Origin: Terriglobus albidus | GTDB taxonomy: Bacteria; Acidobacteriota; Terriglobia; Terriglobales; Acidobacteriaceae | Length of the DNA stretch: 64,000 nucleotides | Direction of reading: 5' to 3' | NCBI RefSeq assembly: GCF_008000815.1 | Contig: NZ_CP042806.1 | Span: 186,001 to 250,000 of the forward strand | In this document: piece after piece, positions 1 through 64,000 of the stretch | Layout of the letters: each line of letters opens with the position of its first letter | Numbering within the stretch: the first letter of the stretch is position 1 | Program-made: the position numbers and the translations under genes | Notes under the pieces: generated by a model | Told to the model about the DNA's origin: nothing | The model's database searches: none | What the model saw: only the letters and a program-made list of their open reading frames with translations

Positions 1-113
1 GCGTGGCGAGTTGGTGGGTCGTGGTCATCAGAGTAGAGAGATCGGGCCGCTTTTTTTGAGCGATGGAAAAGTGATCTCGCCTCGCTCAGCGGTGCTTTAC
101 GGGAAGAAGATGC

Positions 114-155
114 GGTTCGCGCGAAACGCGAATGCCCATGTCCCGCAGGGGTTAC
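114..155. repeat. REP-like hairpin in the gene-free left edge
   Basis: Bases 1-188 contain no convincing gene. The segment holds a small inverted repeat, TTCGCG (116-121) with CGCGAA (127-132), followed by a run similar to the repeat near 15117-15141 (GTTCGCGCG..GCGAATG.CCC). It looks like one copy of a dispersed short palindromic repeat sitting downstream of the minus-strand hydrolase gene. Confidence 0.4.
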
Positions 156-188
156 CACCCCGGACATGGACATCCGAATTTGTGGCAG

Positions 189-761
189 CTAAGCCAGAGC
201 TTCCAAAATCTGAGCGGTAGTGCGCACGCGCGAAAGCCGCGGGAAGATGAACTGGAAGGCGAAGGCATGCATCTCTGAAGTGAAGGTGCTGCAGGCATCT
301 TCGACGGTGACGAAGTCGAAACCAAGTCCAGTTCCATGTCGCAACGTCGACTCCACGCCCATGTTCGTGGCAATACCGGTCAGGATAACGGTCTCAATCC
401 CACGGGAGCGAAGCTGCTGCTCCAGTTCGGTTTGCGCGAAGGCTCCCCAGCCGTACTTCGTGATCGCCAGATCGCCCGGCTGCATGCCGGCCGAAGGGAC
501 AATCTCCGAGGCCTCCGGCGGCGGTGGCGGAGCGCCGGGCTGGCGCGCCGGCTCATCCGCAACCATCGCCCTGTAGTTGGCAAAATCGACGTGAACGTAC
601 ACCACCGTTCCTCCCTTGGCGCGCAACGCCTCCGCCAGTGCGCGGGAGTTGTCAACCACCTGCGAGGGCGGGTAAGGCTTCGTGGCGCGGCTGACGATGC
701 CGTGCTGCAGGTCAATGATGACTAGGGCTGTCTTCGTGGGCGCCAGAGCAAGGGAGGACAT
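189..761 (-). CDS. YecD-like isochorismatase-family hydrolase
   Basis: 190-residue single-domain protein of the isochorismatase-like hydrolase superfamily, presumably cytoplasmic; substrate unknown. The family Asp lies in VIIDLQ (D17) and the Lys in ITKYGWG (K102). At the third catalytic position the thiol-hydrolase Cys is replaced by Gly (TGIATNMGVEST), as I recall for E. coli YecD, which also has a matching PRLSRVR-type C-terminus. It may therefore act like the non-thiol isochorismatases rather than as an amidase. The start at 761 is chosen because AAGGAG precedes it at good spacing; the open frame continues upstream but through the divergent regulatory region. It is divergent from a TetR gene and is the likely target of that repressor. 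Confidence 0.85.
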   Translation of the reverse strand: MSSLALAPTKTALVIIDLQHGIVSRATKPYPPSQVVDNSRALAEALRAKGGTVVYVHVDFANYRAMVADEPARQPGAPPPPPEASEIVPSAGMQPGDLAITKYGWGAFAQTELEQQLRSRGIETVILTGIATNMGVESTLRHGTGLGFDFVTVEDACSTFTSEMHAFAFQFIFPRLSRVRTTAQILEALA

Positions 762-782
762 GGGCGATAACTCCTTTTTTGT

Positions 783-839
783 AAATTCGAGGGTACCCTC
801 GAATTTCTGTCCGTAGAATATGAGGATGCCCTCGAATTT
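783..839. promoter_or_regulatory. TetR operator: perfect 24-bp palindrome plus second half site
   Basis: Positions 783-806 form a perfect palindrome with arms AAATTCGAGGGT and ACCCTCGAATTT. A second, imperfect site at 823-839 repeats the right arm (CCCTCGAATTT) next to GAGG and overlaps the first codons of the TetR gene. A -10-like TAGAAT lies at 814-819. Dimeric TetR binding here would block both divergent promoters (inference). Confidence 0.8.
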
Positions 840-1440
840 GTCAAAGACGCTGCGAACCGCTCCTGTACAGGAACGTTCCACCAAACGCCTGCAGGCTTTT
901 CTCGACGCCGCGGCGGCGCTCTTCGGCGAGCTCGGATATGAGGGCACAACGATGACCGCTGTCGCCGAACGGAGCGGATCGTCCATCGGTGCGCTCTACA
1001 ACTACTTCCCCGATAAAGTGGCGCTGGCCATGGCCCTGATCACCCAATACGGCGCGGAGATGGAGGCTGACTGGCGATCGCTGATCGACCAGGCTCGTTT
1101 GCTCTCCCCCGAGGAGTTCGCCGATTGGTTCATGGAGCGTATCCGGGCCTTTGCCGAAGATCGTCCCGCGTACCTGAGTCTGGTCGCCGCCCCCGTTAAA
1201 TTTCGCCGGGATCCGAAGGTGCGCCGCTCCCTCCGTCTGGTTGTAGCCGAGGCCTTTCGCGCAAGGAACCCCAACATAGCGGAGGAGCAAGCCATGCTCT
1301 ACGCAAATGTTGTGTTCCAGATGGTGAAGGGTATGACGGCGATGCTGGTAGAGTCTGGTCCGAAGGAAAAACCTGCCATTCTGGCGGAGTTCAAAAAGGT
1401 ACTGACACTGTATCTGGGCAGCATCTTCGATGCCGCGTGA
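820..1440 (+). CDS. TetR/AcrR family transcriptional regulator
   Basis: 206-residue repressor. The N-terminal TetR DNA-binding domain spans about residues 20-70 (helix-turn-helix around MTAVAERSGSSIGALYNYFPDK, shown here only as the landmark GALYNYF), followed by a variable all-helical ligand-binding domain. No Shine-Dalgarno is visible before ATG 820, and the TAGAAT at 814-819 would place the transcript start near the second in-frame ATG at 826, so the mRNA may be leaderless and begin at 826 (204 residues). The gene is divergent from the YecD-like hydrolase, with a palindromic operator between them, so autoregulation plus control of the hydrolase is likely. It lies 38 bp upstream of trehalose synthase and could be co-transcribed with it. 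The ligand is unknown. Confidence 0.88.
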   Translation: MRMPSNLSKTLRTAPVQERSTKRLQAFLDAAAALFGELGYEGTTMTAVAERSGSSIGALYNYFPDKVALAMALITQYGAEMEADWRSLIDQARLLSPEEFADWFMERIRAFAEDRPAYLSLVAAPVKFRRDPKVRRSLRLVVAEAFRARNPNIAEEQAMLYANVVFQMVKGMTAMLVESGPKEKPAILAEFKKVLTLYLGSIFDAA

Positions 1441-1478
1441 CGCCGGAGCGGTAGACCGCATCCAACGGAGTGACCGTC

Positions 1479-3296
1479 ATGAACGAGGCACGACCCCCTG
1501 TGAAGAAGGCCGGCAGCGCAAACGATCCGCTTTGGTACAAAGACGCCATCATCTATGAGTTACACGTCAAGGCGTTCTGTGACTCGAACAACGATGGCAT
1601 CGGTGATTTCCCTGGCCTTGTCTCCAAGCTCGACTACCTGCAGGACCTTGGTATCACCTGCATCTGGCTTTTGCCGTTTTTCCCTTCCCCGCTGCGGGAT
1701 GACGGCTACGATATCGCCGACTACACCGCCGTCCACCCGGCCTACGGCACTCTGGAGGACTTCAAGCTCTTCCTGACGGAAGCCCACCGGCGCGGTATCC
1801 AGGTGCTCATCGAGCTGGTCATCAACCACACCAGCGACGAGCATCCGTGGTTCCAGCGCGCACGCAGGGCTCCGGAGGGTTCCACGGAACGTGACTTCTA
1901 CGTCTGGTCACACACCGACAAGAAGTATCCCGGCGTACCGATCATCTTCAAGGACACGGAGAAGTCGAACTGGACCTGGGACGACGAGGTGGGCATGTTC
2001 TACTGGCACCGCTTCTTCCATCACCAGCCGGACCTCAACTTCGACAATCCGCTCGTCTTCGACGAGGTGGTCAAGGCGATGCGTTTCTGGCTCGATCTCG
2101 GAGTAGACGGCTTCCGTCTGGACGCCATTCCCTACCTCGTCGAACGCGAAGGCACACGTTGCGATGCATTGCCCGAGACCCACGCCATCATCAAGCACAT
2201 CCGGGCGATCATCGATAACGAGTACACCAACCGGTTTCTTCTCGCGGAGGCCAACCAGTGGCCCGACGATGTGCGTCCGTTTTACGGCGATGGCGACGAG
2301 TGCCACATGTGCTTCCACTTTCCCCTGATGCCGCGCATCTATATGGCGCTGCGGCAGGAGGACAGGCTTCCGATCACCGACATCATGACGCGCACGCCTC
2401 CCATTCCTGACAACTGCCAGTGGGCCCTGTTTCTGCGCAATCACGATGAGCTGACGCTGGAGATGGTAACGGACGACGAGCGCGACTACATGTACCTGGC
2501 CTACTCGGCCGACCCGCGCATGCGCATCAATGTGGGTATTCGCCGGCGTCTGGCGCCGCTGGTCGACAACAACCGCCGCCGCATCGAACTGCTGAACTCG
2601 ATCCTGCTTTCGTTTCCCGGAACACCCATCATCTACTACGGCGACGAACTCGGCATGGGCGACAACATCTACCTGGGCGACCGCAATGGTGTGCGCACTC
2701 CGATGCAGTGGTCGGGTGACCGCAATGCCGGCTTTTCCCGCGCCAATCCGGAGAAGCTTTATTCGCCCGTGATCATGGACCCGGTGTGGGGCTACCAGAC
2801 CATCAATGTGGAGGCACAGCAGACGGACACCTCCTCCCTGCTGCACTGGACCCGCAATATGGTGGCGTTACGTAAGCTCTTCCAGGTCTTTGGCCGCGGG
2901 TCGCTCGAGTTCCTTACTCCGGATAACCGCAAGGTGCTGGCCTACATCCGGGAGTATGATGGCGAACGGATAGTATGCGTCGCCAACCTGTCGCGCTTCG
3001 CGCAGCCGGTTTCTCTGGATCTGTCACGCTTTGTGGGCATGATGCCGGTGGAGATGCTGGGCTACGTTCCCTTCCCCCTCATCACGCATGCGCCGTACCC
3101 CCTGACGCTGGCTCCATACAGTTTTTTCTGGCTGGAGCTGCAGCCGGCGCCTCCACAACTGGATAGAGTGACGCAACAACAGCAGCACGAACCGGCCCGC
3201 GATCTGCTGTTGATGACCGAGCCGGTGGGACATCCGGTAGAAGAAGTGCCGGGACCTCCCGAAACAGGTAACGATCCGGGTAGTGTCAGCAACTAA
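1479..3296 (+). CDS. treS: trehalose synthase (maltose glucosylmutase), GH13
   Basis: 605-residue GH13 enzyme that interconverts maltose and trehalose in the cytoplasm. The N-terminal [15 protein letters not shown] and DGIGDFPGL motifs are typical of TreS. Catalytic residues are visible: nucleophile Asp in GFRLDAIP (about 215), acid/base Glu in LLAEANQWP (about 257) and the transition-state Asp in RNHDELT (about 323). No C-terminal maltokinase domain is fused. ATG 1479 is preferred over the in-frame GTG at 1470 because that GTG overlaps the GGAG ribosome site lying 8 nt before 1479. It is followed after 17 bp by a glycosyltransferase-like gene and then a channel-like gene, suggesting a compatible-solute or osmotic-stress unit. 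Confidence 0.95.
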
Positions 3297-3313
3297 ACTT
3301 GCTTGAGAGCACG

Positions 3314-4504
3314 ATGTCTACGACCGCCGCCCCTCAACCTTCGACCAGCGCACCCCAGGCAACCGCGCCTGCACTCCTGCTTGCACTGCCGCCGCTTGAT
3401 GCCGAGCAATTACGTGCCGCCTTCAGTCATCTGCGGCCTGTCCTCGCCGGCCTGCCGGTACTTGTTGCGTATCTCGGGGAAGAGGTACCCGCCGATCTTC
3501 CGTTTTCGGCGGTTGCGGTCACACCTGCTGCGGCGATTCCTTCCGCACGCTGGATTCATACGGCCGCGGAGTATCTCAACGCCTACAAGCTGATGAACGA
3601 GTATCAGGCGCCGCGCTGCCTTATGCTGGGCTCGGAATCGTGGACCCTGGCTCCGCAAAACCTGCGGACCATGGTCACCGCCGTCATGGAGAACGAAACC
3701 GACCTGGTGCTGCCGCGCTACACAACGTCTCCTCACGACGCTCTGGTGAACAACACCATCCTGGCGCCGGTTACGCGGGCACTGTTTTCCATCAAGGTGC
3801 ACACGCCCCAGCCGATCGACCTCGCGTTCTCCATGCGCATGGCAGAACGTCTGGCATCGACCGCGCAGCGATTTACGGCAGCCAATCAGAACGATGCCCT
3901 GCTGTGGCCTGTCGGTGAAGCCGCAACTGCCGGCTTCAATACTCAGGAAGTCGCAATGGACACGCGATCGTTCCCGGTCCCCGAGGTCACTGACCTTACC
4001 CAGTTGCTGACCTTGGTGGCGGGCTCGCTCTTCTCCGACGTGGAAACACGAGCCACCTACTGGCAGCGGGCGCGAACACAGGCAACCGTGGTCGGCAGCG
4101 AGCCTCTGGTCTTCAGTGCAGAGCCACCCAGGCCTGATGTCACCACCATGATTGAGACCTTCCGCATCGGCTACAAGAATCTCTCGGAGATCTGGTCGCT
4201 CGTGCTGCCGCCGAACTCTCTGCTTGGCCTGAAGAAACTCTCGATCCTGGAAGAGCAGAGCTTCTTCATGCCCGATGCGCTCTGGGTGCGTATTGTGTAT
4301 GACTTCCTGTTGGCCTGGAGGCTGCGCACCATCAACCGCGCACACCTGCTGGGCGCTTTGGCGCCGCTGTACCTGGCATGGGTAGCGGGCTACATTCTGG
4401 GCGGACGGAAAGAGGCCCATATCGAAGCATTGGCCGCAGCCTTCGATTCCGATAAGCCCTATCTGGTCTCGCGCTGGCGCTGGCCCGACCGCTTCAACCC
4501 ATAA
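3314..4504 (+). CDS. glycosyltransferase-like protein related to glucosyl/mannosylglycerate synthases
   Basis: 396-residue soluble protein. The central part (DLVLPRYTTSPHDALVNNTI, then LFSIKVHTPQPIDLAFS) resembles the PxYxRHPYDGTLTN and QPIGGDFG regions I recall from GT-A glucosylglycerate and mannosylglycerate synthases, and the C-terminal VRIVYDFLLAWR and PLYLAWVAGYI segments resemble the same group. At the place where those enzymes carry a DxD metal motif this protein reads LMLGSESWT, so it may bind differently or be inactive. An open frame exists from TTG 3299, but ATG 3314 is the more normal start; neither has a strong ribosome site. Placement directly after treS fits a role in compatible-solute synthesis or its control. 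Assignment is by motif memory only. Confidence 0.6.
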   Translation: MSTTAAPQPSTSAPQATAPALLLALPPLDAEQLRAAFSHLRPVLAGLPVLVAYLGEEVPADLPFSAVAVTPAAAIPSARWIHTAAEYLNAYKLMNEYQAPRCLMLGSESWTLAPQNLRTMVTAVMENETDLVLPRYTTSPHDALVNNTILAPVTRALFSIKVHTPQPIDLAFSMRMAERLASTAQRFTAANQNDALLWPVGEAATAGFNTQEVAMDTRSFPVPEVTDLTQLLTLVAGSLFSDVETRATYWQRARTQATVVGSEPLVFSAEPPRPDVTTMIETFRIGYKNLSEIWSLVLPPNSLLGLKKLSILEEQSFFMPDALWVRIVYDFLLAWRLRTINRAHLLGALAPLYLAWVAGYILGGRKEAHIEALAAAFDSDKPYLVSRWRWPDRFNP

Positions 4505-4557
4505 CCAACGTTTTTGCTGAGATATGAGATAAGAGTTACCGAAAGGAGACCAACGCG

Positions 4558-5283
4558 ATGTGGCAACAGATTCAAGAGGCCCTCTCCGGCTCCGCCCACC
4601 GTGTTCTGTCGCGGCTGGCCAGCCTGCTGCCCGGTCTGCTGGCATTGATGCTGGCAATCCTGATCTGCACCCTGATCGGTGCGGCACTGGCATGGGTGGT
4701 GCGCCGCGTCCTCATGGCGATCAAGTTTGACGAACGCATCAGCTCCGGCGCGCCCACCAGCGTCTCGGACTTCGCTCCGCGTCGATCCGCAACCCTGCTG
4801 ATCTCGCGCATCGTGCTGTGGGGATTCGTCGTGCTCGGCTGCATCATCGGTATCTCTACGCTCGATGTCTCGGCCGACTCGAAAGATCAGATGACGACTT
4901 TCTTCCTGCCCTACGTGACCCACTCCGTAGGTGCAATCATCATCTTCCTGATTGGCAACCTCTCCGCACGTTTCCTGGCCCGCACCGTGCTCATTGGCGC
5001 GGTGAATATGCGGCTGCAGTACGCCCGCTTCCTCTCGCTCGGCATCAAGTGGCTGGTGCTGGTGCTCACCGCCGCCATGATCCTGGATCACCTGCAGATC
5101 GGCGGCAACATCATTGAGCTGGCCTTCGGCATTTTGTTCGGCGGCATCGTACTGACGATGGCGCTCGCCATTGGTCTGGGATCGCGCGACATCGTCTCAC
5201 GCTCGCTCGAGAAGAATGCACCGCAGGACCCGTTCATCCCAACGCCGCCGCCACAGGAGCGGCCACAGGTACGGCATTTCTGA
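4558..5283 (+). CDS. MscS-like TM-helix (conserved TM helix) membrane protein
   Basis: 241-residue integral membrane protein with about four to five hydrophobic segments (about residues 20-50, 80-105, 120-140, 160-180, 190-215). The pattern of paired helices ending in GIVLTMALAIGLGSRD resembles the conserved TM-helix repeat of small-conductance mechanosensitive-type channels, without the large cytoplasmic MscS beta and vestibule domains. GAAAGGAG lies just upstream of the ATG at good spacing. The C-terminus is Pro-rich and cytoplasmic-looking. It is third in line behind treS and the glycosyltransferase-like gene (53 bp gap), which supports an osmotic-stress grouping. Gating function is inferred only. 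Confidence 0.65.
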   Translation: MWQQIQEALSGSAHRVLSRLASLLPGLLALMLAILICTLIGAALAWVVRRVLMAIKFDERISSGAPTSVSDFAPRRSATLLISRIVLWGFVVLGCIIGISTLDVSADSKDQMTTFFLPYVTHSVGAIIIFLIGNLSARFLARTVLIGAVNMRLQYARFLSLGIKWLVLVLTAAMILDHLQIGGNIIELAFGILFGGIVLTMALAIGLGSRDIVSRSLEKNAPQDPFIPTPPPQERPQVRHF

Positions 5284-5305
5284 GCACTATTGGTGAGCCA
5301 CAAAC

Positions 5306-5460
5306 CGGGTGCCCCACATACGCGAAGCTTATGTGGGACATTCGCGCTGCGCGCGAACCGCTTTTAGTCTGTTTCTCTAAATAACGAAACCACAAAGGTC
5401 AAACGGATCGAGCTTGCGCTCGATATACCCCACATAAGCTTCGCGTATGTGGGGCACCCG
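5306..5460. repeat. perfect 32-bp inverted repeat around a 91-bp spacer
   Basis: Bases 5306-5337 and 5429-5460 are exact reverse complements (both contain GTGCCCCACATACGCGAAGC or its complement). The spacer holds another small palindrome (TTCGCG..CGCGAA type). The pair sits between the convergent channel-like gene and scpA, so it can act as a transcription barrier, and it belongs to the dispersed GGTGCCCCAC repeat family seen also near 31950, 32918 and 50376. Confidence 0.85.
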
Positions 5461-5480
5461 CTCAATGCATCAACGATGCG

Positions 5481-6425
5481 CTATCGCCAGTCGTCGCGGA
5501 CGGACTGCTGCTCTTCCATCACCTTGTCGAAGTCGTCTGCCTTCTTGATCATGATGTCACCGAAGGCTTCGCCCTGGCGGAGCAGCACAGCCTGCAGACG
5601 CACCAACTCCAGCATGGCGAGGAACATGCAGATGAGCGCGCGCTGTGAGTGGGTATTCAGCAGCAACTTGCGCAGTGAAACCGGACGGTCTTCCATCACC
5701 ATGCGGCGCTTCACATAGTCGATCATCTGCGCCACGGTCACGGACTCCTCGTCCACGTTCAGCACCGGGCGCTTCTTCATGCGGTCCAGGATCTCCTGGA
5801 AGACGCGCACCAGATCGACCGTGTCGGCCGCGATCTCGCGGTCGCCTTCGGTGATCTGCTTGAAGTCACGCAGGCCCGGATTGGTCCAGACAGCCTCTTC
5901 GATCTGCTGTTTCTGCAGCAGCATCTGCGCCGCGGCCTTGAACTTCTCGTGCTCCAGCAGGCGTTCGACCAGCTCGCGCCGCGGATCTTCGGCCTCGCCG
6001 GCGGCGACCTCAGCGGCCTCGCGCGGCAACAGCATCTTGCTCTTGATGTGAATCAGCAGCGAGGCCATGTAGATGAACTCGCCGGCGGCATCCACATCGG
6101 TCTGCTTGATGTGCTCGCAGTAGGCCAGGAACTGCTGGGTGATCTTCGCGATCGGGATGTCGTAGATATCGATGGACTGCTTGCGGATCAGGTCCAGAAG
6201 CAGGTCCAGGGGGCCCTCATAGACCTGTCCGACAAGGATGGAGAACGGTGACTGCGACGCCTCTTCCTTGGCGGGATCAGGGCGCTTGGGATCTACCTTC
6301 GCAGGAGCGGCCGCTGGCTCCGCCACGGTCTGGACTGGCCCCTGATCTGGACCCAGATCAGGGCTCTGACCTGGGGTCTCGGCCGCGGGAGCCTGCGTTG
6401 CCTCGGTGATGGTCTCTTCCGGCAT
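5481..6425 (-). CDS. scpA: segregation and condensation protein A
   Basis: 314-residue kleisin that bridges the SMC dimer with ScpB in chromosome condensation. Residues 1-60 are a low-complexity Glu/Pro/Ala extension; the ScpA domain begins at FSILVGQVYEGPLDLLLDLI and continues through the typical DIPIAKITQQFL and MASLLIHIKSKMLLP blocks. The C-terminal winged-helix end is LVRLQAVLLRQGEAFGDI. No clear ribosome site precedes ATG 6425, so a downstream start is possible but none is obvious. Unusually, scpA is about 5 kb away from scpB, with a helicase, an amidohydrolase, msrA and rluB in between. Confidence 0.93.
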   Translation of the reverse strand: MPEETITEATQAPAAETPGQSPDLGPDQGPVQTVAEPAAAPAKVDPKRPDPAKEEASQSPFSILVGQVYEGPLDLLLDLIRKQSIDIYDIPIAKITQQFLAYCEHIKQTDVDAAGEFIYMASLLIHIKSKMLLPREAAEVAAGEAEDPRRELVERLLEHEKFKAAAQMLLQKQQIEEAVWTNPGLRDFKQITEGDREIAADTVDLVRVFQEILDRMKKRPVLNVDEESVTVAQMIDYVKRRMVMEDRPVSLRKLLLNTHSQRALICMFLAMLELVRLQAVLLRQGEAFGDIMIKKADDFDKVMEEQQSVRDDWR

Positions 6426-6488
6426 TCGTTTTATTTTAGGGCGTTGCCCATGGCGGAAAAAGTGGGGGAAATTTCCCCACTTTTCCGA

Positions 6489-7859
6489 CTAGCGGCGACG
6501 ACGGCCGCCGCCAGAACGGTTACCAGAACGGTTACCCGGACGCTTACGACGGCCGCCACTCCCACCATTCCCGTTCGAGGCAGGTGCTGCGGCGCCATCG
6601 CTCTTCCAGCTCCGGTTCTCCAGGGCCAGCAGAGCGTCGATGTTGCCCAGGTCAAGGTTTCCCAGGTCGACCGGCTTATTGCGCTCTTCCTTTTCGAGAG
6701 CTTTATGATCGGCCTCGATCCACTTGAAGGCAAAGCCCAGCTCCCGTTCCAGTTTTTTGGCCTCTTGACGCTCCTGCGGCATCACGTAGGTGGTCGCGGT
6801 GCCTGTGGCGCCTGCTCGTCCGGTACGGCCGATGCGGTGCACAAAGTCGTCAGACGCGTTGGGCAGATCGTAGTTCACCACGTGCGCAATGTGAGAGATA
6901 TCGATGCCGCGCGCCGCAACATCGGTCGCCACCAGAATGCGGTGATTGCCATCGGAAAAGCTCTTCAGGGCAGCGGTGCGCTGCGACTGCGAGCGGTCGC
7001 CATGAATCACCGTGGCGTCATGTCCCTGCTTCTGCAATTTGCGCGAAATCCGCTCGGCCCCATGCTTAGTGCGCGAGAAGACAAGGAAGCTGCCCTCGTG
7101 CTCGTTTAGCTCCTGGTCCAGCAGCGCCTGCTTCTGGTCCTGCATGACGACGATAGCCCGCAGGGTGACACGGTCGGTGGGCTTGCTGGTGGTGCCGATC
7201 TTGATGCGGACCGGCTGCTTCACATAATCCGCCAGAATGTGCTCAATGTTGGCATCCAGCGTGGCCGAGTAGCACATGGTCTGGCGCTGACGCGGAAGCG
7301 CACCCACAATACGCCGAATCGAGGGCAGGAAGCCCATGTCGAGCATGCGGTCGACCTCATCGAGCACCAGCATCTCAACGTGCTTCAGGCTGACTTCGCC
7401 ACGCTTGAGAAAGTCTTCCAGACGTCCCGGAGTTGCGACCACCAGGCGCGGACCGCGGCGAAGCTGGTCAAGCTGCTGGCCCTCGCTCAGACCACCGACG
7501 ACCAGGACAGAGTCCTTCTTGGCGGCGGGCTCGATCTTCGCGTAGCTGTCGATCACCTGCATGGCCAGCTCGCGTGTAGGCAGAAGAATCAACGCACGTA
7601 CCGGCTTTTTCACGCCGGCCGCAGGCACCTGTGTCTCCATGCGGTGAATCAGCGGAACCAGAAAGCTGAGTGTCTTGCCGGTGCCGGTCGCGGCAGTGGC
7701 CAGCACGTCCTTGCCTTCCAGAGCTGGGGGAATAGCGCCCGCCTGAACGGGCGTGGGAGTAATAAATTTGGCTGCATCCAGGCGCTGCTTCAACTCCGGC
7801 GAGATGGCGAAGTCAGAGAAGTGCACCTTGTGTGTATGTTCCTTGGATTGTGTCGTCAA
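6489..7859 (-). CDS. DEAD-box ATP-dependent RNA helicase (RhlE-like)
   Basis: 456-residue RNA helicase. Visible motifs in order: Q motif FITPTPVQAGAIP, motif I ATGTGKT, Ia PTREL, Ib TPGR, II DEVD (a variant of DEAD), III SAT, V ATDVAARGID and VI HRIGRTGRAG. The C-terminus ends in a basic Arg/Gly/Asn tail (NRSGNRSGGGRRRR) likely to bind RNA. The start is set at TTG 7859, which has AAAGGA 8 nt upstream; the open frame extends to 8015, but the extra 52 residues do not look like helicase sequence. RNA remodelling such as ribosome assembly or mRNA decay is the family role. The DEVD substitution at motif II is a mild oddity. Confidence 0.93.
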   Translation of the reverse strand: MTTQSKEHTHKVHFSDFAISPELKQRLDAAKFITPTPVQAGAIPPALEGKDVLATAATGTGKTLSFLVPLIHRMETQVPAAGVKKPVRALILLPTRELAMQVIDSYAKIEPAAKKDSVLVVGGLSEGQQLDQLRRGPRLVVATPGRLEDFLKRGEVSLKHVEMLVLDEVDRMLDMGFLPSIRRIVGALPRQRQTMCYSATLDANIEHILADYVKQPVRIKIGTTSKPTDRVTLRAIVVMQDQKQALLDQELNEHEGSFLVFSRTKHGAERISRKLQKQGHDATVIHGDRSQSQRTAALKSFSDGNHRILVATDVAARGIDISHIAHVVNYDLPNASDDFVHRIGRTGRAGATGTATTYVMPQERQEAKKLERELGFAFKWIEADHKALEKEERNKPVDLGNLDLGNIDALLALENRSWKSDGAAAPASNGNGGSGGRRKRPGNRSGNRSGGGRRRR

Positions 7860-8204
7860 AAAAGAATGTCCTTTACGGGTATGGTTTCTACAACGCAGCG
7901 GCGGCACCAAAAGGCCAACCGGTAGAGCAGCACTGCGTTTTACGTAAGAAACCCATCGTCCGCGGGACGCGTGCTGTGCAACATGGCGAGGAAAGCGGAT
8001 ATGCCTTCCATCCAAGCCAGAGTAAGAACTGCGCTACAGCTCCGGTTGTGCTGGTCTCTGGCCACGCCACCCTGCGGCGGCGCTCCCCATCCACAACCTC
8101 TACTTCAAGGGTACCATGCGTAGCGCCCTAACAAATTGTGGGCCATTCTGCCTCCCCGAGCATCAGAAGCATTGAATAGAAAAAAGGACATAAGCGAGGT
8201 CCGC
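7860..8204. other. 345-bp divergent intergenic region, nothing recognised
   Basis: This stretch separates the minus-strand helicase and the plus-strand amidohydrolase and must hold both promoters. I see no convincing gene, repeat or RNA motif. Open frames that extend into it from both sides lack protein-like composition. Confidence 0.5.
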
Positions 8205-9587
8205 ATGAAGCAAGTCCTGCGGTTTTTTGCCCTGGCCGCTTTAGGATGCATCAGTACAGCCGCCCTGGCGGGCGAGAAGTACCACATCAACACCCATCCC
8301 ATTCCAGATAACACCGTGCTCCGCGGTGTGCGCGTCATTGATGGTACGGGCGCCGCGCCCATGGAAGACATGGCGATCGTCATCCACAAAAAAAAGATCG
8401 TTGCCATAGGCCCCAATGCGCAGATCAACACTCCCAGACATGCGGAGGAACTGAACTGGAACGGTAAGACAGTGATTCCTGGTCTCATCGACGGCCACGT
8501 GCACCTTGGCTTGGTGCTGCACGACAAGGCCGAGGGCTCAGCCGACGCCTACACCGAGGCCAATGTGGTGGGCGAGCTCTATCTGTACCAGCGCTACGGC
8601 GTCACAACCGTCAACTCTCTCGGCTTGAATCCCGACCTGGTCTACGACCTGCGCAAGCGCCAACGTCAAGGCTTGATCGGTGGCTCGCGTCTGCTCACCG
8701 CCGGCCGCGGCATTGCGATTGAAGGTGGAGCTCCTCCCCTCACGGTGAAAGACGATGCCATCTATCGCATCAAGAACCCGGAAGAGGCGCGCGAAGCCGT
8801 GCGCGCTATGGCGAAGCAGAAGGTAGACATCATCAAGGTGTGGGTAGATTCGTTGCGCGGCTCACGCCCCAGCATGAATCCCGCGATTTACAAGGCTGTC
8901 ATTGATGAGGCTCACCAGCATCAGCTTCCTGTTGCAGCGCATGTCTATTACCTGGCCGATGCCAAGGATCTGGTCGCAAGCGGCGTGGATATTCTCGCGC
9001 ACTCCGTGCGCGATGCCGGCGTCGATCAGGAATTGATTGACGCGATGAAGACCAAGGGGACCTGGTACATTCCGACGCTCGCAGCCGACGAGTCTACCTT
9101 CACCTATCTGGACCATCCGGAGTTTCTGGATGGCACCTTTGTCCGTCTGGCTGCGGGTCCGGGACTCTCGGCCCGCCTTGCCGACACGGTCTACGAAGGA
9201 AAGATCGCTGCTGATCGTGGCACCACGATCAAGCGCCAGGACCTTGCCATCGCAATGCAGAATCTTCGCCGCGTTGCAGAAGCAGGCGTGAAGATCGGCT
9301 TCGGTACGGATGCAGGGGCGCAGCCGGTACGCATTCCTGGCGTCAGCGAGCATCGTGAGTTGCAACTGATGGTGCAGGCCGGGCTCACTCCGATGCAGGC
9401 CATCACCATCGCCACTTCAAAGTCAGCGGCGATGCTGCACCAGACGGATACCGGCACCATTGCGGTTGGGAAGACCGCTGACCTTTTGGTGCTGGATGGC
9501 GATCCGCTCACGCAGATCGAGAACACCGAAAAGATTCTTGGTGTGTGGCATAACGGACAGCGCGTCGGTGAACTGGCGACCAAGTAA
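8205..9587 (+). CDS. secreted amidohydrolase-family protein
   Basis: 460-residue metal-dependent amidohydrolase with an N-terminal signal peptide (about residues 1-22, cleavage near ALAG). Superfamily signatures: GTGAAPMEDMAIVI beta-domain strand, metal-binding GLIDGHVHLG, a Lys in DIIKVWVDS that could be the carbamylated ligand, His in PVAAHVYY and ILAHSVRD, and the final metal Asp in FGTDAGAQ. Such imidazolonepropionase/prolidase-like enzymes hydrolyse cyclic amides or dipeptides in the periplasm; the substrate cannot be read here. ATG 8205 follows GCGAGG and starts exactly at the signal peptide, whereas the longer frame from 8136 adds non-signal sequence. A strong hairpin terminator follows. 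Confidence 0.88.
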   Translation: MKQVLRFFALAALGCISTAALAGEKYHINTHPIPDNTVLRGVRVIDGTGAAPMEDMAIVIHKKKIVAIGPNAQINTPRHAEELNWNGKTVIPGLIDGHVHLGLVLHDKAEGSADAYTEANVVGELYLYQRYGVTTVNSLGLNPDLVYDLRKRQRQGLIGGSRLLTAGRGIAIEGGAPPLTVKDDAIYRIKNPEEAREAVRAMAKQKVDIIKVWVDSLRGSRPSMNPAIYKAVIDEAHQHQLPVAAHVYYLADAKDLVASGVDILAHSVRDAGVDQELIDAMKTKGTWYIPTLAADESTFTYLDHPEFLDGTFVRLAAGPGLSARLADTVYEGKIAADRGTTIKRQDLAIAMQNLRRVAEAGVKIGFGTDAGAQPVRIPGVSEHRELQLMVQAGLTPMQAITIATSKSAAMLHQTDTGTIAVGKTADLLVLDGDPLTQIENTEKILGVWHNGQRVGELATK

Positions 9588-9608
9588 ACAACGAAATACG
9601 CAGCAAAG

Positions 9609-9638
9609 AAGAAGGGCCGGTGAATACCGGCCCTTCTT
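9609..9638 (+). terminator. rho-independent terminator
   Basis: Arms AAGAAGGGCCGG and CCGGCCCTTCTT enclose a 6-nt loop (TGAATA) and are followed by TCTATT. It lies 22 bp after the amidohydrolase stop and before the convergent msrA gene, so it probably works in both directions. Confidence 0.85.
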
Positions 9639-9672
9639 TCTATTCGATGCTCGACTTAGAGGAGGCTGACGC

Positions 9673-10149
9673 TCAGATATGACAGGCAACCATGCCGCGC
9701 TTTTCGAGATATTTCTGGTGATATTCCTCTGCTTTCCAGAAAGTCTGCGCTGGTTCAACGGCTGTCACGATGGAGCGTGAGTAGGTTCCCGAGGCGGACA
9801 GGTCGGCGATCTTCGCCTGCGCTGCTTGGGCCTGCTGCTCGGAGTGGGTGAAGATGACAGAACGGTACTGGGTGCCCCAGTCCGGTCCTTGGCGATTCAA
9901 CTGCGTTGGGTCGTGCAAGGAGAAAAAAGCATCGAGCAGGCGATCGTAGCTGATGCGGCTTGGATCAAAGATGACCTGAACCACTTCTGCATGGCCTGTC
10001 CGGTCCGTGCAAACCTCTTTATACGTTGGATGTTCGAGGGCCCCGCCCTCATAGCCGACTGCTGTTTCTAACACACCGGAGAGCTCATCGAAGCGTGTTT
10101 GCACGCCCCAGAAGCACCCGGCACCAAATGTTGCTTTTTCAATTGGCAC
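9673..10149 (-). CDS. msrA: peptide methionine-(S)-S-oxide reductase
   Basis: 158-residue MsrA that reduces methionine sulfoxide in oxidised proteins, cytoplasmic. The catalytic Cys is in GAGCFWG (C12) and the family Glu/His pattern follows in [17 protein letters not shown] near the end is typical, and a possible resolving Cys occurs at VACHI. The start is assigned to GTG 10149, which has AGAAAGGA 8 nt upstream; the frame is open to 10329, but the additional 60 residues are not MsrA-like. It fits the sulfur amino acid theme of nearby genes but has no shared operon with them. Confidence 0.93.
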
Positions 10150-10446
10150 TGCGGTGTTCCTTTCTACAACTACGAACACGAATAAGATGCCAGCCGAGTA
10201 TGGTTTGTCATCAACAATCTGATGAAAAATCGAAAGATAGTAACCGGTAGTTCCATTGTTAACAACAGGTTGCGAGTTATATACACACGGGTGTACCCTA
10301 CCGATCACCGGGCTGCGCAAGGCGTACACGACGCCCTGTTTTCTAACAATCGTCCCTAAAATAAAGACGCATTAGTGCGAAATGTGGATGACATGAAAGT
10401 CGTGCCCGAAATGGGACAAAGAGGCTTTGGACTGTAACCCGAAAGC
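10150..10446. other. 297-bp gap between msrA and rluB
   Basis: No gene or RNA recognised. It should hold the msrA promoter on the minus strand. The stretch is relatively AT-rich around 10150-10290, compatible with regulatory DNA. Confidence 0.4.
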
Positions 10447-11337
10447 TTAGCGGGACCGGCGCCTGGGGCCTGCCGGTTTGAAGCTGGACTTTGCTCCGGG
10501 CTTACGCTTCGGTTTGGCTGGTTCCTTTAGCTTGGCAGCCTCTGGGAGCACCTTCTTGCGTTCCACCTTGCGGCCCTGGCTGGCGCGCCCCAAGGCAGTA
10601 ACCTCACCCGGCGTCAGCTCCCGGAACTCGCCCGGCTCCACGTCCAGCACCAGGCCGCCGTAGGCGATACGGCGGATCTTTTCGACGTGGTGGCCTATCT
10701 CTTCGAACATCTTGCGGAGCTGCCGGTTACGTCCTTCGGTCAGGGTGACCGAGTACCAGGGATTCTCGCCGCCGCGGGTCAGCGTAATCTCCGCCGGCTG
10801 GGTCAGCACACGGTTGCGGCGATCGCCCTCCTGCAGGCGGCCGCGCTCGATCATGATGCCGCCGCGAAGCTGGTGCAGCGCCTGCTCGCTGGGCTGGCCG
10901 GAGATCTTCACCAGATAGGTCTTAGCCACACCACTGGAAGCCTTGGAGAGAGCATTCGCCAGCTCGCCATCGTTGGTAAGGATCAGCAGGCCCTCGGAAA
11001 GGTAATCGAGCCGACCGACGGGGTATAACCGCTCCCGCGGAGCCTTTGGCGACTTCGCAAGGAGCTCCATGATCGTCGGCCGGCCCTCCGGGTCAGAGAG
11101 CGTGGTGACGTAGCCGCGCGGCTTATTCAGAACAAAGTAGCGATGGCGCTCGGGACCGTGCAGCAGCTTACCGTCGACACGGATGTGATCGCGCTCGGGA
11201 TTGGCCTTGGTGCCAAGCTCGGTGACAATTTCGCCGTTCAGGGTGACACGACCGGTAAGAATCAACTCTTCCGCAGCACGCCGCGAGGCGAGCCCAGCCT
11301 GGGCAATGATCTTCTGGAGACGTACGGGCTCGCTCAT
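10447..11337 (-). CDS. rluB: 23S rRNA pseudouridine synthase B
   Basis: 296-residue RsuA/RluB-family enzyme that isomerises a uridine in 23S rRNA. An S4 RNA-binding domain occupies about residues 3-50 (RLQKIIAQAGLASRR), and the catalytic Asp is in VGRLDYLSEG (D111). The NRQLRKMFEEIGHHVEKIRR block is characteristic. The C-terminus is a Lys/Arg/Pro-rich tail (about 245-296) that probably contacts rRNA. It lies 57 bp downstream of scpB in the same direction, the common scpB-rluB arrangement. Confidence 0.93.
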   Translation of the reverse strand: MSEPVRLQKIIAQAGLASRRAAEELILTGRVTLNGEIVTELGTKANPERDHIRVDGKLLHGPERHRYFVLNKPRGYVTTLSDPEGRPTIMELLAKSPKAPRERLYPVGRLDYLSEGLLILTNDGELANALSKASSGVAKTYLVKISGQPSEQALHQLRGGIMIERGRLQEGDRRNRVLTQPAEITLTRGGENPWYSVTLTEGRNRQLRKMFEEIGHHVEKIRRIAYGGLVLDVEPGEFRELTPGEVTALGRASQGRKVERKKVLPEAAKLKEPAKPKRKPGAKSSFKPAGPRRRSR

Positions 11338-11394
11338 ATCCCCTCCATTATCGCCTGTCAGAGCGGAAAGGAAGGAATAACGAATTCGATCGCA

Positions 11395-12555
11395 CTACAC
11401 GGTCTCGATGCCGGCAGCGCTCGCCTTCTCCTCAGATTCCACATCCTCAGGCTCCGCGACGGAGGCCGGAGCTTCTTCCGCTTCAGCAACTTCCGGGGTT
11501 TCCACGGTCTGTAGCTCTTCGTCAGCGTTGCTGGTTTCGCGTGCCGGCTGGGAGTCCTCCACTGATTCGCCGCTGCCGTCAGCCTGCGGCTCGGGCACTG
11601 GGGTCTCCGGTGTTTCCTCGCCTGCCCCCTGGGGCTCGACGTCGGGATTCGGCGTGCCTTCCGGGTTCGGATTGATCTCCATCGGGAGGTCCTCCTGCTC
11701 GGCGAGTTCGCCGGCCATCTTCTCGAACTCTTCGATGCTGGGAAGCTCGGAGGTATCTTTCAGGCCGAAGCGGAGCAGGAACTCTTTGGTGGTCTTGTAA
11801 AGGATGGGGCGGCCGATCACCTGCTTGCGGCCGGCCGTAGTGATGAGCTTGCGGGTCATCAGGCCGCCAAGCACACCGGCGGAGTCAACTCCTCTGATTT
11901 CAGAGACTTCTGCAGCCGTAACAGGCTGCTTGTATGCGATCACCGCCAGGGTCTCAAGGGCCGGAAGGGAGAGTTTGAGAGCCGGCTTCAGGCTCTTGGC
12001 GAAGTCGCGGATCACGTCGTGATACTCCGGCCGCGTGGACATCCGGAACCCGGAAGCGACCTCGGTGATGTACACGCCACGATCTTCGTAGTTTTCCATC
12101 AGGGCGGCGATCTCGGCCTTCAGGTAATCGCGCAGACGGCGCTCACGCTGCTGGGCAAGCTTCTTCTCATCGACCAGCAGGGGCTCGCTCTCGGCAGCAG
12201 CGGGCTCAGCTGGAGCCTCCGAAGCGGTCTCCGCAGCTACCTCTGCGTTGGCCTCTTCCTGAGCCTGTGCCTCGCCCTTTGCCGGTGCGGGCGTTTCGGC
12301 CACGGGACTAGTCTCCGCATCCTGCGGGGCAGCCTCTACGGCCCCTGGAAAGGTCTCGGTGCCGCCTTCTTCCACGGTCGGAGCGAGTACCTCGACGGTC
12401 TCGTCGGGAATGGGGAGCTCGGGCTGCGCTGCTGCGGCGTCCTGCTCCTCGAGTGCCTGTTCGAGGTCGGGACCGAGGAGAGTGATCAACTGGGCGAGCG
12501 TAACGGGCTCTTCCGCAGCGTAGATGATGGCTTCGATCTTGGCTTTAAGGCTCAT
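11395..12555 (-). CDS. scpB: segregation and condensation protein B with acidic insert and tail
   Basis: 386-residue ScpB, about twice the usual length of around 190. The first winged helix starts normally (IEAIIYAAEEPVTLAQLITLL, cited to residue 27) but is interrupted at about residues 33-127 by an Ala/Glu/Pro-rich acidic insert, then resumes with RRLRDYLKAEI and GVYITEVASGFRMSTRPEY. The second winged helix is intact (LETLAVIAYKQPVTAAEVSEIRGVDS, landmark IRGVDS near 222; GRPILYKTT). A second acidic tail runs from about 290 to the end. ScpB dimers bind ScpA in the SMC complex. The insert lies where the first helix pair of the N-terminal domain should close, so it is probably a flexible loop. 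Confidence 0.92.
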   Translation of the reverse strand: MSLKAKIEAIIYAAEEPVTLAQLITLLGPDLEQALEEQDAAAAQPELPIPDETVEVLAPTVEEGGTETFPGAVEAAPQDAETSPVAETPAPAKGEAQAQEEANAEVAAETASEAPAEPAAAESEPLLVDEKKLAQQRERRLRDYLKAEIAALMENYEDRGVYITEVASGFRMSTRPEYHDVIRDFAKSLKPALKLSLPALETLAVIAYKQPVTAAEVSEIRGVDSAGVLGGLMTRKLITTAGRKQVIGRPILYKTTKEFLLRFGLKDTSELPSIEEFEKMAGELAEQEDLPMEINPNPEGTPNPDVEPQGAGEETPETPVPEPQADGSGESVEDSQPARETSNADEELQTVETPEVAEAEEAPASVAEPEDVESEEKASAAGIETV

Positions 12556-12688
12556 TTTCCTGTCCGTGACAGTGTAAATGGCGGGCTTGGGTGGATTTCT
12601 TGGTCTTTATTTTCCGTTTCCAGCTACATTCACACCCGATTTTAGAATTCGGGCGTACAGGAATACCGGTATATCGAAAATACGAGAC

Positions 12689-13813
12689 CTAAAGCGTCTG
12701 CGCGAAAGCAGCGATCAGGTCGTCTGCATCCTCAATCCCGAGTGACAGGCGGAGCAGGTCGTCTGGAATCGAGCGGTCGTGTTCAGCGGGCACACTGGCG
12801 TGCGACATCGCGGCCGGAATACTGATCGTCGAATTGACCGAGCCGAAGCTTACGGCGATTTTGAGCAGGTCAGTCTGCTCCGCAATTCGCTTTGCTGCGA
12901 TACGCGAGCCAGCGCGGAAGGTCAGCAATGAGCCGGGACCATTCGCTTGACGATGCTGCAGCTCGTAGCCAGGATGCGACGGTAGCCCCGGATAGTTCAC
13001 TTCGGCGACACGCGGGTGCGCCGCGAGAAACTCCGCCACCTTGCGCGCATTCGCCTGCTGCGCATCAATACGCAGCTTCAACGTCTTGAGACCCCGCAGC
13101 ACCAGGTAGCAGTCAAACGGGCCAAGCGCCGTCCCCTCGGCGTTCTGCAGAAAATAGATCTCCTGCGCCAGCTTCTCGTCCTTCACGACGATCACGCCGC
13201 CGGTGACATCCGAGTGCCCGCAGAGAAACTTTGTCGCGGAGTGCAGAACAATATCGGCGCCCAGGGTGAGCGGATTCTGCAGATACGGCGACATTACCGA
13301 GCTGTCGACGCAGACCAGGGCTCCGTGGCGGTGGGCCACCTCAACGATGGCAGCCAGGTCCAGAATGCGTAGCAGCGGATTGGTAGGCGTCTCGAGATAG
13401 ACAAGTTTCGTCTTCGGCGTAATCGCCGCATCAAGTGAGACAAGATCCTGCGCGTCGACAAACTTCACGCTCAGGCCGGCACGGCCAATCACCTTACCGA
13501 AAAGACGCGACGCTCCGCCGTAGAGATCGTAGTCGGCGACTATCTCATCGCCTGCGGACAGCAGATGCGTCACCGTCGCGATGGCGGCCATGCCGCTGGC
13601 GAAGACAAAACCGCGGGTTCCCTGCTCAAGCGCCGCCATCTGGTCTTCAAGCACCTTGCGTGTTGGGTTGCCGGAGCGGGAGTAATCGAACTTCCCGAAG
13701 GCATCCGCCTCTTCCTGCGCAAAGGTCGCCGTCTGATAGATCGGTGTGGCCGAAGGATGCAGCGGATCGCCGGGAGCAGCGTCAAACTGGACCAGCCGCG
13801 TTCCGAACTTCAC
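12689..13813 (-). CDS. metC: cystathionine beta-lyase, plant-type (PLP)
   Basis: 374-residue Cys/Met-metabolism PLP enzyme; predicted to cleave cystathionine to homocysteine, pyruvate and ammonia. The PLP-binding Lys is K195 in HSATKFLCGHSD. The segments VDSSVMSPYLQNPL and YFLQNAEGTALGPFDC..LRGLKTLKLR closely follow the plant cystathionine beta-lyase pattern as I remember it, rather than the usual bacterial VDNTFATP. The start is GTG, and GTGA overlaps the stop of the upstream gene by 4 bp, so the two are translationally coupled. A cystathionine gamma-lyase role is the main alternative. Confidence 0.85.
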   Translation of the reverse strand: MKFGTRLVQFDAAPGDPLHPSATPIYQTATFAQEEADAFGKFDYSRSGNPTRKVLEDQMAALEQGTRGFVFASGMAAIATVTHLLSAGDEIVADYDLYGGASRLFGKVIGRAGLSVKFVDAQDLVSLDAAITPKTKLVYLETPTNPLLRILDLAAIVEVAHRHGALVCVDSSVMSPYLQNPLTLGADIVLHSATKFLCGHSDVTGGVIVVKDEKLAQEIYFLQNAEGTALGPFDCYLVLRGLKTLKLRIDAQQANARKVAEFLAAHPRVAEVNYPGLPSHPGYELQHRQANGPGSLLTFRAGSRIAAKRIAEQTDLLKIAVSFGSVNSTISIPAAMSHASVPAEHDRSIPDDLLRLSLGIEDADDLIAAFAQTL

Positions 13814-14991
13814 GCCTTGCTCCCGAAGACAACGGCGAAGGCCTGCTCGAAGTCAGCGATGAGATCCTTCGGCGCCTCAAGGCCGACCGAGAGACGGATC
13901 AGGCGATCGGAGATGCCCAGCGCCTCGCGTGCTTCACGCGTGAGATCGCAGTGCGATGCCGTGGCCGGATTGGTCGCCAGCGTCTCCACTGAACCGAGGC
14001 TCTCGGCGCAGGTGCAGAGCTTGAGCGCGTTCATGAAACGTAGTGAGTCTTCCGTACTGGCATCGAGCTCAAAGCTCAGCATGCCGCCGAAATCCTTCTG
14101 CTGCGAGGCAGCCAACGCTTTCTGCGGGAAGGAATCGAGGCCCGGATAATTCACCTTGGCCACACGCGGATGCGCTTCGAGCCATGCGGCAATCTGCTTG
14201 GCGTGGCTGCAATGTACATCCAGGCGAGCCGGCAGTGTCTTGATGCCCTGCAGTGCCAGCCATGAGTCAAAGGGAGTCTGGATCGAACCAATGGTCTTGC
14301 GTACCAGACGCAGGCGCTCTACCAGCTTTTCATCGTTGGTAGCCAGCGAGCCGCCGATGGTAGCGTTGTGGCCATCGATGTACTTCGTCGTCGAGAGCAT
14401 GGAGACATCCGCGCCCAACGCGAGACAGTCCTGCAGCAGCGGCGTGAGGAAGGTATTGTCCACGGCAACGAGGATGTTCTCGTGCTTGTGCGCAACCTCG
14501 GAGACACCACGGATGTCTGAGATCTTCAGCGTGGGGTTCGCTGGGGACTCCAAAAAGATAAGCCGAGTGTTCGGCTTGATAGCGGCTTCCGCCGGCCCAG
14601 CGCTGGAGGTATCGACGTAGCTGTACTCAATACCGAAGTTGCCCAGCACCTGGTGGAACAGACGCATGGTGCCGCCGTAGATCACATCCGAGAGGATGAC
14701 GTGATCGCCTGCTTTAAGGATCGCCATACACAGCGTGTGAATGGCTGACATACCAGACCGGAAACAGAGTGCAGTCGCCGTGTTCTCAATCGCGGCGATG
14801 GCCTGCTCCAACGCATTCACTGTCGGGTTTGCGCCACGCGAGTAGCCGTATCCCTTGGTGACGCCGACACTCTCATGGATATAAGTCGCCGTCTGGTGAA
14901 TGGGGAAAAGAATGGAGTTGGACTGCATCTCGTAGGAGCGATTGGAATGAATAACGAGTGTAGATGGATCGAAGTCTGGACGTTCTGACAC
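13810..14991 (-). CDS. metB: cystathionine gamma-synthase-like PLP enzyme
   Basis: 393-residue gamma-family PLP enzyme of transsulfuration. The Schiff-base Lys is about K203 in STTKYIDGHNA; YGYSRGANPTVNALE and VDNTFLTPLLQDCLALGAD are family blocks. The likely reaction condenses an activated homoserine with cysteine to form cystathionine, which the adjacent downstream gene could then cleave. Start GTG 14991 has GGGAG 6 nt upstream; the frame continues to 15021 through a TTG. Close relatives include methionine gamma-lyase and O-acylhomoserine sulfhydrylase, which sequence alone does not fully exclude. Confidence 0.8.
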   Translation of the reverse strand: MSERPDFDPSTLVIHSNRSYEMQSNSILFPIHQTATYIHESVGVTKGYGYSRGANPTVNALEQAIAAIENTATALCFRSGMSAIHTLCMAILKAGDHVILSDVIYGGTMRLFHQVLGNFGIEYSYVDTSSAGPAEAAIKPNTRLIFLESPANPTLKISDIRGVSEVAHKHENILVAVDNTFLTPLLQDCLALGADVSMLSTTKYIDGHNATIGGSLATNDEKLVERLRLVRKTIGSIQTPFDSWLALQGIKTLPARLDVHCSHAKQIAAWLEAHPRVAKVNYPGLDSFPQKALAASQQKDFGGMLSFELDASTEDSLRFMNALKLCTCAESLGSVETLATNPATASHCDLTREAREALGISDRLIRLSVGLEAPKDLIADFEQAFAVVFGSKA

Positions 14992-15021
14992 GGTATGCTC
15001 CCTACGTTGATTGAAGCACAA

Positions 15022-15344
15022 CTAGCTTAACTGAGGGTGCGGTGCGGATTGGATGGGGAAAGACAGGGGTTGAAGATGGTTTTGTTTGGGTTGGATGGGA
15101 CTGAAGGTAAAGCAGTTCGCGCGTAGCGCGAATGTCCCACCATCGCGATGCGATGGGTGGGACACCCAGATTTGCGGGAACGCTTAAAAGCGGGTCCTTC
15201 GCTACGCTCAGGATGACAAGGGTAAAGGTGATGCCCTCTTTGGTTGTCATCCTGAGCGTAGCGAAGGACCTGCTTATTGCCAGAAGAAAGGCCGACAGGA
15301 CCGCCGGCCTTTCCAACTAGCATCCAGCAACTAGCAACCAGCAA
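15022..15344. repeat. REP-rich gap with 26-bp perfect inverted repeat
   Basis: The gap holds two stacked palindromes. TGTCCCACC/GGTGGGACA arms lie at about 15133-15164. Positions 15193-15218 and 15245-15270 are exact reverse complements containing CTTCGCTACGCTCAGGATGA. A single related copy lies at 32946-32972. No gene seen. The first 100 bases upstream of the gamma-synthase gene should carry its promoter. Confidence 0.8.
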
Positions 15345-18300
15345 CTACTTCGCCGGGCACATATTCGCTCCTGCCGTCAGCTTCTCGAAAGGTGCCGCGA
15401 TCTCCGCCACCGAGCGCAGATGTCCGTTGGTCATGACGCATTGCACATTGGTGACGTCGTTGATGTTGGTCAGCGGATCGCCATCGACGATGATGAGGTC
15501 TGCGAGCTTACCTTTCTCCAGCGTACCCAGATCTTTGTCCAGCAAGGCCGCCTTCGCCGCGATGCTGGTTACTGTCTCCAGCGCCTGCCAGGGTTGCAGA
15601 CCATACTTCACCTGGCTGCGCAGGTTGAGGTGTAGTGAGGTAGAAGGCAGGTCCAACGGCGAATCAGTGCCACCGATGTACAGTCCCTTGCGATCGAGCA
15701 CGCCCTTCACCGTGGACTCTTCACGCATCACGCGGTCTTCGCTGGCGGTTGAAGGATTCTTCACCGCGGCATTGCGACCGTTGACCAGGCGGTTCTTCTC
15801 CCACGGCGGAGCGATGTTGTAACGGCTGTCATCGGCCATCGTCGGCCAGTTGCCGATGATGGACTGATTGAGCAGCGTGGAGATAGTCCACATGCCAGAC
15901 TCGGCTTCGAGCTGCTGTACATCCGAATAGCTGAAACCCGTCAGAGAGCGGGAGTACGCCCAACCAGTGCGGGCCGTCGCCGAGACGTGACTCATGCCGT
16001 CGTTGCCGATAGCCACCGCAGGCAGCAGATAGTGCGAGGCGGTCTGTACCCCCATGACGTTATGCGCGAAGTCATCGCCTTTCTTCATCCAGCTGTAGGG
16101 CAGACGCACATACAGCTTGAGGAAGTCGAAGTCCAGGGCATGCAGGCGCTGGAACTCGCGTTGCAACTGGGCTTCGCTGGTGGTCGCAATCATCATCGGG
16201 TAGTAGACACGCTCGCCATCGACAGCCTCGCCGGTAGCAAAGAGACGCGGACCAACTGCAGCGCCGGAGACAAAGGCCTCTTTCTCTTCGACAGCTCGGT
16301 AGGCGTTATCCGCCATGTCGCGCAGCGTGGTAATGCCATAGGCCATCCATAGGCGGCCCATGCGGTCGCCGTAGTAGATGGAGTTGTCGGAGTTCGGGTG
16401 CGAGTGGTTCTCCCACAGGCCAGGCAGCACCGTCGAATTCGGCGCTTCGATGACCTTTGCGCCCGCAGGTACAGGCTTGGTGCCATGCGGAGTGACTGAG
16501 ACCACGCGGTTGCCGGTCACCAGGACATCGACGTCCGTCTGGGCATCGGGTCCACTTCCCTTCCAGAACTTGCCCGCATGAATCACAGTGGAGCCCGTCG
16601 GCTGTTCAGGCGTGTACTTCAGACTCACAGCCACCGGTGTAATGACTTTGCTCTTGCGATCGATCAGCTTCAGCTTGCCGTTGTTCAGATAGAGAAGCTT
16701 CGAACCGTCGCCGTTATACGTCGGCGCGTCGGTCACTTCGTTGTTCAGAGGCTCAGCTTTACCTGCAGGTGCACCGTTCTCATCCACCGGCATGGTGTAG
16801 AGCACGTCGCTCATCACGAAAGCCATCTCCTTGCCGGTAGGCGAGTACACAGGGCCGTCTTCCGTTCGCGTCGTCACTGACTCAAACGGAGCCGGCTTAT
16901 GCCATGTCTGCTTCTTTGTCGCGATATCGACCAGCAGGATGTCGCTGGTGCCTTCGCGGAAGCGCTTCGTATAGGGATGAATCGTCGCGATGGCCAACGT
17001 CTTGCCGTTAGTAGAGAAGCTCGCACGTCCCGGGAAGAAGGTCGCCGGAGCAACAACCGAATCCTTGCCGGTGGCAATCTCTGTCAGATGTGTAGCTCCG
17101 GTCTGGTCCTGCGAGGTAAACCATTTGCAGTCCGGAGAGAGAGCGGGAAAGATCTGCGCCGTGCTCTTCGATGGCGAAGGATGCTTCTCTTCGCCGGTCT
17201 TCGGATCGAGCAGGTAGACATTCTCGACGCCATCCTTGTCCGAGACATAGGCGATCCACTTGCCGTCCGCTGACCACATCGGCCCCTGCTTGTAGAAGCT
17301 GTCGTTGGTCAGCGCCTTGGGCACAGGATTGCCGATGGTCAGCAGATAGAGCTGATTCAGCGCGACAAACGCAACCTGCTTGCCATCCGGCGAGAGCGCC
17401 GGACCATAGAGGCCGAGCGCCTGGCGAGGCAGCTTCGAGTCAAAGCGGTAGTCCTTCGACCTGAAGATGGGGCGGATGGACTTGATGTCTGCAGTGAACG
17501 GAATCTCCGTCTCTGTCTTCGCGGAGAGGTCGGCTTTCACGAGCTTGCCGTTGGTGGTGTACAGCAGCGACGTCGGCGAAATCCACGCGGCCTCGAATGG
17601 AAACGCGTCATCGTACTTGCTGGAGATGGGCTTTCCATCAACGATCAGCTTTGATGGAAAGAGCGTCTGTCCTGCACCGGAGAAGTAGACATAGGCCAGC
17701 TTGCCGTCAGACGAGACCGAGGGAGAGTCGATGCGGCCTGTCTTCACCTCGACCAGCGTCTTCTTCGCCAGCGAGGCAGGATCTATCTGAATCACCTGGC
17801 GGCCGGTCGCAACCCGCAGACCGGGGATCATCTCCTCATCGATGGCGGAGACGTAGACGATCTTGCCGTCGGGCGTCCATCCGGGCTCGTACTCATCATT
17901 CGTGCCGCTGGTGATCTGCTTCGGCTCGCCGCCGTCGATACCGACGGTCCAGATATCGTAGGAGCCTTTGAAGTCACGATCAGAGGCAAAGGCAATGGTC
18001 TTGCCGTCAGGAGAGATACGGGGTTCGCGGTCATCGCCGTGGCCGGAGGTGACCTGCTTCAGGCCAGTACCGTCAGCATTCATCTTCCAGACGTGGAAGG
18101 TACCGCCGGCATAGGACTGGAAGACCACCGTCTTGCCGTCGGGCGCAAACCCCGGATACGCCGCCTCATCTGTAGGCTGCGTAAGCTGCTTCGCCTTGCC
18201 CCCCTCGATGGGAAGAGAGAAGAGTATGCCCTGCAGATCGAGGATGACGGTCTTGCCATCGGGCGAGACCGTCGAGGCCATATTCGTGCCTTCATGAATG

Positions 18301-18419
18301 GTGATGATCCTGGTCTTCGAGGTAGAGGCAGCGGGCTTTGCGGCGGCAGGTTTCGTGGCCTGGGAAAACGCCGGTACCGAGAGAAGCAGAGCAGCGGAGG
18401 CGAGAGCGGAGAGACGCAT
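15345..18419 (-). CDS. secreted TolB-propeller / amidohydrolase fusion
   Basis: 1024-residue exported protein. A signal peptide (about 1-20, cleaved after AFSQA) leads into a long run of TolB/DPP-like beta-propeller repeats (about 40-680), with many copies of SPDGKTI/SADGKWIAYVSD-type strands. The C-terminal part (about 700-1020) is an amidohydrolase domain with LPGLWENHSHPN as the metal-binding start and a GKLADLIIVDGDPLT end block. Such fusions are predicted to process peptides or cyclic amides in the periplasm. ATG 18419 begins the signal peptide and has GAAGGAG 12 nt upstream; the frame extends to 18749 but with no sensible protein. It lies 85 bp downstream of a TonB receptor on the same strand, so uptake and hydrolysis are probably coupled. 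Confidence 0.88.
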   Translation of the reverse strand: MRLSALASAALLLSVPAFSQATKPAAAKPAASTSKTRIITIHEGTNMASTVSPDGKTVILDLQGILFSLPIEGGKAKQLTQPTDEAAYPGFAPDGKTVVFQSYAGGTFHVWKMNADGTGLKQVTSGHGDDREPRISPDGKTIAFASDRDFKGSYDIWTVGIDGGEPKQITSGTNDEYEPGWTPDGKIVYVSAIDEEMIPGLRVATGRQVIQIDPASLAKKTLVEVKTGRIDSPSVSSDGKLAYVYFSGAGQTLFPSKLIVDGKPISSKYDDAFPFEAAWISPTSLLYTTNGKLVKADLSAKTETEIPFTADIKSIRPIFRSKDYRFDSKLPRQALGLYGPALSPDGKQVAFVALNQLYLLTIGNPVPKALTNDSFYKQGPMWSADGKWIAYVSDKDGVENVYLLDPKTGEEKHPSPSKSTAQIFPALSPDCKWFTSQDQTGATHLTEIATGKDSVVAPATFFPGRASFSTNGKTLAIATIHPYTKRFREGTSDILLVDIATKKQTWHKPAPFESVTTRTEDGPVYSPTGKEMAFVMSDVLYTMPVDENGAPAGKAEPLNNEVTDAPTYNGDGSKLLYLNNGKLKLIDRKSKVITPVAVSLKYTPEQPTGSTVIHAGKFWKGSGPDAQTDVDVLVTGNRVVSVTPHGTKPVPAGAKVIEAPNSTVLPGLWENHSHPNSDNSIYYGDRMGRLWMAYGITTLRDMADNAYRAVEEKEAFVSGAAVGPRLFATGEAVDGERVYYPMMIATTSEAQLQREFQRLHALDFDFLKLYVRLPYSWMKKGDDFAHNVMGVQTASHYLLPAVAIGNDGMSHVSATARTGWAYSRSLTGFSYSDVQQLEAESGMWTISTLLNQSIIGNWPTMADDSRYNIAPPWEKNRLVNGRNAAVKNPSTASEDRVMREESTVKGVLDRKGLYIGGTDSPLDLPSTSLHLNLRSQVKYGLQPWQALETVTSIAAKAALLDKDLGTLEKGKLADLIIVDGDPLTNINDVTNVQCVMTNGHLRSVAEIAAPFEKLTAGANMCPAK

Positions 18420-18504
18420 GAACCTTGAAAGCTCCTTCAACGGAAGAACGCAGTGCGCCCCATTTGGGAACGCACTGCGTGGATTTATGTGAGGCGGAAA
18501 CAGT

Positions 18505-21495
18505 TTAGAAGCTAATGCGGCCGATGAACTGAAGCTGACGTGGAGCGAACTCGAGGTAACCGCTGCCGCCGGCCGCCGTAGGCGTGCCATAAGCCGAGGA
18601 GTTTGCGTTGGTGTTGTAGCTGTAGGGGTTGAAGTGGTTGAAGAGGTTGAAGACCTCCACGGCGACGATCCCCTTGATCTTTTCGCCGATGGGGAAGGCC
18701 TCCTGCAGGCGGCTGTCGATACGTTCGTAGGCACGGCCGCGGAAGGCATTACGGGCCATCACCCAGGAGCCGTAGCTTGCGTCGTAGGAGAACTTCGAGA
18801 TTGGGGCATATACCGCGAGGCAGGGCGCGACAGCGCAGGTAGTGCCGGCCTGGATCGGTGTTGTACCGGCAGCGACGGTGCGGTTGTAGGTCGGAGTGCC
18901 GCCGTTCGGCGATGCCGTTCCGGTTGCGGTCGCGAAGGCCAGACCCGAACCGAAGCGGAAGAGCGAGGAGAGGGAGAGACCGTACTTCCACTTGTACTCG
19001 CCATTCAGCGTGAGCGAGTGGCGTTGGTCATCGGTGCCGTTACCCCACTCGTCCTTGATGCCGGAGGCGAAGGGCTTGTTGGGATAGTAGAAGGGGCCTT
19101 CGGTAGAGTTCTTGGTGCGCGCCCAGGTATACGCGAGAGCTCCGGTGAAACCGGCCGTCGTGGAGTGCTTGATGCCCATCTGCAGCCCGTCATAGATGGA
19201 ACCTGCTCCGCCGGGTGTGAAGAACTGCGAGACCGAGGTGAACGACTGGTTGCAGACCTGGCGGGTGGTGCTGCTGTAGCTGGAGATAGTGTCAAGCGAG
19301 ACCGAGCCATTGCCGCAGACACGGGTCGTGCTGGAGGCGAGCGTCGAGTTCGGGTTCAGGTTGCGCTGTGCATTCGTCGGATCGACGAGGAAGTTGCCGT
19401 TGAGGCGGATCCAGTCGTCGTACGCACGGGTATGGACAAAGTCCATGTTGAGGACGGTCCTCCAGGGCAGCTCACGCTGTACGCCGAAGGAGAGCTGCAG
19501 CGCATACGGCACCTTGGCATCCTTGGCCAGCGGCTGCACTGCCTGCGAGTACGCTGCAGGATTGGCCGCCGGGTTGCCACCCTTGAACGGATCGGAGAAG
19601 TTGATCGGACTCGCCGCCGTACCGCTGACCGAAGCCTGGATGGTGGAGACACCGTTGAAGATCTGCTGATCGATGATCTGGTTCGCGGAGATATCGGCGA
19701 AGTAGAGACCCGCGCCGCCGCGGATATTGGTCTTGCCGTTGCCCATGGGATCCCAGGCAAAGCCGATGCGCGGAGCGAAGTTGTTGTTGTCGTTGCCCTG
19801 CGGCACCAGCAGGCCATTGCTGAGCTTCGGTCCGCCGGTGAAGGCGCCGAAGTCGTTGTCGTAGCGGACACCGAGGTTCAGGGTCAGGCGCGGAAGAATC
19901 TTCCAGTCATCCTGGAACCAGAAGCCGTAGATGGAGCGCGGGACATCGACGGTGAAGTCACCGAAGCCCTTGATGAAGGTCGAAGCGCCGCCGCAGACCG
20001 AGTTGATTGCGGTGTAGTTCCAGCTCGACGCGTCGGAAGCGCCATTGGGGAACATGGAGTTGTACTGGGCTGCCGTGATGGAGGCGCTGCAGGGGTTGAT
20101 GCGGCCGCGCACGTTCTGCTGGAAGTAGCCGCCGTGACCGGTGTAGATATACTCCGCGCCGAACTTGACCGAGTGCTTGCCCTTCAGCCAGAAAAGGTCG
20201 TCGCGGTAGTCCTGATTGTTCTGCGCAAAGATCTGCGGATAGTTATAGGGACCGCCGACGGTGATGTTGGAGAAGATGATCTCCATCGACTGCGTGTAGG
20301 GCAGGTTCTGCCAGCCGAAGTGGTGATATCCGCCATGAAGATCGTTCACCAGGTTGGGGGTGAGATTCGAGTTCCAGTCGGCGACGAAGCCGTAGCTGGT
20401 ACGAGTGCCCTGGTAGGCGCGCGACGGATCGGCGTTGCCGCTCACACCGAGGTAGTCGCTCTTGTAGGTGAAGCCGTCACCGCGCACAAAGATGCGGTTG
20501 GTCGCATTGATCTGGTAGTCGCCGCGACCCAGGTACTCATTCACGCGCAGTGTGTTCGGATGCGAGAAGGCAGCGTTCGTTACCAGGTTGGTGGTGGTTG
20601 CGGTATCCGGCTTGCGCTCGCCCTCGTAGGAGCCGAAGAACCAGAGCTTGTCTTTCTTGATGGGACCGCCCATGGTTCCGCCGAACTGCTGGTCGCTGAA
20701 GGGCAGCACCTTCTTGGCGACGGGGTCAGGAGCATTCAGGGAGTCATTGCGGAAGTACCCGAACGCTCCGCCATGGTAGGAGTTCGATCCGGACTTCGAC
20801 TGCGAGTTGACGTAGACACCGGCCGAACGGCCCAGTGTTGCGTCGAAGCGATTGGTGATGATCTGGAACTGTGAGATCGCGTCCTGCGAGAAGCGCGGCT
20901 GGCCAAAGGCGGCGCCGGCGGTATCCTGCGAGACCTGCAACCCGTCCATGGTGATCATGAACTTGCCCGATTCCGATGCGGAGCCGACGGGGACGTCCGA
21001 GGTGACGGCGTTGATCTTGATGCCCGGAACCAGCGTCGCCAGCGACATGTAGTTGCGGCCATTGATCGGCACGCCCTGAACTTCCTGCGGCGTGACGTTC
21101 CCGGCTACGACGGAGGAGGTGGTATCGATGGCGAGCGACTCGGCTTCAACAACGATCGAGGTCGTGGTTGAGGAGACGGGAAGCTGCAGGTCCAGGGTCA
21201 CAAGCTGACCGACAAGCAGTGTCACCGGCTTCTTGACCGGCGTAAAGCCGGAAGCGGAGGCCGTGATCTCGTAGTCGGCGGCTACCAGCGATGGCACAAG
21301 GTAGACGCCCTCTGCGTTGGTTGTGGCGTGAAACACGGCACCTCCGACACGGAGGACATCGACCGTAGCGCCGGAGATGGCCGCGCCTTGCGCATCGGTG
21401 ACCTTTCCAGTGAAGCCGGTTTGCTGGGCACGGCCGACTGCGGTGACCACGGAGAGTGCAACAAGGAGAAGCAGGGAGCGAAGGAACATCTTCAT
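18505..21495 (-). CDS. TonB-dependent receptor, Oar-like with carboxypeptidase-regulatory domain
   Basis: 996-residue outer membrane protein. Signal peptide about 1-24 (ending VGRAQ), then a carboxypeptidase-regulatory-like Ig domain (about 27-110, GKVTDAQGAAISGATVDV), a plug domain (about 115-250) and a long beta-barrel ending in the terminal aromatic strand QLQFIGRISF. These receptors are expanded in Acidobacteriota and are thought to import oligosaccharides or peptides. GAGG lies 9 nt before ATG 21495. It is divergent from a LysR regulator and followed by the propeller/amidohydrolase gene, which suggests a regulated scavenging locus. Confidence 0.92.
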   Translation of the reverse strand: MKMFLRSLLLLVALSVVTAVGRAQQTGFTGKVTDAQGAAISGATVDVLRVGGAVFHATTNAEGVYLVPSLVAADYEITASASGFTPVKKPVTLLVGQLVTLDLQLPVSSTTTSIVVEAESLAIDTTSSVVAGNVTPQEVQGVPINGRNYMSLATLVPGIKINAVTSDVPVGSASESGKFMITMDGLQVSQDTAGAAFGQPRFSQDAISQFQIITNRFDATLGRSAGVYVNSQSKSGSNSYHGGAFGYFRNDSLNAPDPVAKKVLPFSDQQFGGTMGGPIKKDKLWFFGSYEGERKPDTATTTNLVTNAAFSHPNTLRVNEYLGRGDYQINATNRIFVRGDGFTYKSDYLGVSGNADPSRAYQGTRTSYGFVADWNSNLTPNLVNDLHGGYHHFGWQNLPYTQSMEIIFSNITVGGPYNYPQIFAQNNQDYRDDLFWLKGKHSVKFGAEYIYTGHGGYFQQNVRGRINPCSASITAAQYNSMFPNGASDASSWNYTAINSVCGGASTFIKGFGDFTVDVPRSIYGFWFQDDWKILPRLTLNLGVRYDNDFGAFTGGPKLSNGLLVPQGNDNNNFAPRIGFAWDPMGNGKTNIRGGAGLYFADISANQIIDQQIFNGVSTIQASVSGTAASPINFSDPFKGGNPAANPAAYSQAVQPLAKDAKVPYALQLSFGVQRELPWRTVLNMDFVHTRAYDDWIRLNGNFLVDPTNAQRNLNPNSTLASSTTRVCGNGSVSLDTISSYSSTTRQVCNQSFTSVSQFFTPGGAGSIYDGLQMGIKHSTTAGFTGALAYTWARTKNSTEGPFYYPNKPFASGIKDEWGNGTDDQRHSLTLNGEYKWKYGLSLSSLFRFGSGLAFATATGTASPNGGTPTYNRTVAAGTTPIQAGTTCAVAPCLAVYAPISKFSYDASYGSWVMARNAFRGRAYERIDSRLQEAFPIGEKIKGIVAVEVFNLFNHFNPYSYNTNANSSAYGTPTAAGGSGYLEFAPRQLQFIGRISF

Positions 21496-21765
21496 GCCAA
21501 GTGACCTCACAAAAGCAAATTCAGATAGAGGGGCCTCCGTGCCGCGATATCGATAACGGGAAATCGTGGAACTGGGCCCTGTATGTGGTTCTTTGTGTGC
21601 CGGTACTGCTGGGTGGCGGTGACTCAGGGAGCTGATCCGCCGAATGCTGCAAACGGGACGAATGAAGACCATCCCCGGGAACAGCACATTTTCGATCGTG
21701 TGTGAGAGCAGCGTAAAAGCGGACCGGCAAGATGTCTAATCGAAAAATTTTCAGGAGTGATTGAT

Positions 21766-21785
21766 AAAAGGAGAATTCATCTTTT
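21766..21785. promoter_or_regulatory. palindrome upstream of LysR -35, possible operator
   Basis: AAAAGNNGAATTCNNCTTTT is symmetric at 21766-21785. TTGACA follows at 21787-21792, so the palindrome sits just upstream of a possible -35 box for the LysR gene, in the shared divergent region (21496-21879) with the TonB receptor. No clear -10 was found at 17 bp. The rest of this region shows no gene. Confidence 0.4.
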
Positions 21786-21879
21786 ATTGACAATCGGGAG
21801 ATACGGGGCAACACTAAAACTCAACCGCGACCACAAGCACGACAACCTGAGCAGGAATCTGGACTGGGAGAAGAGGGTT

Positions 21880-22842
21880 TTGGACTTTCGTATCCGGCAG
21901 TTGCAGTGTTTTCTCACCCTGGCCGAAGTGTTGAACTACGGTAAGACCGCACGTTCGCTCTACATCAGCCAGCCGACGCTGACCTTCCAGATCAAGGGTC
22001 TGGAGCACGCACTCGGCGTGAAGCTGTTCGAGCGGACACGGCAACACGTGCGCCTGACCGAGGCCGGTGCGGCCTTCCGCGAATACGCCAAATCGATTCT
22101 GGACACGGTCGACTCTGCCCGCGACTGCCTGCAGTCTCTGGACTCGCGCCTGCGGCTGACCATCGCCTGCGGGCCAGTCGGACAGTTCGTTCTGTTGCCG
22201 AATGTGATCCGCATGCTCGCAGATGAATATCCGACGTTTGAGCTCGAGGTCTGTGAGATGACCACCGAGCAGCAGATGGCCGCCCTGCCGGAAGGCAAAG
22301 TCGACGCCCTGCTGATGATGCCGGCGCTGCCGATTGAAGGCATCCATTTTGACCCGCTACGGCAAGAGAAGATGATGGCTGCGGTCAGCTCCGAGAGCCA
22401 GTTGGCTCGGCAGAATGCGATCAGCGTCCAGGTCTTCCGCTCGACACCAATCATCGCCTCGCGACTGAAAGATTGCCGCTTCCATCAGCCTGCGCTGCAC
22501 AGCATGCTGGCCCCGTTTGGCATCACACCGAAGTTCACGGAGAGTCCGCAGTCCTGTTCGGTGCAGTTCGCTTATGCGGCCGCAGGCGAAGGCATCGCCC
22601 TTACGACCGAAGGCATCCGCACCTGCGTGGTGCCTGGAGTGACGATGCTTCCGATCGAGGAAGAACTTCCTCCGGTGACCCTCGGACTCGCATTCCTGGA
22701 GAGCAATCTGTCGCCGGCAATGAAAATCTTCCGCAAGGTGGTCCTGATGTCCAGCCGCAGACTGGCTGCCACAGCGCGCACGCCACGCCTGGCTCCCGTG
22801 GTGGTGAAAGAGTTCGCTTCACGGCGGGAGATGGCGGTCTAG
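21880..22842 (+). CDS. LysR family transcriptional regulator
   Basis: 320-residue LysR-type regulator. The helix-turn-helix is at about residues 3-60 (LRQLQCFLTLAEVL-like start, then ARSLYISQPTLTFQIKGLE), followed by a periplasmic-binding-type effector domain (about 90-300). The start is placed at TTG 21880, with GGGAG upstream and only three residues before the usual first helix; the frame is open from GTG 21757, but that would add 41 residues before the domain. It is divergent from the TonB receptor and probably controls it together with the amidohydrolase. Its effector is unknown; I see no specific reason to call it CysB. Confidence 0.88.
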   Translation: MDFRIRQLQCFLTLAEVLNYGKTARSLYISQPTLTFQIKGLEHALGVKLFERTRQHVRLTEAGAAFREYAKSILDTVDSARDCLQSLDSRLRLTIACGPVGQFVLLPNVIRMLADEYPTFELEVCEMTTEQQMAALPEGKVDALLMMPALPIEGIHFDPLRQEKMMAAVSSESQLARQNAISVQVFRSTPIIASRLKDCRFHQPALHSMLAPFGITPKFTESPQSCSVQFAYAAAGEGIALTTEGIRTCVVPGVTMLPIEEELPPVTLGLAFLESNLSPAMKIFRKVVLMSSRRLAATARTPRLAPVVVKEFASRREMAV

Positions 22843-23372
22843 GACGTGTCATCAACTTGCTTATTCATTTGGGTATTTGATGGCCACCCCTACGAGTCGG
22901 TAGAGAAGCAGATTTCTCCGCTCCCTTTGGTCGCTACGAAATGACAAACAAAAAGGTATCGCGCGAAGCGCGATACCTTCGCTAGACCCCACCTTCGCGA
23001 TGAAACCGCGAAGAGTGGGGCAACGAGTGCCTGCGACTTCCTGAATTTCGTCGACCACCCGAGCCGCCAAAAATTTCGGTGGCAGTGTAATCCCGTTCTG
23101 CGCCCCCTCGTCTCTCACCTGCAGGGGGATTTTCGGGGACCTCTGAGAACCTCCTGAGTGGGTGGTGTGTGGCCGTTCGTGGGGGACGAGCGGCCCCCCG
23201 CCATACAACACCTACGGTATCTTTCCCCGTCTCTTTCCGATCCATCCAACAACCTGTTTGTTGTTACCGCACAGAGAGATACGTGTGTAATCGCGCACGC
23301 GAAAGCCCGCGTCTGTAATGGACGAATCAGCATTTCACTCAATGCCTAAATGATTTCCGCAAACAGGCGGCT
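22843..23372. other. 530-bp gap with a strong palindromic hairpin
   Basis: No gene seen. A perfect hairpin lies at 22953-22979 (arms AAGGTATCGCGC and GCGCGATACCTT, loop GAA). The bases just before it (AGATTTCTCCGCT..GAAATGACAAACAAA) recur near 50403-50440, so this too is dispersed repeat material. The hairpin may end the LysR transcript. A small helix ACGCG-AAAGCC-CGCGT near 23298 was noted but matches no RNA family I can defend. Confidence 0.6.
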
Positions 23373-23487
23373 AGAGCATTTTCCCTGTAGATGTAGTGTC
23401 GGGCTTCCGTATCTAGGAGCGTTTTCCGCAATGAAAACGCCGCTGTACACCGCTTCCGGGATACCCAGCAACAGGGGAAATTGCTCT
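23373..23487 (-). repeat. AGAGYATTTCTCCT inverted-terminus element, copy A
   Basis: 115-bp element whose ends are inverted copies of AGAGCANTTTCCCCTGT. Read on the minus strand it shares CCTGTTGCTGGGTATCCCG and a 27-base core that includes a GCGTTTTC/GGAAAACGC hairpin with copy C at 52868-52981. Its right end lies 8 bp before the ATG of the giant secreted protein gene. It encodes nothing and looks like a MITE or large REP. Confidence 0.8.
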
Positions 23488-23495
23488 GGACCGTC

Positions 23496-26400
23496 ATGGC
23501 GGGGCTATGGGCTGAATCGAGTTGGACTTTGAAACAGTTCATCCGCACTACTTTGTCTTTCCTCTCTCTGGCCCTGGTGGCCTCCGTTGGCCAGGCCCAG
23601 ACTTCGGTTTCAATCCACGACATCATGACCAGCCTTCCCAGCTCGCCATATCTGGGCAAGAGCGTCTCCACCTCTGGCATCGTGGTCGGTGTCATGAGCA
23701 CCGGCGGGTTTTATATCTCCGAACCCAGCGGTAGTTGGGACAGCCAGGTCTCCACCGCGGAAGGCCTGCCGGTTTTCTATGCCGCCGGCGCGAACCCCAC
23801 GTGCGCTGTGGTGGGAAATACCGTAACCGTTGTTGGAACAGTGACTAACACGACTGCCGTTACCGCGGCCAATACGCCAGGCACTGGTATTACACCCACC
23901 TCTTGCACGGTGACGGCAACCAACGGCACCATGACGCAGTCGATCTCGGTAAGCAGCGTCCTTACCAGTTTCGGCGATGCGCTGAAGTACACCGGCATGA
24001 CAACCTCGGCCACGTTCTATGCGGTCTCACCGACGGGCGGAACACTGGATGAGTCCACAGAAACAGTCACCTCGAATGGGCAGTTCTGGGCGACACTCAG
24101 CTCCAACACCTCGACCAATAACCATCTCTTCCGCTCTACCGGTATTGCGGGCGATGAGTATGTTCCCTCCGGCGCTCCCAGTACGGTGCCGACGTGGAGT
24201 GGCAACCCGCAACGCATCCTGATCGACACCACGACCTTCGGCGGAACGGCAGTCGACATCACCGTCGGCCAGTCGATCACCTGCACCACGGGTTCAAGTA
24301 TCAAAGTGGGCGCAACCGCCGGCATCGGCCTGATCGACTACACGCTTGGCTATGCTCGCCTTTTGATCTTCCCCACCAGCGTCTGCACCGTCAATGGAAG
24401 TGTTGCGACCACCACTTCGGCAACCGCCGACTCCACACACTTCCAGGTAGGGACGCTGGACCTGAATCGCTTCTACTCCACCACGGGAGCGACAACCGGC
24501 TCGGTTGCCATCTCATCGAGCGCCTATACGCGCCGCCTTACCAAGGCAGCGTTGGCCATCGTCAACTCCCTCGGTACGCCGGACATTTTGAGTGTGCAGG
24601 AGGTGCAGGACCAGACGACCCTCGATGACCTCGCCTCCGCCGTCAACACGCTGGGAAGCACCAGCTACAAGGGCTACCTGGTGCAGAGCAGCGACAGTAA
24701 CAGCCTGAACCTGGGCTTCCTGGTCAACAGCTCGCGTATCGACGTGGACTCCGTGACCCAGATGGGAGGCAGCGCCACCTACAGCGGCGGAACACTGTTT
24801 GAGCGGCCTCCACTGATGTTGAAGGCGGAGGTACATCGCGTCGGCAAGACGTATCCGGTCACCGTGATCAACGTGCATCTGACCAGCCGCGACAACATCG
24901 GCGACAGCAGCCTGGGGGCGGATGTGCGCGCCCGTCGTGCAGCACAAGCCTATTACGTCAGCCAACTGGTACAGACGGAGCAGACTGCCGGCGAGAACGT
25001 CCTTGTGAACGGCAACTTCAATGCCACCGAGTTCAACGACGGCTACGTCGACGTGCTGGGCATCATCAACGGCTCGCCCGCGGCTGCCACCGCGGTCACT
25101 CTGTACCAGGCGACTGCAACCACCGGAGCATTGCAGAACTTCACCGGCAGCGTGACCACACTGCAGCGCTACAACTCCATCACGCGCGGCCAGACAGAAG
25201 CAGTCGAGCACATTCTGGCTTCTTCCACGGTGACCGCATCCACCACGGCGCAGAACTCACTGGCCAGCTACATGACCAGCGTGGTGCAGCCGCACTTTAC
25301 CGCCGACTTTGCTGCGGTAAATACAAACAGCTCCACCACGCCCGCCGGCCTTACTCCACACGATGGCCAGGTGGTCAGCTTCCTGATTCCCGCCGTTCCT
25401 ACCTCGGCGGCTGTCTCTGCCTCCTCACTGAACTTCGGCGATGTGTACGTTGGCGGTTCGAAGGCGCTCTCGGTGACAGTACAAAACACCTCGGGCTTCA
25501 CCTCGACGGTGAACGTTACCAACATTGCCATCAGCGGCACGAACGCAAGCGACTACACGCAGACTTCAAACTGCAGCGCGTTGAGCGATCAACAGACCTG
25601 CACCATCACCGTTACCTTTGCGCCGACGGCGACCGGCACCCGCACCGGAACGCTGACGATTACGAACGACTCCACCAACGAGCCTTCACTCACGGTCGCA
25701 CTGACCGGCAATGGCCTGCCGACGACGGCAACGCTCTCGCCTTCCAGCGCCGCCTACGGCAACGTAATCCTCAACACGACTTCCGCCGCCCAGACCTTCA
25801 CCTGGACCAATACCAGCGCGATTGCGCTGAAGGTAAGCGCAGCGACGGTCACCAGCGGATGGACGGTGGTCACCAATAACTGCGGCACCGTCGCCGCAGC
25901 GGCAAGCTGCACCATCCTGGTTGCCTTTACACCGACCACACTCGGAACCCAAACAGGCACGTTGACGGTGACTTCGAACAGCAGCGTGAACGGAACCCTG
26001 ACGGCCTCACTCAGCGGCCGTGGCGTTGCCGATGTGGAGGCCTCGCCCACCTCGTTGAGCTTCGGCAACGTGGACATTGGTTACAGCTCGGCGGCGCAGA
26101 CAGTCACCATCACCAACTACACCAATGCGATCATCGCCCTGACCTCCATCACCATCACCGGGGACTACGCTTACACCAGCACTTGCGGCAGCACGCTGGC
26201 CGGTCTGGCAAGCTGCACCCTGAGCGTGACCTTCACTCCCACGGCCACCGGAACACGAACCGGAACGATAACGGTTAACACCAACGACACCAAGGTGCCG
26301 GTCATCACTGTTCCCCTCACAGGCAACGGCGTGGACTTCTCCATCGCATTGAACCCAACCTCCGGCAGCGTGGTTGCCGGGCTGTCTCTCAGCTCGACGG

Positions 26401-26837
26401 CTACTCTTACGCCCATCGGCGGCTTCAACAACTCGATCACACTTAGCTCCTCCACCACTGCGGGAGGAACGACCGTAAGCTTCGCCAACAGCACTCTGAC
26501 ACTCTCGTCTGCGACGACCGATGCCGTGACCATCGCCACCACGTCGCAATACGCCGTGATTGGCTACACAGGCTACGGACGGTGGATGTCGATCTTCGGT
26601 GTCGCGGGAGGCCTGCTGCTGTGGTGTGCCCGTCGCCGCGTAAAAGGCATGGCACGCGCCGGAGCTCTCTGCGGTCTTGCCTTGTGCGTACTTCTGCCGC
26701 TGGGTGGATGCAGCAGCAAGCTGCCTTCCAAGAACAGCGATCCGACCTACCCAGGAACCTACACCGTGACTGTGACGGCCACCGACGGCACCTTGACGAG
26801 GTCGGCTGCCTACACCATGACAGTGACAGCTAAATAA
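23496..26837 (+). CDS. giant secreted protein: nuclease/phosphatase-like domain plus ASPM/SPD-2/Hydin repeats
   Basis: About 1113 residues. A signal peptide (SFLSLALVASVGQAQ) is followed by a region with OB-fold-like character (about 20-260), then an endonuclease/exonuclease/phosphatase-like domain (about 270-620: DILSVQEVQDQTTL, NVHLTSRDN, NGNFNATEFNDGY, TPHDGQVVSF). Three Ig-like repeats of the choice-of-anchor D/Hydin type follow (about 625-940, each with LxFGxVxxGxSxxQTVTxTN and CTxxVTFxPTATGTRTGT patterns). The C-terminus has one TM stretch, an Arg cluster, a second hydrophobic stretch ending LPLGGCSSK, then a short TYTVTVTATDGT strand. ATG 23496 is tentative; TTG 23529 would start right at the signal peptide and TTG 23481 lies inside the repeat element. 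Confidence 0.75.
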   Translation: MAGLWAESSWTLKQFIRTTLSFLSLALVASVGQAQTSVSIHDIMTSLPSSPYLGKSVSTSGIVVGVMSTGGFYISEPSGSWDSQVSTAEGLPVFYAAGANPTCAVVGNTVTVVGTVTNTTAVTAANTPGTGITPTSCTVTATNGTMTQSISVSSVLTSFGDALKYTGMTTSATFYAVSPTGGTLDESTETVTSNGQFWATLSSNTSTNNHLFRSTGIAGDEYVPSGAPSTVPTWSGNPQRILIDTTTFGGTAVDITVGQSITCTTGSSIKVGATAGIGLIDYTLGYARLLIFPTSVCTVNGSVATTTSATADSTHFQVGTLDLNRFYSTTGATTGSVAISSSAYTRRLTKAALAIVNSLGTPDILSVQEVQDQTTLDDLASAVNTLGSTSYKGYLVQSSDSNSLNLGFLVNSSRIDVDSVTQMGGSATYSGGTLFERPPLMLKAEVHRVGKTYPVTVINVHLTSRDNIGDSSLGADVRARRAAQAYYVSQLVQTEQTAGENVLVNGNFNATEFNDGYVDVLGIINGSPAAATAVTLYQATATTGALQNFTGSVTTLQRYNSITRGQTEAVEHILASSTVTASTTAQNSLASYMTSVVQPHFTADFAAVNTNSSTTPAGLTPHDGQVVSFLIPAVPTSAAVSASSLNFGDVYVGGSKALSVTVQNTSGFTSTVNVTNIAISGTNASDYTQTSNCSALSDQQTCTITVTFAPTATGTRTGTLTITNDSTNEPSLTVALTGNGLPTTATLSPSSAAYGNVILNTTSAAQTFTWTNTSAIALKVSAATVTSGWTVVTNNCGTVAAAASCTILVAFTPTTLGTQTGTLTVTSNSSVNGTLTASLSGRGVADVEASPTSLSFGNVDIGYSSAAQTVTITNYTNAIIALTSITITGDYAYTSTCGSTLAGLASCTLSVTFTPTATGTRTGTITVNTNDTKVPVITVPLTGNGVDFSIALNPTSGSVVAGLSLSSTATLTPIGGFNNSITLSSSTTAGGTTVSFANSTLTLSSATTDAVTIATTSQYAVIGYTGYGRWMSIFGVAGGLLLWCARRRVKGMARAGALCGLALCVLLPLGGCSSKLPSKNSDPTYPGTYTVTVTATDGTLTRSAAYTMTVTAK

Positions 26838-26861
26838 CTGTAGGCACAAGCTTTGTGAGCA

Positions 26862-26901
26862 GGCGGGGTGGCCTAACGTGCCGGTTGCCCCGCCCTTTTT
26901 T
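26862..26901 (+). terminator. rho-independent terminator
   Basis: GC-rich stem GGCGGGG (26862-26868) with CCCCGCC (26888-26894), an inner GGC/GCC pair, and six T residues at 26896-26901. It ends the secreted-protein transcript and abuts the cys promoter. Confidence 0.88.
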
Positions 26902-26909
26902 GTTAGAAT
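26901..26909 (+). promoter_or_regulatory. extended -10 promoter of the cys leader
   Basis: TGTTAGAAT fits an extended -10 (TGnTANNNT), which would explain the lack of a good -35. The predicted start, 6-7 nt downstream, falls on the GTG/ATG at 26916-26921, so the leader peptide mRNA would have no 5' UTR. Confidence 0.55.
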
Positions 26910-26918
26910 AAACACGTG

Positions 26919-26960
26919 ATGCGCCGCGTCTTCACCGACCGCTGTTGTTGTCTCCTCTAG
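26919..26960 (+). CDS. 13-codon polycysteine leader peptide (putative cysteine attenuator)
   Basis: A tiny frame reads [13 protein letters not shown] then TAG; an in-frame GTG at 26916 directly precedes the ATG. Three consecutive TGT codons in a short peptide about 70 bp upstream of cysD, at a likely transcription start, is the pattern expected of a cysteine-responsive leader. Leaderless polycysteine upstream frames that attenuate sulfur operons are known from mycobacteria; I do not know of one described in Acidobacteriota. Ribosome slowing at the Cys codons under cysteine limitation would raise cysDNH expression (inference). No alternative function is visible, and no ribosome site precedes it. 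Confidence 0.65.
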
Positions 26961-27030
26961 CGCCCTCCCCACTCGCGCTCGCGCATCGTTCTCTTGTCCC
27001 AAATCATCTTTTCTGGAAGTACCGGAGTCT

Positions 27031-27984
27031 ATGAGTACCCTTCTTCCCACTGACGCTGCATCGTCCGTCGCCGAGCTCCTGACGCCGCGCAAGATGGACC
27101 ATCTGCGCGCGTTGGAGGCCGAAAGCATCTTCATTCTGCGCGAGGCCGTCGCCGAGTTCGCCCGGCCGGTCATGCTGTATTCCATCGGCAAAGACTCAAG
27201 CGTTATGCTGCGGCTGGCGCAGAAGGCCTTTTACCCCGGCAAGATTCCCTTCCCTCTGCTGCACATCGATACGAGCTACAAGTTCCCGGAGATGATCACC
27301 TTCCGCGACAACTACGCGAAGGAGATCGGCGCCGACCTGATCGTGCACCGCAATGAGAAGGCCATCGCCGATGGTGCGAATCCGCACGACCTGGGAACGC
27401 AGAACTGCTGCGGGCTGCTGAAAACGCGTGCTCTGCTCGACGGTCTGGAGGCCGGCGGCTTCGATGCAGCCTTCGGCGGAGCGCGACGCGACGAAGAGAA
27501 GAGCCGCGCCAAGGAGCGCGTCTATAGCTTCCGAGACGGCAACGGACAGTGGGACCCGAAGAATCAGCGTCCAGAGCTCTGGCAGATCTATAACTCGCGC
27601 CTGAAAAAGGGCGAGAGCATCCGCGTCTTCCCGCTCTCGAACTGGACCGAGCTCGACATCTGGCTCTATCTCTACGCCGAACAGATTCCAATCGTGCCGC
27701 TCTACTTTGCGCGTGAGCGTGAGGCGGTCATCCGCGCCGGGCAAATCACACTGACCTATCCCGAGACCCGCCTGCTGCCTGGGGAAAAGATTGAGACAGT
27801 GATGTGCCGCATGCGCTCGCTGGGCTGCATGCCCTGCACCGGTGCGATCCGCAGCGAAGCTGACACCCTTGAAAAGATCATCGCGGAGCTGATCAGCTTC
27901 CGCCGCTCGGAGCGCGAGAACCGCGCTATCGACCACGACGAAGAGGGCTCCATGGAGACCAAGAAGCGGGAGGGCTACTTCTAA
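27031..27984 (+). CDS. cysD: sulfate adenylyltransferase subunit 2
   Basis: 317-residue ATP-pyrophosphatase-type subunit that, with CysN, makes adenylylsulfate (APS) from sulfate and ATP. The PP-loop is in [11 protein letters not shown] (about residue 50), followed by the typical [37 protein letters not shown] and [13 protein letters not shown] blocks. The length is standard. GGAG lies 3 nt before the ATG, close but acceptable. It is first in a tightly packed cysDNH operon: the cysN start codon follows the cysD stop directly. The upstream polycysteine frame probably regulates it. Confidence 0.97.
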
Positions 27985-29562
27985 ATGGCCACCGCATCGG
28001 CAAGCACCGACTTCCGCGCATTCCTCGACTCGCATCTCGACCGCGATCTGCTGCGCTTTACCACCGCCGGCTCCGTCGATGACGGCAAGAGCACACTCAT
28101 CGGCCGCCTGCTGCACGATACCAAGAGCGTCTACGAGGATCAGCTCGCCTCCGTCGCGAAGAGCCGCGTCAATCGCGCCGGCAATGGGCGTGTTGATCTC
28201 TCGCTGCTGACCGACGGTCTGCGAGCAGAGCGCGAGCAGGGCATCACCATCGATGTGGCCTACCGTTACTTCGCCACCTCGAAGCGCAAATTCATCATTG
28301 CCGACACACCGGGCCACGAGCAGTACACGCGCAACATGGCCACCGGTGCATCGACGGCTGATGTTGCCATCGTGCTCGTCGATGGAAGCAAAGGCATCCT
28401 TCCGCAGTCGCGGCGTCACAGCTTCATCGCATCGCTGCTGGGCATTCCCCACGTCGTTGCGGCGGTAAACAAGATGGATCTTGTTGGCTACGACGAAGCG
28501 AGGTTCCGCGCCATCGAAGCTGACTTCCGTGCCCTGGCAAAACGGCTCGGCCTGCGCAGCGTGCAGATCATCCCCGTCTCGGCGCTGGAGGGCGACAACG
28601 TCGTCACCTCCTCAGCCAACATGACGTGGTACAGCGGACCGACGCTGCTCGATTATCTGGAGACTGTGCCGTTGCGCGTGCATGTTGCCGACCAGCCGCT
28701 CCGTTTCCCGGTACAGCTCGTTGTTCGTCCTGACCGCACCTTCCGCGGCTTTGCCGGGCAGGTTGCCAGTGGCATTGTCCGCGCAGGTCAGCATGTCGTT
28801 GCGCTGCCCAGCGGCCGCCGCACCCAGGTGAAGCGTATCGTGACCTGGGATGGCGATCTGAAGGCTGCCGGACCAGGCGAGAGCGTCACCCTGGAACTGA
28901 CGGATGAGATCGACGTCAGCCGCGGCGAGATGCTGATCTCGCCCGACGCGCATTCGAACTCCGTTCCCACGGTAAGCACTGCCTTCGGAGCGAAGGTGGT
29001 GTGGATGCACGAGGAACCACTCGAGGCGGGCAAAACCTATCTTCTGAAGCAGACCTCACGCGTCGTACGTGCCGAGGTGAAGCGCATCGCCTATCGCGTC
29101 GACGTCAACTCGCTGGAGCATCTGGATGCCACCGAGCTGAAGATGAACGACATCGCGGAAGTAGAGTTCGAGACCAACCTGCCGCTCTTCTTCGATGCCT
29201 ACCGCGAGAACCGCGTGACCGGTGCGGCGATTCTGATCGATCCGCTGTCGAACGCAACTGTCGGCGCGCTGATGATCGACCGCGCCGTGAGTACAGCAAC
29301 CCGCGACAGGTTACCTGCGCTACTCGCCGCCGCACACATCGACCTGGCCGAGCGCCTGCGGGAGCTGCTGGCCGCCGCCGGGCATCGCGCCGTGGTGCTG
29401 CATGGATTTACTCCGGATGAGGTTCCGGTTGCGGTGCGTGCGTTGCAGCTTGCCGGTGTGCTGGCGATTGTTGCCGGGCTCGTAGAAGGCGCTACGGTCC
29501 TCAATGCCACTGATGATGCCGGTCTGATCACCGCCCTGGCGGAGATGGGAGTAACCGTATGA
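27985..29562 (+). CDS. cysN: sulfate adenylyltransferase subunit 1 (GTPase)
   Basis: 525-residue EF-Tu-like GTPase subunit of ATP sulfurylase; GTP hydrolysis drives APS formation. G-motifs are visible: GSVDDGKSTL (G1), DTPGHEQYTRNM (G3) and NKMDL (G4), followed by translation-factor beta-barrels. The last ~90 residues (RLPALLAAAHIDLAERLREL to the end) extend past the barrels but lack a P-loop and so are not the APS kinase CysC that is fused in some homologues. That, plus the cysteine pattern of CysH, indicates direct APS reduction. It overlaps cysH by 4 bp (ATGA). Confidence 0.96.
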   Translation: MATASASTDFRAFLDSHLDRDLLRFTTAGSVDDGKSTLIGRLLHDTKSVYEDQLASVAKSRVNRAGNGRVDLSLLTDGLRAEREQGITIDVAYRYFATSKRKFIIADTPGHEQYTRNMATGASTADVAIVLVDGSKGILPQSRRHSFIASLLGIPHVVAAVNKMDLVGYDEARFRAIEADFRALAKRLGLRSVQIIPVSALEGDNVVTSSANMTWYSGPTLLDYLETVPLRVHVADQPLRFPVQLVVRPDRTFRGFAGQVASGIVRAGQHVVALPSGRRTQVKRIVTWDGDLKAAGPGESVTLELTDEIDVSRGEMLISPDAHSNSVPTVSTAFGAKVVWMHEEPLEAGKTYLLKQTSRVVRAEVKRIAYRVDVNSLEHLDATELKMNDIAEVEFETNLPLFFDAYRENRVTGAAILIDPLSNATVGALMIDRAVSTATRDRLPALLAAAHIDLAERLRELLAAAGHRAVVLHGFTPDEVPVAVRALQLAGVLAIVAGLVEGATVLNATDDAGLITALAEMGVTV

Positions 29563-30251
29563 GCGTCGCCGTTCCGGTGGACTACGAATCGTTGAATGCG
29601 GAGCAGTTGGCCGGGCAGATCTTCTCCGAGTATGCAGGCGTGCCCGCCTGCTTTACCTGCAGCTTCCAGACCGAGGACATGGTCGTGCTGGACATCCTGC
29701 GGAAGATTCAGCCGGAGATCGCGGTCATCTTCCTGGAGACCGGCTATCACTTCGCGGAGACTTACGCCTACCGCGATCAAATGGTCGCGGCGTGGAACCT
29801 GAACCTCATCAATGCGCTGCCGGAAGACACACGTGCCGAGCACGAGGCGAAGCGCGGCCTGCTGCACATCGTGAACCCGACCGAGTGCTGCAACCTGCGC
29901 AAGGTGGGGCCGCTGATGAAGTCATTGGAGCCCTACGGTGTGTGGTTCACCGGCCTGCGCCGGGAACAGTCGCCGACGCGCGCCAACCTCAAGAAGGTTG
30001 AGGATCATCGCACTCCCAACGGCCACGAGCTGAAGAAGATCTCTCTGCTGGCGGACTGGAACTGGGAGCAGGTCACCGCATACGCCAAGGCTCACAACAT
30101 CCCCGAGCTGCCGTTGTATGCCAAGGGGTATACCTCCATCGGATGCGAGCCTTGCACCGCGATCTCCAGTGATCCCAATAACGCCCGCGCCGGGCGCTGG
30201 GGCGGAAAGAAGCTGGAGTGCGGTATTCACACCTTCAGCGAAAAACAATGA
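29559..30251 (+). CDS. cysH: adenylylsulfate (APS) reductase, assimilatory
   Basis: 230-residue thioredoxin-dependent reductase producing sulfite. It carries the [4Fe-4S] cysteine set of APS-type enzymes: ECCNLRKV (CC pair) and GCEPC (CxxC), plus the catalytic Cys in KKLECGIH near the C-terminus. PAPS-only reductases lack the CC and CxxC cysteines, so APS is the predicted substrate, consistent with no cysC nearby. ETGYHFAETY and GVWFTGLRREQSPTRA are family blocks. Translationally coupled to cysN by a 4-bp overlap. Sulfite reductase is not encoded in this window. Confidence 0.95.
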   Translation: MSVAVPVDYESLNAEQLAGQIFSEYAGVPACFTCSFQTEDMVVLDILRKIQPEIAVIFLETGYHFAETYAYRDQMVAAWNLNLINALPEDTRAEHEAKRGLLHIVNPTECCNLRKVGPLMKSLEPYGVWFTGLRREQSPTRANLKKVEDHRTPNGHELKKISLLADWNWEQVTAYAKAHNIPELPLYAKGYTSIGCEPCTAISSDPNNARAGRWGGKKLECGIHTFSEKQ

Positions 30252-30299
30252 CGCCGCTGCTGCGCGTTCTCGCACGGCTGCGCTAGCATCTCACTACGT

Positions 30300-31382
30300 A
30301 TGAAAGAGCGCAGAGACATCGTCGCGCTTTCGGGCCAGGCTGCCGGCGGCGTTCTGGTCACGCTGGTTCGCGTGCATGGCTCCAGCTATCGCCGCCCCGG
30401 AGCCCGCCTGCTGATCCTGCCGGACGGGCGCACGGCAGGCACCATCAGCGGTGGCTGCCTGGAAGCGGAGATCCTGCGCAAGGCCCTATGGAAGGTGCGC
30501 AATGGAGCCGTGATCGAGCGCTTCTCCACTGCCTTCGATGACACTGCCGAGATTCCATACGGCCTGGGCTGTGGCGGCGTCGTGGACTTGCTGCTGGAGC
30601 CTGTGGACTCTGATGCCTGTAAGGCTCTTCTAGGGGCAATGGCGGCCGCGCTGCATGGATATCCCTGCGAGGTTGTGACCTGGCTCCCTCGCCTCAGTGA
30701 GGCCGGCCTAAAGCGGTTGATCCGTTCAGCGCGCGGCGAGGAGCTCTTTGCGGACACAAACTTCAATGGCTGCGACGAGGCTGATCCCGAACACTGCTTT
30801 GAAGAGACACTGGCCGCACCACAGCGGCTTGTCGTGCTGGGAGCGGGTGACGACGCTCGTCCTGTCGTGCGCATGGCCAACGAACTTGGCTGGACCGTGA
30901 TTGTCGCCGATGGCCGGCCACAGCTCGCCAAGTGGGAGCGCTTTCCCGGCGCGGAAGCCGTGGGAGTCGCCGAGAAACTCGTTGACGTGAAAGTGACCTC
31001 TAACGACGCGGTGATTCTGATGACGCACAGCTACGAGCAGGACCGCCGCTGGCTCACCGAGCTGCTGCCGCTCGCGCCAAAGTACCTCGGTCTGCTTGGC
31101 GCGCGGCATCGCTCAAGCCTGTTGATTGAGGAGGCGGCGCAGCAAGCCGGTCTCACTCTGCAGGGGGCCTGCAACCGCGTGCATGCGCCTATTGGTCTCG
31201 ACCTGGGCGGCGATGGTCCGGAGGCAGTTGCGCTCGCCATTCTTGCCGAGGTGCAGGCGGTATTGCACGAGCGTCCCGCAGGCTCACGCCAGCTCACCGC
31301 CGAAAACGTGCGGACCATCATCGACGAAGGGCCGGCCGTTCGTTATGAAGATGTGTTGTGTGCTCTGGATGTGCAGCCATGA
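30300..31382 (+). CDS. xdhC: XdhC/CoxI family molybdenum-enzyme maturation factor
   Basis: 360-residue protein that handles Mo cofactor sulfuration and insertion for xanthine dehydrogenase-type enzymes. The N-terminal XdhC domain shows LVTLVRVHGSSYRRPGARLLI and ISGGCLEAEI; the C-terminal half is a Rossmann-type domain (RLVVLGAGDDARPVVRMA) ending with HAPIGLDLGGDGPEAVALAILAE (landmark IGLDLGGDGPE). It starts 48 bp after cysH and could be read from the same transcript, but function ties it to mocA, with which it overlaps by 4 bp, and to the xanthine dehydrogenase operon on the opposite strand. Confidence 0.93.
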   Translation: MKERRDIVALSGQAAGGVLVTLVRVHGSSYRRPGARLLILPDGRTAGTISGGCLEAEILRKALWKVRNGAVIERFSTAFDDTAEIPYGLGCGGVVDLLLEPVDSDACKALLGAMAAALHGYPCEVVTWLPRLSEAGLKRLIRSARGEELFADTNFNGCDEADPEHCFEETLAAPQRLVVLGAGDDARPVVRMANELGWTVIVADGRPQLAKWERFPGAEAVGVAEKLVDVKVTSNDAVILMTHSYEQDRRWLTELLPLAPKYLGLLGARHRSSLLIEEAAQQAGLTLQGACNRVHAPIGLDLGGDGPEAVALAILAEVQAVLHERPAGSRQLTAENVRTIIDEGPAVRYEDVLCALDVQP

Positions 31383-31933
31383 AGACAGCAGCGCTGATTC
31401 TGGCGGCAGGGGCGTCGACACGGCTGGGTCAGCCGAAGCAACTGGTGCGCCTCGGCGAGGAAACGCTGCTCCAACGGGCGATCCGTATCGCCAATGAAGC
31501 AGGCTGCGAGCCTGTCGTTGTCGTTCTAGGCGCCAATAAAGAAGAGATCGAAGCTGTGGTTCCGCTTGGTTCCATACATGTGGTGCATAACGAGGAATGG
31601 CAGGAAGGAATGGCGTCATCCATCCGTGCGGGCCTGCGCGACCTTGCTGTCGGCATGACAGAAGGCGTGCTGGTAATGGCCTGCGACCAGCCCCGCGTCA
31701 CGGTGGAACATCTACGTGCGCTGCTCAGCGTGAATGGCCTGGCTTCCAGCGGATACGCGGGCCGGCGTGGAGTTCCGGCGGTCTTTCCACGCGATCTGTT
31801 TTCGGAGTTGATGAAGCTGCAGGGAGATGCGGGAGCACGAGAGATTCTGCAACACGAAACAGTGACAGTGATTGAGCTACCCGGTGGCGAAGTGGATATC
31901 GATACGCCGGAAGATCTGGAAAAACTTAAGTAG
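31379..31933 (+). CDS. mocA: MobA-like nucleotidyltransferase (MocA-type)
   Basis: 184-residue NTP-transferase of the molybdenum cofactor branch, predicted to add CMP (or GMP) to molybdopterin. The signature LILAAGASTRLGQPKQL is at the N-terminus; VLVMACDQPRV carries the metal-binding Asp; GVPAVFPRDLF and DIDTPEDLEKL complete the family pattern. The start at 31379 overlaps the xdhC stop (ATGA). In this context a cytidylyltransferase role for a xanthine dehydrogenase family cofactor is most likely. Confidence 0.9.
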   Translation: MKTAALILAAGASTRLGQPKQLVRLGEETLLQRAIRIANEAGCEPVVVVLGANKEEIEAVVPLGSIHVVHNEEWQEGMASSIRAGLRDLAVGMTEGVLVMACDQPRVTVEHLRALLSVNGLASSGYAGRRGVPAVFPRDLFSELMKLQGDAGAREILQHETVTVIELPGGEVDIDTPEDLEKLK

Positions 31934-31941
31934 TTCGTCCC

Positions 31942-32433
31942 TCACTCGGGTGCCCCACCCCGGGCGGAAGGAACATCTCTCCCGCCAAACAGTCGATGGT
32001 CCCAATGAACGGGTTCCGGTATAGAGGCGATGATTCGTGGGAAATCGGGATGGAGAGGGTTGATCAAGATGTTCTTCTCTCTGCCCTCTGTGACAACGCT
32101 TGGAACGCTGAGCACTGCGGACCGCATTTCTTTAAGCCAGCGGTCTCCGACAGAACGAGCCTCTGTCACATCTTCCGCGTCCCAGAAAGGCAACTGCGAG
32201 GGCAAAAGCGTCTCCACCTTGATGGAGTCTGGAATCGTGATGCGGACCACCTGATGATGTTTCGGTGGAATCGAGAGATTTGCGTGCACGAGAACTTCAA
32301 GCATTGCGCCGGCATAGCTTTCGGCCGCGTAGATTACGCGCTGTCCTACAGAATTCCAACGGCCGCCATGCAACATAGCACCCGTTCCGTCGTAGATCGG
32401 GTGTCTCGCGTCAGCGATCCGATAAGCAATCAT
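31942..32433 (-). CDS. RES-domain toxin
   Basis: 163-residue RES family toxin. The conserved Arg is in AYRIAD, the Tyr/Glu in VIYAAES, and the Ser in VPSVV; HGGRWNSVGQRVIYAAES and LEVLVH are typical blocks. Characterised RES toxins deplete NAD+. It begins 2 bp after the stop of the antitoxin gene on the same strand. It converges on mocA with only 8 bp between stops. The C-terminal 10 residues extend through REP-like DNA (GGTGCCCCACC on the plus strand), so the repeat supplies the end of the protein. Confidence 0.9.
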   Translation of the reverse strand: MIAYRIADARHPIYDGTGAMLHGGRWNSVGQRVIYAAESYAGAMLEVLVHANLSIPPKHHQVVRITIPDSIKVETLLPSQLPFWDAEDVTEARSVGDRWLKEMRSAVLSVPSVVTEGREKNILINPLHPDFPRIIASIPEPVHWDHRLFGGRDVPSARGGAPE

Positions 32434-32435
32434 CT

Positions 32436-32858
32436 CTAAATCGGAAGGCCATAGAAGAGCTTATCGAGCAGGTCTTCCACGCGACGGGCTCCAAGCTCGG
32501 TGCGGGCTACTTCCAGCGGAGTTCTATCATTGAGCTCCCGATGAGGCTTATTCATCCACTCTCGCGCTTGCTCGCGATCGTCCCAGACGTATTCCGCCTG
32601 AGCCAGTACGCGGGCGAGCCGTTCAGTCCGCTCGCTTTCGTCAATCGAAAGGCGCTTTGTGCGACGTTTCCAGGTTGCGGCCGGAACGATCTTGAATTTG
32701 TACGCGCTGGCAACGCGACGGTCTTCGTAGAGACGGGCCGAGAGCCGCTCCAGTGAGCGCTTCGGCAATCCGGCAGAGACGGCAGACTCCAGGTCACCCA
32801 CCGTCCGGATGGACGAACTGAGACCAAGAATTTCGGCAATCGATCGCGGCTCAACCAT
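32436..32858 (-). CDS. Xre/MbcA/ParS-type antitoxin for RES toxin
   Basis: 140-residue antitoxin. The N-terminal part (DLESAVSAGLPKRSLERLSA) is the Xre-like helix-turn-helix region, and the C-terminal part (VWDDREQAREWMNKPHRELNDRTPLEVARTELGARRVEDLL, landmark TELGARRVEDLL) is the MbcA/ParS toxin-binding domain. It should neutralise the adjacent RES toxin and autoregulate. ATG 32858 (preceded by GAGG) is preferred; a TTG at 32903 would add 15 residues. Antitoxin-first order is standard for this family. Confidence 0.88.
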   Translation of the reverse strand: MVEPRSIAEILGLSSSIRTVGDLESAVSAGLPKRSLERLSARLYEDRRVASAYKFKIVPAATWKRRTKRLSIDESERTERLARVLAQAEYVWDDREQAREWMNKPHRELNDRTPLEVARTELGARRVEDLLDKLFYGLPI

Positions 32859-32903
32859 ACCGGGATTACCCTCAAGCTCAGTATAGCCCAGAATAAGGCT
32901 CAA

Positions 32904-32988
32904 ATGGCGTTGCGAGAGTGGGGCACCCAGGCAGGCACAACAAAGCAGGTCCTTCGCTCACGCTCAGGATGACAGCGTTAGACAGAGA
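32904..32988. repeat. REP-like fragments between TA module and xdh operon
   Basis: Two repeat pieces: GTGGGGCACCC (32918-32928) of the GGTGCCCCAC family and a version of the GGTCCTTCGCTNACGCTCAGG family at 32949-32972. They flank the toxin-antitoxin pair on its upstream side, as another GGTGCCCCACC copy does at 31949-31959 on the other side. Confidence 0.6.
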
Positions 32989-33843
32989 TCACAGCGAAAG
33001 CAAAAACTCATCCAACAAATTGCATGCGACTGCAATACGGTACTTCGCCGTCGAACGGATGTCATCGATCGGCTTGATCTCAGACGCCAGCACCGCGGCA
33101 GCCTGTGTCCGCAGCTCCGGTGTGATCGCCTTACCGAGCAATAGTGCTTCCGTCGCGTGCAGGCGCGCGGGCCGATCGACCAGACTTGCTCCCGCAAGAC
33201 GAATCTCACCAACGTGAGAACCATCCATCAACGCGGTCGCCGCAAGCGCGATCTTTGAGATGGCCTGCGCGTTGCGCGTGCCAACCTTACGCACATACTG
33301 TCGGTGTTGTGCGAAGCGGCGCGGCAGGTGGATCGCATAGATCAGCTCGCCCGGTAACAGCACGGTTTTCTTGTAGCCGAGATGGAACTCGTCGTACGGC
33401 AGCGTGCGGCGGCCATTCGCGCTCACCAACTCGATGGTTGCGTCGTAGACCAGAAGTGCCGGCGGATTATCCGCCGCGGGTGAGGCATTCGCAATATTGC
33501 CGCCAAGTGTCCCGCGATTCTGATTGGCGATGGACCCCGTCCACGCCGCAGTCTGCACCAAGAGCGGAAACTCCCGTGCGATGGTCGGATTGCGGCGGAT
33601 ATCGGTGAACGTCGTTCCAGCACCGAGTGTCAGCGTTTCGGGCTTTTCTTCTATGAAGCGCAGCTCTTTGAGACCGTCGAGCGAGATGAGCTCGTGCGGT
33701 CCAAGCCGGCCGACGCCGAACGCCACCATCAATTCAGTTCCACCCGCAAGAGGCGTAAGCGTGGGATTCGCCGCAAGCGCGGAGAGCACGGCATCGAGCG
33801 TGCCGGGAGCAACAAGTGTGTAGTCGCGAACGTCAGATCGCAT
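32989..33843 (-). CDS. xanthine dehydrogenase family FAD-binding subunit
   Basis: 284-residue FAD subunit of a three-subunit molybdenum hydroxylase. The FAD-binding blocks are PLAGGTELMV, LGAGTTFTDI and NRGTLGGNIANASPAAD, all characteristic of the CoxM/XdhB class; the C-terminal CO-dehydrogenase flavoprotein domain follows. It passes electrons from the Fe-S subunit to NAD or another acceptor. It is last in a minus-strand operon: 3 bp separate it from the 2Fe-2S gene. Confidence 0.93.
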   Translation of the reverse strand: MRSDVRDYTLVAPGTLDAVLSALAANPTLTPLAGGTELMVAFGVGRLGPHELISLDGLKELRFIEEKPETLTLGAGTTFTDIRRNPTIAREFPLLVQTAAWTGSIANQNRGTLGGNIANASPAADNPPALLVYDATIELVSANGRRTLPYDEFHLGYKKTVLLPGELIYAIHLPRRFAQHRQYVRKVGTRNAQAISKIALAATALMDGSHVGEIRLAGASLVDRPARLHATEALLLGKAITPELRTQAAAVLASEIKPIDDIRSTAKYRIAVACNLLDEFLLSL

Positions 33844-33846
33844 GGC

Positions 33847-34320
33847 TTACTTCCCCGCCTCCGCCAGCTTCGCCGTCTGCTGTACGGCTTCGAAGATCCG
33901 CATGTAACCGGTGCAGCGGCAGAGATTGCCGGAAAGACCTTCCCGGATCTCATCGAGTGTCGGAGCCGGATGCTTCTCCAGCAGATGGTGGGTCGCCAGG
34001 ATCATGCCCGGAGTGCAGATGCCGCACTGCGCTCCGCCATTTTCCAGAAAGCACTGCTGGATGGGATGAAGGTGCGATTGCTCTCCGAGACCTTCGATGG
34101 TCGTGACAGTGGCTCCCTGCACCTGCAGCGAAGGCACCAGGCAAGAGTTGACCAGCTCGCCGTTCAGCAACACGGAACAGGAGCCGCACTCGCCTTCGCC
34201 GCAGCCCTCCTTTGTTCCGGTAAGGTGCAGATGTTCGCGCAGCAGGTCGAGCAGGCGCGTCATGGGAGGCGCATCGATGGTGACCTGGCTGCCGTTGAGA
34301 GTGAAGGTGATGGTGCTCAT
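33847..34320 (-). CDS. xanthine dehydrogenase family (2Fe-2S)-binding subunit
   Basis: 157-residue iron-sulfur subunit with two [2Fe-2S] clusters. The plant-ferredoxin-type cysteines are C40, C45, C48 and C60 (GCGEGECGSC), and the second set is C99, C102, C134 and C136 (CGIC, CRC). Length and order are standard. The ATG at 34320 is used; the frame adds four residues upstream. It sits between the molybdopterin and FAD subunit genes of the same operon. Confidence 0.95.
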   Translation of the reverse strand: MSTITFTLNGSQVTIDAPPMTRLLDLLREHLHLTGTKEGCGEGECGSCSVLLNGELVNSCLVPSLQVQGATVTTIEGLGEQSHLHPIQQCFLENGGAQCGICTPGMILATHHLLEKHPAPTLDEIREGLSGNLCRCTGYMRIFEAVQQTAKLAEAGK

Positions 34321-34359
34321 GCGTGATTCCAATTCTGAAATGCAGCTCTCTCTGCTGCG

Positions 34360-36696
34360 CTACGGTGTTGTGCCGCTGAAGACCGGACCTGCAACGGCAG
34401 GCTGGAGTTGTGAACTGTCAGCGGAAGTAAGTGTCGGGTTCGCCAGCTTGTCGAAGATATCCTCCGGCAACAGCGGGCAATGGTTGAAGCGAACACCTGT
34501 CGCCTCTTCAATCGCATTCAGAATCGCCGGGGCTGGACCGTCCATCGGAAGCTCGCCGATGCCCTTTGCTCCAAAGGGTCCATGAATGCTGGGAACCTCT
34601 TCAAAGAGCACATGGATCGGTGGAAGATCGGCGCTGGTAGGCATGATGTAGTTCGTCATCTGGTTGTTGGCCATCACGCCGTCTTTCCACACGCACTTCT
34701 CATAGATGGCATAGCCGATGCCCTGCGCGACACCGCCCTCAACCTGTCCCTTGGCCAGCACAGGGTTCAGGACCTTGCCGACCTCCTGCAGCGCCCAGAA
34801 ATTCTTCACCTCGGCCATGTAGGTGCGTGTATCCACCGCGACCTCGGCGACATAGACCGCCCAGGCATACGCCGGATATGCGTCACCGCGATACTTATCG
34901 TCGTCCCAGAAGATATCGCCCGGCGCCTGGTAGCGTGCCGTGGCACGGAGTTCCCCGAGTTGCTGTTTGTACGCAAGCGCGGCGTGGCAGAACTGTTCCG
35001 GCGTATACGTCTCTCCCAACAGCCCGCTTTCGCGCATACAGGTCAGCAGATTGTGCGATGCATCCTCAACCAGTTTGCCGACAATCATTGCGGTACGCGA
35101 CGCTACGGTCGGTCCGCTGTTGGGTACACGGTTCGTGTCAGGCTGCGCGATGCGCACGTTCTTGTACGGAATCTGTAATGCCTGCGACGCTACCTGGCAG
35201 AGGATCGTGTTGGTGCCCTGCCCAAACTCAGTCGACGAGACCAGGATCTCCGGTCTGCCTTCATCATCGACCTCAATCGCCACCAGCGAGTTCAACCGCC
35301 GCTCGCCGCTGCCGGTAAATCCGGCGCCATGCATGAACGCTGCAAAGCCGATCCCGCGCTTGATGGGCGAGGTGGGATTGGTCTTTGCGAATTCTGCGCG
35401 TTTGGCGTGATATCCGCTCTCTTCCAGGGCACGCGTCAGCATGCCGTTGAGGTCAATGGGATCTTTGATCAACTGCCCCGTGGCCGTCGTACCGCCGGGC
35501 TGAAGGAAGTTGCGGCGGCGAAGCTCTTCGGGCGTGATGCCAACGGTCTTCGCGATCAGGTCCATGTGGCGCTCGAGACCGAAGATCGATTGTGGCGCGC
35601 CAAAGCCGCGGAAGGCTCCATGCGGAGGACAGTTCGTTGCCACCGCCTTGGCACGGATGCGCAGATGCGGCCAGTTGTAAGGCCCTGCTGCATGAATCGT
35701 ACCGCGCGAGAGTACCACCGGCGACAGCGTTACATACGCGCCGCCATCGATCGCAAACTCGATCTCGCCGCCCAACAGCCTGCCATCCTTTGAGACCGCC
35801 GTGCGGTGGCGTGTACGCGAGGGATGACGCTTGGTGGTCGCCGCCATATCCTCCAGGCGGTCATAGACCATCTTCACCGGCCTGCCGCTCTTCATCGCGA
35901 GCAGCGCGGCATGGCAGCCAATCACCGAGGGATAGTCTTCCTTGCCGCCGAAGGCTCCGCCGGTCTCCACCTGAATGACACGGCACTTCTCTTCCGGCAG
36001 GGCAAACGCAAGCTGCAGCGCGTGATGCAGATAATAGGGACACTGCATCGATCCCCATACCGTGACACCTTCTTCGGTGTACTCCGCGATAACGCCGTTG
36101 TTCTCGATGTAGAGCTGTTCCTGTGCGCCGGTGGAGTACTCGCCTTCGATGATGTAGTCGGCTATCGCCCAAACATCGTCGACGTGGCCTTTCTCCATCA
36201 GGTAGGTCTTGAAGACGTTGGGCGAATCGCCAGCTTCGCTGTTCCAGATCACCGGCGCATCGGGAGCTTCTGACTCTTCAATGGTGAAGACCGCCGGCAG
36301 AGGCTCGTATTCGATGGTCACGGCATCGACGGCCTTGCGCAGCAGCGCCTTGTCAGGATGCGCCAGCAGTACGATAGGTTCTTCGGGATGATTGACGATC
36401 TCTTGAACGAGACAGGGATGGTCCTTGAGCAGATGAACGATGGTGTTCTCGCCCGGGATGTCCTTCCAGGTAACGATGGTGAATTCGTTCCACGGAATGC
36501 TTTCGCCATAGCGGATGGCGGTGATGCGCCCACGTGGAAACTTCGAGCGCACGGTGGCGCCGTGAATCATCCGCGGGAAGTGAAGATCGTCAATGTACTT
36601 GGCGCGTCCAAGCACTTTGGCCTCGCCTTCATAGCGAAGTGCAGGTGCGCCGACAATAGGTTCCTTGGGTGCCATGGTGGAAAAAGTATTCGGCAT
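34360..36696 (-). CDS. xanthine dehydrogenase family molybdopterin-binding subunit
   Basis: 778-residue catalytic subunit that hydroxylates its substrate at a Mo centre. The catalytic Glu is about E715 in GAKGIGELP. Two residues that bind purines in xanthine dehydrogenases appear conserved: Glu in GGAFGGKED (E253) and Arg in HGAFRGFGAPQ (R363); aldehyde oxidases and CO dehydrogenases usually differ at the first. That, with the purine nucleoside permease nearby, favours a purine hydroxylase. It is first in the operon (Mo, 2Fe-2S, FAD) and is served by xdhC and mocA across the toxin-antitoxin pair. The ribosome site is weak (GGAG, 11 nt). Confidence 0.92.
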   Translation of the reverse strand: MPNTFSTMAPKEPIVGAPALRYEGEAKVLGRAKYIDDLHFPRMIHGATVRSKFPRGRITAIRYGESIPWNEFTIVTWKDIPGENTIVHLLKDHPCLVQEIVNHPEEPIVLLAHPDKALLRKAVDAVTIEYEPLPAVFTIEESEAPDAPVIWNSEAGDSPNVFKTYLMEKGHVDDVWAIADYIIEGEYSTGAQEQLYIENNGVIAEYTEEGVTVWGSMQCPYYLHHALQLAFALPEEKCRVIQVETGGAFGGKEDYPSVIGCHAALLAMKSGRPVKMVYDRLEDMAATTKRHPSRTRHRTAVSKDGRLLGGEIEFAIDGGAYVTLSPVVLSRGTIHAAGPYNWPHLRIRAKAVATNCPPHGAFRGFGAPQSIFGLERHMDLIAKTVGITPEELRRRNFLQPGGTTATGQLIKDPIDLNGMLTRALEESGYHAKRAEFAKTNPTSPIKRGIGFAAFMHGAGFTGSGERRLNSLVAIEVDDEGRPEILVSSTEFGQGTNTILCQVASQALQIPYKNVRIAQPDTNRVPNSGPTVASRTAMIVGKLVEDASHNLLTCMRESGLLGETYTPEQFCHAALAYKQQLGELRATARYQAPGDIFWDDDKYRGDAYPAYAWAVYVAEVAVDTRTYMAEVKNFWALQEVGKVLNPVLAKGQVEGGVAQGIGYAIYEKCVWKDGVMANNQMTNYIMPTSADLPPIHVLFEEVPSIHGPFGAKGIGELPMDGPAPAILNAIEEATGVRFNHCPLLPEDIFDKLANPTLTSADSSQLQPAVAGPVFSGTTP

Positions 36697-36739
36697 AGCA
36701 TACGTCGCTCCAGCCGATTGCGGAAGTAGGGATTCTGCT

Positions 36740-36891
36740 AGAGCATTTCTCCTAATACCGTAGCTTTGGAAAAATCTGCGAATGCCGTTTTCTGTTCGGA
36801 AAACGGCTCAAACAGCCAAAACTTCACCCCAGCGAACCAGGTTCGCTGGGGACCCCGATCCTCCGCTCTACACCCTTAGGAGAAATACTCT
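36740..36891. repeat. AGAGYATTTCTCCT inverted-terminus element, copy B
   Basis: 152-bp element with ends AGAGCATTTCTCCTAA and its inverted partner AGAGTATTTCTCCTAA. Inside are a GCCGTTTTC/GGAAAACGGC hairpin (36784-36807), equivalent to the core hairpin of copies A and C, and an extra palindrome CCCCAGCGAAC/GTTCGCTGGGG (36827-36851) that accounts for its greater length. Its right end overlaps the stop codon of the macro-domain gene. Confidence 0.75.
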
Positions 36892-37390
36892 ATCGCAGTA
36901 GCGCGGCGTATGCCCGCTCTGCCTCGTCGCTGAAGACAACGAAGAGTACGCGATCGAGCAGCGGCGTATGAGCGTGCTCGCGAACAGTGCGCACGGCGAT
37001 CTCCGTCGCCCGTCCTAACGGAAAACGATATACCCCGGTCGAGATCGCTGGAAAGGCGATGCTCTGGGCGCCATGCTCCCGCGCCAGATCAAGGCAGCAG
37101 GTATAACAACTTGCCAGCAGATCGTCTTCGCCGCTGCCGCCTCCGTTCCATACCGGACCAACGGTATGAAAGACCCACTTCGCCGGCAGGCGGAAGCCTG
37201 ATGTCGCTTTGGCGTCGCCGGTTTTGCAGCCGCCCAGCAGACTGCAGGCATGCAACAGCTCGGGACCGGCGGCACGGTGGATCGCGCCGTCTACCCCACC
37301 ACCGCCCAGCAGCGAGGAGTTGGCGGCGTTCACGATCGCGTCAACCGCCAGTTTCGTGATGTCTCCGCGGTGGACCTCAAGCGATGCCAT
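36890..37390 (-). CDS. macro-domain protein (O-acetyl-ADP-ribose deacetylase-like)
   Basis: 166-residue single macro domain binding ADP-ribose derivatives. Family blocks: [34 protein letters not shown] and [12 protein letters not shown]; catalytic-loop Asn and Asp of the YmdB type are present. It may hydrolyse O-acetyl-ADP-ribose or ADP-ribosylated targets. The gene is divergent from the purine nucleoside permease gene (43 bp between start codons). The stop codon TAG lies in the terminal repeat of the palindromic element downstream. Confidence 0.93.
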
Positions 37391-37433
37391 ACGTCTTCAG
37401 ATGCTATTCTCGGCCTACCAGGAGCCAATCTGC

Positions 37434-38510
37434 ATGTTGCCGTACCTTCGTCGCGCCGCCGTCTGTCTGCTTACCGTTGCCGCCCCTCTGCTCTCTGCCC
37501 AATCGGCCCTACAGGCCCAACAGACGCAGAAGCCGTGGCCGATCAAAGCCGTCATCGTCACCACCTTTGAGATTGGCAAGGACGAGGGCGACGTCCCCGG
37601 TGAGTTCCAGCTCTGGGTCGAGCGCGAACACCTGACGGAGACGCTCGACTTCCCCGGCGGCATCCATCCCATCCGCACTAATCCGGAGCACACCGTTCTG
37701 GGTATCCTGAGCGGCACAACACTGGTGAACGCCACCACCTCGCTGATGGCCCTTGGCACGGACACGCGTTTCGACCTCACCCATGCGTACTGGCTGGTGA
37801 ACGGGATTGCAGGGGTTGATCCCGCCGATGCCGGGATCGGCTCTGCCGCATGGGCCAACTACGTCGTCAACGACATCTCGCGCTACATCGATCCGCGCGA
37901 AATGCCAAAGGACTGGCCCACCGGCTACTTCGCCATCGGAGCCCACGAGCCGAACAAGCTGCCGCCCTCGGGAGGCGTGATCAACGACCGCGTCAATGCC
38001 TATAAGCTCAACACTAAACTGACCACCTGGGCTTACAACCTCACCAAGGACACGCAGCTTCTGGACTCACCCCAGGTCGCCGAGTTCCGCAAAGGCTTCA
38101 CCGGATATCCCAACGCCCAGAAACCGCCGATGGTGATGATCGGCGATACCTTCGCCTCTGACAGCTACTGGCATGGCAAGCTGATGACCGACTTTGCCAA
38201 CGACTGGGTAAAGCTCTTCACCGATGGCCAAGGCAACTTTGTGATGACCGAGATGGAAGACTCCGGATTTACCGAAGCGATGAAGCGTCTGGACCGCATG
38301 AAGCGGGTCGACTACCAGCGGTTGATGGTGCTGCGCACTGGATCGAACTTCTCCATGCCTCGCCCCGGTCACACCCCGATCGAGAGCGTGAACTCGCCCT
38401 ACATCGGCACCCGGCCGGCGGTCGAAAATGCGTGGCGTGTCGGCAGCAGGGTTCTGCACGAGCTCACCTCCAAATGGGAGACCTACGCGACTCACGTCCC
38501 CGGAGAATAA
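37434..38510 (+). CDS. purine nucleoside permease (NUP family), secreted
   Basis: 358-residue exported protein of the NUP family, originally defined by fungal purine nucleoside permeases. Signal peptide about 1-28 (LLSAQSALQAQ); the mature part begins PIKAVIVTTFEIGKDEGDVPGE and shows IHPIRTNPEHTVLGILSGTT and GDTFASDSYWHGKL, typical of the family. It has no multi-pass membrane character and resembles nucleoside phosphorylases, so it is probably a periplasmic nucleoside-binding or processing protein. GGAG is 9 nt before ATG 37434. With the xanthine dehydrogenase operon it suggests purine scavenging. Confidence 0.85.
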   Translation: MLPYLRRAAVCLLTVAAPLLSAQSALQAQQTQKPWPIKAVIVTTFEIGKDEGDVPGEFQLWVEREHLTETLDFPGGIHPIRTNPEHTVLGILSGTTLVNATTSLMALGTDTRFDLTHAYWLVNGIAGVDPADAGIGSAAWANYVVNDISRYIDPREMPKDWPTGYFAIGAHEPNKLPPSGGVINDRVNAYKLNTKLTTWAYNLTKDTQLLDSPQVAEFRKGFTGYPNAQKPPMVMIGDTFASDSYWHGKLMTDFANDWVKLFTDGQGNFVMTEMEDSGFTEAMKRLDRMKRVDYQRLMVLRTGSNFSMPRPGHTPIESVNSPYIGTRPAVENAWRVGSRVLHELTSKWETYATHVPGE

Positions 38511-38520
38511 GCTGAAGGAT

Positions 38521-39099
38521 GTGAGTCCTACACTTCCATTCCACGCAGACTGGCGGGCCCAGGTGCTGACCGGGCCCCCGCTCATCGCTCCCGCGCGCCA
38601 GTTCACCTATCCCCGCGCGGTTCCCGGAGAGGAAGATGCCCTCGCCCGCGGCGCCATGTACGCCCTGGTGAAACCGTCATCCAGCGGCGAGTTCCTGGCG
38701 ACCTGCGCCCGGGGGTTTGCCGACTCGGCATTACCGTCCGGCATCTGGAGCTGCCCCCGGCCGCAGGAGATCTGCCTGGTCTCGGGTGGCTACGCCTGCA
38801 TTGTGGACACGCTCGCGCCAGACCAGGCCGCTCTGGTACCGCAGCGGCCCGTCACCGAGGTGGTGCCCGCCGTCGAGGCAGGCCTGCTGCTCTTCGCCGG
38901 CTTCCACACCGTCATTGCCTGGGGAGCGAATGGCCTGGCCTGGGAGACCGGAAAGCTGACCTGGGAGGGCCTGACTCTCGGCGCAGTGGACGGGAACATC
39001 CTGAACGGCATGGGATGGGACATGATGGCCGATAAAGAGGTGCCGTTTGAGGTGGACCTCACGACCGGAAAACATACGGGTGGAGGGTTCCGGGGGTAA
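38521..39099 (+). CDS. hypothetical protein
   Basis: 192-residue protein without a family I recognise. Composition is that of a globular cytoplasmic protein, with short strands and several Gly/Trp landmarks (SGIWSCPRPQEICLVSGGYACIV, cited by position about 70-90; LLLFAGFHTVIAWG about 120; GMGWDMMADKEVPFEVDLTTGK at the C-terminus, landmark PFEVDLTTG). GTG 38521 is taken as the start because it is the first plausible codon after the NUP stop (10 bp), with GAAGG just upstream. The frame continues 31 codons into the NUP gene. It may be co-transcribed with the permease. Confidence 0.6.
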   Translation: MSPTLPFHADWRAQVLTGPPLIAPARQFTYPRAVPGEEDALARGAMYALVKPSSSGEFLATCARGFADSALPSGIWSCPRPQEICLVSGGYACIVDTLAPDQAALVPQRPVTEVVPAVEAGLLLFAGFHTVIAWGANGLAWETGKLTWEGLTLGAVDGNILNGMGWDMMADKEVPFEVDLTTGKHTGGGFRG

Positions 39100-39337
39100 G
39101 GGATTTCGAGCGAAGCTCGAACCGGGTGGGAGCCGTGGGCTTCAGCCAGGCTTCAGCCCACGGTCAATCGACTCAATAACGAAAGGGCTTTGAGCCCTGG
39201 GCTCTCTTCTCGACTAGAGTAAAGGCCCAGGGCTAAAGCCCCTTTACTTTCATTGCTTTATCAGCGGGCTGAAGCCCGCTGCTCCCACCAACCTCTCCCC
39301 GAAATAGATCAACCGTTACTCAATGCCGAGTCAAACG
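39100..39337. repeat. cluster of GCTNNAGCC REP-like hairpins
   Basis: At least three hairpins lie in the gap between convergent genes: CCGTGGGC/GCCCACGG (39133-39163), GGGCTTTGAGCCCTGGGC with GCCCAGGGCTAAAGCCC (39185-39242), and GCGGGCTGAAGCCCGC near 39265. The family recurs near 50465-50550 and 52785-52835. They may end transcription from both sides. Confidence 0.75.
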
Positions 39338-39970
39338 CTATGTCGTCGGCTGCAGTTTCCGGCGCTCCGTCTCGAGATAGGTGAACCGGATACGGTGGAT
39401 GACCGTGATGGTCGAGAGCACCGCCAGCACCCACAATGCGGGAGCCATCGTTCCCCAGTGGTTGAACAGGGCGCCCAGGATAATAAGCACGATGCGCTCC
39501 GGCCGCTCCATGAAGCCGACCTTGCACTGGCCGATCAGTGCCTCGGCGCGGGCGCGGGTGTAGCTGACCATCAGGCTGGCCGTCATGACGAAGGCTGCCA
39601 GGAAGACATAGAAGAACCGGTTGCCGCGGGCGTAAAAGACCAGCAGACCGAAGAAAAGCGCCACGTCGGAGTAACGGTCAATCACGGAGTCGAAGAAGGC
39701 TCCGAAGACCGAAACCTGATTGGTCTGCCGGGCGACACGGCCGTCGACCATGTCGAAGAGTCCCGCACCGATGATCACCAGGCCGGCATAGAGAAACATG
39801 CGGTCGGCATTCGCCCGTCGCGCGTAACCAAAGAAGAAAGCGGCGACGATGTTGATAATCAGACCGATGAAGGTAAGCGTGTTCGGGGAGATACGGGAGA
39901 GCGCCAGACCGTTCACGATCTTCTGCAGCAACCAGCCACAGGCTCGTCCAAATGCACTTGTCCAAGTCAT
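39338..39970 (-). CDS. CDP-alcohol phosphatidyltransferase family protein
   Basis: 210-residue integral membrane enzyme of phospholipid head-group transfer. The signature DxxDGxxARxxxxxxxxGxxxDxxxD is complete (DMVDGRVARQTNQVSVFGAF then FDSVIDR, about residues 73-97), so it should be active. Several TM helices flank it (about 30-50, 60-72, 103-120, 122-140, 165-190). Bacterial relatives make phosphatidylglycerol phosphate or phosphatidylinositol phosphate; the acceptor cannot be fixed here. No operon partner is evident; greA lies 121 bp upstream on the same strand. Confidence 0.9.
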   Translation of the reverse strand: MTWTSAFGRACGWLLQKIVNGLALSRISPNTLTFIGLIINIVAAFFFGYARRANADRMFLYAGLVIIGAGLFDMVDGRVARQTNQVSVFGAFFDSVIDRYSDVALFFGLLVFYARGNRFFYVFLAAFVMTASLMVSYTRARAEALIGQCKVGFMERPERIVLIILGALFNHWGTMAPALWVLAVLSTITVIHRIRFTYLETERRKLQPTT

Positions 39971-40091
39971 TGTGTTCCGCTCTTTAGTCTAAACGCCCGT
40001 GGCAACTACGCCAAAATCGGGTCACTGGCCAGGAGGCACATAAGACGTGGCTCCTCGCCGGAGAACCGCGCTCAGCCAGATCCGGTTTCTG

Positions 40092-40565
40092 CTATTCCGC
40101 CGCTTCGTGAATCGTGGTGAGCTTCAGGATCTCCAGCTCGCGCTTGCCGCTGGGGGTAACTACGGTGGCGATATCGCCGACTTCCCTACCCACAAGAGAG
40201 CGGCCGATCGGCGAGGTTGTCGAGATCAGCCCTTTGGCCACATCCGACTCCTCGCTGGTAACCAGCTTGTAGGTCAGCTCTTCGTCTTTGCTGGAGTCAA
40301 AAACCACCACGGTGGAGCCGAAACCCACCTTGTCGTTGGGAATATTCGCCAGGTTGACCAGCGACAGCTCGGCCATACGCTTCTTCAACTGGCCGAGGCG
40401 GGCGTTCACAAACTCCTGCCGCTGCTTGGCCATGTGATATTCAGCGTTCTCGCTCAGGTCGCCAAGGGCAACCGCCTTCTTGATCTCAGCCGGCAGCTCG
40501 GTCGTCAGCTCGTACTCCAACTGCTTGATCTCTTCTTCGAGCCTCTTTTTGATGTGTTCGGGCAT
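40092..40565 (-). CDS. greA: transcription elongation factor GreA
   Basis: 157-residue factor that rescues backtracked RNA polymerase by stimulating transcript cleavage. The N-terminal coiled coil (about 1-75) carries the acidic tip GDLSENAEYH, whose Asp and Glu insert in the polymerase channel; the C-terminal FKBP-like domain has ISTTSPIGRSLVGREVGD. Length is standard. It lies 97 bp downstream of ruvX on the same strand. Confidence 0.95.
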   Translation of the reverse strand: MPEHIKKRLEEEIKQLEYELTTELPAEIKKAVALGDLSENAEYHMAKQRQEFVNARLGQLKKRMAELSLVNLANIPNDKVGFGSTVVVFDSSKDEELTYKLVTSEESDVAKGLISTTSPIGRSLVGREVGDIATVVTPSGKRELEILKLTTIHEAAE

Positions 40566-40662
40566 TCGCTTCGGGCCTTTGAAATGAAATAAGCGCTTCC
40601 CCGCGCGCTATTGGAACCACGCGTGGGCAACGCCCGCATGCGGCTATTCCTTGGAAACCTGA

Positions 40663-41133
40663 TTATACGACGGGTGGTGTTTCGCGGGCGGCGCGGTAAG
40701 CCTTCTCGGCAAGGTAGCTTTCGAGCAGAACAACAGCCGCCACCTGGTCCAGCACCTCTTTGCGGTTCTGCGTCCCGTAGCCTGCCTGGTTCAAGCGTTC
40801 GTGGGCCTCGCGTGTCGTCAGCCGCTCGTCGAAACACACCACCGCAATGCCGGTGGCCTGTGCAACAGCCTCGGCAAACTCCCGCGACACAAGAGCGCGT
40901 TTGCCTTCGGTCCCGTCCATGTTGAGCGGCAGACCGGCAACGATCTCGGTGATCTCGTGTTTGCGAACCAGACGAGCGATGTTCTTCACATCGTCTTTCA
41001 AGCGGGTGCGCCGCAGCGTGAACAGAGGCTCAATCGTCACCCCCAACCGATCCGTCATAGCGAGACCGACAAAGGCGTCTCCGATATCGATCGCGAGTGT
41101 GCGAGAGAGCGGCTGCGAATCCATATCTGTCAC
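40663..41133 (-). CDS. ruvX: Holliday junction resolvase-like YqgF/RuvX
   Basis: 156-residue RNase H-fold protein of the YqgF family, implicated in 16S rRNA pre-processing and Holliday junction resolution. The metal-site Asp is in AIDIGDAFVGLAMTD, and FDERLTTREAH and LDQVAAVVLLESYL are the other family motifs. GTG 41133 is chosen since GGAGG lies 6 nt before it; ATG 41124 is an alternative. Precedes greA on the same strand. Confidence 0.92.
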   Translation of the reverse strand: MTDMDSQPLSRTLAIDIGDAFVGLAMTDRLGVTIEPLFTLRRTRLKDDVKNIARLVRKHEITEIVAGLPLNMDGTEGKRALVSREFAEAVAQATGIAVVCFDERLTTREAHERLNQAGYGTQNRKEVLDQVAAVVLLESYLAEKAYRAARETPPVV

Positions 41134-41339
41134 TCTAACCCTCCGGAGCCTGTCACTCTCCCCTTCCGATACCGGTCACTTCATTCCACCGCCGCGGAAA
41201 AATCTGCCGCGCGGCTCCCTAAATTTTTCGCGCCGTCTGCCGATAACAAAGATGAAATCGTGTGAAATCAGAGGTTTGCGCTTTGGCACATTACATGCAC
41301 AACTATCCCCAAATCCGGCGAAGGAGAATGTTTAGCTGC

Positions 41340-41597
41340 ATGATGCGCAATCCGGCGACGGCCATTTGCCCCAATTGCCGCCAAGGCCATTTCAACCGCC
41401 GGGGTACGGAATCGGCCCCGCAACGGTACTTTTGCCAGATCTTCCGGCTCTTTCCGTGGGCGTGTTCTCAGTGTGAGTACACCGTCTATAGCCGGGACCG
41501 TGGCCATGTGCGGTACACCCCCAAGGTGGACGGTCTAACCCCAGCCGCAGTCAACGACCGCGTCCTGCGACGCGACCGTTCCGACTCGTGGGCGTAA
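41340..41597 (+). CDS. small zinc-ribbon-like protein
   Basis: About 85 residues. CPNC (near residue 10) and CSQC (near residue 41) form a four-cysteine zinc-ribbon pattern around an aromatic segment (FRLFPWACSQC). Such small proteins are common in Acidobacteriota and their role is unknown to me. AAGGAG is 13 nt before ATG 41340; ATG 41328 is also in frame but only 1 nt after that site. The gene converges on the DUF1906 gene with a 28-bp gap. Confidence 0.6.
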   Translation: MMRNPATAICPNCRQGHFNRRGTESAPQRYFCQIFRLFPWACSQCEYTVYSRDRGHVRYTPKVDGLTPAAVNDRVLRRDRSDSWA

Positions 41598-41625
41598 AAT
41601 CCCCAACCTTCAAAACTTATTCAGG

Positions 41626-42471
41626 TCAGCGCCCTCTGGAAGGATCAGAGGAATTGCTGACATTTAAGTCGAGATGTATCCCCGGCATCTCGGGGACGTA
41701 GCACTCTCCATCACGGGCATATGTCTTCGCACAGCTCGCTGTAATCTCGAGTCTTTGCGGAGACTGAGCAAACTGCCACACCGTCGCATTCGGGGTTCCG
41801 CTGTCGCTGAGCTTCGGTACATTCAACACACATCCAGGAGCAGGCCCTACCGGAGCGCAGGCGTCCTGCGCTACCCACAGCACAACCTCGTGCAGCTTGA
41901 GCTTCTTCACCCAGGCGGAGATATCTTCGGCCGTGGTGATGTGGACACCGCCACCCTCATCCACTGGCCGGCCGCTGCAGTAGGCCCCGGGAGTGTATCC
42001 GGCGGCTGCCACCACCTCTGTCCACCCCAGCGTGTAGGCTCGCTGTTCTTCGAGCATGCGTCCGCCGTCTTCCAGGTCCAGAAAAATCACCGCACCTGCA
42101 GGGAAGCCTTCACGCCTGGCGGCTGCGACTGCGGCAATGCCTTCGCGTTTGCCCAATGCCTCGGGCTTAAGACCGCGTCGCCCTGCAGCCTTGATCTCCA
42201 CATCCCGCTTTCCGTTCCAGAGGATCAGGAAGCCGTAACCCATGCCGCGGATCGTCTCGCGCTTGCCGACCCAGGTATTACGGGTCTCTTCAGGAGGATT
42301 GTTAAGCCAGTAGCCGGTAAAAGCGAAGCGTGATTTTGCGGCGCGCAGGGCGGCATCTCCGGGATAGTCGTTGCGGTCGAAGCCAAGCTTTTCCTGGGCG
42401 TGCGCCAGCGTGGAAGCACCCATCGTCAGCGCCAATAGAAACCATCGAAACTTCCGCGAAATCATCTGCAC
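41626..42471 (-). CDS. secreted DUF1906 (glycoside hydrolase-like) protein
   Basis: 281-residue exported protein; signal peptide about 1-25 (ALTMGASTLAHAQ). The mature part matches the DUF1906/Rv2525c-like TIM-barrel pattern: GFDRNDYPGDAAL, FTGYWLNNPPEETRNTW, AGAVIFLDLEDGGRM and GYTPGAYCSGRPVDEGGG. The acidic LDLEDGG would be at the active-site end of the barrel. Such proteins may act on cell-wall polysaccharides. It is divergent from the DinB gene with 22 bp between starts. Confidence 0.82.
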   Translation of the reverse strand: MQMISRKFRWFLLALTMGASTLAHAQEKLGFDRNDYPGDAALRAAKSRFAFTGYWLNNPPEETRNTWVGKRETIRGMGYGFLILWNGKRDVEIKAAGRRGLKPEALGKREGIAAVAAARREGFPAGAVIFLDLEDGGRMLEEQRAYTLGWTEVVAAAGYTPGAYCSGRPVDEGGGVHITTAEDISAWVKKLKLHEVVLWVAQDACAPVGPAPGCVLNVPKLSDSGTPNATVWQFAQSPQRLEITASCAKTYARDGECYVPEMPGIHLDLNVSNSSDPSRGR

Positions 42472-42493
42472 ATGCCCATGCTACCGTGAGCGC

Positions 42494-43024
42494 ATGACCA
42501 CAGCCGTTGCCGATCTGCGTTATCCCATCGGGAAGTTTTCACGTCCTGAAACCATCACGCCCGCGCACCGCAAGGAAGCGATCGCCGAAATTGCCGCACT
42601 TCCGGAGAAGCTCACCGCCGCGCTCGCCCGGCTGAGCGAAGCACAGCTCGACACTCCCTATCGCGAAGGCGGATGGACAGTACGTCAGCTGGTGCACCAC
42701 ATCGCTGACTCGCACCTGAACGCCATCACCCGGCTGAAACTGGCGTTGACGGAAGAGAAGCCCACAATTCGTCCGTACGACGAGAAGGCCTGGGCAGAGC
42801 TGCCGGACACCAGTCTCGACGTCGCCGTCAGCGTCGACCTTCTGAAAGCTCTTCACACGCGCTGGGCCACGGTTCTCGAATCACTCGACGACGCTCAGTG
42901 GCAGCGCCTGCTGCAGCATCCGGAGGAGCCAGCACCATGGACTGTGGAGCATCTGACTTTGATCTACGCCTGGCACTCGAAGCACCATGTAGCGCACATA
43001 AAGCTGCTGGAGCAGCATGACTAA
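42494..43024 (+). CDS. DinB/YfiT-family metal-dependent protein
   Basis: 176-residue four-helix-bundle protein of the DinB superfamily closest to YfiT (bacillithiol S-transferase type). Three His metal ligands are suggested by LVHHIADSH (about 66-74) and WHSKHHVAHI (about 160-170); YPIGKFSRPETITP and GGWTVRQLVHH are YfiT blocks. It probably conjugates or hydrolyses a thiol substrate; bacillithiol use in this organism is not shown. No strong ribosome site before ATG 42494. Confidence 0.88.
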   Translation: MTTAVADLRYPIGKFSRPETITPAHRKEAIAEIAALPEKLTAALARLSEAQLDTPYREGGWTVRQLVHHIADSHLNAITRLKLALTEEKPTIRPYDEKAWAELPDTSLDVAVSVDLLKALHTRWATVLESLDDAQWQRLLQHPEEPAPWTVEHLTLIYAWHSKHHVAHIKLLEQHD

Positions 43025-43113
43025 ATAATTGAATGATTGAATAATCGGGCGCCATCGACGTCTATCGAAGCCGGGACTATCCCATTCTTCAATGATTCAA
43101 TCATTCCATTATT
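43024..43113. terminator. AT-rich 19-bp inverted repeat across two stop codons
   Basis: 43024-43042 (AATAATTGAATGATTGAAT) pairs with 43095-43113 at 18 of 19 positions. The arms contact the TAA stops of the convergent DinB and 348-residue genes, so a bidirectional terminator is likely. Its low GC contrasts with the flanks. Confidence 0.6.
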
Positions 43114-44155
43114 CAATTGGTTTCCGTATCCCCAGCGTCGCCTTCTTCCGTTCCTGCGGCTTAATGGCCTCGCGGTTTTCGGGGGCGTTGGGGTGAACGC
43201 CGAAGTCCCATACGCCGAGGTTGATCTCTTTCTCGCTGAGGATCTCCATCAGGGCGTACTCGCCGAAGTCGAGCTGTTCCTTTGGCGTGAGCTTCATCCA
43301 ATGGCCGCCGGGCAGCATCTCGACCGTGGTGGGGATCACGTCCTCCTGCCGCTTGGTCGTGCCGATCATCGAGATGTTGAAGCTGGAGACGACGCGTACA
43401 TCGCGCCGCACGTCGCAGCGAACGATGACGTAGGTGCTCTTATCGGATCCACCGGTCGGAGCCTGCTGTTGTTTGGAGCCGTGAGTGTTGACCTCGAAGG
43501 CGTTTGAGGGGCCATCCGTATCGTCATCACCGACACGGATATACAGCGGGCCGTCGGGTACGTGCAGTTGGATGGGCGAGCGTGAGCCCTTCAGCTCCAC
43601 GACCTGGTGCGAGGTAGAAAGCGGGTTGATCGCTGCCTTCAGGATGTTGTGCGCCGTCTGCTTATTCAGCTCTCCGGAGGACTGAGCCAGCGGCACCAGC
43701 TCCGGCGTGCCGCGGAAGGTATCGAGCGCGAGAACCGAGGTGTCTTCGGGAAGACGCAGATTGGGTGCTACGTCGGGAGTGCGGGCGCGCAGGTCGGCCT
43801 CTTCCTTCTGGAGCTCGGGGTCGAGTTGCACCTTATTTTGTGCAGCCTGGGCAGCGCCGGGAGCGTGGTCCTTCTGGTACCTCTCGGTCGCCTCCCAATC
43901 AATCAGGTTGGAAGGGATCTCTTCCTGGCTTCCGCCGCGCTCAGCCGAGGTATAGACCACGTTTTTACCGGAGATGCGGTAGCTGGTCACGACCTGGTAA
44001 CTGCCGTCTTTCAGGATGAGACGGGTGCGCTGTGGGCCGTTATAAGGCTGCTGCGCGACAGCCAGGCCACAGCTTAGGCAAGCCAAACCACCGCTCAGGA
44101 ACAAGATAAGCGCCACGGAGCGCGACATTTTCGTACTTAGAAGCGTCTTCAACAT
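43109..44155 (-). CDS. hypothetical secreted protein
   Basis: 348-residue exported protein of unknown family. The N-terminal hydrophobic segment (SVALILFLSGGLACLSC) gives a signal peptide or a lipoprotein-like start. An early strand region (RLILKDGSYQVVTSYRISGKNVVY) resembles the short SH3-like motif of acidobacterial exported proteins, followed by a Glu-rich helix (about 80-125) and a beta-rich C-terminal domain with GDDDTDGPSNAFEVN and QLDFGEYALMEILSEKEINLG (landmark FGEYALMEI). No catalytic motif seen. ATG 44155 is tentative; ATG 44128 begins directly at the signal sequence. It is divergent from the CPLC-motif gene. Confidence 0.65.
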   Translation of the reverse strand: MLKTLLSTKMSRSVALILFLSGGLACLSCGLAVAQQPYNGPQRTRLILKDGSYQVVTSYRISGKNVVYTSAERGGSQEEIPSNLIDWEATERYQKDHAPGAAQAAQNKVQLDPELQKEEADLRARTPDVAPNLRLPEDTSVLALDTFRGTPELVPLAQSSGELNKQTAHNILKAAINPLSTSHQVVELKGSRSPIQLHVPDGPLYIRVGDDDTDGPSNAFEVNTHGSKQQQAPTGGSDKSTYVIVRCDVRRDVRVVSSFNISMIGTTKRQEDVIPTTVEMLPGGHWMKLTPKEQLDFGEYALMEILSEKEINLGVWDFGVHPNAPENREAIKPQERKKATLGIRKPIE

Positions 44156-44216
44156 AAGTGGCCACACGGTTAGACGTATTCGTGTGTGCTTTCGCAACTG
44201 TGATACGGTCAGTGCT

Positions 44217-44564
44217 ATGAGCATGCTACGACAGATCAATGCTGGCGAGCGGCGCACGTGGATGCGCTGGGTTGCCGTGTTGTGCATGCTTCTGATCATG
44301 GTGGCCAGCACGGTTGAACTGTGCCACACACATCCGGATATGGTGAAGCAGTCGCGCGATCAGCGCCAGTCTGCGCCCACCGACCATTGCCCGCTGTGCG
44401 TGGCCATGCACTCGGCGTTACCCACTTCCCTGCATGTAACTCCCGAGCCTGTGATGCACGTCGGGACAGTACAGGGACCGGCCATCGATACGCGCCGCCG
44501 TCTGCTGTGGGCACATGGGCTGGCCAGCCGTCCTCCTCCGTCCGTGACAACGATCGCTCTGTAG
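44217..44564 (+). CDS. small membrane protein with CxHxH and HCPLC metal-like motif
   Basis: 115 residues. One TM helix (WVAVLCMLLIMVASTVEL, about 17-34) is followed at once by CHTHPD and then HCPLCVAMH, a Cys/His arrangement similar to DUF2946-type proteins. The C-terminal half is unstructured. It lies 75 bp upstream of a TonB receptor on the same strand, as in loci for metal or metal-chelate uptake. Metal binding is inferred from the motif and context only. Confidence 0.65.
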   Translation: MSMLRQINAGERRTWMRWVAVLCMLLIMVASTVELCHTHPDMVKQSRDQRQSAPTDHCPLCVAMHSALPTSLHVTPEPVMHVGTVQGPAIDTRRRLLWAHGLASRPPPSVTTIAL

Positions 44565-44639
44565 GCAAGGGCCTCCCTGCCGTTTATCGGCGGAGCACCC
44601 TCACATAGCGCGTTTTCACCAGTAAAGACAGGAGTTCCC

Positions 44640-47153
44640 ATGAAGAAGCTTTTTCTGCTCGTACTGAGCGGAATTGTTCTGCTTTCCGCTCGCGTGTACG
44701 CCCAGGGTACGGCGGGCAGTGTCAGTGGCATTGTTACCGATTCCACCGGTGCCGTAATCTCAGGCGCGGTGGTCACCATCACTAACCCGGTCAGCGGTCA
44801 CGCCCAGACCGCAACCACCGGCAGTGATGGCCGCTACACCGTCAGCAATCTTCCTTTCGGCCGCTATCACGCCAGTGCCGCGGCACAGGGATTTCAGCCG
44901 CAGGCTTCGGACGTGCAACTGCGTTCCGCGGCCGCTGCCTCGCTCGACTTCCATCTGGCCGTCTTTGCCGGAAATGAGGTCGTGACCGTGGAAGCCGATG
45001 CCGAAGATCTGATCAATCGCGATCCGGTTGCCAGCACTGCGATCGACCGCAGCCTCTATGAGAAGCTGCCGACCGAGAGCACGGCCGCTCCTCTTAGCTC
45101 GCTGGTCACACTCAGCACACCCGGCATCGCCTCCGACTCGAACGGCCTGTTCCATCCGATGGGCGAGCATGCCGACACCACCTACTCCATCGACGGCCAG
45201 CCGGTCAGCGACCAGCAAAGCCGTGTCTTTGGCAACCAGCTCAGCGTGAACGCCATTCAGTCGGTCAATGTGATTGAGGGCATTCCTCCGGCCGAGTACG
45301 GCGACAAGGCCAGCCTGGTAGTACAGACCACGACCCGTTCCGGACTCGACTCCAAGCATCCGACTGGAACCATCTCGGCCAGCTATGGCAGCTTCGGCTC
45401 TGCAACACTTTCAGGGGCAGTCGGCATCGGCACCCAGCACTTCGGCAACTTCGTCAGCCTCGACGGCGTCAACAGCGGCCGCTATCTGGATACACCGGAG
45501 TTCCGCCCTCTGCACGCGCACGGCAACAACCAGAACTTCTTCGATCGCTTCGACTTCAAACCCGATGATCGGGATACCTTCCAACTCAATCTCTCCGCTT
45601 CCCGTTCGTGGTTCCAGACACCGAACCAGTACGACCAGGAGGCCGCCGGACAAGATCAGCGCGCCAAGATCCTGAGCTACAACATCTCGCCGAGCTGGAC
45701 CCACGTACTGAACTCCAGCATGTTGTTCAGCGTGAATCCGTACCTGCGTCAGGACAACTTCCACTACTATCCGTCGGACAACGTCTTCAACGATCTGCCG
45801 GCGACGCTGTCGCAGTCGCGCCGCCTGCAGAACGCCGGCATCAAGACCGATTTCTCGTGGACCAAAGGCATCAACACGCTGAAGGTGGGCGCCAACTTCT
45901 ATCACACTTTCCTGCACGAGGGCTTCTCGCTGGGCATCACCGATCCCAGCTATAACGATCCCAGCAGCGACAGCTATAACCCCAATTTGGCTCCCTACGA
46001 CCTGACCCGCGGCGGCGCGCTCTACCGCTTCAACGGCCGCACCGACATTAAGCAGGAGGCACTTTACGTGCAGGACTCGCTGCTATGGCGCGGTATTGAA
46101 CTACAGCTCGGAGTCCGCGCGGACAACTACAGCGGCCTGAGCAGCCGGTCGATGGTGCAACCGCGTCTCGGCCTTAGCTATCAGGTCAAGCAGACCAATA
46201 CCGTGCTGCGCGCCGGTTACGGCAAGCTGTTCCTGACGCCATATAACGAGAACCTCATCGCCTCAAGCTCGACCGGTGTCGGTGGCCTCTCCAATGGTGT
46301 CTTCGCCGCCGAACCTCTGAAGCCCGGCGGACGCGACCAGTACAACGTCGGTTTCGAGCAGGGCTTCGGCAAGCACCTCGTCGTCAGCGGTGAGTACTTC
46401 TGGAAGTTCACCGACCGGGACTTCGACTTCAGCGTGTTGTTCAACACGCCGCTGGCCTTCCCGATCCAGTGGAAGAAGTCGAAGATCGACGGCTTCGGCA
46501 TCAAGGTGAATATGCCGAACGTAAAAGGCTTCTCGGCCTACTCCGTTCTGGGCCACACCCGTTCCCGCTTTTTCGGACCGGAGGTTGGCGGCATCCTGTT
46601 CAACGATCCCAGCGTGACCGATGCCACCGTCTTCCGTATCGATCATGACCAGGCCTTCCAGCAGACCTCGCACCTGCAGTGGCAGCCGAAGAAGGAAGGT
46701 GGATGGGCAGGCCTGACCTGGCGGTATGAGAGCGGACTGGTCGCCGGCAACGCTCCCTTTGCTACCGATACAACCTCGCCGGTGGACCTGACCTACCTGA
46801 CTGCTGACCAGCAGCAGCAGATCGCACTGACCTGCAACGGCGTACGCGCCACAATGAACGCACCACTCTCAAGCTGCGCGCCGAACCTGCTCTCTTCGCC
46901 CCTGGTTTCCATCCCAGCCCCTGGGACGGAGGATGATGACCGCAACCCGCCTCGCATTGCTCCGCGCACCATGTTCGATGCCGGTCTGGGGTGGGACAAC
47001 CTTTTCCATAAGGACCGAATCAAAACGAACATAAGCCTGACAGTTGTGAATCTGACAAACAAGTACGCGCTGTATAACTTTTTGTCGACGTTCAGCGGAA
47101 CACACTTTGTTTCGCCACGCACAATCAACGGGCAGGTGTCATTCAACTTCTAA
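44640..47153 (+). CDS. TonB-dependent receptor with carboxypeptidase-regulatory domain
   Basis: 837-residue outer membrane receptor. Signal peptide about 1-22 (LSARVYAQ), then a carboxypeptidase-regulatory Ig domain (SVSGIVTDSTGAVISGAVVTI, landmark GIVTDSTGAVISG, about 28-105), a plug (TTYSIDGQPVSDQQSRVFGN about 180) and a beta-barrel ending with the aromatic TINGQVSFNF. It is smaller than the 996-residue receptor and of a different subfamily. CAGGAG lies 6 nt before the ATG. It is preceded by the CPLC-motif small protein and followed by a clear terminator. Substrate unknown; metal is a guess from context. Confidence 0.92.
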   Translation: MKKLFLLVLSGIVLLSARVYAQGTAGSVSGIVTDSTGAVISGAVVTITNPVSGHAQTATTGSDGRYTVSNLPFGRYHASAAAQGFQPQASDVQLRSAAAASLDFHLAVFAGNEVVTVEADAEDLINRDPVASTAIDRSLYEKLPTESTAAPLSSLVTLSTPGIASDSNGLFHPMGEHADTTYSIDGQPVSDQQSRVFGNQLSVNAIQSVNVIEGIPPAEYGDKASLVVQTTTRSGLDSKHPTGTISASYGSFGSATLSGAVGIGTQHFGNFVSLDGVNSGRYLDTPEFRPLHAHGNNQNFFDRFDFKPDDRDTFQLNLSASRSWFQTPNQYDQEAAGQDQRAKILSYNISPSWTHVLNSSMLFSVNPYLRQDNFHYYPSDNVFNDLPATLSQSRRLQNAGIKTDFSWTKGINTLKVGANFYHTFLHEGFSLGITDPSYNDPSSDSYNPNLAPYDLTRGGALYRFNGRTDIKQEALYVQDSLLWRGIELQLGVRADNYSGLSSRSMVQPRLGLSYQVKQTNTVLRAGYGKLFLTPYNENLIASSSTGVGGLSNGVFAAEPLKPGGRDQYNVGFEQGFGKHLVVSGEYFWKFTDRDFDFSVLFNTPLAFPIQWKKSKIDGFGIKVNMPNVKGFSAYSVLGHTRSRFFGPEVGGILFNDPSVTDATVFRIDHDQAFQQTSHLQWQPKKEGGWAGLTWRYESGLVAGNAPFATDTTSPVDLTYLTADQQQQIALTCNGVRATMNAPLSSCAPNLLSSPLVSIPAPGTEDDDRNPPRIAPRTMFDAGLGWDNLFHKDRIKTNISLTVVNLTNKYALYNFLSTFSGTHFVSPRTINGQVSFNF

Positions 47154-47191
47154 TAGCCCTCCCCCGGTTTCGTTGAGTAGCCCTCCCCCGG
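47154..47191. repeat. 14-bp direct repeat TAGCCCTCCCCCGG x2
   Basis: Two exact copies at 47154-47167 and 47178-47191, 24 bp apart, directly after the TonB receptor stop codon. No function apparent. Confidence 0.7.
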
Positions 47192-47222
47192 CGCCTCAAA
47201 CAACGGTTGGATGACACCACAG

Positions 47223-47254
47223 CGGCTCCGGAGCGAACCTCCGGAGCCGTTTTT
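47223..47254 (+). terminator. rho-independent terminator after TonB receptor
   Basis: Arms CGGCTCCGGAG and CTCCGGAGCCG (47223-47249) followed by five T residues. It separates the receptor from pyrG. Confidence 0.88.
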
Positions 47255-47272
47255 GTCCTCAGCGAAAACGGC

Positions 47273-47278
47273 TATAAT
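47273..47278 (+). promoter_or_regulatory. pyrG -10 box
   Basis: TATAAT matches consensus 56 bp before the pyrG start codon; the -35 is weak (TTGTCC at 47253, short spacing). No leader structure beyond the preceding terminator. Confidence 0.5.
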
Positions 47279-47309
47279 GGATCGTGCACCCCTGTGGAGC
47301 CAATCCTGA

Positions 47310-48986
<1,677 letters not shown>

Positions 48987-49010
48987 AGAACGAGCGAATA
49001 TGATTCATGC

Positions 49011-49047
49011 AATAGAAAAGCACCGCAATGAGCGGTGCTTTTCTATT
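49011..49047. terminator. bidirectional terminator, 16-bp perfect stem
   Basis: AATAGAAAAGCACCGC and GCGGTGCTTTTCTATT enclose a 5-nt loop (AATGA). With A-run and T-run at opposite sides it can terminate both pyrG and the convergent gene. Confidence 0.92.
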
Positions 49048-49065
49048 GGGGACAATATCGTCGGC

Positions 49066-49542
49066 CTAGCGGCCGGATAGAGCTCCAACCAGGTCCACCA
49101 CGTCGGCGATGACGCGGGTAGTCGGGTTATAGGCGACCACATACCCCTCGTAGTAGCCATACCGGTATCCCGGTGGAGGCGCCTGCAGGCCACTGTAGTA
49201 GGCCGGAGGCACCGTCTGAATCACATAGGTACGGGGAACCACATAGCCGGAATAGAAGCTGGGACGGCGGCGGCCCTTCCAGCGGCGAACATCGTTGTCA
49301 TAGTAGCCGCGGAAGTGCTCACGCTCGTCACCACGGAAGCGCCAATCGGGACCCATCTTTTTGGCCTGGCCCGGCGGGATGTTGCCGTCCATTTTCTTAG
49401 CCTGACCTGGCGGAAGATCACGGTCCATCTTCTTAGCTTGACCCGGTGGGAGTCCACCATGACCTGGCTGCGCATACGCGGTCGCTGTTGCCACCGCCGC
49501 AAATAAAAGTGCTACACGGAGAGACTTCAAGGGAGCGTACAT
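49066..49542 (-). CDS. secreted basic repeat protein, RcnB-like
   Basis: 158-residue exported protein. Signal peptide about 1-25 (AAVATATAYAQ). Three tandem 12-residue repeats of (L/I)PPGQAKKM follow (about 28-65), then a Tyr/Arg-rich beta region (RRPSFYSGYVV, YYSGLQAPPPGYRYGYYEGY) resembling RcnB-type periplasmic proteins, and a short hydrophobic C-terminus. AAGGAG precedes ATG 49542; an upstream ATG at 49599 would add 19 residues without signal-like character. Role unknown; RcnB relatives influence metal homeostasis, and LPPGQAKK repeats are common in such exported proteins. Confidence 0.7.
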   Translation of the reverse strand: MYAPLKSLRVALLFAAVATATAYAQPGHGGLPPGQAKKMDRDLPPGQAKKMDGNIPPGQAKKMGPDWRFRGDEREHFRGYYDNDVRRWKGRRRPSFYSGYVVPRTYVIQTVPPAYYSGLQAPPPGYRYGYYEGYVVAYNPTTRVIADVVDLVGALSGR

Positions 49543-49625
49543 TTTCTTAACTTTCTCCTTACTGCTTTCATTAGATGCAATTTTCTGTTCAGCCACCATG
49601 AAAAACGCGCATCCAACTTCTTGCC

Positions 49626-50270
49626 ATGGTTGAGGAACGGAAGCATAGCGGATGGGCGGGGCGCTTTGTCATAGCGCTAACTATTGTCTTTCTAGTGGGA
49701 TCGGTAGCAACCGTCCTTTATCTGCGGCATGCGGTCACGGGTGTCTCCGGGCGCATCGCTTCCCTGCTGTTAGGCCGGCCCGTAAGTTATGACACTTCGG
49801 TGCCGGTGGTCATCGAAAAGATCCAGTCGCTGCGGCGGATGGAGACGGTCTCGTACTCCATGGACACAATCGTCGAAGGCAAGCGCGGCAATGACGTACT
49901 GCCGGATCTGCTTTTCGGCGACCGCCTGCTGCTGGTCGTTCACGGACAGGCGATCGCCGGTGTCGATCTCGCCAAGCTGAAACCTGAAGATGTGCGAGTC
50001 GCCAACGGCGCCATCCATGTGGAGTTGCCGCCTTCAGAGCTCTTCTCCGCCAATATCGACAACCAGAAGACCCGCGTCTATCTGCGGACGACAGGTCTCT
50101 TCGTGCCCGCAGATCAGAATCTTGAGACAGAGACCCGCGCCAAAGCCGAGGACCAGTTGAAACAGGCGGCGCTGAAAGACGGCATCCTCGACAACGCCAA
50201 ACGCAATGCGCAGGCAACCGTAACCACGATGTTGAACGGGCTGGGGTTTACGCGCGTCGATGTGAAGTAG
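49626..50270 (+). CDS. DUF4230 domain membrane-anchored protein
   Basis: 214-residue protein with one N-terminal TM anchor (FVIALTIVFLVGSVATVLYL, about 14-33) and a DUF4230 domain facing the periplasm: VVIEKIQSLRRMETVSYSMD (landmark LRRMETVSYSMD), DRLLLVVHGQAIAGVDL and IHVELPPSELF, then the C-terminal helix. Function of DUF4230 is not known. The start codon lies 83 bp from the divergent RcnB-like gene. No strong ribosome site. Confidence 0.85.
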   Translation: MVEERKHSGWAGRFVIALTIVFLVGSVATVLYLRHAVTGVSGRIASLLLGRPVSYDTSVPVVIEKIQSLRRMETVSYSMDTIVEGKRGNDVLPDLLFGDRLLLVVHGQAIAGVDLAKLKPEDVRVANGAIHVELPPSELFSANIDNQKTRVYLRTTGLFVPADQNLETETRAKAEDQLKQAALKDGILDNAKRNAQATVTTMLNGLGFTRVDVK

Positions 50271-50653
50271 CACTGACGCGACAGGCTCGCTGAAGATCGT
50301 TGCTGGAGCGTATTCGTTTGGTATTTTTGGTAGGAATTTAGGGTATTCCTCACCCACCCTAGCGTTGCGAGGGTGGGGCACCCGGCGAAGAAAAATGAGA
50401 GAAACAGATTTCTCCGCTGCGCTCCGAAATGACAAACAAAGGTGCCATGGCTCTGAGCGCTGAAGGCGCGCTCTATATCAGCCTGGGGCAACGCCCCAGG
50501 TCTCCGGCACATTGAAAGTCCAAGGGCTGAAGGCCCGCTCTATAACTAGGACTCTCAAAGCAACGCGAATTGGCCAACACGCCGAGGAGCTATGTTTACG
50601 CCCGCTGAACGCCCGGGACATGGGGCACTGGGTGCGACAACTCTCCCTGCCTC
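50271..50653. repeat. REP-rich gap
   Basis: No gene seen in about 380 bp. It contains a CACCCTAGCGTTGCGAGGGTG hairpin core near 50352-50372 joined to GGGGCACC, an AGATTTCTCCGCT..GAAATGACAAACAAA block shared with 22907-22950, a CCTGGGGCAACGCCCCAGG hairpin near 50480-50500, and an AGGGCTGAAGGCCCGCT copy near 50522. Confidence 0.65.
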
Positions 50654-50685
50654 TTGACGAAACCATAACCATTTGGCTATGGTTT
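50654..50685 (+). promoter_or_regulatory. ArsR promoter with embedded operator
   Basis: TTGACG (50654-50659) and TATGGT (50678-50683) are 18 bp apart. AAACCATA (50660-50667) and TATGGTTT (50678-50685) form an 8-bp inverted repeat with a 10-nt spacer that fills the promoter. The transcript should start at or next to GTG 50690, so it would be leaderless and autorepressed. Confidence 0.7.
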
Positions 50686-50689
50686 CAGT

Positions 50690-51016
50690 GTGAAAGCAGC
50701 CCATGCCAATCACGTCTTTCGGGCTCTTGCCGATCCGACCCGCAGGTCGATCTTCGAGGAGCTGACCCGGCAGGGAGAACAGACCGTTCACGCATTGACC
50801 CGTTATGCAGGTGTATCGCAGCCTGCTGTCTCCAAACACCTGACGGTGTTGAAGCGGGCAAAGCTGGTACGGCATCGCCGCGAAGGACGCGAGACACACT
50901 ATCGCGCGCAGCCCGATGCCCTGGCGCCGATGGTGGACTGGCTGCAGCACTACGGCACCTTCTGGAGCGACAAGTTTGATCGCCTGGAAGCCCTTCTAGA
51001 GAGGATGGAACCATGA
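50690..51016 (+). CDS. ArsR-family winged-helix regulator
   Basis: 108-residue ArsR/SmtB-type regulator: FRALADPTRRSIFEEL, then the recognition helix VSQPAVSKHLTVLKRAKLV and the wing HRREGRETHYRA. No metal-binding Cys cluster, so it belongs to the group paired with SRPBCC genes. GTG 50690 is the start by promoter position. The next gene overlaps by 4 bp (ATGA), and a third gene follows the same way. It probably represses its own operon through the palindrome in its promoter. Confidence 0.93.
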   Translation: MKAAHANHVFRALADPTRRSIFEELTRQGEQTVHALTRYAGVSQPAVSKHLTVLKRAKLVRHRREGRETHYRAQPDALAPMVDWLQHYGTFWSDKFDRLEALLERMEP

Positions 51017-51441
51017 GCAGCTCCGCAGAGAATACGCGCACCCTTGTGATCGAGAGAGTCTTTCCACACACACCGGAGAAGCTGTGGCGGGCGCTCACCG
51101 AAACTCCACTCATCGCGCAGTGGCTGTTGAAGAATGACTTCGCGCCGACGGTTGGACACAAGTTCCAGTTCCGTTCCGAGCCGATGCCGCAGTGGGATGG
51201 CGTGATCGACTGCGAGGTGCTGGTCGTCGATCCGTTGAAACAGCTCTCGTATAGCTGGAATGCTCTTGGACTTGAAAGCGTGGTGCTCTTTACGCTGGCG
51301 CCCACACCGGGCGGCACACATCTCCGCATGGAGCACTCCGGTTTCCGTGCCGATCAACAGGCGGCATACCACGGAGCGAACTACGGCTGGCAGAAGTTCC
51401 TTGGCGGTCTGGAGCGCGTACTCGCAGGAGATGTGCAATGA
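51013..51441 (+). CDS. SRPBCC/AHSA1-family protein
   Basis: 142-residue START-like protein of the activator of Hsp90 ATPase homologue 1 type: RVFPHTPEKLWRALTETPLIAQWLL and the terminal YGWQKFLGGLERVLAG helix. Bacterial members coupled with ArsR regulators are common; a hydrophobic ligand pocket is expected but ligand unknown. Overlaps the neighbours on both sides by 4 bp, indicating translational coupling. Confidence 0.92.
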   Translation: MSSSAENTRTLVIERVFPHTPEKLWRALTETPLIAQWLLKNDFAPTVGHKFQFRSEPMPQWDGVIDCEVLVVDPLKQLSYSWNALGLESVVLFTLAPTPGGTHLRMEHSGFRADQQAAYHGANYGWQKFLGGLERVLAGDVQ

Positions 51442-51830
51442 AAGCCTCCAAAGGTCTGCTCCTCGGCTTCTGGATCTCTACCGTCATCTTCGCGCTGCAG
51501 ATGGGCTTCACCGCCTACGCTCAATTGAAGTTGCCCCAGGTGGCCGAAACCTTCACCCATCTCGGCTTCCCTGGCTACTTCCGCATCGAACTCTCGTGGG
51601 CCAAGTTTGCAGGCCTCGCAGCGCTGCTCATTCCCATGGTTCCGGCGCGGCTCAAGGAGTGGGCCTATGCCGGCTTTGCCATCACGCTCGTTTCGGCGTT
51701 GCTCGCTCATCTTGCCGTCGGGGATGGGTTCGCAGCATGGAGCTGGTCGGTAGGAACTGGCGTACTGTGGGGCGCGTCGTACTTCTTCTTCCGCCGGCTG
51801 CAGCTGGACGCCGCCCCTTCTTCGGTTTGA
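51438..51830 (+). CDS. DoxX-like membrane protein
   Basis: 130-residue four-TM protein of the DoxX-like family, with hydrophobic segments about 7-27, 50-66, 75-93 and 100-118 and the family-like LPQVAETFTHLGFPGYFRIELSWAKFAGLAAL stretch (landmark LGFPGYFRIE). Last gene of the ArsR/SRPBCC/DoxX operon. Exact role unknown; members occur in stress and thiol-redox contexts. Confidence 0.9.
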   Translation: MKASKGLLLGFWISTVIFALQMGFTAYAQLKLPQVAETFTHLGFPGYFRIELSWAKFAGLAALLIPMVPARLKEWAYAGFAITLVSALLAHLAVGDGFAAWSWSVGTGVLWGASYFFFRRLQLDAAPSSV

Positions 51831-51851
51831 GGTGTGTAAGATACACCTGCG

Positions 51852-52706
51852 ATGACGAAAGCTGTTCTCCTGCTCGAATGTTCTGACCGCAAAGGCCTGG
51901 TTGCTGCCATCATGAACTTCCTCGTGTCGGAGTATGACGCGAATATCCTTCATGCCGGCCAGCACCAGGACGCGGAGCTCGCGCGCTTCTTCATGCGCAT
52001 CGAGTTCGAGTGTGCCAGCGAGCTGATTCACGAACGCGTCTTCGCAGAGCGCTTCCGCAAGATCGCCGATGAATACAACATGCGCTGGCAGCTCGCCGAA
52101 AGTGATGTCAAACTGCGCGTCTGCCTCTTTGTCTCGCAACATCTGCACTGCCTGGCCGACCTGCTGCAGCGCTATCAGGCCGGCGAACTCGAGTGCGAGA
52201 TCGCACTCATCATCGGCAACCATCCTGATGGCGAAAAGCTGGCTGGCTTCTATGGCGTGCCCTTCGTTCACCTGCCTATTGATCGCGACAATAAGGCACA
52301 GGTGGAACAGGGGCAGCAACGCCTGCTGGCAGAACACCGCGTCGATCTGGTCGTGCTTGCGCGCTACATGCAGATCCTGTCACCAGAGTTTGTCGCAAAG
52401 TGGCCGGCTCGCATTATCAACGTGCATCATTCGTTCCTGCCTGCCTTTATTGGAGCAAAACCCTATCATGCAGCCTTCAATCGGGGAGTGAAGCTGATCG
52501 GCGCAACCAGTCACTATGTCACCAGCGATCTGGATGAAGGCCCCATCATCGAACAGGATGTGGTTCGCGTTACACAGGGAGACACGATCCCGGATCTCGT
52601 CCGCAAGGGACGCGATCTGGAACGTATTGTTCTCTCACGCGCGGTTCGCTGGCACCTGGAGCACAGGATTCTTTACTACGGGAACAAGACCGTGATCTTT
52701 GACTAG
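51852..52706 (+). CDS. purU: formyltetrahydrofolate deformylase
   Basis: 284-residue enzyme releasing formate from 10-formyl-THF, supplying PurT-type purine synthesis or balancing one-carbon pools. An N-terminal ACT domain (about 1-80) is followed by the formyltransferase-type domain with IINVHHSFLPAFIGAKPY and the catalytic Asp in DLDEGPIIEQD. It starts 21 bp after the DoxX gene and may be weakly co-transcribed. Length and motifs are standard. Confidence 0.96.
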   Translation: MTKAVLLLECSDRKGLVAAIMNFLVSEYDANILHAGQHQDAELARFFMRIEFECASELIHERVFAERFRKIADEYNMRWQLAESDVKLRVCLFVSQHLHCLADLLQRYQAGELECEIALIIGNHPDGEKLAGFYGVPFVHLPIDRDNKAQVEQGQQRLLAEHRVDLVVLARYMQILSPEFVAKWPARIINVHHSFLPAFIGAKPYHAAFNRGVKLIGATSHYVTSDLDEGPIIEQDVVRVTQGDTIPDLVRKGRDLERIVLSRAVRWHLEHRILYYGNKTVIFD

Positions 52707-52867
52707 CGCGTCTTGATTGATTCGACTTTTGCTAGTGTTTCAGCGAGCGCTCTTCGCACCGCAGGTGCGAATGTCTTGCTTAAGGGGACGGCTTTAGCCG
52801 TCCCGTCCTCGCACTGAAATACATGCGGCTTTAGCCGCTGAGGGTGTCGTTCGGTGAAAACTGTTCT
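52707..52867. repeat. REP-like hairpins
   Basis: TTCGCACC-GCA-GGTGCGAA (52753-52771), GGGACGGC-TTTA-GCCGTCCC (52785-52804) and GCGGCTTTAGCCGC (near 52825) lie between purU and the palindromic element. The first two could terminate purU. Confidence 0.75.
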
Positions 52868-52981
52868 AGAGTATTTCTCCTGTTGCTGGGTATCCCGTGA
52901 GGAACGTGCAGCGGCGTTTTCATTGCGGAAAACGCCCATAGATGCACAAGCCCCGCAATACACCTGCAGGAGAAATGCTCT
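52868..52981 (+). repeat. AGAGYATTTCTCCT inverted-terminus element, copy C
   Basis: 114-bp element with ends AGAGTATTTCTCCTG and inverted AGAGCATTTCTCCTG. It shares CCTGTTGCTGGGTATCCCG and the GCGTTTTC/GGAAAACGC hairpin core (52914-52935) with copy A. Its right end is 21 bp before the histidine kinase start codon. Confidence 0.8.
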
Positions 52982-53002
52982 AATGTTTTTTGCCGAGGAA
53001 AC

Positions 53003-56000
53003 ATGAAGTTGCCGCATCCGTTACAACTTCGTCTGCCTCCGTGCAGATGGCATCGAAGGCAGACCTTATGGCTCTGCCTTGTGATTTTGTTTTTCTGTAT
53101 CCCTCTCTACGGCATCGATCGCGACCGCACGCTCGGCCAGCTTCATCACACGGGTTGGACTTACATCGAAGGAGCGCCCGGCCAGGTACGGGCGTTAGCC
53201 CAAACTACGGATGGTTATCTGTGGCTGGGAACGGCAACCGGATTATTTCGTTACGACGGCATTCAGTTTCAACTCTACAAACCACAATCCGGTCAGGCCT
53301 TCCCGCAACGCGACGTGGCCTCTCTCTTCGCTACGCCAGATGGTGGCTTATGGGTGAGTTACTTCTATGGAGGAGTGAGCTTCGTTAAAAACGGGACAGT
53401 CACGGACTATGGGAAGCGCGACGGGCTTCCTTCCGGTACGGTACTGGCATTTGCGCGTGACCGGCAGGGCGTGATCTGGATTGCAGCGGGGAACGATGGG
53501 CTTGCTCGGCTGCAAGGTTCACGCTGGAAAAAGGTTGGTACGGACCTGGGATTCTCAGGCGCAGCCAATACCGTCTTTGTGAATCGCGCCGGTACCGTCT
53601 GGGTGGGCACACCGACCAGCGTCGCCTATCTCCCCGAGGGAGGGGCGCGATTCCAGATCGCTGCACGGGGCCTGCTTCGTGTCAGAAACTTTGCTGAATC
53701 GCCCGACGGCACATTATGGATGGCGGAATCAGGTTATGGCGTACGGCCTGTTCCCTTGCCCGAAAAGAACGGCGGCAAGCGGGGGCCGGCAGTGCTGGTA
53801 GGATCGCACGCAATCGCATTCGATCAGCGAGGAAGTCTTTGGATTACCACTCTGGGCAACGGAATCCGTCGCGTTCCCTATCCGGACCGTCTCCGCCCAC
53901 CAAAGGTGGAAGGCCCATCCGCATGGCGATTCCACAATCCTGAGGTGGAGGAGTTCACTCCACAGGAAGGCCTGACAAGCGATTACGTGGATTGCCTGCT
54001 GGAGGACCACGAGGGAAACCTATGGATCGGCACGAGCGGCGGTCTGGATCGGTTCCGGCAAAGTCCCGTCGTCTCGGTCCCGGTACAGCCCGTTGCGAAT
54101 CATGGTGCACTGCCGATCCCGTCCGTGCAATCGTTCACGACAAGTGCGCTGGCTGCAGGAGACGAGGGTGCGCTTTGGGCTGCAGGGATTGGGCCTCAGG
54201 TCCTGGTGAAGATTCACGATGACGGGGTCGTCACACAACTCCGTGACCGGTACATTGATTGCATCTATCGCGATCCGAGTGGTGTTGTGTGGCTGGCGAC
54301 GCCGTGGTCCATCTTCCGGCTTGCGGGTGAATATGAGATCCCATCGACAAAGGCAGCGGTAACGTACAACTTCGATAGCGTCGTGTCTGCAGGTCAGGGC
54401 CAGACACTACGCCGGCTCCATCTCCCAACTGGAGATGGAGTTGCTGTGAGCCTGCAATCGCGCGTCAAGACGATGACCCAGGACCAATCAGGCAGACTAT
54501 GGGTATCGATGGAGTCAGGGACCTTTCGATTGGAGAGATCTGGATGGACCAGCCTCGAAAGTCTTGGTGGACCTCGGGGTACCGCAACCGCCGCATTTAC
54601 TGATTCCCAGGGACGTATATGGTTCGGATTCGCAAACACCATTGCCATGCTGGATCGAAAGGGCGTAAGGACCTTCTCCAGAAAAGACGGCATTCAAGTG
54701 GGAACCATCACATCGATTCAGAGCAAAGGGTCGAAGATCTGGATCGGTGGCGAGTTCGGTCTGGAGTTCTGGGACGGCAACCGTTTTCAGCCGGTAAGCC
54801 CGGCAGACGGAAGCGCCTTCAGCGGTGTCTCTGGAATCCTCGCGAATTCTGACGACGGACTATGGTTCGCTGAGCAGCGGGGAGTGATTCACATTCGCGA
54901 AGCTCAGCTACAACAGTTGAGCCCCGGCAAAGTGGAGTTCGAGAGTTTCGGTTTGCTGGACGGTTTTACCGCTGCACTCAGGGGCTCTCTCTCCTCACCA
55001 TCGGCTGCACAGACAACGGACGGCCGCCTCTGGTTCGCCACTACAAAGGGGCTGGCCTGGATCGACCCCAGGCGCGTTGTACGGAATGAAGTGCCACCGC
55101 CGGTATTGGTCGAGTCCGTTCTTGCCAATGGCAGGAAATACGACACCTCTGCATTCTTCAGGTTGCCGCCCCGGACGAGGAATCTACAGATCGTCTATAC
55201 AGCGACAAGTCTCACGATTCCCGAACGCGTTCGCTTTCGCTACAAACTCGAAGGCCAGGACAAGGACTGGCAGGACGCGGGAACACGCCGCGAGGCCTTC
55301 TACACCAATCTCGACCCGGGCTCGTATCGATTCCGCGTGATCGCCTGCAACAACGATGGGGTGTGGAACGAAGCTGGATCGACGCTGTCTTTTGTTGTGT
55401 TGCCCGCGTTCGACCAGACGTTATGGTTCAGGCTTCTTTGCGTGGCCGTTCTGGCGGGGTGCCTGTGGTTGCTTTACCTGCTGCGGCTGAAACAGGTAAC
55501 CGCACACGTCCGGGAGCGGTTAGGCGCGCGTCTGGAAGAGCGGGCGCGTATCGCCCGTGAGCTGCATGACACGTTGCTGCAAGGTTTTCAGGGCCTTTTG
55601 TTACGCTTTGACGCCGTAAAGAAGGCAATTCCCCAGGACCATCCTGCACGTAACCAGATGGAGAGTGTGCTCGATCGCGCCGACGAAGTTCTGCACGAAG
55701 GACGGGAACGAGTTCGCGATCTTCGTCATGACGAAATCTCTGCAAACGAACTGCCTGACAAGCTCGCGGCATCCGGCGAGGAGCTCAGAAAGGATCATGA
55801 GGTCAGCTTCAGCCTGAGCGTGATCGGAACGCCACAGCCCCTCGATGCAACAGTCGGCGACGAGGTAATCAGGATAGGACAAGAGGCATTGGCCAATGCG
55901 TTTCGACACTCCAGGTCTTCGAAGATCGAGGTTGAGATCACGTATGACCCTAACCGGGTACGGCTCAGAGTGCGTGACGACGGCGTGGGAATGAGTCAGG

Positions 56001-56209
56001 ATGTGTTGGTTCGCGGCCGGGATGGTCATTGGGGGATTGTCGGCATGCGTGAGCGGACCCAGAAGATCGGCGGACAACTGAAGATCTGGAGCCAGGAGAG
56101 CGCCGGAACCGAGATTGAGCTCACAATTCCGGCCGCGATTGCATATCCGCTCGCCCACAAGGCAGAACGTTGGCATTGGATTAAGCGCCTTCTCAGTCCA
56201 GGCGGCTAA
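53003..56209 (+). CDS. propeller-sensor histidine kinase (HisKA_3)
   Basis: 1068-residue sensor kinase. After an N-terminal hydrophobic segment (about 24-38) comes a periplasmic region of two-component-regulator propeller repeats (about 45-700; landmarks DGYLWLGTATGLFRYDG, EGNLWIGTSGGLDRF), a Y_Y_Y domain (about 720-790, FRYKLEGQDKDWQDAG), one TM helix (about 815-832), then a HisKA_3 dimerisation domain with phospho-acceptor H855 in RELHDTLLQGFQ and an HATPase domain (EALANAFRHS, RDDGVGM). GAGG precedes ATG. No response regulator is adjacent within the window, so the partner is elsewhere. Such kinases often sense carbohydrates or peptides. Confidence 0.93.
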   Translation: MKLPHPLQLRLPPCRWHRRQTLWLCLVILFFCIPLYGIDRDRTLGQLHHTGWTYIEGAPGQVRALAQTTDGYLWLGTATGLFRYDGIQFQLYKPQSGQAFPQRDVASLFATPDGGLWVSYFYGGVSFVKNGTVTDYGKRDGLPSGTVLAFARDRQGVIWIAAGNDGLARLQGSRWKKVGTDLGFSGAANTVFVNRAGTVWVGTPTSVAYLPEGGARFQIAARGLLRVRNFAESPDGTLWMAESGYGVRPVPLPEKNGGKRGPAVLVGSHAIAFDQRGSLWITTLGNGIRRVPYPDRLRPPKVEGPSAWRFHNPEVEEFTPQEGLTSDYVDCLLEDHEGNLWIGTSGGLDRFRQSPVVSVPVQPVANHGALPIPSVQSFTTSALAAGDEGALWAAGIGPQVLVKIHDDGVVTQLRDRYIDCIYRDPSGVVWLATPWSIFRLAGEYEIPSTKAAVTYNFDSVVSAGQGQTLRRLHLPTGDGVAVSLQSRVKTMTQDQSGRLWVSMESGTFRLERSGWTSLESLGGPRGTATAAFTDSQGRIWFGFANTIAMLDRKGVRTFSRKDGIQVGTITSIQSKGSKIWIGGEFGLEFWDGNRFQPVSPADGSAFSGVSGILANSDDGLWFAEQRGVIHIREAQLQQLSPGKVEFESFGLLDGFTAALRGSLSSPSAAQTTDGRLWFATTKGLAWIDPRRVVRNEVPPPVLVESVLANGRKYDTSAFFRLPPRTRNLQIVYTATSLTIPERVRFRYKLEGQDKDWQDAGTRREAFYTNLDPGSYRFRVIACNNDGVWNEAGSTLSFVVLPAFDQTLWFRLLCVAVLAGCLWLLYLLRLKQVTAHVRERLGARLEERARIARELHDTLLQGFQGLLLRFDAVKKAIPQDHPARNQMESVLDRADEVLHEGRERVRDLRHDEISANELPDKLAASGEELRKDHEVSFSLSVIGTPQPLDATVGDEVIRIGQEALANAFRHSRSSKIEVEITYDPNRVRLRVRDDGVGMSQDVLVRGRDGHWGIVGMRERTQKIGGQLKIWSQESAGTEIELTIPAAIAYPLAHKAERWHWIKRLLSPGG

Positions 56210-56505
56210 GCGCGTCGATTCATTCGCGACAACCCTTCTCCACAAGAAATTTAGCCAGGTGTATCGACACATTCGCCGTTCAGTTAAGAGTTATGGAGCG
56301 GGCCTTCAGACCTTCTCTTCTCAATGTGTCTCGAGACTGGAGCAGTTCTTGGGTCATACACATTGGTGCGTAACTGAATCAACAGGTTCCACAGAACGGG
56401 GAGTAGCGATCCATGTCCGTGCCTTCTGTATAGGCCTGATGTCCGATGAACGAAATTCTCCGCTTCGTATACTAGCGACATCTTCTCGCAAGGTCTCGAC
56501 CAGTC
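56210..56505. other. 296-bp gap, nothing recognised
   Basis: Separates the kinase from the gamma-glutamyltransferase gene. No hairpin with T-run, repeat or gene stands out; the promoter of the next gene is presumably here. Confidence 0.4.
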
Positions 56506-58275
56506 ATGCACCTTCGTCACCTGCACTCCGGCATTCTTTCTCTGTTCCTCATATCGGCGGCCCAGGCGCAGTTCGGCTCCGCACCTGTGGGGAACACTCC
56601 GTCGCCGAACGCGGCGGGCGGATATATTCGTGACTCGCGCCAGCATCCTGCCGAGCCCTCCCGCGACAATGCGTTTTCCATGACCGCCAATCGCTACGGC
56701 ATCGCCGCTACGCTGCAGACGCTCGCCTCGCAGGCCAGCGCCACCATCCTTGCCAGAGGAGGAAACGCCGTCGATGCAGCGATCGCAGCGAATGCGGCCC
56801 TGGGCGTGATTGAGCCTGAGATGGATGGAATCGGAGGCGATCTCTTCGCCATCGTCTGGGACCCGAAAGAGAAGAAGATGTACGCCCTCAACGCGAGCGG
56901 CTGGTCAGCCAAAGCCGAGACTATCGACGCCATGAGAGCGAAGGGCGTTACCAAAATGGACGGCGCCAGCATCTATGCGGTCACCGTTCCGGGCGCCGTT
57001 GCCGGATGGGCAGCACTGCATGCGAAGTTCGGCAAGCTGCCGCTTGCTGTCGACCTCGCTCCTGCCATCGCTCTGGCGGAGGACGGCTTTCCGGTCACCG
57101 AGACTGACTCGGCCACCTGGGCGCAATACGGCGTGCCTTTCAAAGACCGAGCGGCCTTCGCCTCTGTTTTTCTTCCCAAAGGGACCTATCCACGCGAGGG
57201 AGAGATTTTCCGTAATCCTGATCTGGCTAACAGTCTCCGCCTGATTGCGAAGAATGGAGCCGATGCCTTCTACCGCGGCCCGATCGCTGATGCAATCGTC
57301 CGGCTCTCTGACCAGAGCAACGGCTTTCTCACTAAGGCCGACCTCGCCGAATACAAGCCGGAATGGGTCGAACCCATCTCCACGACCTATCATGGCTGGA
57401 GCGTCTACGAGACTCCGCCGAATACCCAGGGAGTCGCGGCCCTCTCCATGCTCAACGTGATGGAGCTCTATCCGTTGCGCGATTGGGGGCATGACTCGGC
57501 GAAGACCCTGCACATCGAGATGGAAGCCAAGGCGCTTGCCTATGCCGACATGCTTCACTACGTCGGCGATCCGAACACGGATGAGATTCCGACAAAGAAG
57601 CTCCTCTCGAAAGAGCTCGCAAAAGAGCGCGCCAAAGGCATCACCGATCAAGCGAACTGCAAAGTGCTTCCCTCCGACCGCAAGGCGCAACTCGACAAGC
57701 TGCAGTCAGACACGACGTACCTCGCTACCATCGATCGTGACGGCATGGTAGTTTCATTCATTCAGTCGGATGCCGGCAGCTTCGGCTCCGGCCTGGTTGC
57801 GGAGCACACCGGCTTCGTACTGCATAACCGTGGCAGCGGTTTCTATATGCAGCCCGGCCAGCCTAACTCGCTGGCAGGGCACAAGCGGCCGCTACACACC
57901 ATCATTCCGGCGATGATGCAGAAGGATGACAAGACCATTGGCTTCGGCATCATGTCCGGTTTCAACCAGGCGCAGGCTCATGCGCAGTTCGTTGCCAATG
58001 TCGTCGATTTCGGCATGAACATCCAGGCGGCCATGGATGCTGCCCGCTTCAACAAGGGAAACTCCGGCTGCACCGTCAGCGTTGAGGATGGCTATCCGCA
58101 TGAGGCGCTGGAACAGCTTGCCTCACAGGGACACCAGATTGTCCTGGTGCCGCGCTACTCGCAGGTGATGGGACGAGGCAACGCGGTCATGCGCAACGAG
58201 ACACTCGGCGTGAACTTCGGAGCTACCGATCCCCGGGCCGATGGACAGGCAACTCCGGAGCAGCCACCGTTCTAA
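56506..58275 (+). CDS. ggt: gamma-glutamyltransferase family protein
   Basis: 589-residue exported Ntn-hydrolase. A short signal peptide (about 1-21, LFLISAAQAQ) precedes the large-subunit part (GGNAVDAAIAANAALGVIEPEMDGIGGD) and the processing site: D402-T403-T404 in SDTTYLATID, where T403 becomes the N-terminal catalytic Thr of the small subunit. GSGFYMQPGQPNSLAGHKRPLHTIIP (landmark AGHKRPLHTIIP) is the small-subunit block. It would cleave gamma-glutamyl peptides such as glutathione, or act on acyl-amino acids, in the periplasm. The motif reads TTYL rather than the commoner TTHL. The stop overlaps the convergent TIGR03435 gene by 4 bp. Confidence 0.9.
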   Translation: MHLRHLHSGILSLFLISAAQAQFGSAPVGNTPSPNAAGGYIRDSRQHPAEPSRDNAFSMTANRYGIAATLQTLASQASATILARGGNAVDAAIAANAALGVIEPEMDGIGGDLFAIVWDPKEKKMYALNASGWSAKAETIDAMRAKGVTKMDGASIYAVTVPGAVAGWAALHAKFGKLPLAVDLAPAIALAEDGFPVTETDSATWAQYGVPFKDRAAFASVFLPKGTYPREGEIFRNPDLANSLRLIAKNGADAFYRGPIADAIVRLSDQSNGFLTKADLAEYKPEWVEPISTTYHGWSVYETPPNTQGVAALSMLNVMELYPLRDWGHDSAKTLHIEMEAKALAYADMLHYVGDPNTDEIPTKKLLSKELAKERAKGITDQANCKVLPSDRKAQLDKLQSDTTYLATIDRDGMVVSFIQSDAGSFGSGLVAEHTGFVLHNRGSGFYMQPGQPNSLAGHKRPLHTIIPAMMQKDDKTIGFGIMSGFNQAQAHAQFVANVVDFGMNIQAAMDAARFNKGNSGCTVSVEDGYPHEALEQLASQGHQIVLVPRYSQVMGRGNAVMRNETLGVNFGATDPRADGQATPEQPPF

Positions 58276-59012
58276 TTCTCAGTCGGTGTGCGATCAACGT
58301 GGTCGATGACGAGGAACTCGACGGGAACGTTTTGCGGCTCCAGCTTTAAGCCGAGTGTCGTCTGAATCGCGGTGAAGATGGAAGGAAGACCATCATCGGT
58401 GGTGGATGCGTTCGACGCGAAATCGAGCTTGATGTCATAGCTGCCGCCGAGCCCGGTTTTATCGACAACCGGGCGTCCGGCAGGATGCTGCAACATGCCG
58501 GCAAGATACGGCATAGACCAGTTGAGCCCGTTCAGTTGCTCGTCCGTAACGCTGACGCGATACCCCGGGAACTTTGAGCCCTTGGTCGGTTCAAGCTTTG
58601 GGCCGTCCTTCGCGAGCATAAGCGCATAGCCGGGCATCTGCCTGGTCTCAGTGTGCGTGACCAGATGAAAGCGTTCCTGTAGTAGAGACTGAAGCAGGGG
58701 CCTGAGCTCTTCGCGGCTGAGAGCAATGTTGCCGGAGGGCCTGGCGTCTACATCGAAGTGCGTGGCCCCAAGCCACGATGGCTTGTTGGCGATCTGATTA
58801 GCGTCGATACCGTAGGCCAGAACTATTAACCATTGCAGAGATAAGTTGTGCGCTGTGAACTTGCCCGTACTCGGAGGGCTCCACGAGCCATCAAGCTCGC
58901 TTCCTGTTGACTCGCGAATGGACGCGACTTCAAAGGATGGCCGCGATTGGGCGGAACAAGCGGTTCCCACAACAAGGGCAAGCAACAGAGCAATGAGCGC
59001 CTTTGAGGACAT
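58272..59012 (-). CDS. TIGR03435 family secreted protein
   Basis: 246-residue protein of the soil-acidobacterial TIGR03435 family, function unknown. Signal peptide about 1-21 (VVGTACSAQ); family blocks FEVASIRES, FTAHNLSLQWLIVLAYGI, LQSLLQERFHLVTHTETRQMPGYALML and VVDKTGLGGSYDIKLDF are clear. In relatives it can be fused to or placed beside M56-type peptidases; none is here. It is convergent and overlapping with the GGT gene and divergent from the next amidohydrolase (17 bp). Confidence 0.92.
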   Translation of the reverse strand: MSSKALIALLLALVVGTACSAQSRPSFEVASIRESTGSELDGSWSPPSTGKFTAHNLSLQWLIVLAYGIDANQIANKPSWLGATHFDVDARPSGNIALSREELRPLLQSLLQERFHLVTHTETRQMPGYALMLAKDGPKLEPTKGSKFPGYRVSVTDEQLNGLNWSMPYLAGMLQHPAGRPVVDKTGLGGSYDIKLDFASNASTTDDGLPSIFTAIQTTLGLKLEPQNVPVEFLVIDHVDRTPTEN

Positions 59013-59029
59013 AGGAGTCGGTTCAGCTT

Positions 59030-60055
59030 ATGATGTTCCCGGATGGCATAGGCATGTCAAGAACATTCAACTCAGCGAAGCTGCAGCTTGTTGGTGTATT
59101 GCTGATTCTTATCGCCGCCGTCTTCGCCCGCGCTCAAAGCACGCCTCTCATCGACTATCACCAGCACCTGCTCAGTCCCGAGGTGGCGAAACTGATTGGA
59201 GCATCCAGAACTTTCTCCGCAAGCGATCTGATCGCCGAGATGGATCGCGCCGGCGTGAAGAAGGCAGTGGTTCTATCGCTCGCATATCAGTTCGGCAACC
59301 CGAATCGGCCTCCCGTACAGGATGAGTATGCCAAGGTGAAAGCGGAGAATGACTGGACTGCAGAACAGGTCAGGCAATACCCGGAGAGGCTCGTTGGAGT
59401 CTGTGGTATTGATCCACTGCGTGAATATGCCGTAGCTGAGATTGAGCGATGCGCCGAAAACCCTTATCTCAAGACAGGCATAAAGCTGCACTTTGGAAAC
59501 TCCGACATCGATCTTGACAATCCGTCCCACGTCGCTGCGCTTCGCAAGGTATTCCAGGCAGCCGACCGGCATCACATGGCGATCATCGCGCATATGCATG
59601 CGAACGTGACACATCATCGGCCGTACGGAAAGAAACAAGCGGAGATCTTTCTGAGCCAACTGCTTCCTTCAGCTCCCCATAGCGTAGTGCAGATTGCCCA
59701 TCTCGCGGGAAGCGGAGGATGGGACGATCCGGCAACGGATGAGGCGCTTTCGGTCTTTCTTCATGCAATGTCACAGCGCGACCGACGCGTAGCGCACGTT
59801 TACTTCGATATCTCGGGCGTAGCCGGTCTGGGAGACGCTTGGGAGAGCAGGAAAGACGGGATCGCGGCCGAAATTGCATCAAGGATTCGCCAGGTTGGTG
59901 TGCGCCGCGTTCTGTTCGGAAGCGACGGCGCATGGACAGGCTTTACCCCAGTGAAGGCCATTGCCGCCTACCATCAGCTTCCTCTGACAAAGGAGGAGAT
60001 CACTACGATCGACAACAACCTTGCTCCCTACATGAAAGTGAGCAGCGGGCGTTGA
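59030..60055 (+). CDS. secreted amidohydrolase-2-type TIM-barrel hydrolase
   Basis: 341-residue exported metallohydrolase. The signal segment is LVGVLLILIAAVFARAQ; the mature protein starts with the metal-binding IDYHQHLLS (HxH), continues with AVVLSLAYQFG, AIIAHMHANVTHH and VQIAHLAGSGGW, and ends with the metal Asp in VLFGSDGAWTG. Substrate unknown. ATG 59030 has GGAG 12 nt upstream; ATG 59054 (GGATGG 7 nt upstream) gives a shorter, more typical signal peptide and is a strong alternative. Confidence 0.85.
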   Translation: MMFPDGIGMSRTFNSAKLQLVGVLLILIAAVFARAQSTPLIDYHQHLLSPEVAKLIGASRTFSASDLIAEMDRAGVKKAVVLSLAYQFGNPNRPPVQDEYAKVKAENDWTAEQVRQYPERLVGVCGIDPLREYAVAEIERCAENPYLKTGIKLHFGNSDIDLDNPSHVAALRKVFQAADRHHMAIIAHMHANVTHHRPYGKKQAEIFLSQLLPSAPHSVVQIAHLAGSGGWDDPATDEALSVFLHAMSQRDRRVAHVYFDISGVAGLGDAWESRKDGIAAEIASRIRQVGVRRVLFGSDGAWTGFTPVKAIAAYHQLPLTKEEITTIDNNLAPYMKVSSGR

Positions 60056-60059
60056 GGCA

Positions 60060-61124
60060 CTAAAGGACTACAGGCCATCCATCGGCCCAGCTGACCTCTT
60101 TGACCCAGAGCGTGGCTCGGCCGCCTTCTGTGATCTTCTGTCCATGGAAGACGATCATCGTCTTTCCACTTGAAGGATCGTCATACACCGTTCCACCACC
60201 GACGCCGACCCATTGTGCGCTCCCCTCAAGAATTACCGTCGAACCACCATCCATCATCGGCGTGCCGTCTTTGGCGACAAAGGGGCCATTAGGACTCTTC
60301 GATCGTCCGACAGCCATCTTGTAGTTGTTGGTAGCGAGATCGGCGTTGCAGCAGCGATCGATGGAGACAAACAGGTAATACCAACCGTCGTGGCGAAGCT
60401 GCGAGGAACCTTCGATGGGATGCACCGGAACCCATGGGCGGGCGGCCATCTCATAGACCGGTCCAGGCTTCAGCATGCCGGTCGCCGGATCGATCTCACG
60501 CTGGCGGATGCCGTCCCAATAGCTGCCGTAACTCAGCCAGACACGGTCGCCATCGACAAGGACGTTGGGATCGAGGTCGTTAATCTCCGCTCCTGCAAAG
60601 GATTCAGTGACCATGCCGCGGTCGACCCAGTGATAGCGAGGGTCCTGAAAGTCGAGCGTGACATTCGTTGCCAACCCGATGACCGTACGGGTCGTATTCA
60701 CGATGGAGGCGGAGTAGTAAATGTGATATTCGCCGTTGAAGTAGGAGATGTCCGGAGCCCAGATCTCCGTGAGACCCGGGAGCTTAGCCTGTAGCCAGGC
60801 CGGCACGGCGGGAAAGACACTTCCGCAATAACGCCATACAGCGCGGTCGCTGGAGCATAGAAATGGAAGCGAGCCATTCCATGCGCCGACGGCATCGGTG
60901 ACAAAGAGATAGTACGTTCCGCCGGCATAGATCACGCTGGGATCGCGTACCGGAGCGATATCACCGCTCACTGAGGTTGCACCAAGAGCGATCGTCGGCT
61001 GACCGCCGTACGAGAGCGGATTCGCCGCGATATCGGAGGCATGGAGGCCTGAACCGCAGCTCGAAAGCAAGGCAGAAAACGCACTGAGTGCGCAAAGGAC
61101 CAAAGCCCTTCGGGGGGGGGACAT
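60060..61124 (-). CDS. GH43 arabinan endo-1,5-alpha-L-arabinosidase-like lipoprotein
   Basis: 354-residue five-bladed-propeller glycoside hydrolase. The N-terminus has a lipobox (SALLSSCGSG), so it is probably a lipoprotein. GH43 catalytic residues are visible: base Asp in VRDPSVIYAGGTYYLF, the second Asp in IWAPDISYFNGEYHIYYS, and acid Glu in VHPIEGSSQL. It should act on arabinan or related plant polysaccharides. Codons 2-5 contain a run of nine C residues (nine G on the plus strand near 61112-61120), where a one-base slip would shift the frame. No strong ribosome site. It converges on the amidohydrolase gene. Confidence 0.9.
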   Translation of the reverse strand: MSPPRRALVLCALSAFSALLSSCGSGLHASDIAANPLSYGGQPTIALGATSVSGDIAPVRDPSVIYAGGTYYLFVTDAVGAWNGSLPFLCSSDRAVWRYCGSVFPAVPAWLQAKLPGLTEIWAPDISYFNGEYHIYYSASIVNTTRTVIGLATNVTLDFQDPRYHWVDRGMVTESFAGAEINDLDPNVLVDGDRVWLSYGSYWDGIRQREIDPATGMLKPGPVYEMAARPWVPVHPIEGSSQLRHDGWYYLFVSIDRCCNADLATNNYKMAVGRSKSPNGPFVAKDGTPMMDGGSTVILEGSAQWVGVGGGTVYDDPSSGKTMIVFHGQKITEGGRATLWVKEVSWADGWPVVL

Positions 61125-61364
61125 AACAACACCTGCAACTTCGCTGTACTTCGATTATCGCTAAAAGGCTTGGCAAATGGGAACACTTTCGACCTGCAGC
61201 GGCGTTACAGTTCCAGGGTGGGAAGAAAGCATAAGCCGGGAGTAGCGGCCTTAACCGAATGCAGGTTGAGATCCCTTCCTGTTTTCTATGACTTACCTGT
61301 TAGATAGCAATTCCTATGTGGTCAATCACATGTGCCCTGTCATTCAGGAGCCCTCCGATAAGAC

Positions 61365-61410
61365 TTGACATTTCTATTCCATAGGCATAGATAATCTATG
61401 CCTATGGAAT
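61365..61410 (+). promoter_or_regulatory. PadR promoter and 35-bp operator spanning the start codon
   Basis: TTGACA (61365-61370) and TAGATA (61388-61393) are 17 bp apart. ATTCCATAGGCATAGA (61376-61391) and TCTATGCCTATGGAAT (61395-61410) form a perfect 16-bp inverted repeat with 3-nt centre, covering the -10, the predicted transcript start and the ATG at 61398. Upstream 61125-61364 holds no gene. Confidence 0.85.
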
Positions 61411-61739
61411 CTACCTCTAAGCAATCGATGCCTTCCGGCGCCCTGGCGATGCTGGTCCTGCGCGTGCTGAGGGCGGGACCGCTCCACGGATATGCCATCG
61501 CACAGAAGATTCATGTGCTCTCCAATGAGGTTCTGGAGGTAGAAGAGGGTTCTCTCTATCCCGCGCTGCAGAAGATCCTGCTGAAGGGATGGGTGAGCGC
61601 CGAATGGGGCATCTCCGAGACCAACCGGAAGGTGCGCTTTTACAAACTGACGACGGCGGGCCGTAAACAATTGGAAGCTGAGCTTCGGGACTATGACCGG
61701 GTCACCGAAGCGATCAAGGCGATTCTGAGGACGGCCTAG
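61398..61739 (+). CDS. PadR family transcriptional regulator
   Basis: 113-residue PadR-type winged-helix regulator: SGALAMLVLRVLRAGPLHGYAIAQKI, EEGSLYPALQKILLKGWV and RKVRFYKLTTAGRKQLEAE. In Acidobacteriota these are typically paired with a large ABC permease, and here one begins 9 bp downstream. The operator includes its own start codon, so it is probably autorepressed on a leaderless mRNA. ATG 61404 is an alternative first codon. Confidence 0.95.
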   Translation: MPMESTSKQSMPSGALAMLVLRVLRAGPLHGYAIAQKIHVLSNEVLEVEEGSLYPALQKILLKGWVSAEWGISETNRKVRFYKLTTAGRKQLEAELRDYDRVTEAIKAILRTA

Positions 61740-61748
61740 GAGGCGGGC

Positions 61749-64000
61749 ATGGGTGAGCTTTGGCGGAGACTCTGGTACCTGCTGCATCGCAGACGGATGC
61801 AGCGCGAATTGCAGGACGAGATGGTCTTTCATCGTGAGATGCTGGAGCGCTCCGGCACGCCGCGCAAGCACTTCGGCAATGAGACGCTGCTGCAGGAACG
61901 CTCCCATGAGATGTGGGGATGGACATGGATCGAAAGGCTGGGGCAGGACCTGCGCTACGGCATGCGGACGCTGATGCGGTCGCCGTCGTTTTCCATCGCG
62001 GCAGTGCTGGTGCTGGCCGTCGGCATCGGTGTCAACGTCGCGGCCTTCGGTCTGTTCAACATGTTCGTGCTAAAACCGCTGCCGGTTCGCGATCCGGATA
62101 CACTGGTGCGGCTGCAGCGAAGCGCCCCTGGCACCTTTTCTTCCTCGGTTCCCTATCCCTCGATCGCGTTCTACCGCGATCACGCGAAGACACTGCATTC
62201 GGTGATGGCCAGCACCGATCGCGACGTGATTCTCGAACAGGAGAACATACCGGCCCGTACGCGGTTTGTGACAAGCAACCTGTTCCATGAACTGGGAGCG
62301 GAGACCGGACTGGGACGCGTGTTTGATCCTGACCTTGATGACCCGAAGGGCGCGCCTCCAGTAGTAATGCTGAGCCACACCTTCTGGGAACAGCACTATG
62401 ACAGCAATCCTGCCGTCGTAGGCCGTGTTGTGCATCTGAACCACAAACCGGCAACCGTAATAGGAGTCGCTCCGCGTAACTTCAGCGGTCTGGGGCTGCC
62501 GCATGAACCTGCATTCTGGATACCGCTGACACAGGAACCCTACTTCGTGGAGGGCAGTACTGTTCTGACCGATACCTCTCTCGACGGAATGGTTGATATG
62601 TGGGCTCGCCTGGAAAAGGGAGTCTCACCAAGGGCAGCGGAGCAGGAGTTGCTTGCGCTAACTGACGAACTGCGTCGTCAATCACCAAAATCTGTGTGGG
62701 ACAAGGAGAGGCTTGTCAGCGAGCCCGGCGGGTACCTGCAGGCGGTACGGAAGGACGACGTGCCGATGATCATGCTGGTAGGGACACTGGTGCTGCTGAT
62801 CCTGACCGTCGCATGCAGCAACCTCGGTGGCCTGATGCTCGCGCGTGGTGTCACTCGTTCCCATGAGATCTCGATCCGGTTTGCGCTGGGCGCAAGCCGG
62901 CAGCGCATTGTGCGGCAGCTCTTAACGGAGAGTCTGCTGCTGGCCGCGATGGCCGCCACGGCTGGAGTTGGTATGGGATATCTCTGCCTGCGGGTCTTTC
63001 TCTCTCAGGTGAATGCTCCTCCATGGCTCAATCCTGCTCCCGACTGGAGAGTGGTGCTCTTTGCCGGCGCAACAGGGTTGATTGCGTCCGTAGTCTTTGG
63101 CCTGGCTCCGGCGTTGCAACTTACCGCGAAACGGAGAAGCGGAACGCGATCGAGGCAGGTGCTGATCACGGCGCAAATTGCGGCAAGCTGTGTGCTGCTG
63201 ATCGTCGCCGGGCTTCTGGTCCGCGCATTACACTTCGCGGTCTCGGGTGATGCAGGTTATGACCACGAGCACATCCTGGTCGTGGATCCTGACCTTGCGG
63301 CCCATGGATATTCTGCTACAACAGCGAGAAGCTACCTGGACACGGCACAGGCGAGATTGCGCCAACTGCCCGGAGTCACCTCTGTTGGCCTTACATCGAT
63401 GGCTCCGTTGGGCCATAAGAATGTGACTTCACTTGGCGGATATCCTTTCGGAATCTTCGTCAGCCATGTAGAGCCTGGTTTCTTCAACACAATGGGGATC
63501 GCGCGCCTCAACGGACGCGACTTCCAGCGGGGAGACACGAACGAAGTCGTTGTCAGTGAATCATTAGCCCGGCGTGTGTGGCCGGGTGAGGCTCCTCTTG
63601 GGAAACAGTTTCTTCTCGACCCTTCCAATGCGCTCTCGGAGAAGTTCACCGTGGTGGGTGTTGTAGCGAATGCGCGCATGATGTCGATGCACGACCCCGA
63701 TGCGACAGAGCTATACCAGATAAGCGACGATGGATCTCTGCCGCACATGGTGCTTCTGGTACGCACCCAGGGAAAGCCTGAGGATCTGGCAACCGCGGTG
63801 CGGACCGTAACCTCCAGCATTGATACCGGCCTATTCCCCACCGTCCATCGTTTGAGCGAGTCGTTCCAGGACGAGGTTGGCACTGTAGAAAAGGGAGCCA
63901 TGATCGCGAGTCTGATGGGAGCCTCCGCCGTGTTGTTGGCGGCCGTAGGCCTGCTTGGACTGGTCGCATACGCCGTCTCGCAAAAGACACGGGAGATCGC
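61749..64000 (+). CDS. PadR-linked (ADOP-type) ABC transporter permease, truncated by window end
   Basis: Partial; 750 codons remain open to the end. The N-terminal ADOP region (MGELWRRLWYLLHRRRMQRELQDEM, landmark RELQDEM) leads to the first MacB/FtsX module: TM helix about 85-108 (SIAAVLVLAVGIGVNVAAFGLF), a periplasmic MacB-type domain (about 115-320), three TM helices (about 340-480: LVLLILTVACSNLGGLMLAR, and beyond), and the start of a second module with its own periplasmic region (about 500-735). The stretch FSGLGLPHEPAFWIPL is typical of these permeases. Transport of peptides or antimicrobial efflux is the family expectation. No separate ATPase gene is in the window. Start 9 bp after padR. 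Confidence 0.93.
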   Translation, partial: MGELWRRLWYLLHRRRMQRELQDEMVFHREMLERSGTPRKHFGNETLLQERSHEMWGWTWIERLGQDLRYGMRTLMRSPSFSIAAVLVLAVGIGVNVAAFGLFNMFVLKPLPVRDPDTLVRLQRSAPGTFSSSVPYPSIAFYRDHAKTLHSVMASTDRDVILEQENIPARTRFVTSNLFHELGAETGLGRVFDPDLDDPKGAPPVVMLSHTFWEQHYDSNPAVVGRVVHLNHKPATVIGVAPRNFSGLGLPHEPAFWIPLTQEPYFVEGSTVLTDTSLDGMVDMWARLEKGVSPRAAEQELLALTDELRRQSPKSVWDKERLVSEPGGYLQAVRKDDVPMIMLVGTLVLLILTVACSNLGGLMLARGVTRSHEISIRFALGASRQRIVRQLLTESLLLAAMAATAGVGMGYLCLRVFLSQVNAPPWLNPAPDWRVVLFAGATGLIASVVFGLAPALQLTAKRRSGTRSRQVLITAQIAASCVLLIVAGLLVRALHFAVSGDAGYDHEHILVVDPDLAAHGYSATTARSYLDTAQARLRQLPGVTSVGLTSMAPLGHKNVTSLGGYPFGIFVSHVEPGFFNTMGIARLNGRDFQRGDTNEVVVSESLARRVWPGEAPLGKQFLLDPSNALSEKFTVVGVVANARMMSMHDPDATELYQISDDGSLPHMVLLVRTQGKPEDLATAVRTVTSSIDTGLFPTVHRLSESFQDEVGTVEKGAMIASLMGASAVLLAAVGLLGLVAYAVSQKTREI

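Follow-up and report, generated by a model that had tools for sequence, protein, structure and literature searches.

The cysDNH operon and its leader frame

The window, the whole stretch of 64,000 nucleotides analysed here (G000:C1:186001-250000), lies in a 6.4-Mb single-contig genome and carries on its plus strand a sulfate assimilation operon composed of cysD (27031-27984; PF01507), identified as a sulfate adenylyltransferase subunit also from its relatives, cysN (27985-29562; PF00009) and cysH (29559-30251; PF01507), an APS/PAPS reductase, the latter two named from context. The encoded CysD shares 99% identity with the Terriglobus albidus DSM 26559 protein, and a GGAG (27024-27027), 3 nt before the cysD ATG at 27031, may serve as its Shine-Dalgarno sequence. 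Upstream, on the same strand, the intrinsic terminator of the preceding gene (26862-26901) is read from a GGCGGGG stem arm (26862-26868) paired with CCCCGCC (26888-26894) and a T run (26896-26901) that touches the -10 region. There, an extended -10 element, TGtTAGAAT (26901-26909, hexamer TAGAAT at 26904-26909), is followed by the 6 nt AAACAC and by a short frame (26916-26960) with an in-frame GTG (26916-26918), an ATG (26919-26921), three consecutive TGT cysteine codons (26943-26951) and a TAG stop (26958-26960) 70 nt before cysD. The original prediction had described exactly this arrangement, a 13-codon frame with three TGT codons between the previous terminator and cysD, and an extended -10 ending 6 nt before an in-frame GTG-ATG, and both are found where it placed them.

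The TAGAAT hexamer is kept in six sister loci (L002, L003, L083, L036, L028 and L105). The GTG is not conserved, as L083 has TAGAAT, 7 nt and then ATG, and translation may therefore begin at the ATG, behind a 5' untranslated region of 0-3 nt; judged by its distance from the -10, the start codon would lie at the 5' end of the transcript. A scan for paired sigma-70 elements returned no promoter at the leader, the site consisting of the extended -10 only. Across both strands of the window, 26 start sites of frames of 8-40 codons lie 5-9 nt behind a TANNNT hexamer, and the cysD leader, counted from both of its starts, is the sole one with two adjacent or at least three cysteines.

The leader of L083 differs from that of the window at four positions, all four synonymous and one of them a change of TAG to TAA, while the leaders of L002 and L003 additionally show a change of F to L. 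Cysteine codon use sets the leaders apart from the genes they precede: in 55 cysD leaders we counted 217 TGT and 47 TGC (82% TGT), against 36 TGT and 336 TGC (10% TGT) in the cysD genes of 80 loci, and 240 TGT and 121 TGC in the leaders of sulfite reductase genes. Within the window, cysD has no TGT and five TGC, and cysH no TGT and seven TGC.

Folding of the window leader is no better than that of its shuffles (z -0.26). By eye, its start, GATGCGC (26918-26924), can form 7 bp with GCGCATC (26981-26987), and L083 changes both sides of this pairing (AATGCGC and GCGCATT), one compensatory change among few taxa; we do not use the pairing as evidence, since it was not seen in L036, L028 and L105. 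Rfam recorded no known RNA family at the window leader and only tRNAs in 20 relatives; its single match in the window lies elsewhere, an Acido-Lenti-1 RNA on the minus strand (50456-50500, 44.4 bits). For the leaders of five relatives, NCBIfam gave no leader-peptide family; its one match, to a model for a sporulation killing factor, is weak and reaches 13.6 bits where the cut-off is 45.

Cysteine-rich leaders before cysD and sulfite reductase genes

For the cysD sample we took the best 80 of 142 relatives in the Acidobacteriota and retained, for each locus, the best frame of 7-60 codons starting 4-9 nt after TANNNT within the 450 nt upstream of cysD. The original prediction would have fallen had the frame and its cysteine codons not been conserved in relatives, and here it held: such a leaderless-positioned frame with at least three cysteines was found at 51 of the 80 loci and, with the reverse strand searched instead, at 3 of 79, counts that are not independent, as the sequences compared are related, and that include a few doubtful cases such as L015, a 50-codon frame without a cysteine cluster. 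The same search found such frames at 0 of 80 loci inside cysD, 2 of 76 in cysN, 2 of 71 at 1000-1480 nt and 0 of 64 at 2000-2480 nt further upstream, and in 61 of 1580 mononucleotide shuffles. Minus-strand cysD loci, several from strains shared with the 80-locus set, have at least three cysteines in 10 of 13 cases, and when the gap is widened to 4-10 nt, 81 of 110 loci pass, duplicates included. In a hand-chosen set of 37 loci from which near-duplicates were left out, and which includes L021 and L094 with their weak terminator calls, the spacing from hexamer to start is 6 or 7 nt in 29, so the leaderless spacing is itself conserved.

Among more distant cysD genes only 7 of 40 have such a leader; in this set L132 and L133 have cysteine-rich frames without the -10. 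Outside the class, 6 of 30 cysD loci examined combine a cysteine-rich frame with a strong terminator, two of them with a -10. In some close relatives the frame before cysD has two cysteines at most. At nine loci (L014, L016, L017, L020, L022, L030, L031, L032 and L035), conserved leaderless SxRxARC frames with only one or two cysteines, such as MKDTSFRVARCSKLTEKC, take the place of the polycysteine leader. Upstream regions of the Edaphobacter type (for example L004, L005, L089 and L092) have in common a conserved sequence resembling ACTGACTTAGTTTAGCAGAT, which may be the site of a regulator, and, about 18 nt before the -10, a TTGCGG that may be a -35 element. A pattern search over 150 genomes gave 12 entries in 9 genomes, several of them cysteine leaders that precede cysD, cysH, sulfite reductase or other genes; L119, another of the matches, was discarded as a leader, as it lies inside a 150-aa frame.

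Sulfite reductase genes show the same arrangement. Over distinct upstream sequences, 52 of 71 loci have a leaderless-positioned frame with at least three cysteines, against 4 of 71 in reverse (67 and 15, respectively, when the -10 is not required), 10 of the 71 having been anchored by match position for want of a recognisable N-terminal motif. In 67 of the 71, a terminator with a score of at least 13 on our own scale stands behind the leader. In the window's genome, the sulfite reductase leader, MQTAKNSCCCPVCCCV, starts 7 nt after TAGCCT and is followed by a terminator, CCCGCG-ttctaat-CGCGGGCTTTG. Three of the 71 loci, all of the window's genus (L216, L217 and L226), lack both a terminator and a leader behind a -10, and four paralogs whose N-terminus is nitrite-reductase-like (L163, L168, L187 and L192) have no leaderless frame in the 270-390 nt upstream that were examined.

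Termination devices and the wider set of leaders

In 28 attenuators of deeper lineages, 14 before sulfite reductase and 14 before cysD, base pairing is possible between the leader tail, CUUCUGGC...GGG, and the 5' arm of the terminator, CCC...GCCAGAAG, and these relatives have both the terminator and the competing antiterminator of a classical attenuator. The antiterminator pairs in 87.3% of cells, against 82.5 in shuffles, and has a covariation score of 0.132 against 0.072, neither value being reached by any of 500 shuffles, which are uncorrected for relatedness. Cells changed on both sides number 16 against 9.8 in shuffles (6 of 500), whereas the four pairs changed on both sides are not unusual (2.9 in shuffles; 77 of 500). 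Column pair 5-86 occurs as CG 11 times, UA 6, UG 2 and AU once, with 8 unpaired, pair 6-85 as UA 17 times, AU 4 and UG once, with 6 unpaired, and pair 4-87 is unpaired in 15 of the 28; the pattern by which the sequences were selected spans columns 7-11, 81-84 and parts of the terminator arms, and does not cover these outer pairs (4-6 with 85-87). The terminator itself pairs in 93.2% of cells, without marked covariation (0.105 against 0.100; 79 of 500 shuffles). Of the 67 terminator-bearing sulfite reductase leaders, just 22 have a pairing of tail and arm that exceeds 95% of tail shuffles; in the window's family most loci, the window genome's own among them, show weak pairing.

A covariance model built from the 28 attenuators and run on 151 genomes matches in 50 of them; it has no match in the window. 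Among 30 model-matched loci, the genes, assigned by eye, include cysD, two kinds of sulfite reductase and SseA-like sulfurtransferases, as well as an SsuA-like protein, a TauE-like permease and TonB-linked proteins. Three of the 30 are aspartate kinase or aspartate-semialdehyde dehydrogenase genes, also by eye, so the model finds other amino-acid attenuators as well. Leaders of the same build, Thr/Ile-rich or Val/Leu/Ile-rich and each placed between a -10 and a model match, belong to genes read by eye as aspartate kinase (L345, L346, L347 and L330) and ilvD (L350, 602 aa), and would be attenuators for other amino acids. Leaderless cysteine-rich frames were also seen before genes read by eye as proB (glutamate 5-kinase; L111), a beta-carbonic anhydrase (L120) and a TlpA-like redoxin (L117), with terminator-like stems in L111 and L120.

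The window's genome holds two more cysteine leaders, both with terminators, one before its sulfite reductase gene and the other before an operon encoding a rhodanese (PF00581), a type-2A encapsulin shell (PF19307) and an aminotransferase class-V protein (PF00266), which we read as the cysteine desulfurase cargo. The match before the encapsulin operon lies outside the window (G000:C1:3845141-3845242) and consists of leader MKFAGQNRVCCSTCMVHTHPRVFWLSAIPE, tail GTCTTCTGG and terminator CCCACCACCAGAAGACCTGGTTGGTGGGTTTTG; in the surrounding locus (L332, G000:C1:3844800-3850800) the terminator has a matching antiterminator, and L320 and L328 are similar.

At the window locus, no intrinsic terminator was found between the leader and cysD. 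Of the 81 cysD loci that pass, 34 have a terminator-like stem in a permissive scan, a few of them weak, and 47, mostly of the window's family, have none. The spacer of the window copy (26961-27030, plus strand) is rich in C and poor in G (C27 G13 T20 A10), and over the 70 nt after the leader stop the C-over-G skew is +0.32 in the 47 loci without a terminator and 0.00 in the 34 with one, compared with -0.07 upstream of promoters (n=80). Ranked among all 70-nt stretches of its own locus, the spacer has a median percentile of 96.5 in the 37 hand-chosen loci (at least 95 in 22 of them, 98 at the window locus), and ordinary intergenic regions have mean skews of +0.06 in the window (n=23, that of cysD included) and -0.01 in 14 relatives (n=15). 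Given a C-rich, G-poor spacer and no terminator, Rho-dependent attenuation is the leading proposal for the window copy, whose genome has a rho gene. The same skew, +0.26, is found in 28 sulfite reductase leaders of the same family that do have terminators, and it therefore goes with the leaders rather than with missing terminators, which leaves Rho a proposal. Another intergenic stretch of the window with a strong C-over-G skew (about 14991-15200, minus strand) reaches +0.54 before a minus-strand gene call, with no leaderless short frame.

A probable cysteine-responsive attenuator and its alternatives

Taking these data together, we propose that the frame at 26916-26960 is a cysteine-responsive leader-peptide attenuator of cysDNH, with a probability of about 0.82. 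Similar leaders in many relatives make it very probable that it lets the cell switch on its sulfate assimilation genes when cysteine is short, acting in cis; both the transcript start and the cysteine response are inferred. Transcription would start at or within about 3 nt of the leader start codon, and the ribosome would load on the 5' end of the RNA. With ample Cys-tRNA, it would pass the three UGU codons, reach the stop two codons on and leave, baring the C-rich RNA, on which Rho might end transcription before cysD; with Cys-tRNA short, it would stall on the UGU codons and cover the start of the C-rich stretch, and the polymerase would read on into cysD. The Rho step at the window locus is the tentative part of this scheme, and we consider it slightly less probable than its absence.

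That the frame is a product of chance is highly improbable. TGYTGYTGY by itself is not rare, occurring 12 times in the window against about 5 expected, but the leader is the only frame of its kind there, its conservation is far above that of the controls and its changes are synonymous, and we rejected this reading. Only slightly less remote is the view that the short peptide itself acts, for instance as a cysteine-rich metal- or redox-binding protein whose place before cysD is secondary: cysteine clusters could bind metal, and in the closest sister it is the peptide rather than the RNA that is conserved, yet leader sequence and length vary freely outside the cysteine codons, and the TGT bias and the terminators behind the frames fit sensing at the level of codons.

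A more serious alternative, though still an unlikely one, is translational attenuation, where the position of the leader ribosome would set the pairing of the cysD Shine-Dalgarno sequence without premature termination. This is reported for leaderless polycysteine frames in M. smegmatis, and would suit both the missing terminator at the window locus and a local hairpin that can pair the GGAG region of cysD. Against it, the Shine-Dalgarno sequence is predicted to be unpaired to nearly the same extent with a stalled (0.31) and a finished (0.33) ribosome, a comparison that covers 25 of the 37 loci with a crudely picked Shine-Dalgarno sequence and a stretch other than the GGAG at 27024-27027 in the window; the 70 nt from leader stop to cysD are long for direct coupling, and related leaders work with intrinsic terminators. 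The reading given in the original prediction is supported by the conserved frame, cysteine codons and spacing; a Shine-Dalgarno switch finds no support in folding.

Classical amino-acid attenuators, such as the trp, thr and ilv leaders, act by stalling on codons of the end product. The cysteine leaders would stall ribosomes in like manner, and resemble them in the terminator and antiterminator of the relatives and in the terminators at two loci of the window's own genome, and differ in that the window locus has no terminator, its leader is leaderless and the amino acid is cysteine. In tnaC-type Rho-dependent leaders, an arrest peptide holds a ribosome that shields a Rho site by the leader stop; the ribosome on the window leader would likewise shield a Rho site next to the stop, but would stall from lack of charged tRNA, and the role of Rho here is a proposal.

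The closest parallels are actinobacterial. Leaderless polycysteine attenuators are known in mycobacteria (PMC4633059, PMC9031893, PMC13236596, PMC9094748), where leaderless short frames with clustered cysteine codons (Shell 2015, PMC4633059; Canestrari 2020) precede sulfur genes, as does the leaderless-positioned frame at the window locus, and attenuate by cysteine supply, as we propose for the window leader. Unlike these, the present leaders belong to another phylum, the window copy has a C-rich spacer and lacks support for Shine-Dalgarno switching, and relatives use intrinsic terminators with antiterminators. A 2005 survey of Actinobacteria (Seliverstov-type; PMC1262725) predicted short leaders before cys operons with cysteine runs near the stop and without terminators, and suggested possible Rho sites as a weak prediction; here the host is one of the Acidobacteriota, the C-rich spacer recurs and sister loci have terminators. 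In further studies, predicted leaderless genes make up an average of 13.3% across three Acidobacteria genomes (PMC3160421), almost no attenuators predicted in Acidobacteria had an assigned function according to a 2010 survey (PMC2965389), and a type-2A encapsulin shell and cysteine desulfurase rise during sulfur starvation in a cyanobacterium (PMC8049743). Among the matches listed by a literature search that left most subscription papers and all bioRxiv preprints outside its scope, none described a cysteine leader or attenuator in Acidobacteriota or tied encapsulins to a leader peptide.

We consider it rather probable that, across much of the Acidobacteriota, sulfur assimilation is generally controlled through attenuation by cysteine-responsive leader peptides, in parallel to the system of Actinobacteria. 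Leaderless UGU-rich leaders would there be combined with exchangeable termination devices, either Rho or an intrinsic terminator with its covarying antiterminator, and their targets would be sulfate activation, the reduction of sulfite, sulfurtransferases and the compartment of type-2A encapsulin and cysteine desulfurase. If true, this would be the first case of a classical terminator-antiterminator switch in a cysteine attenuator, and would extend cysteine attenuation beyond Actinobacteria, with similar leaders working with different termination devices. It would also provide a candidate control for the type-2A encapsulin compartment and, for a soil phylum that is abundant and little studied, a regulatory logic of sulfur metabolism that can be tested.
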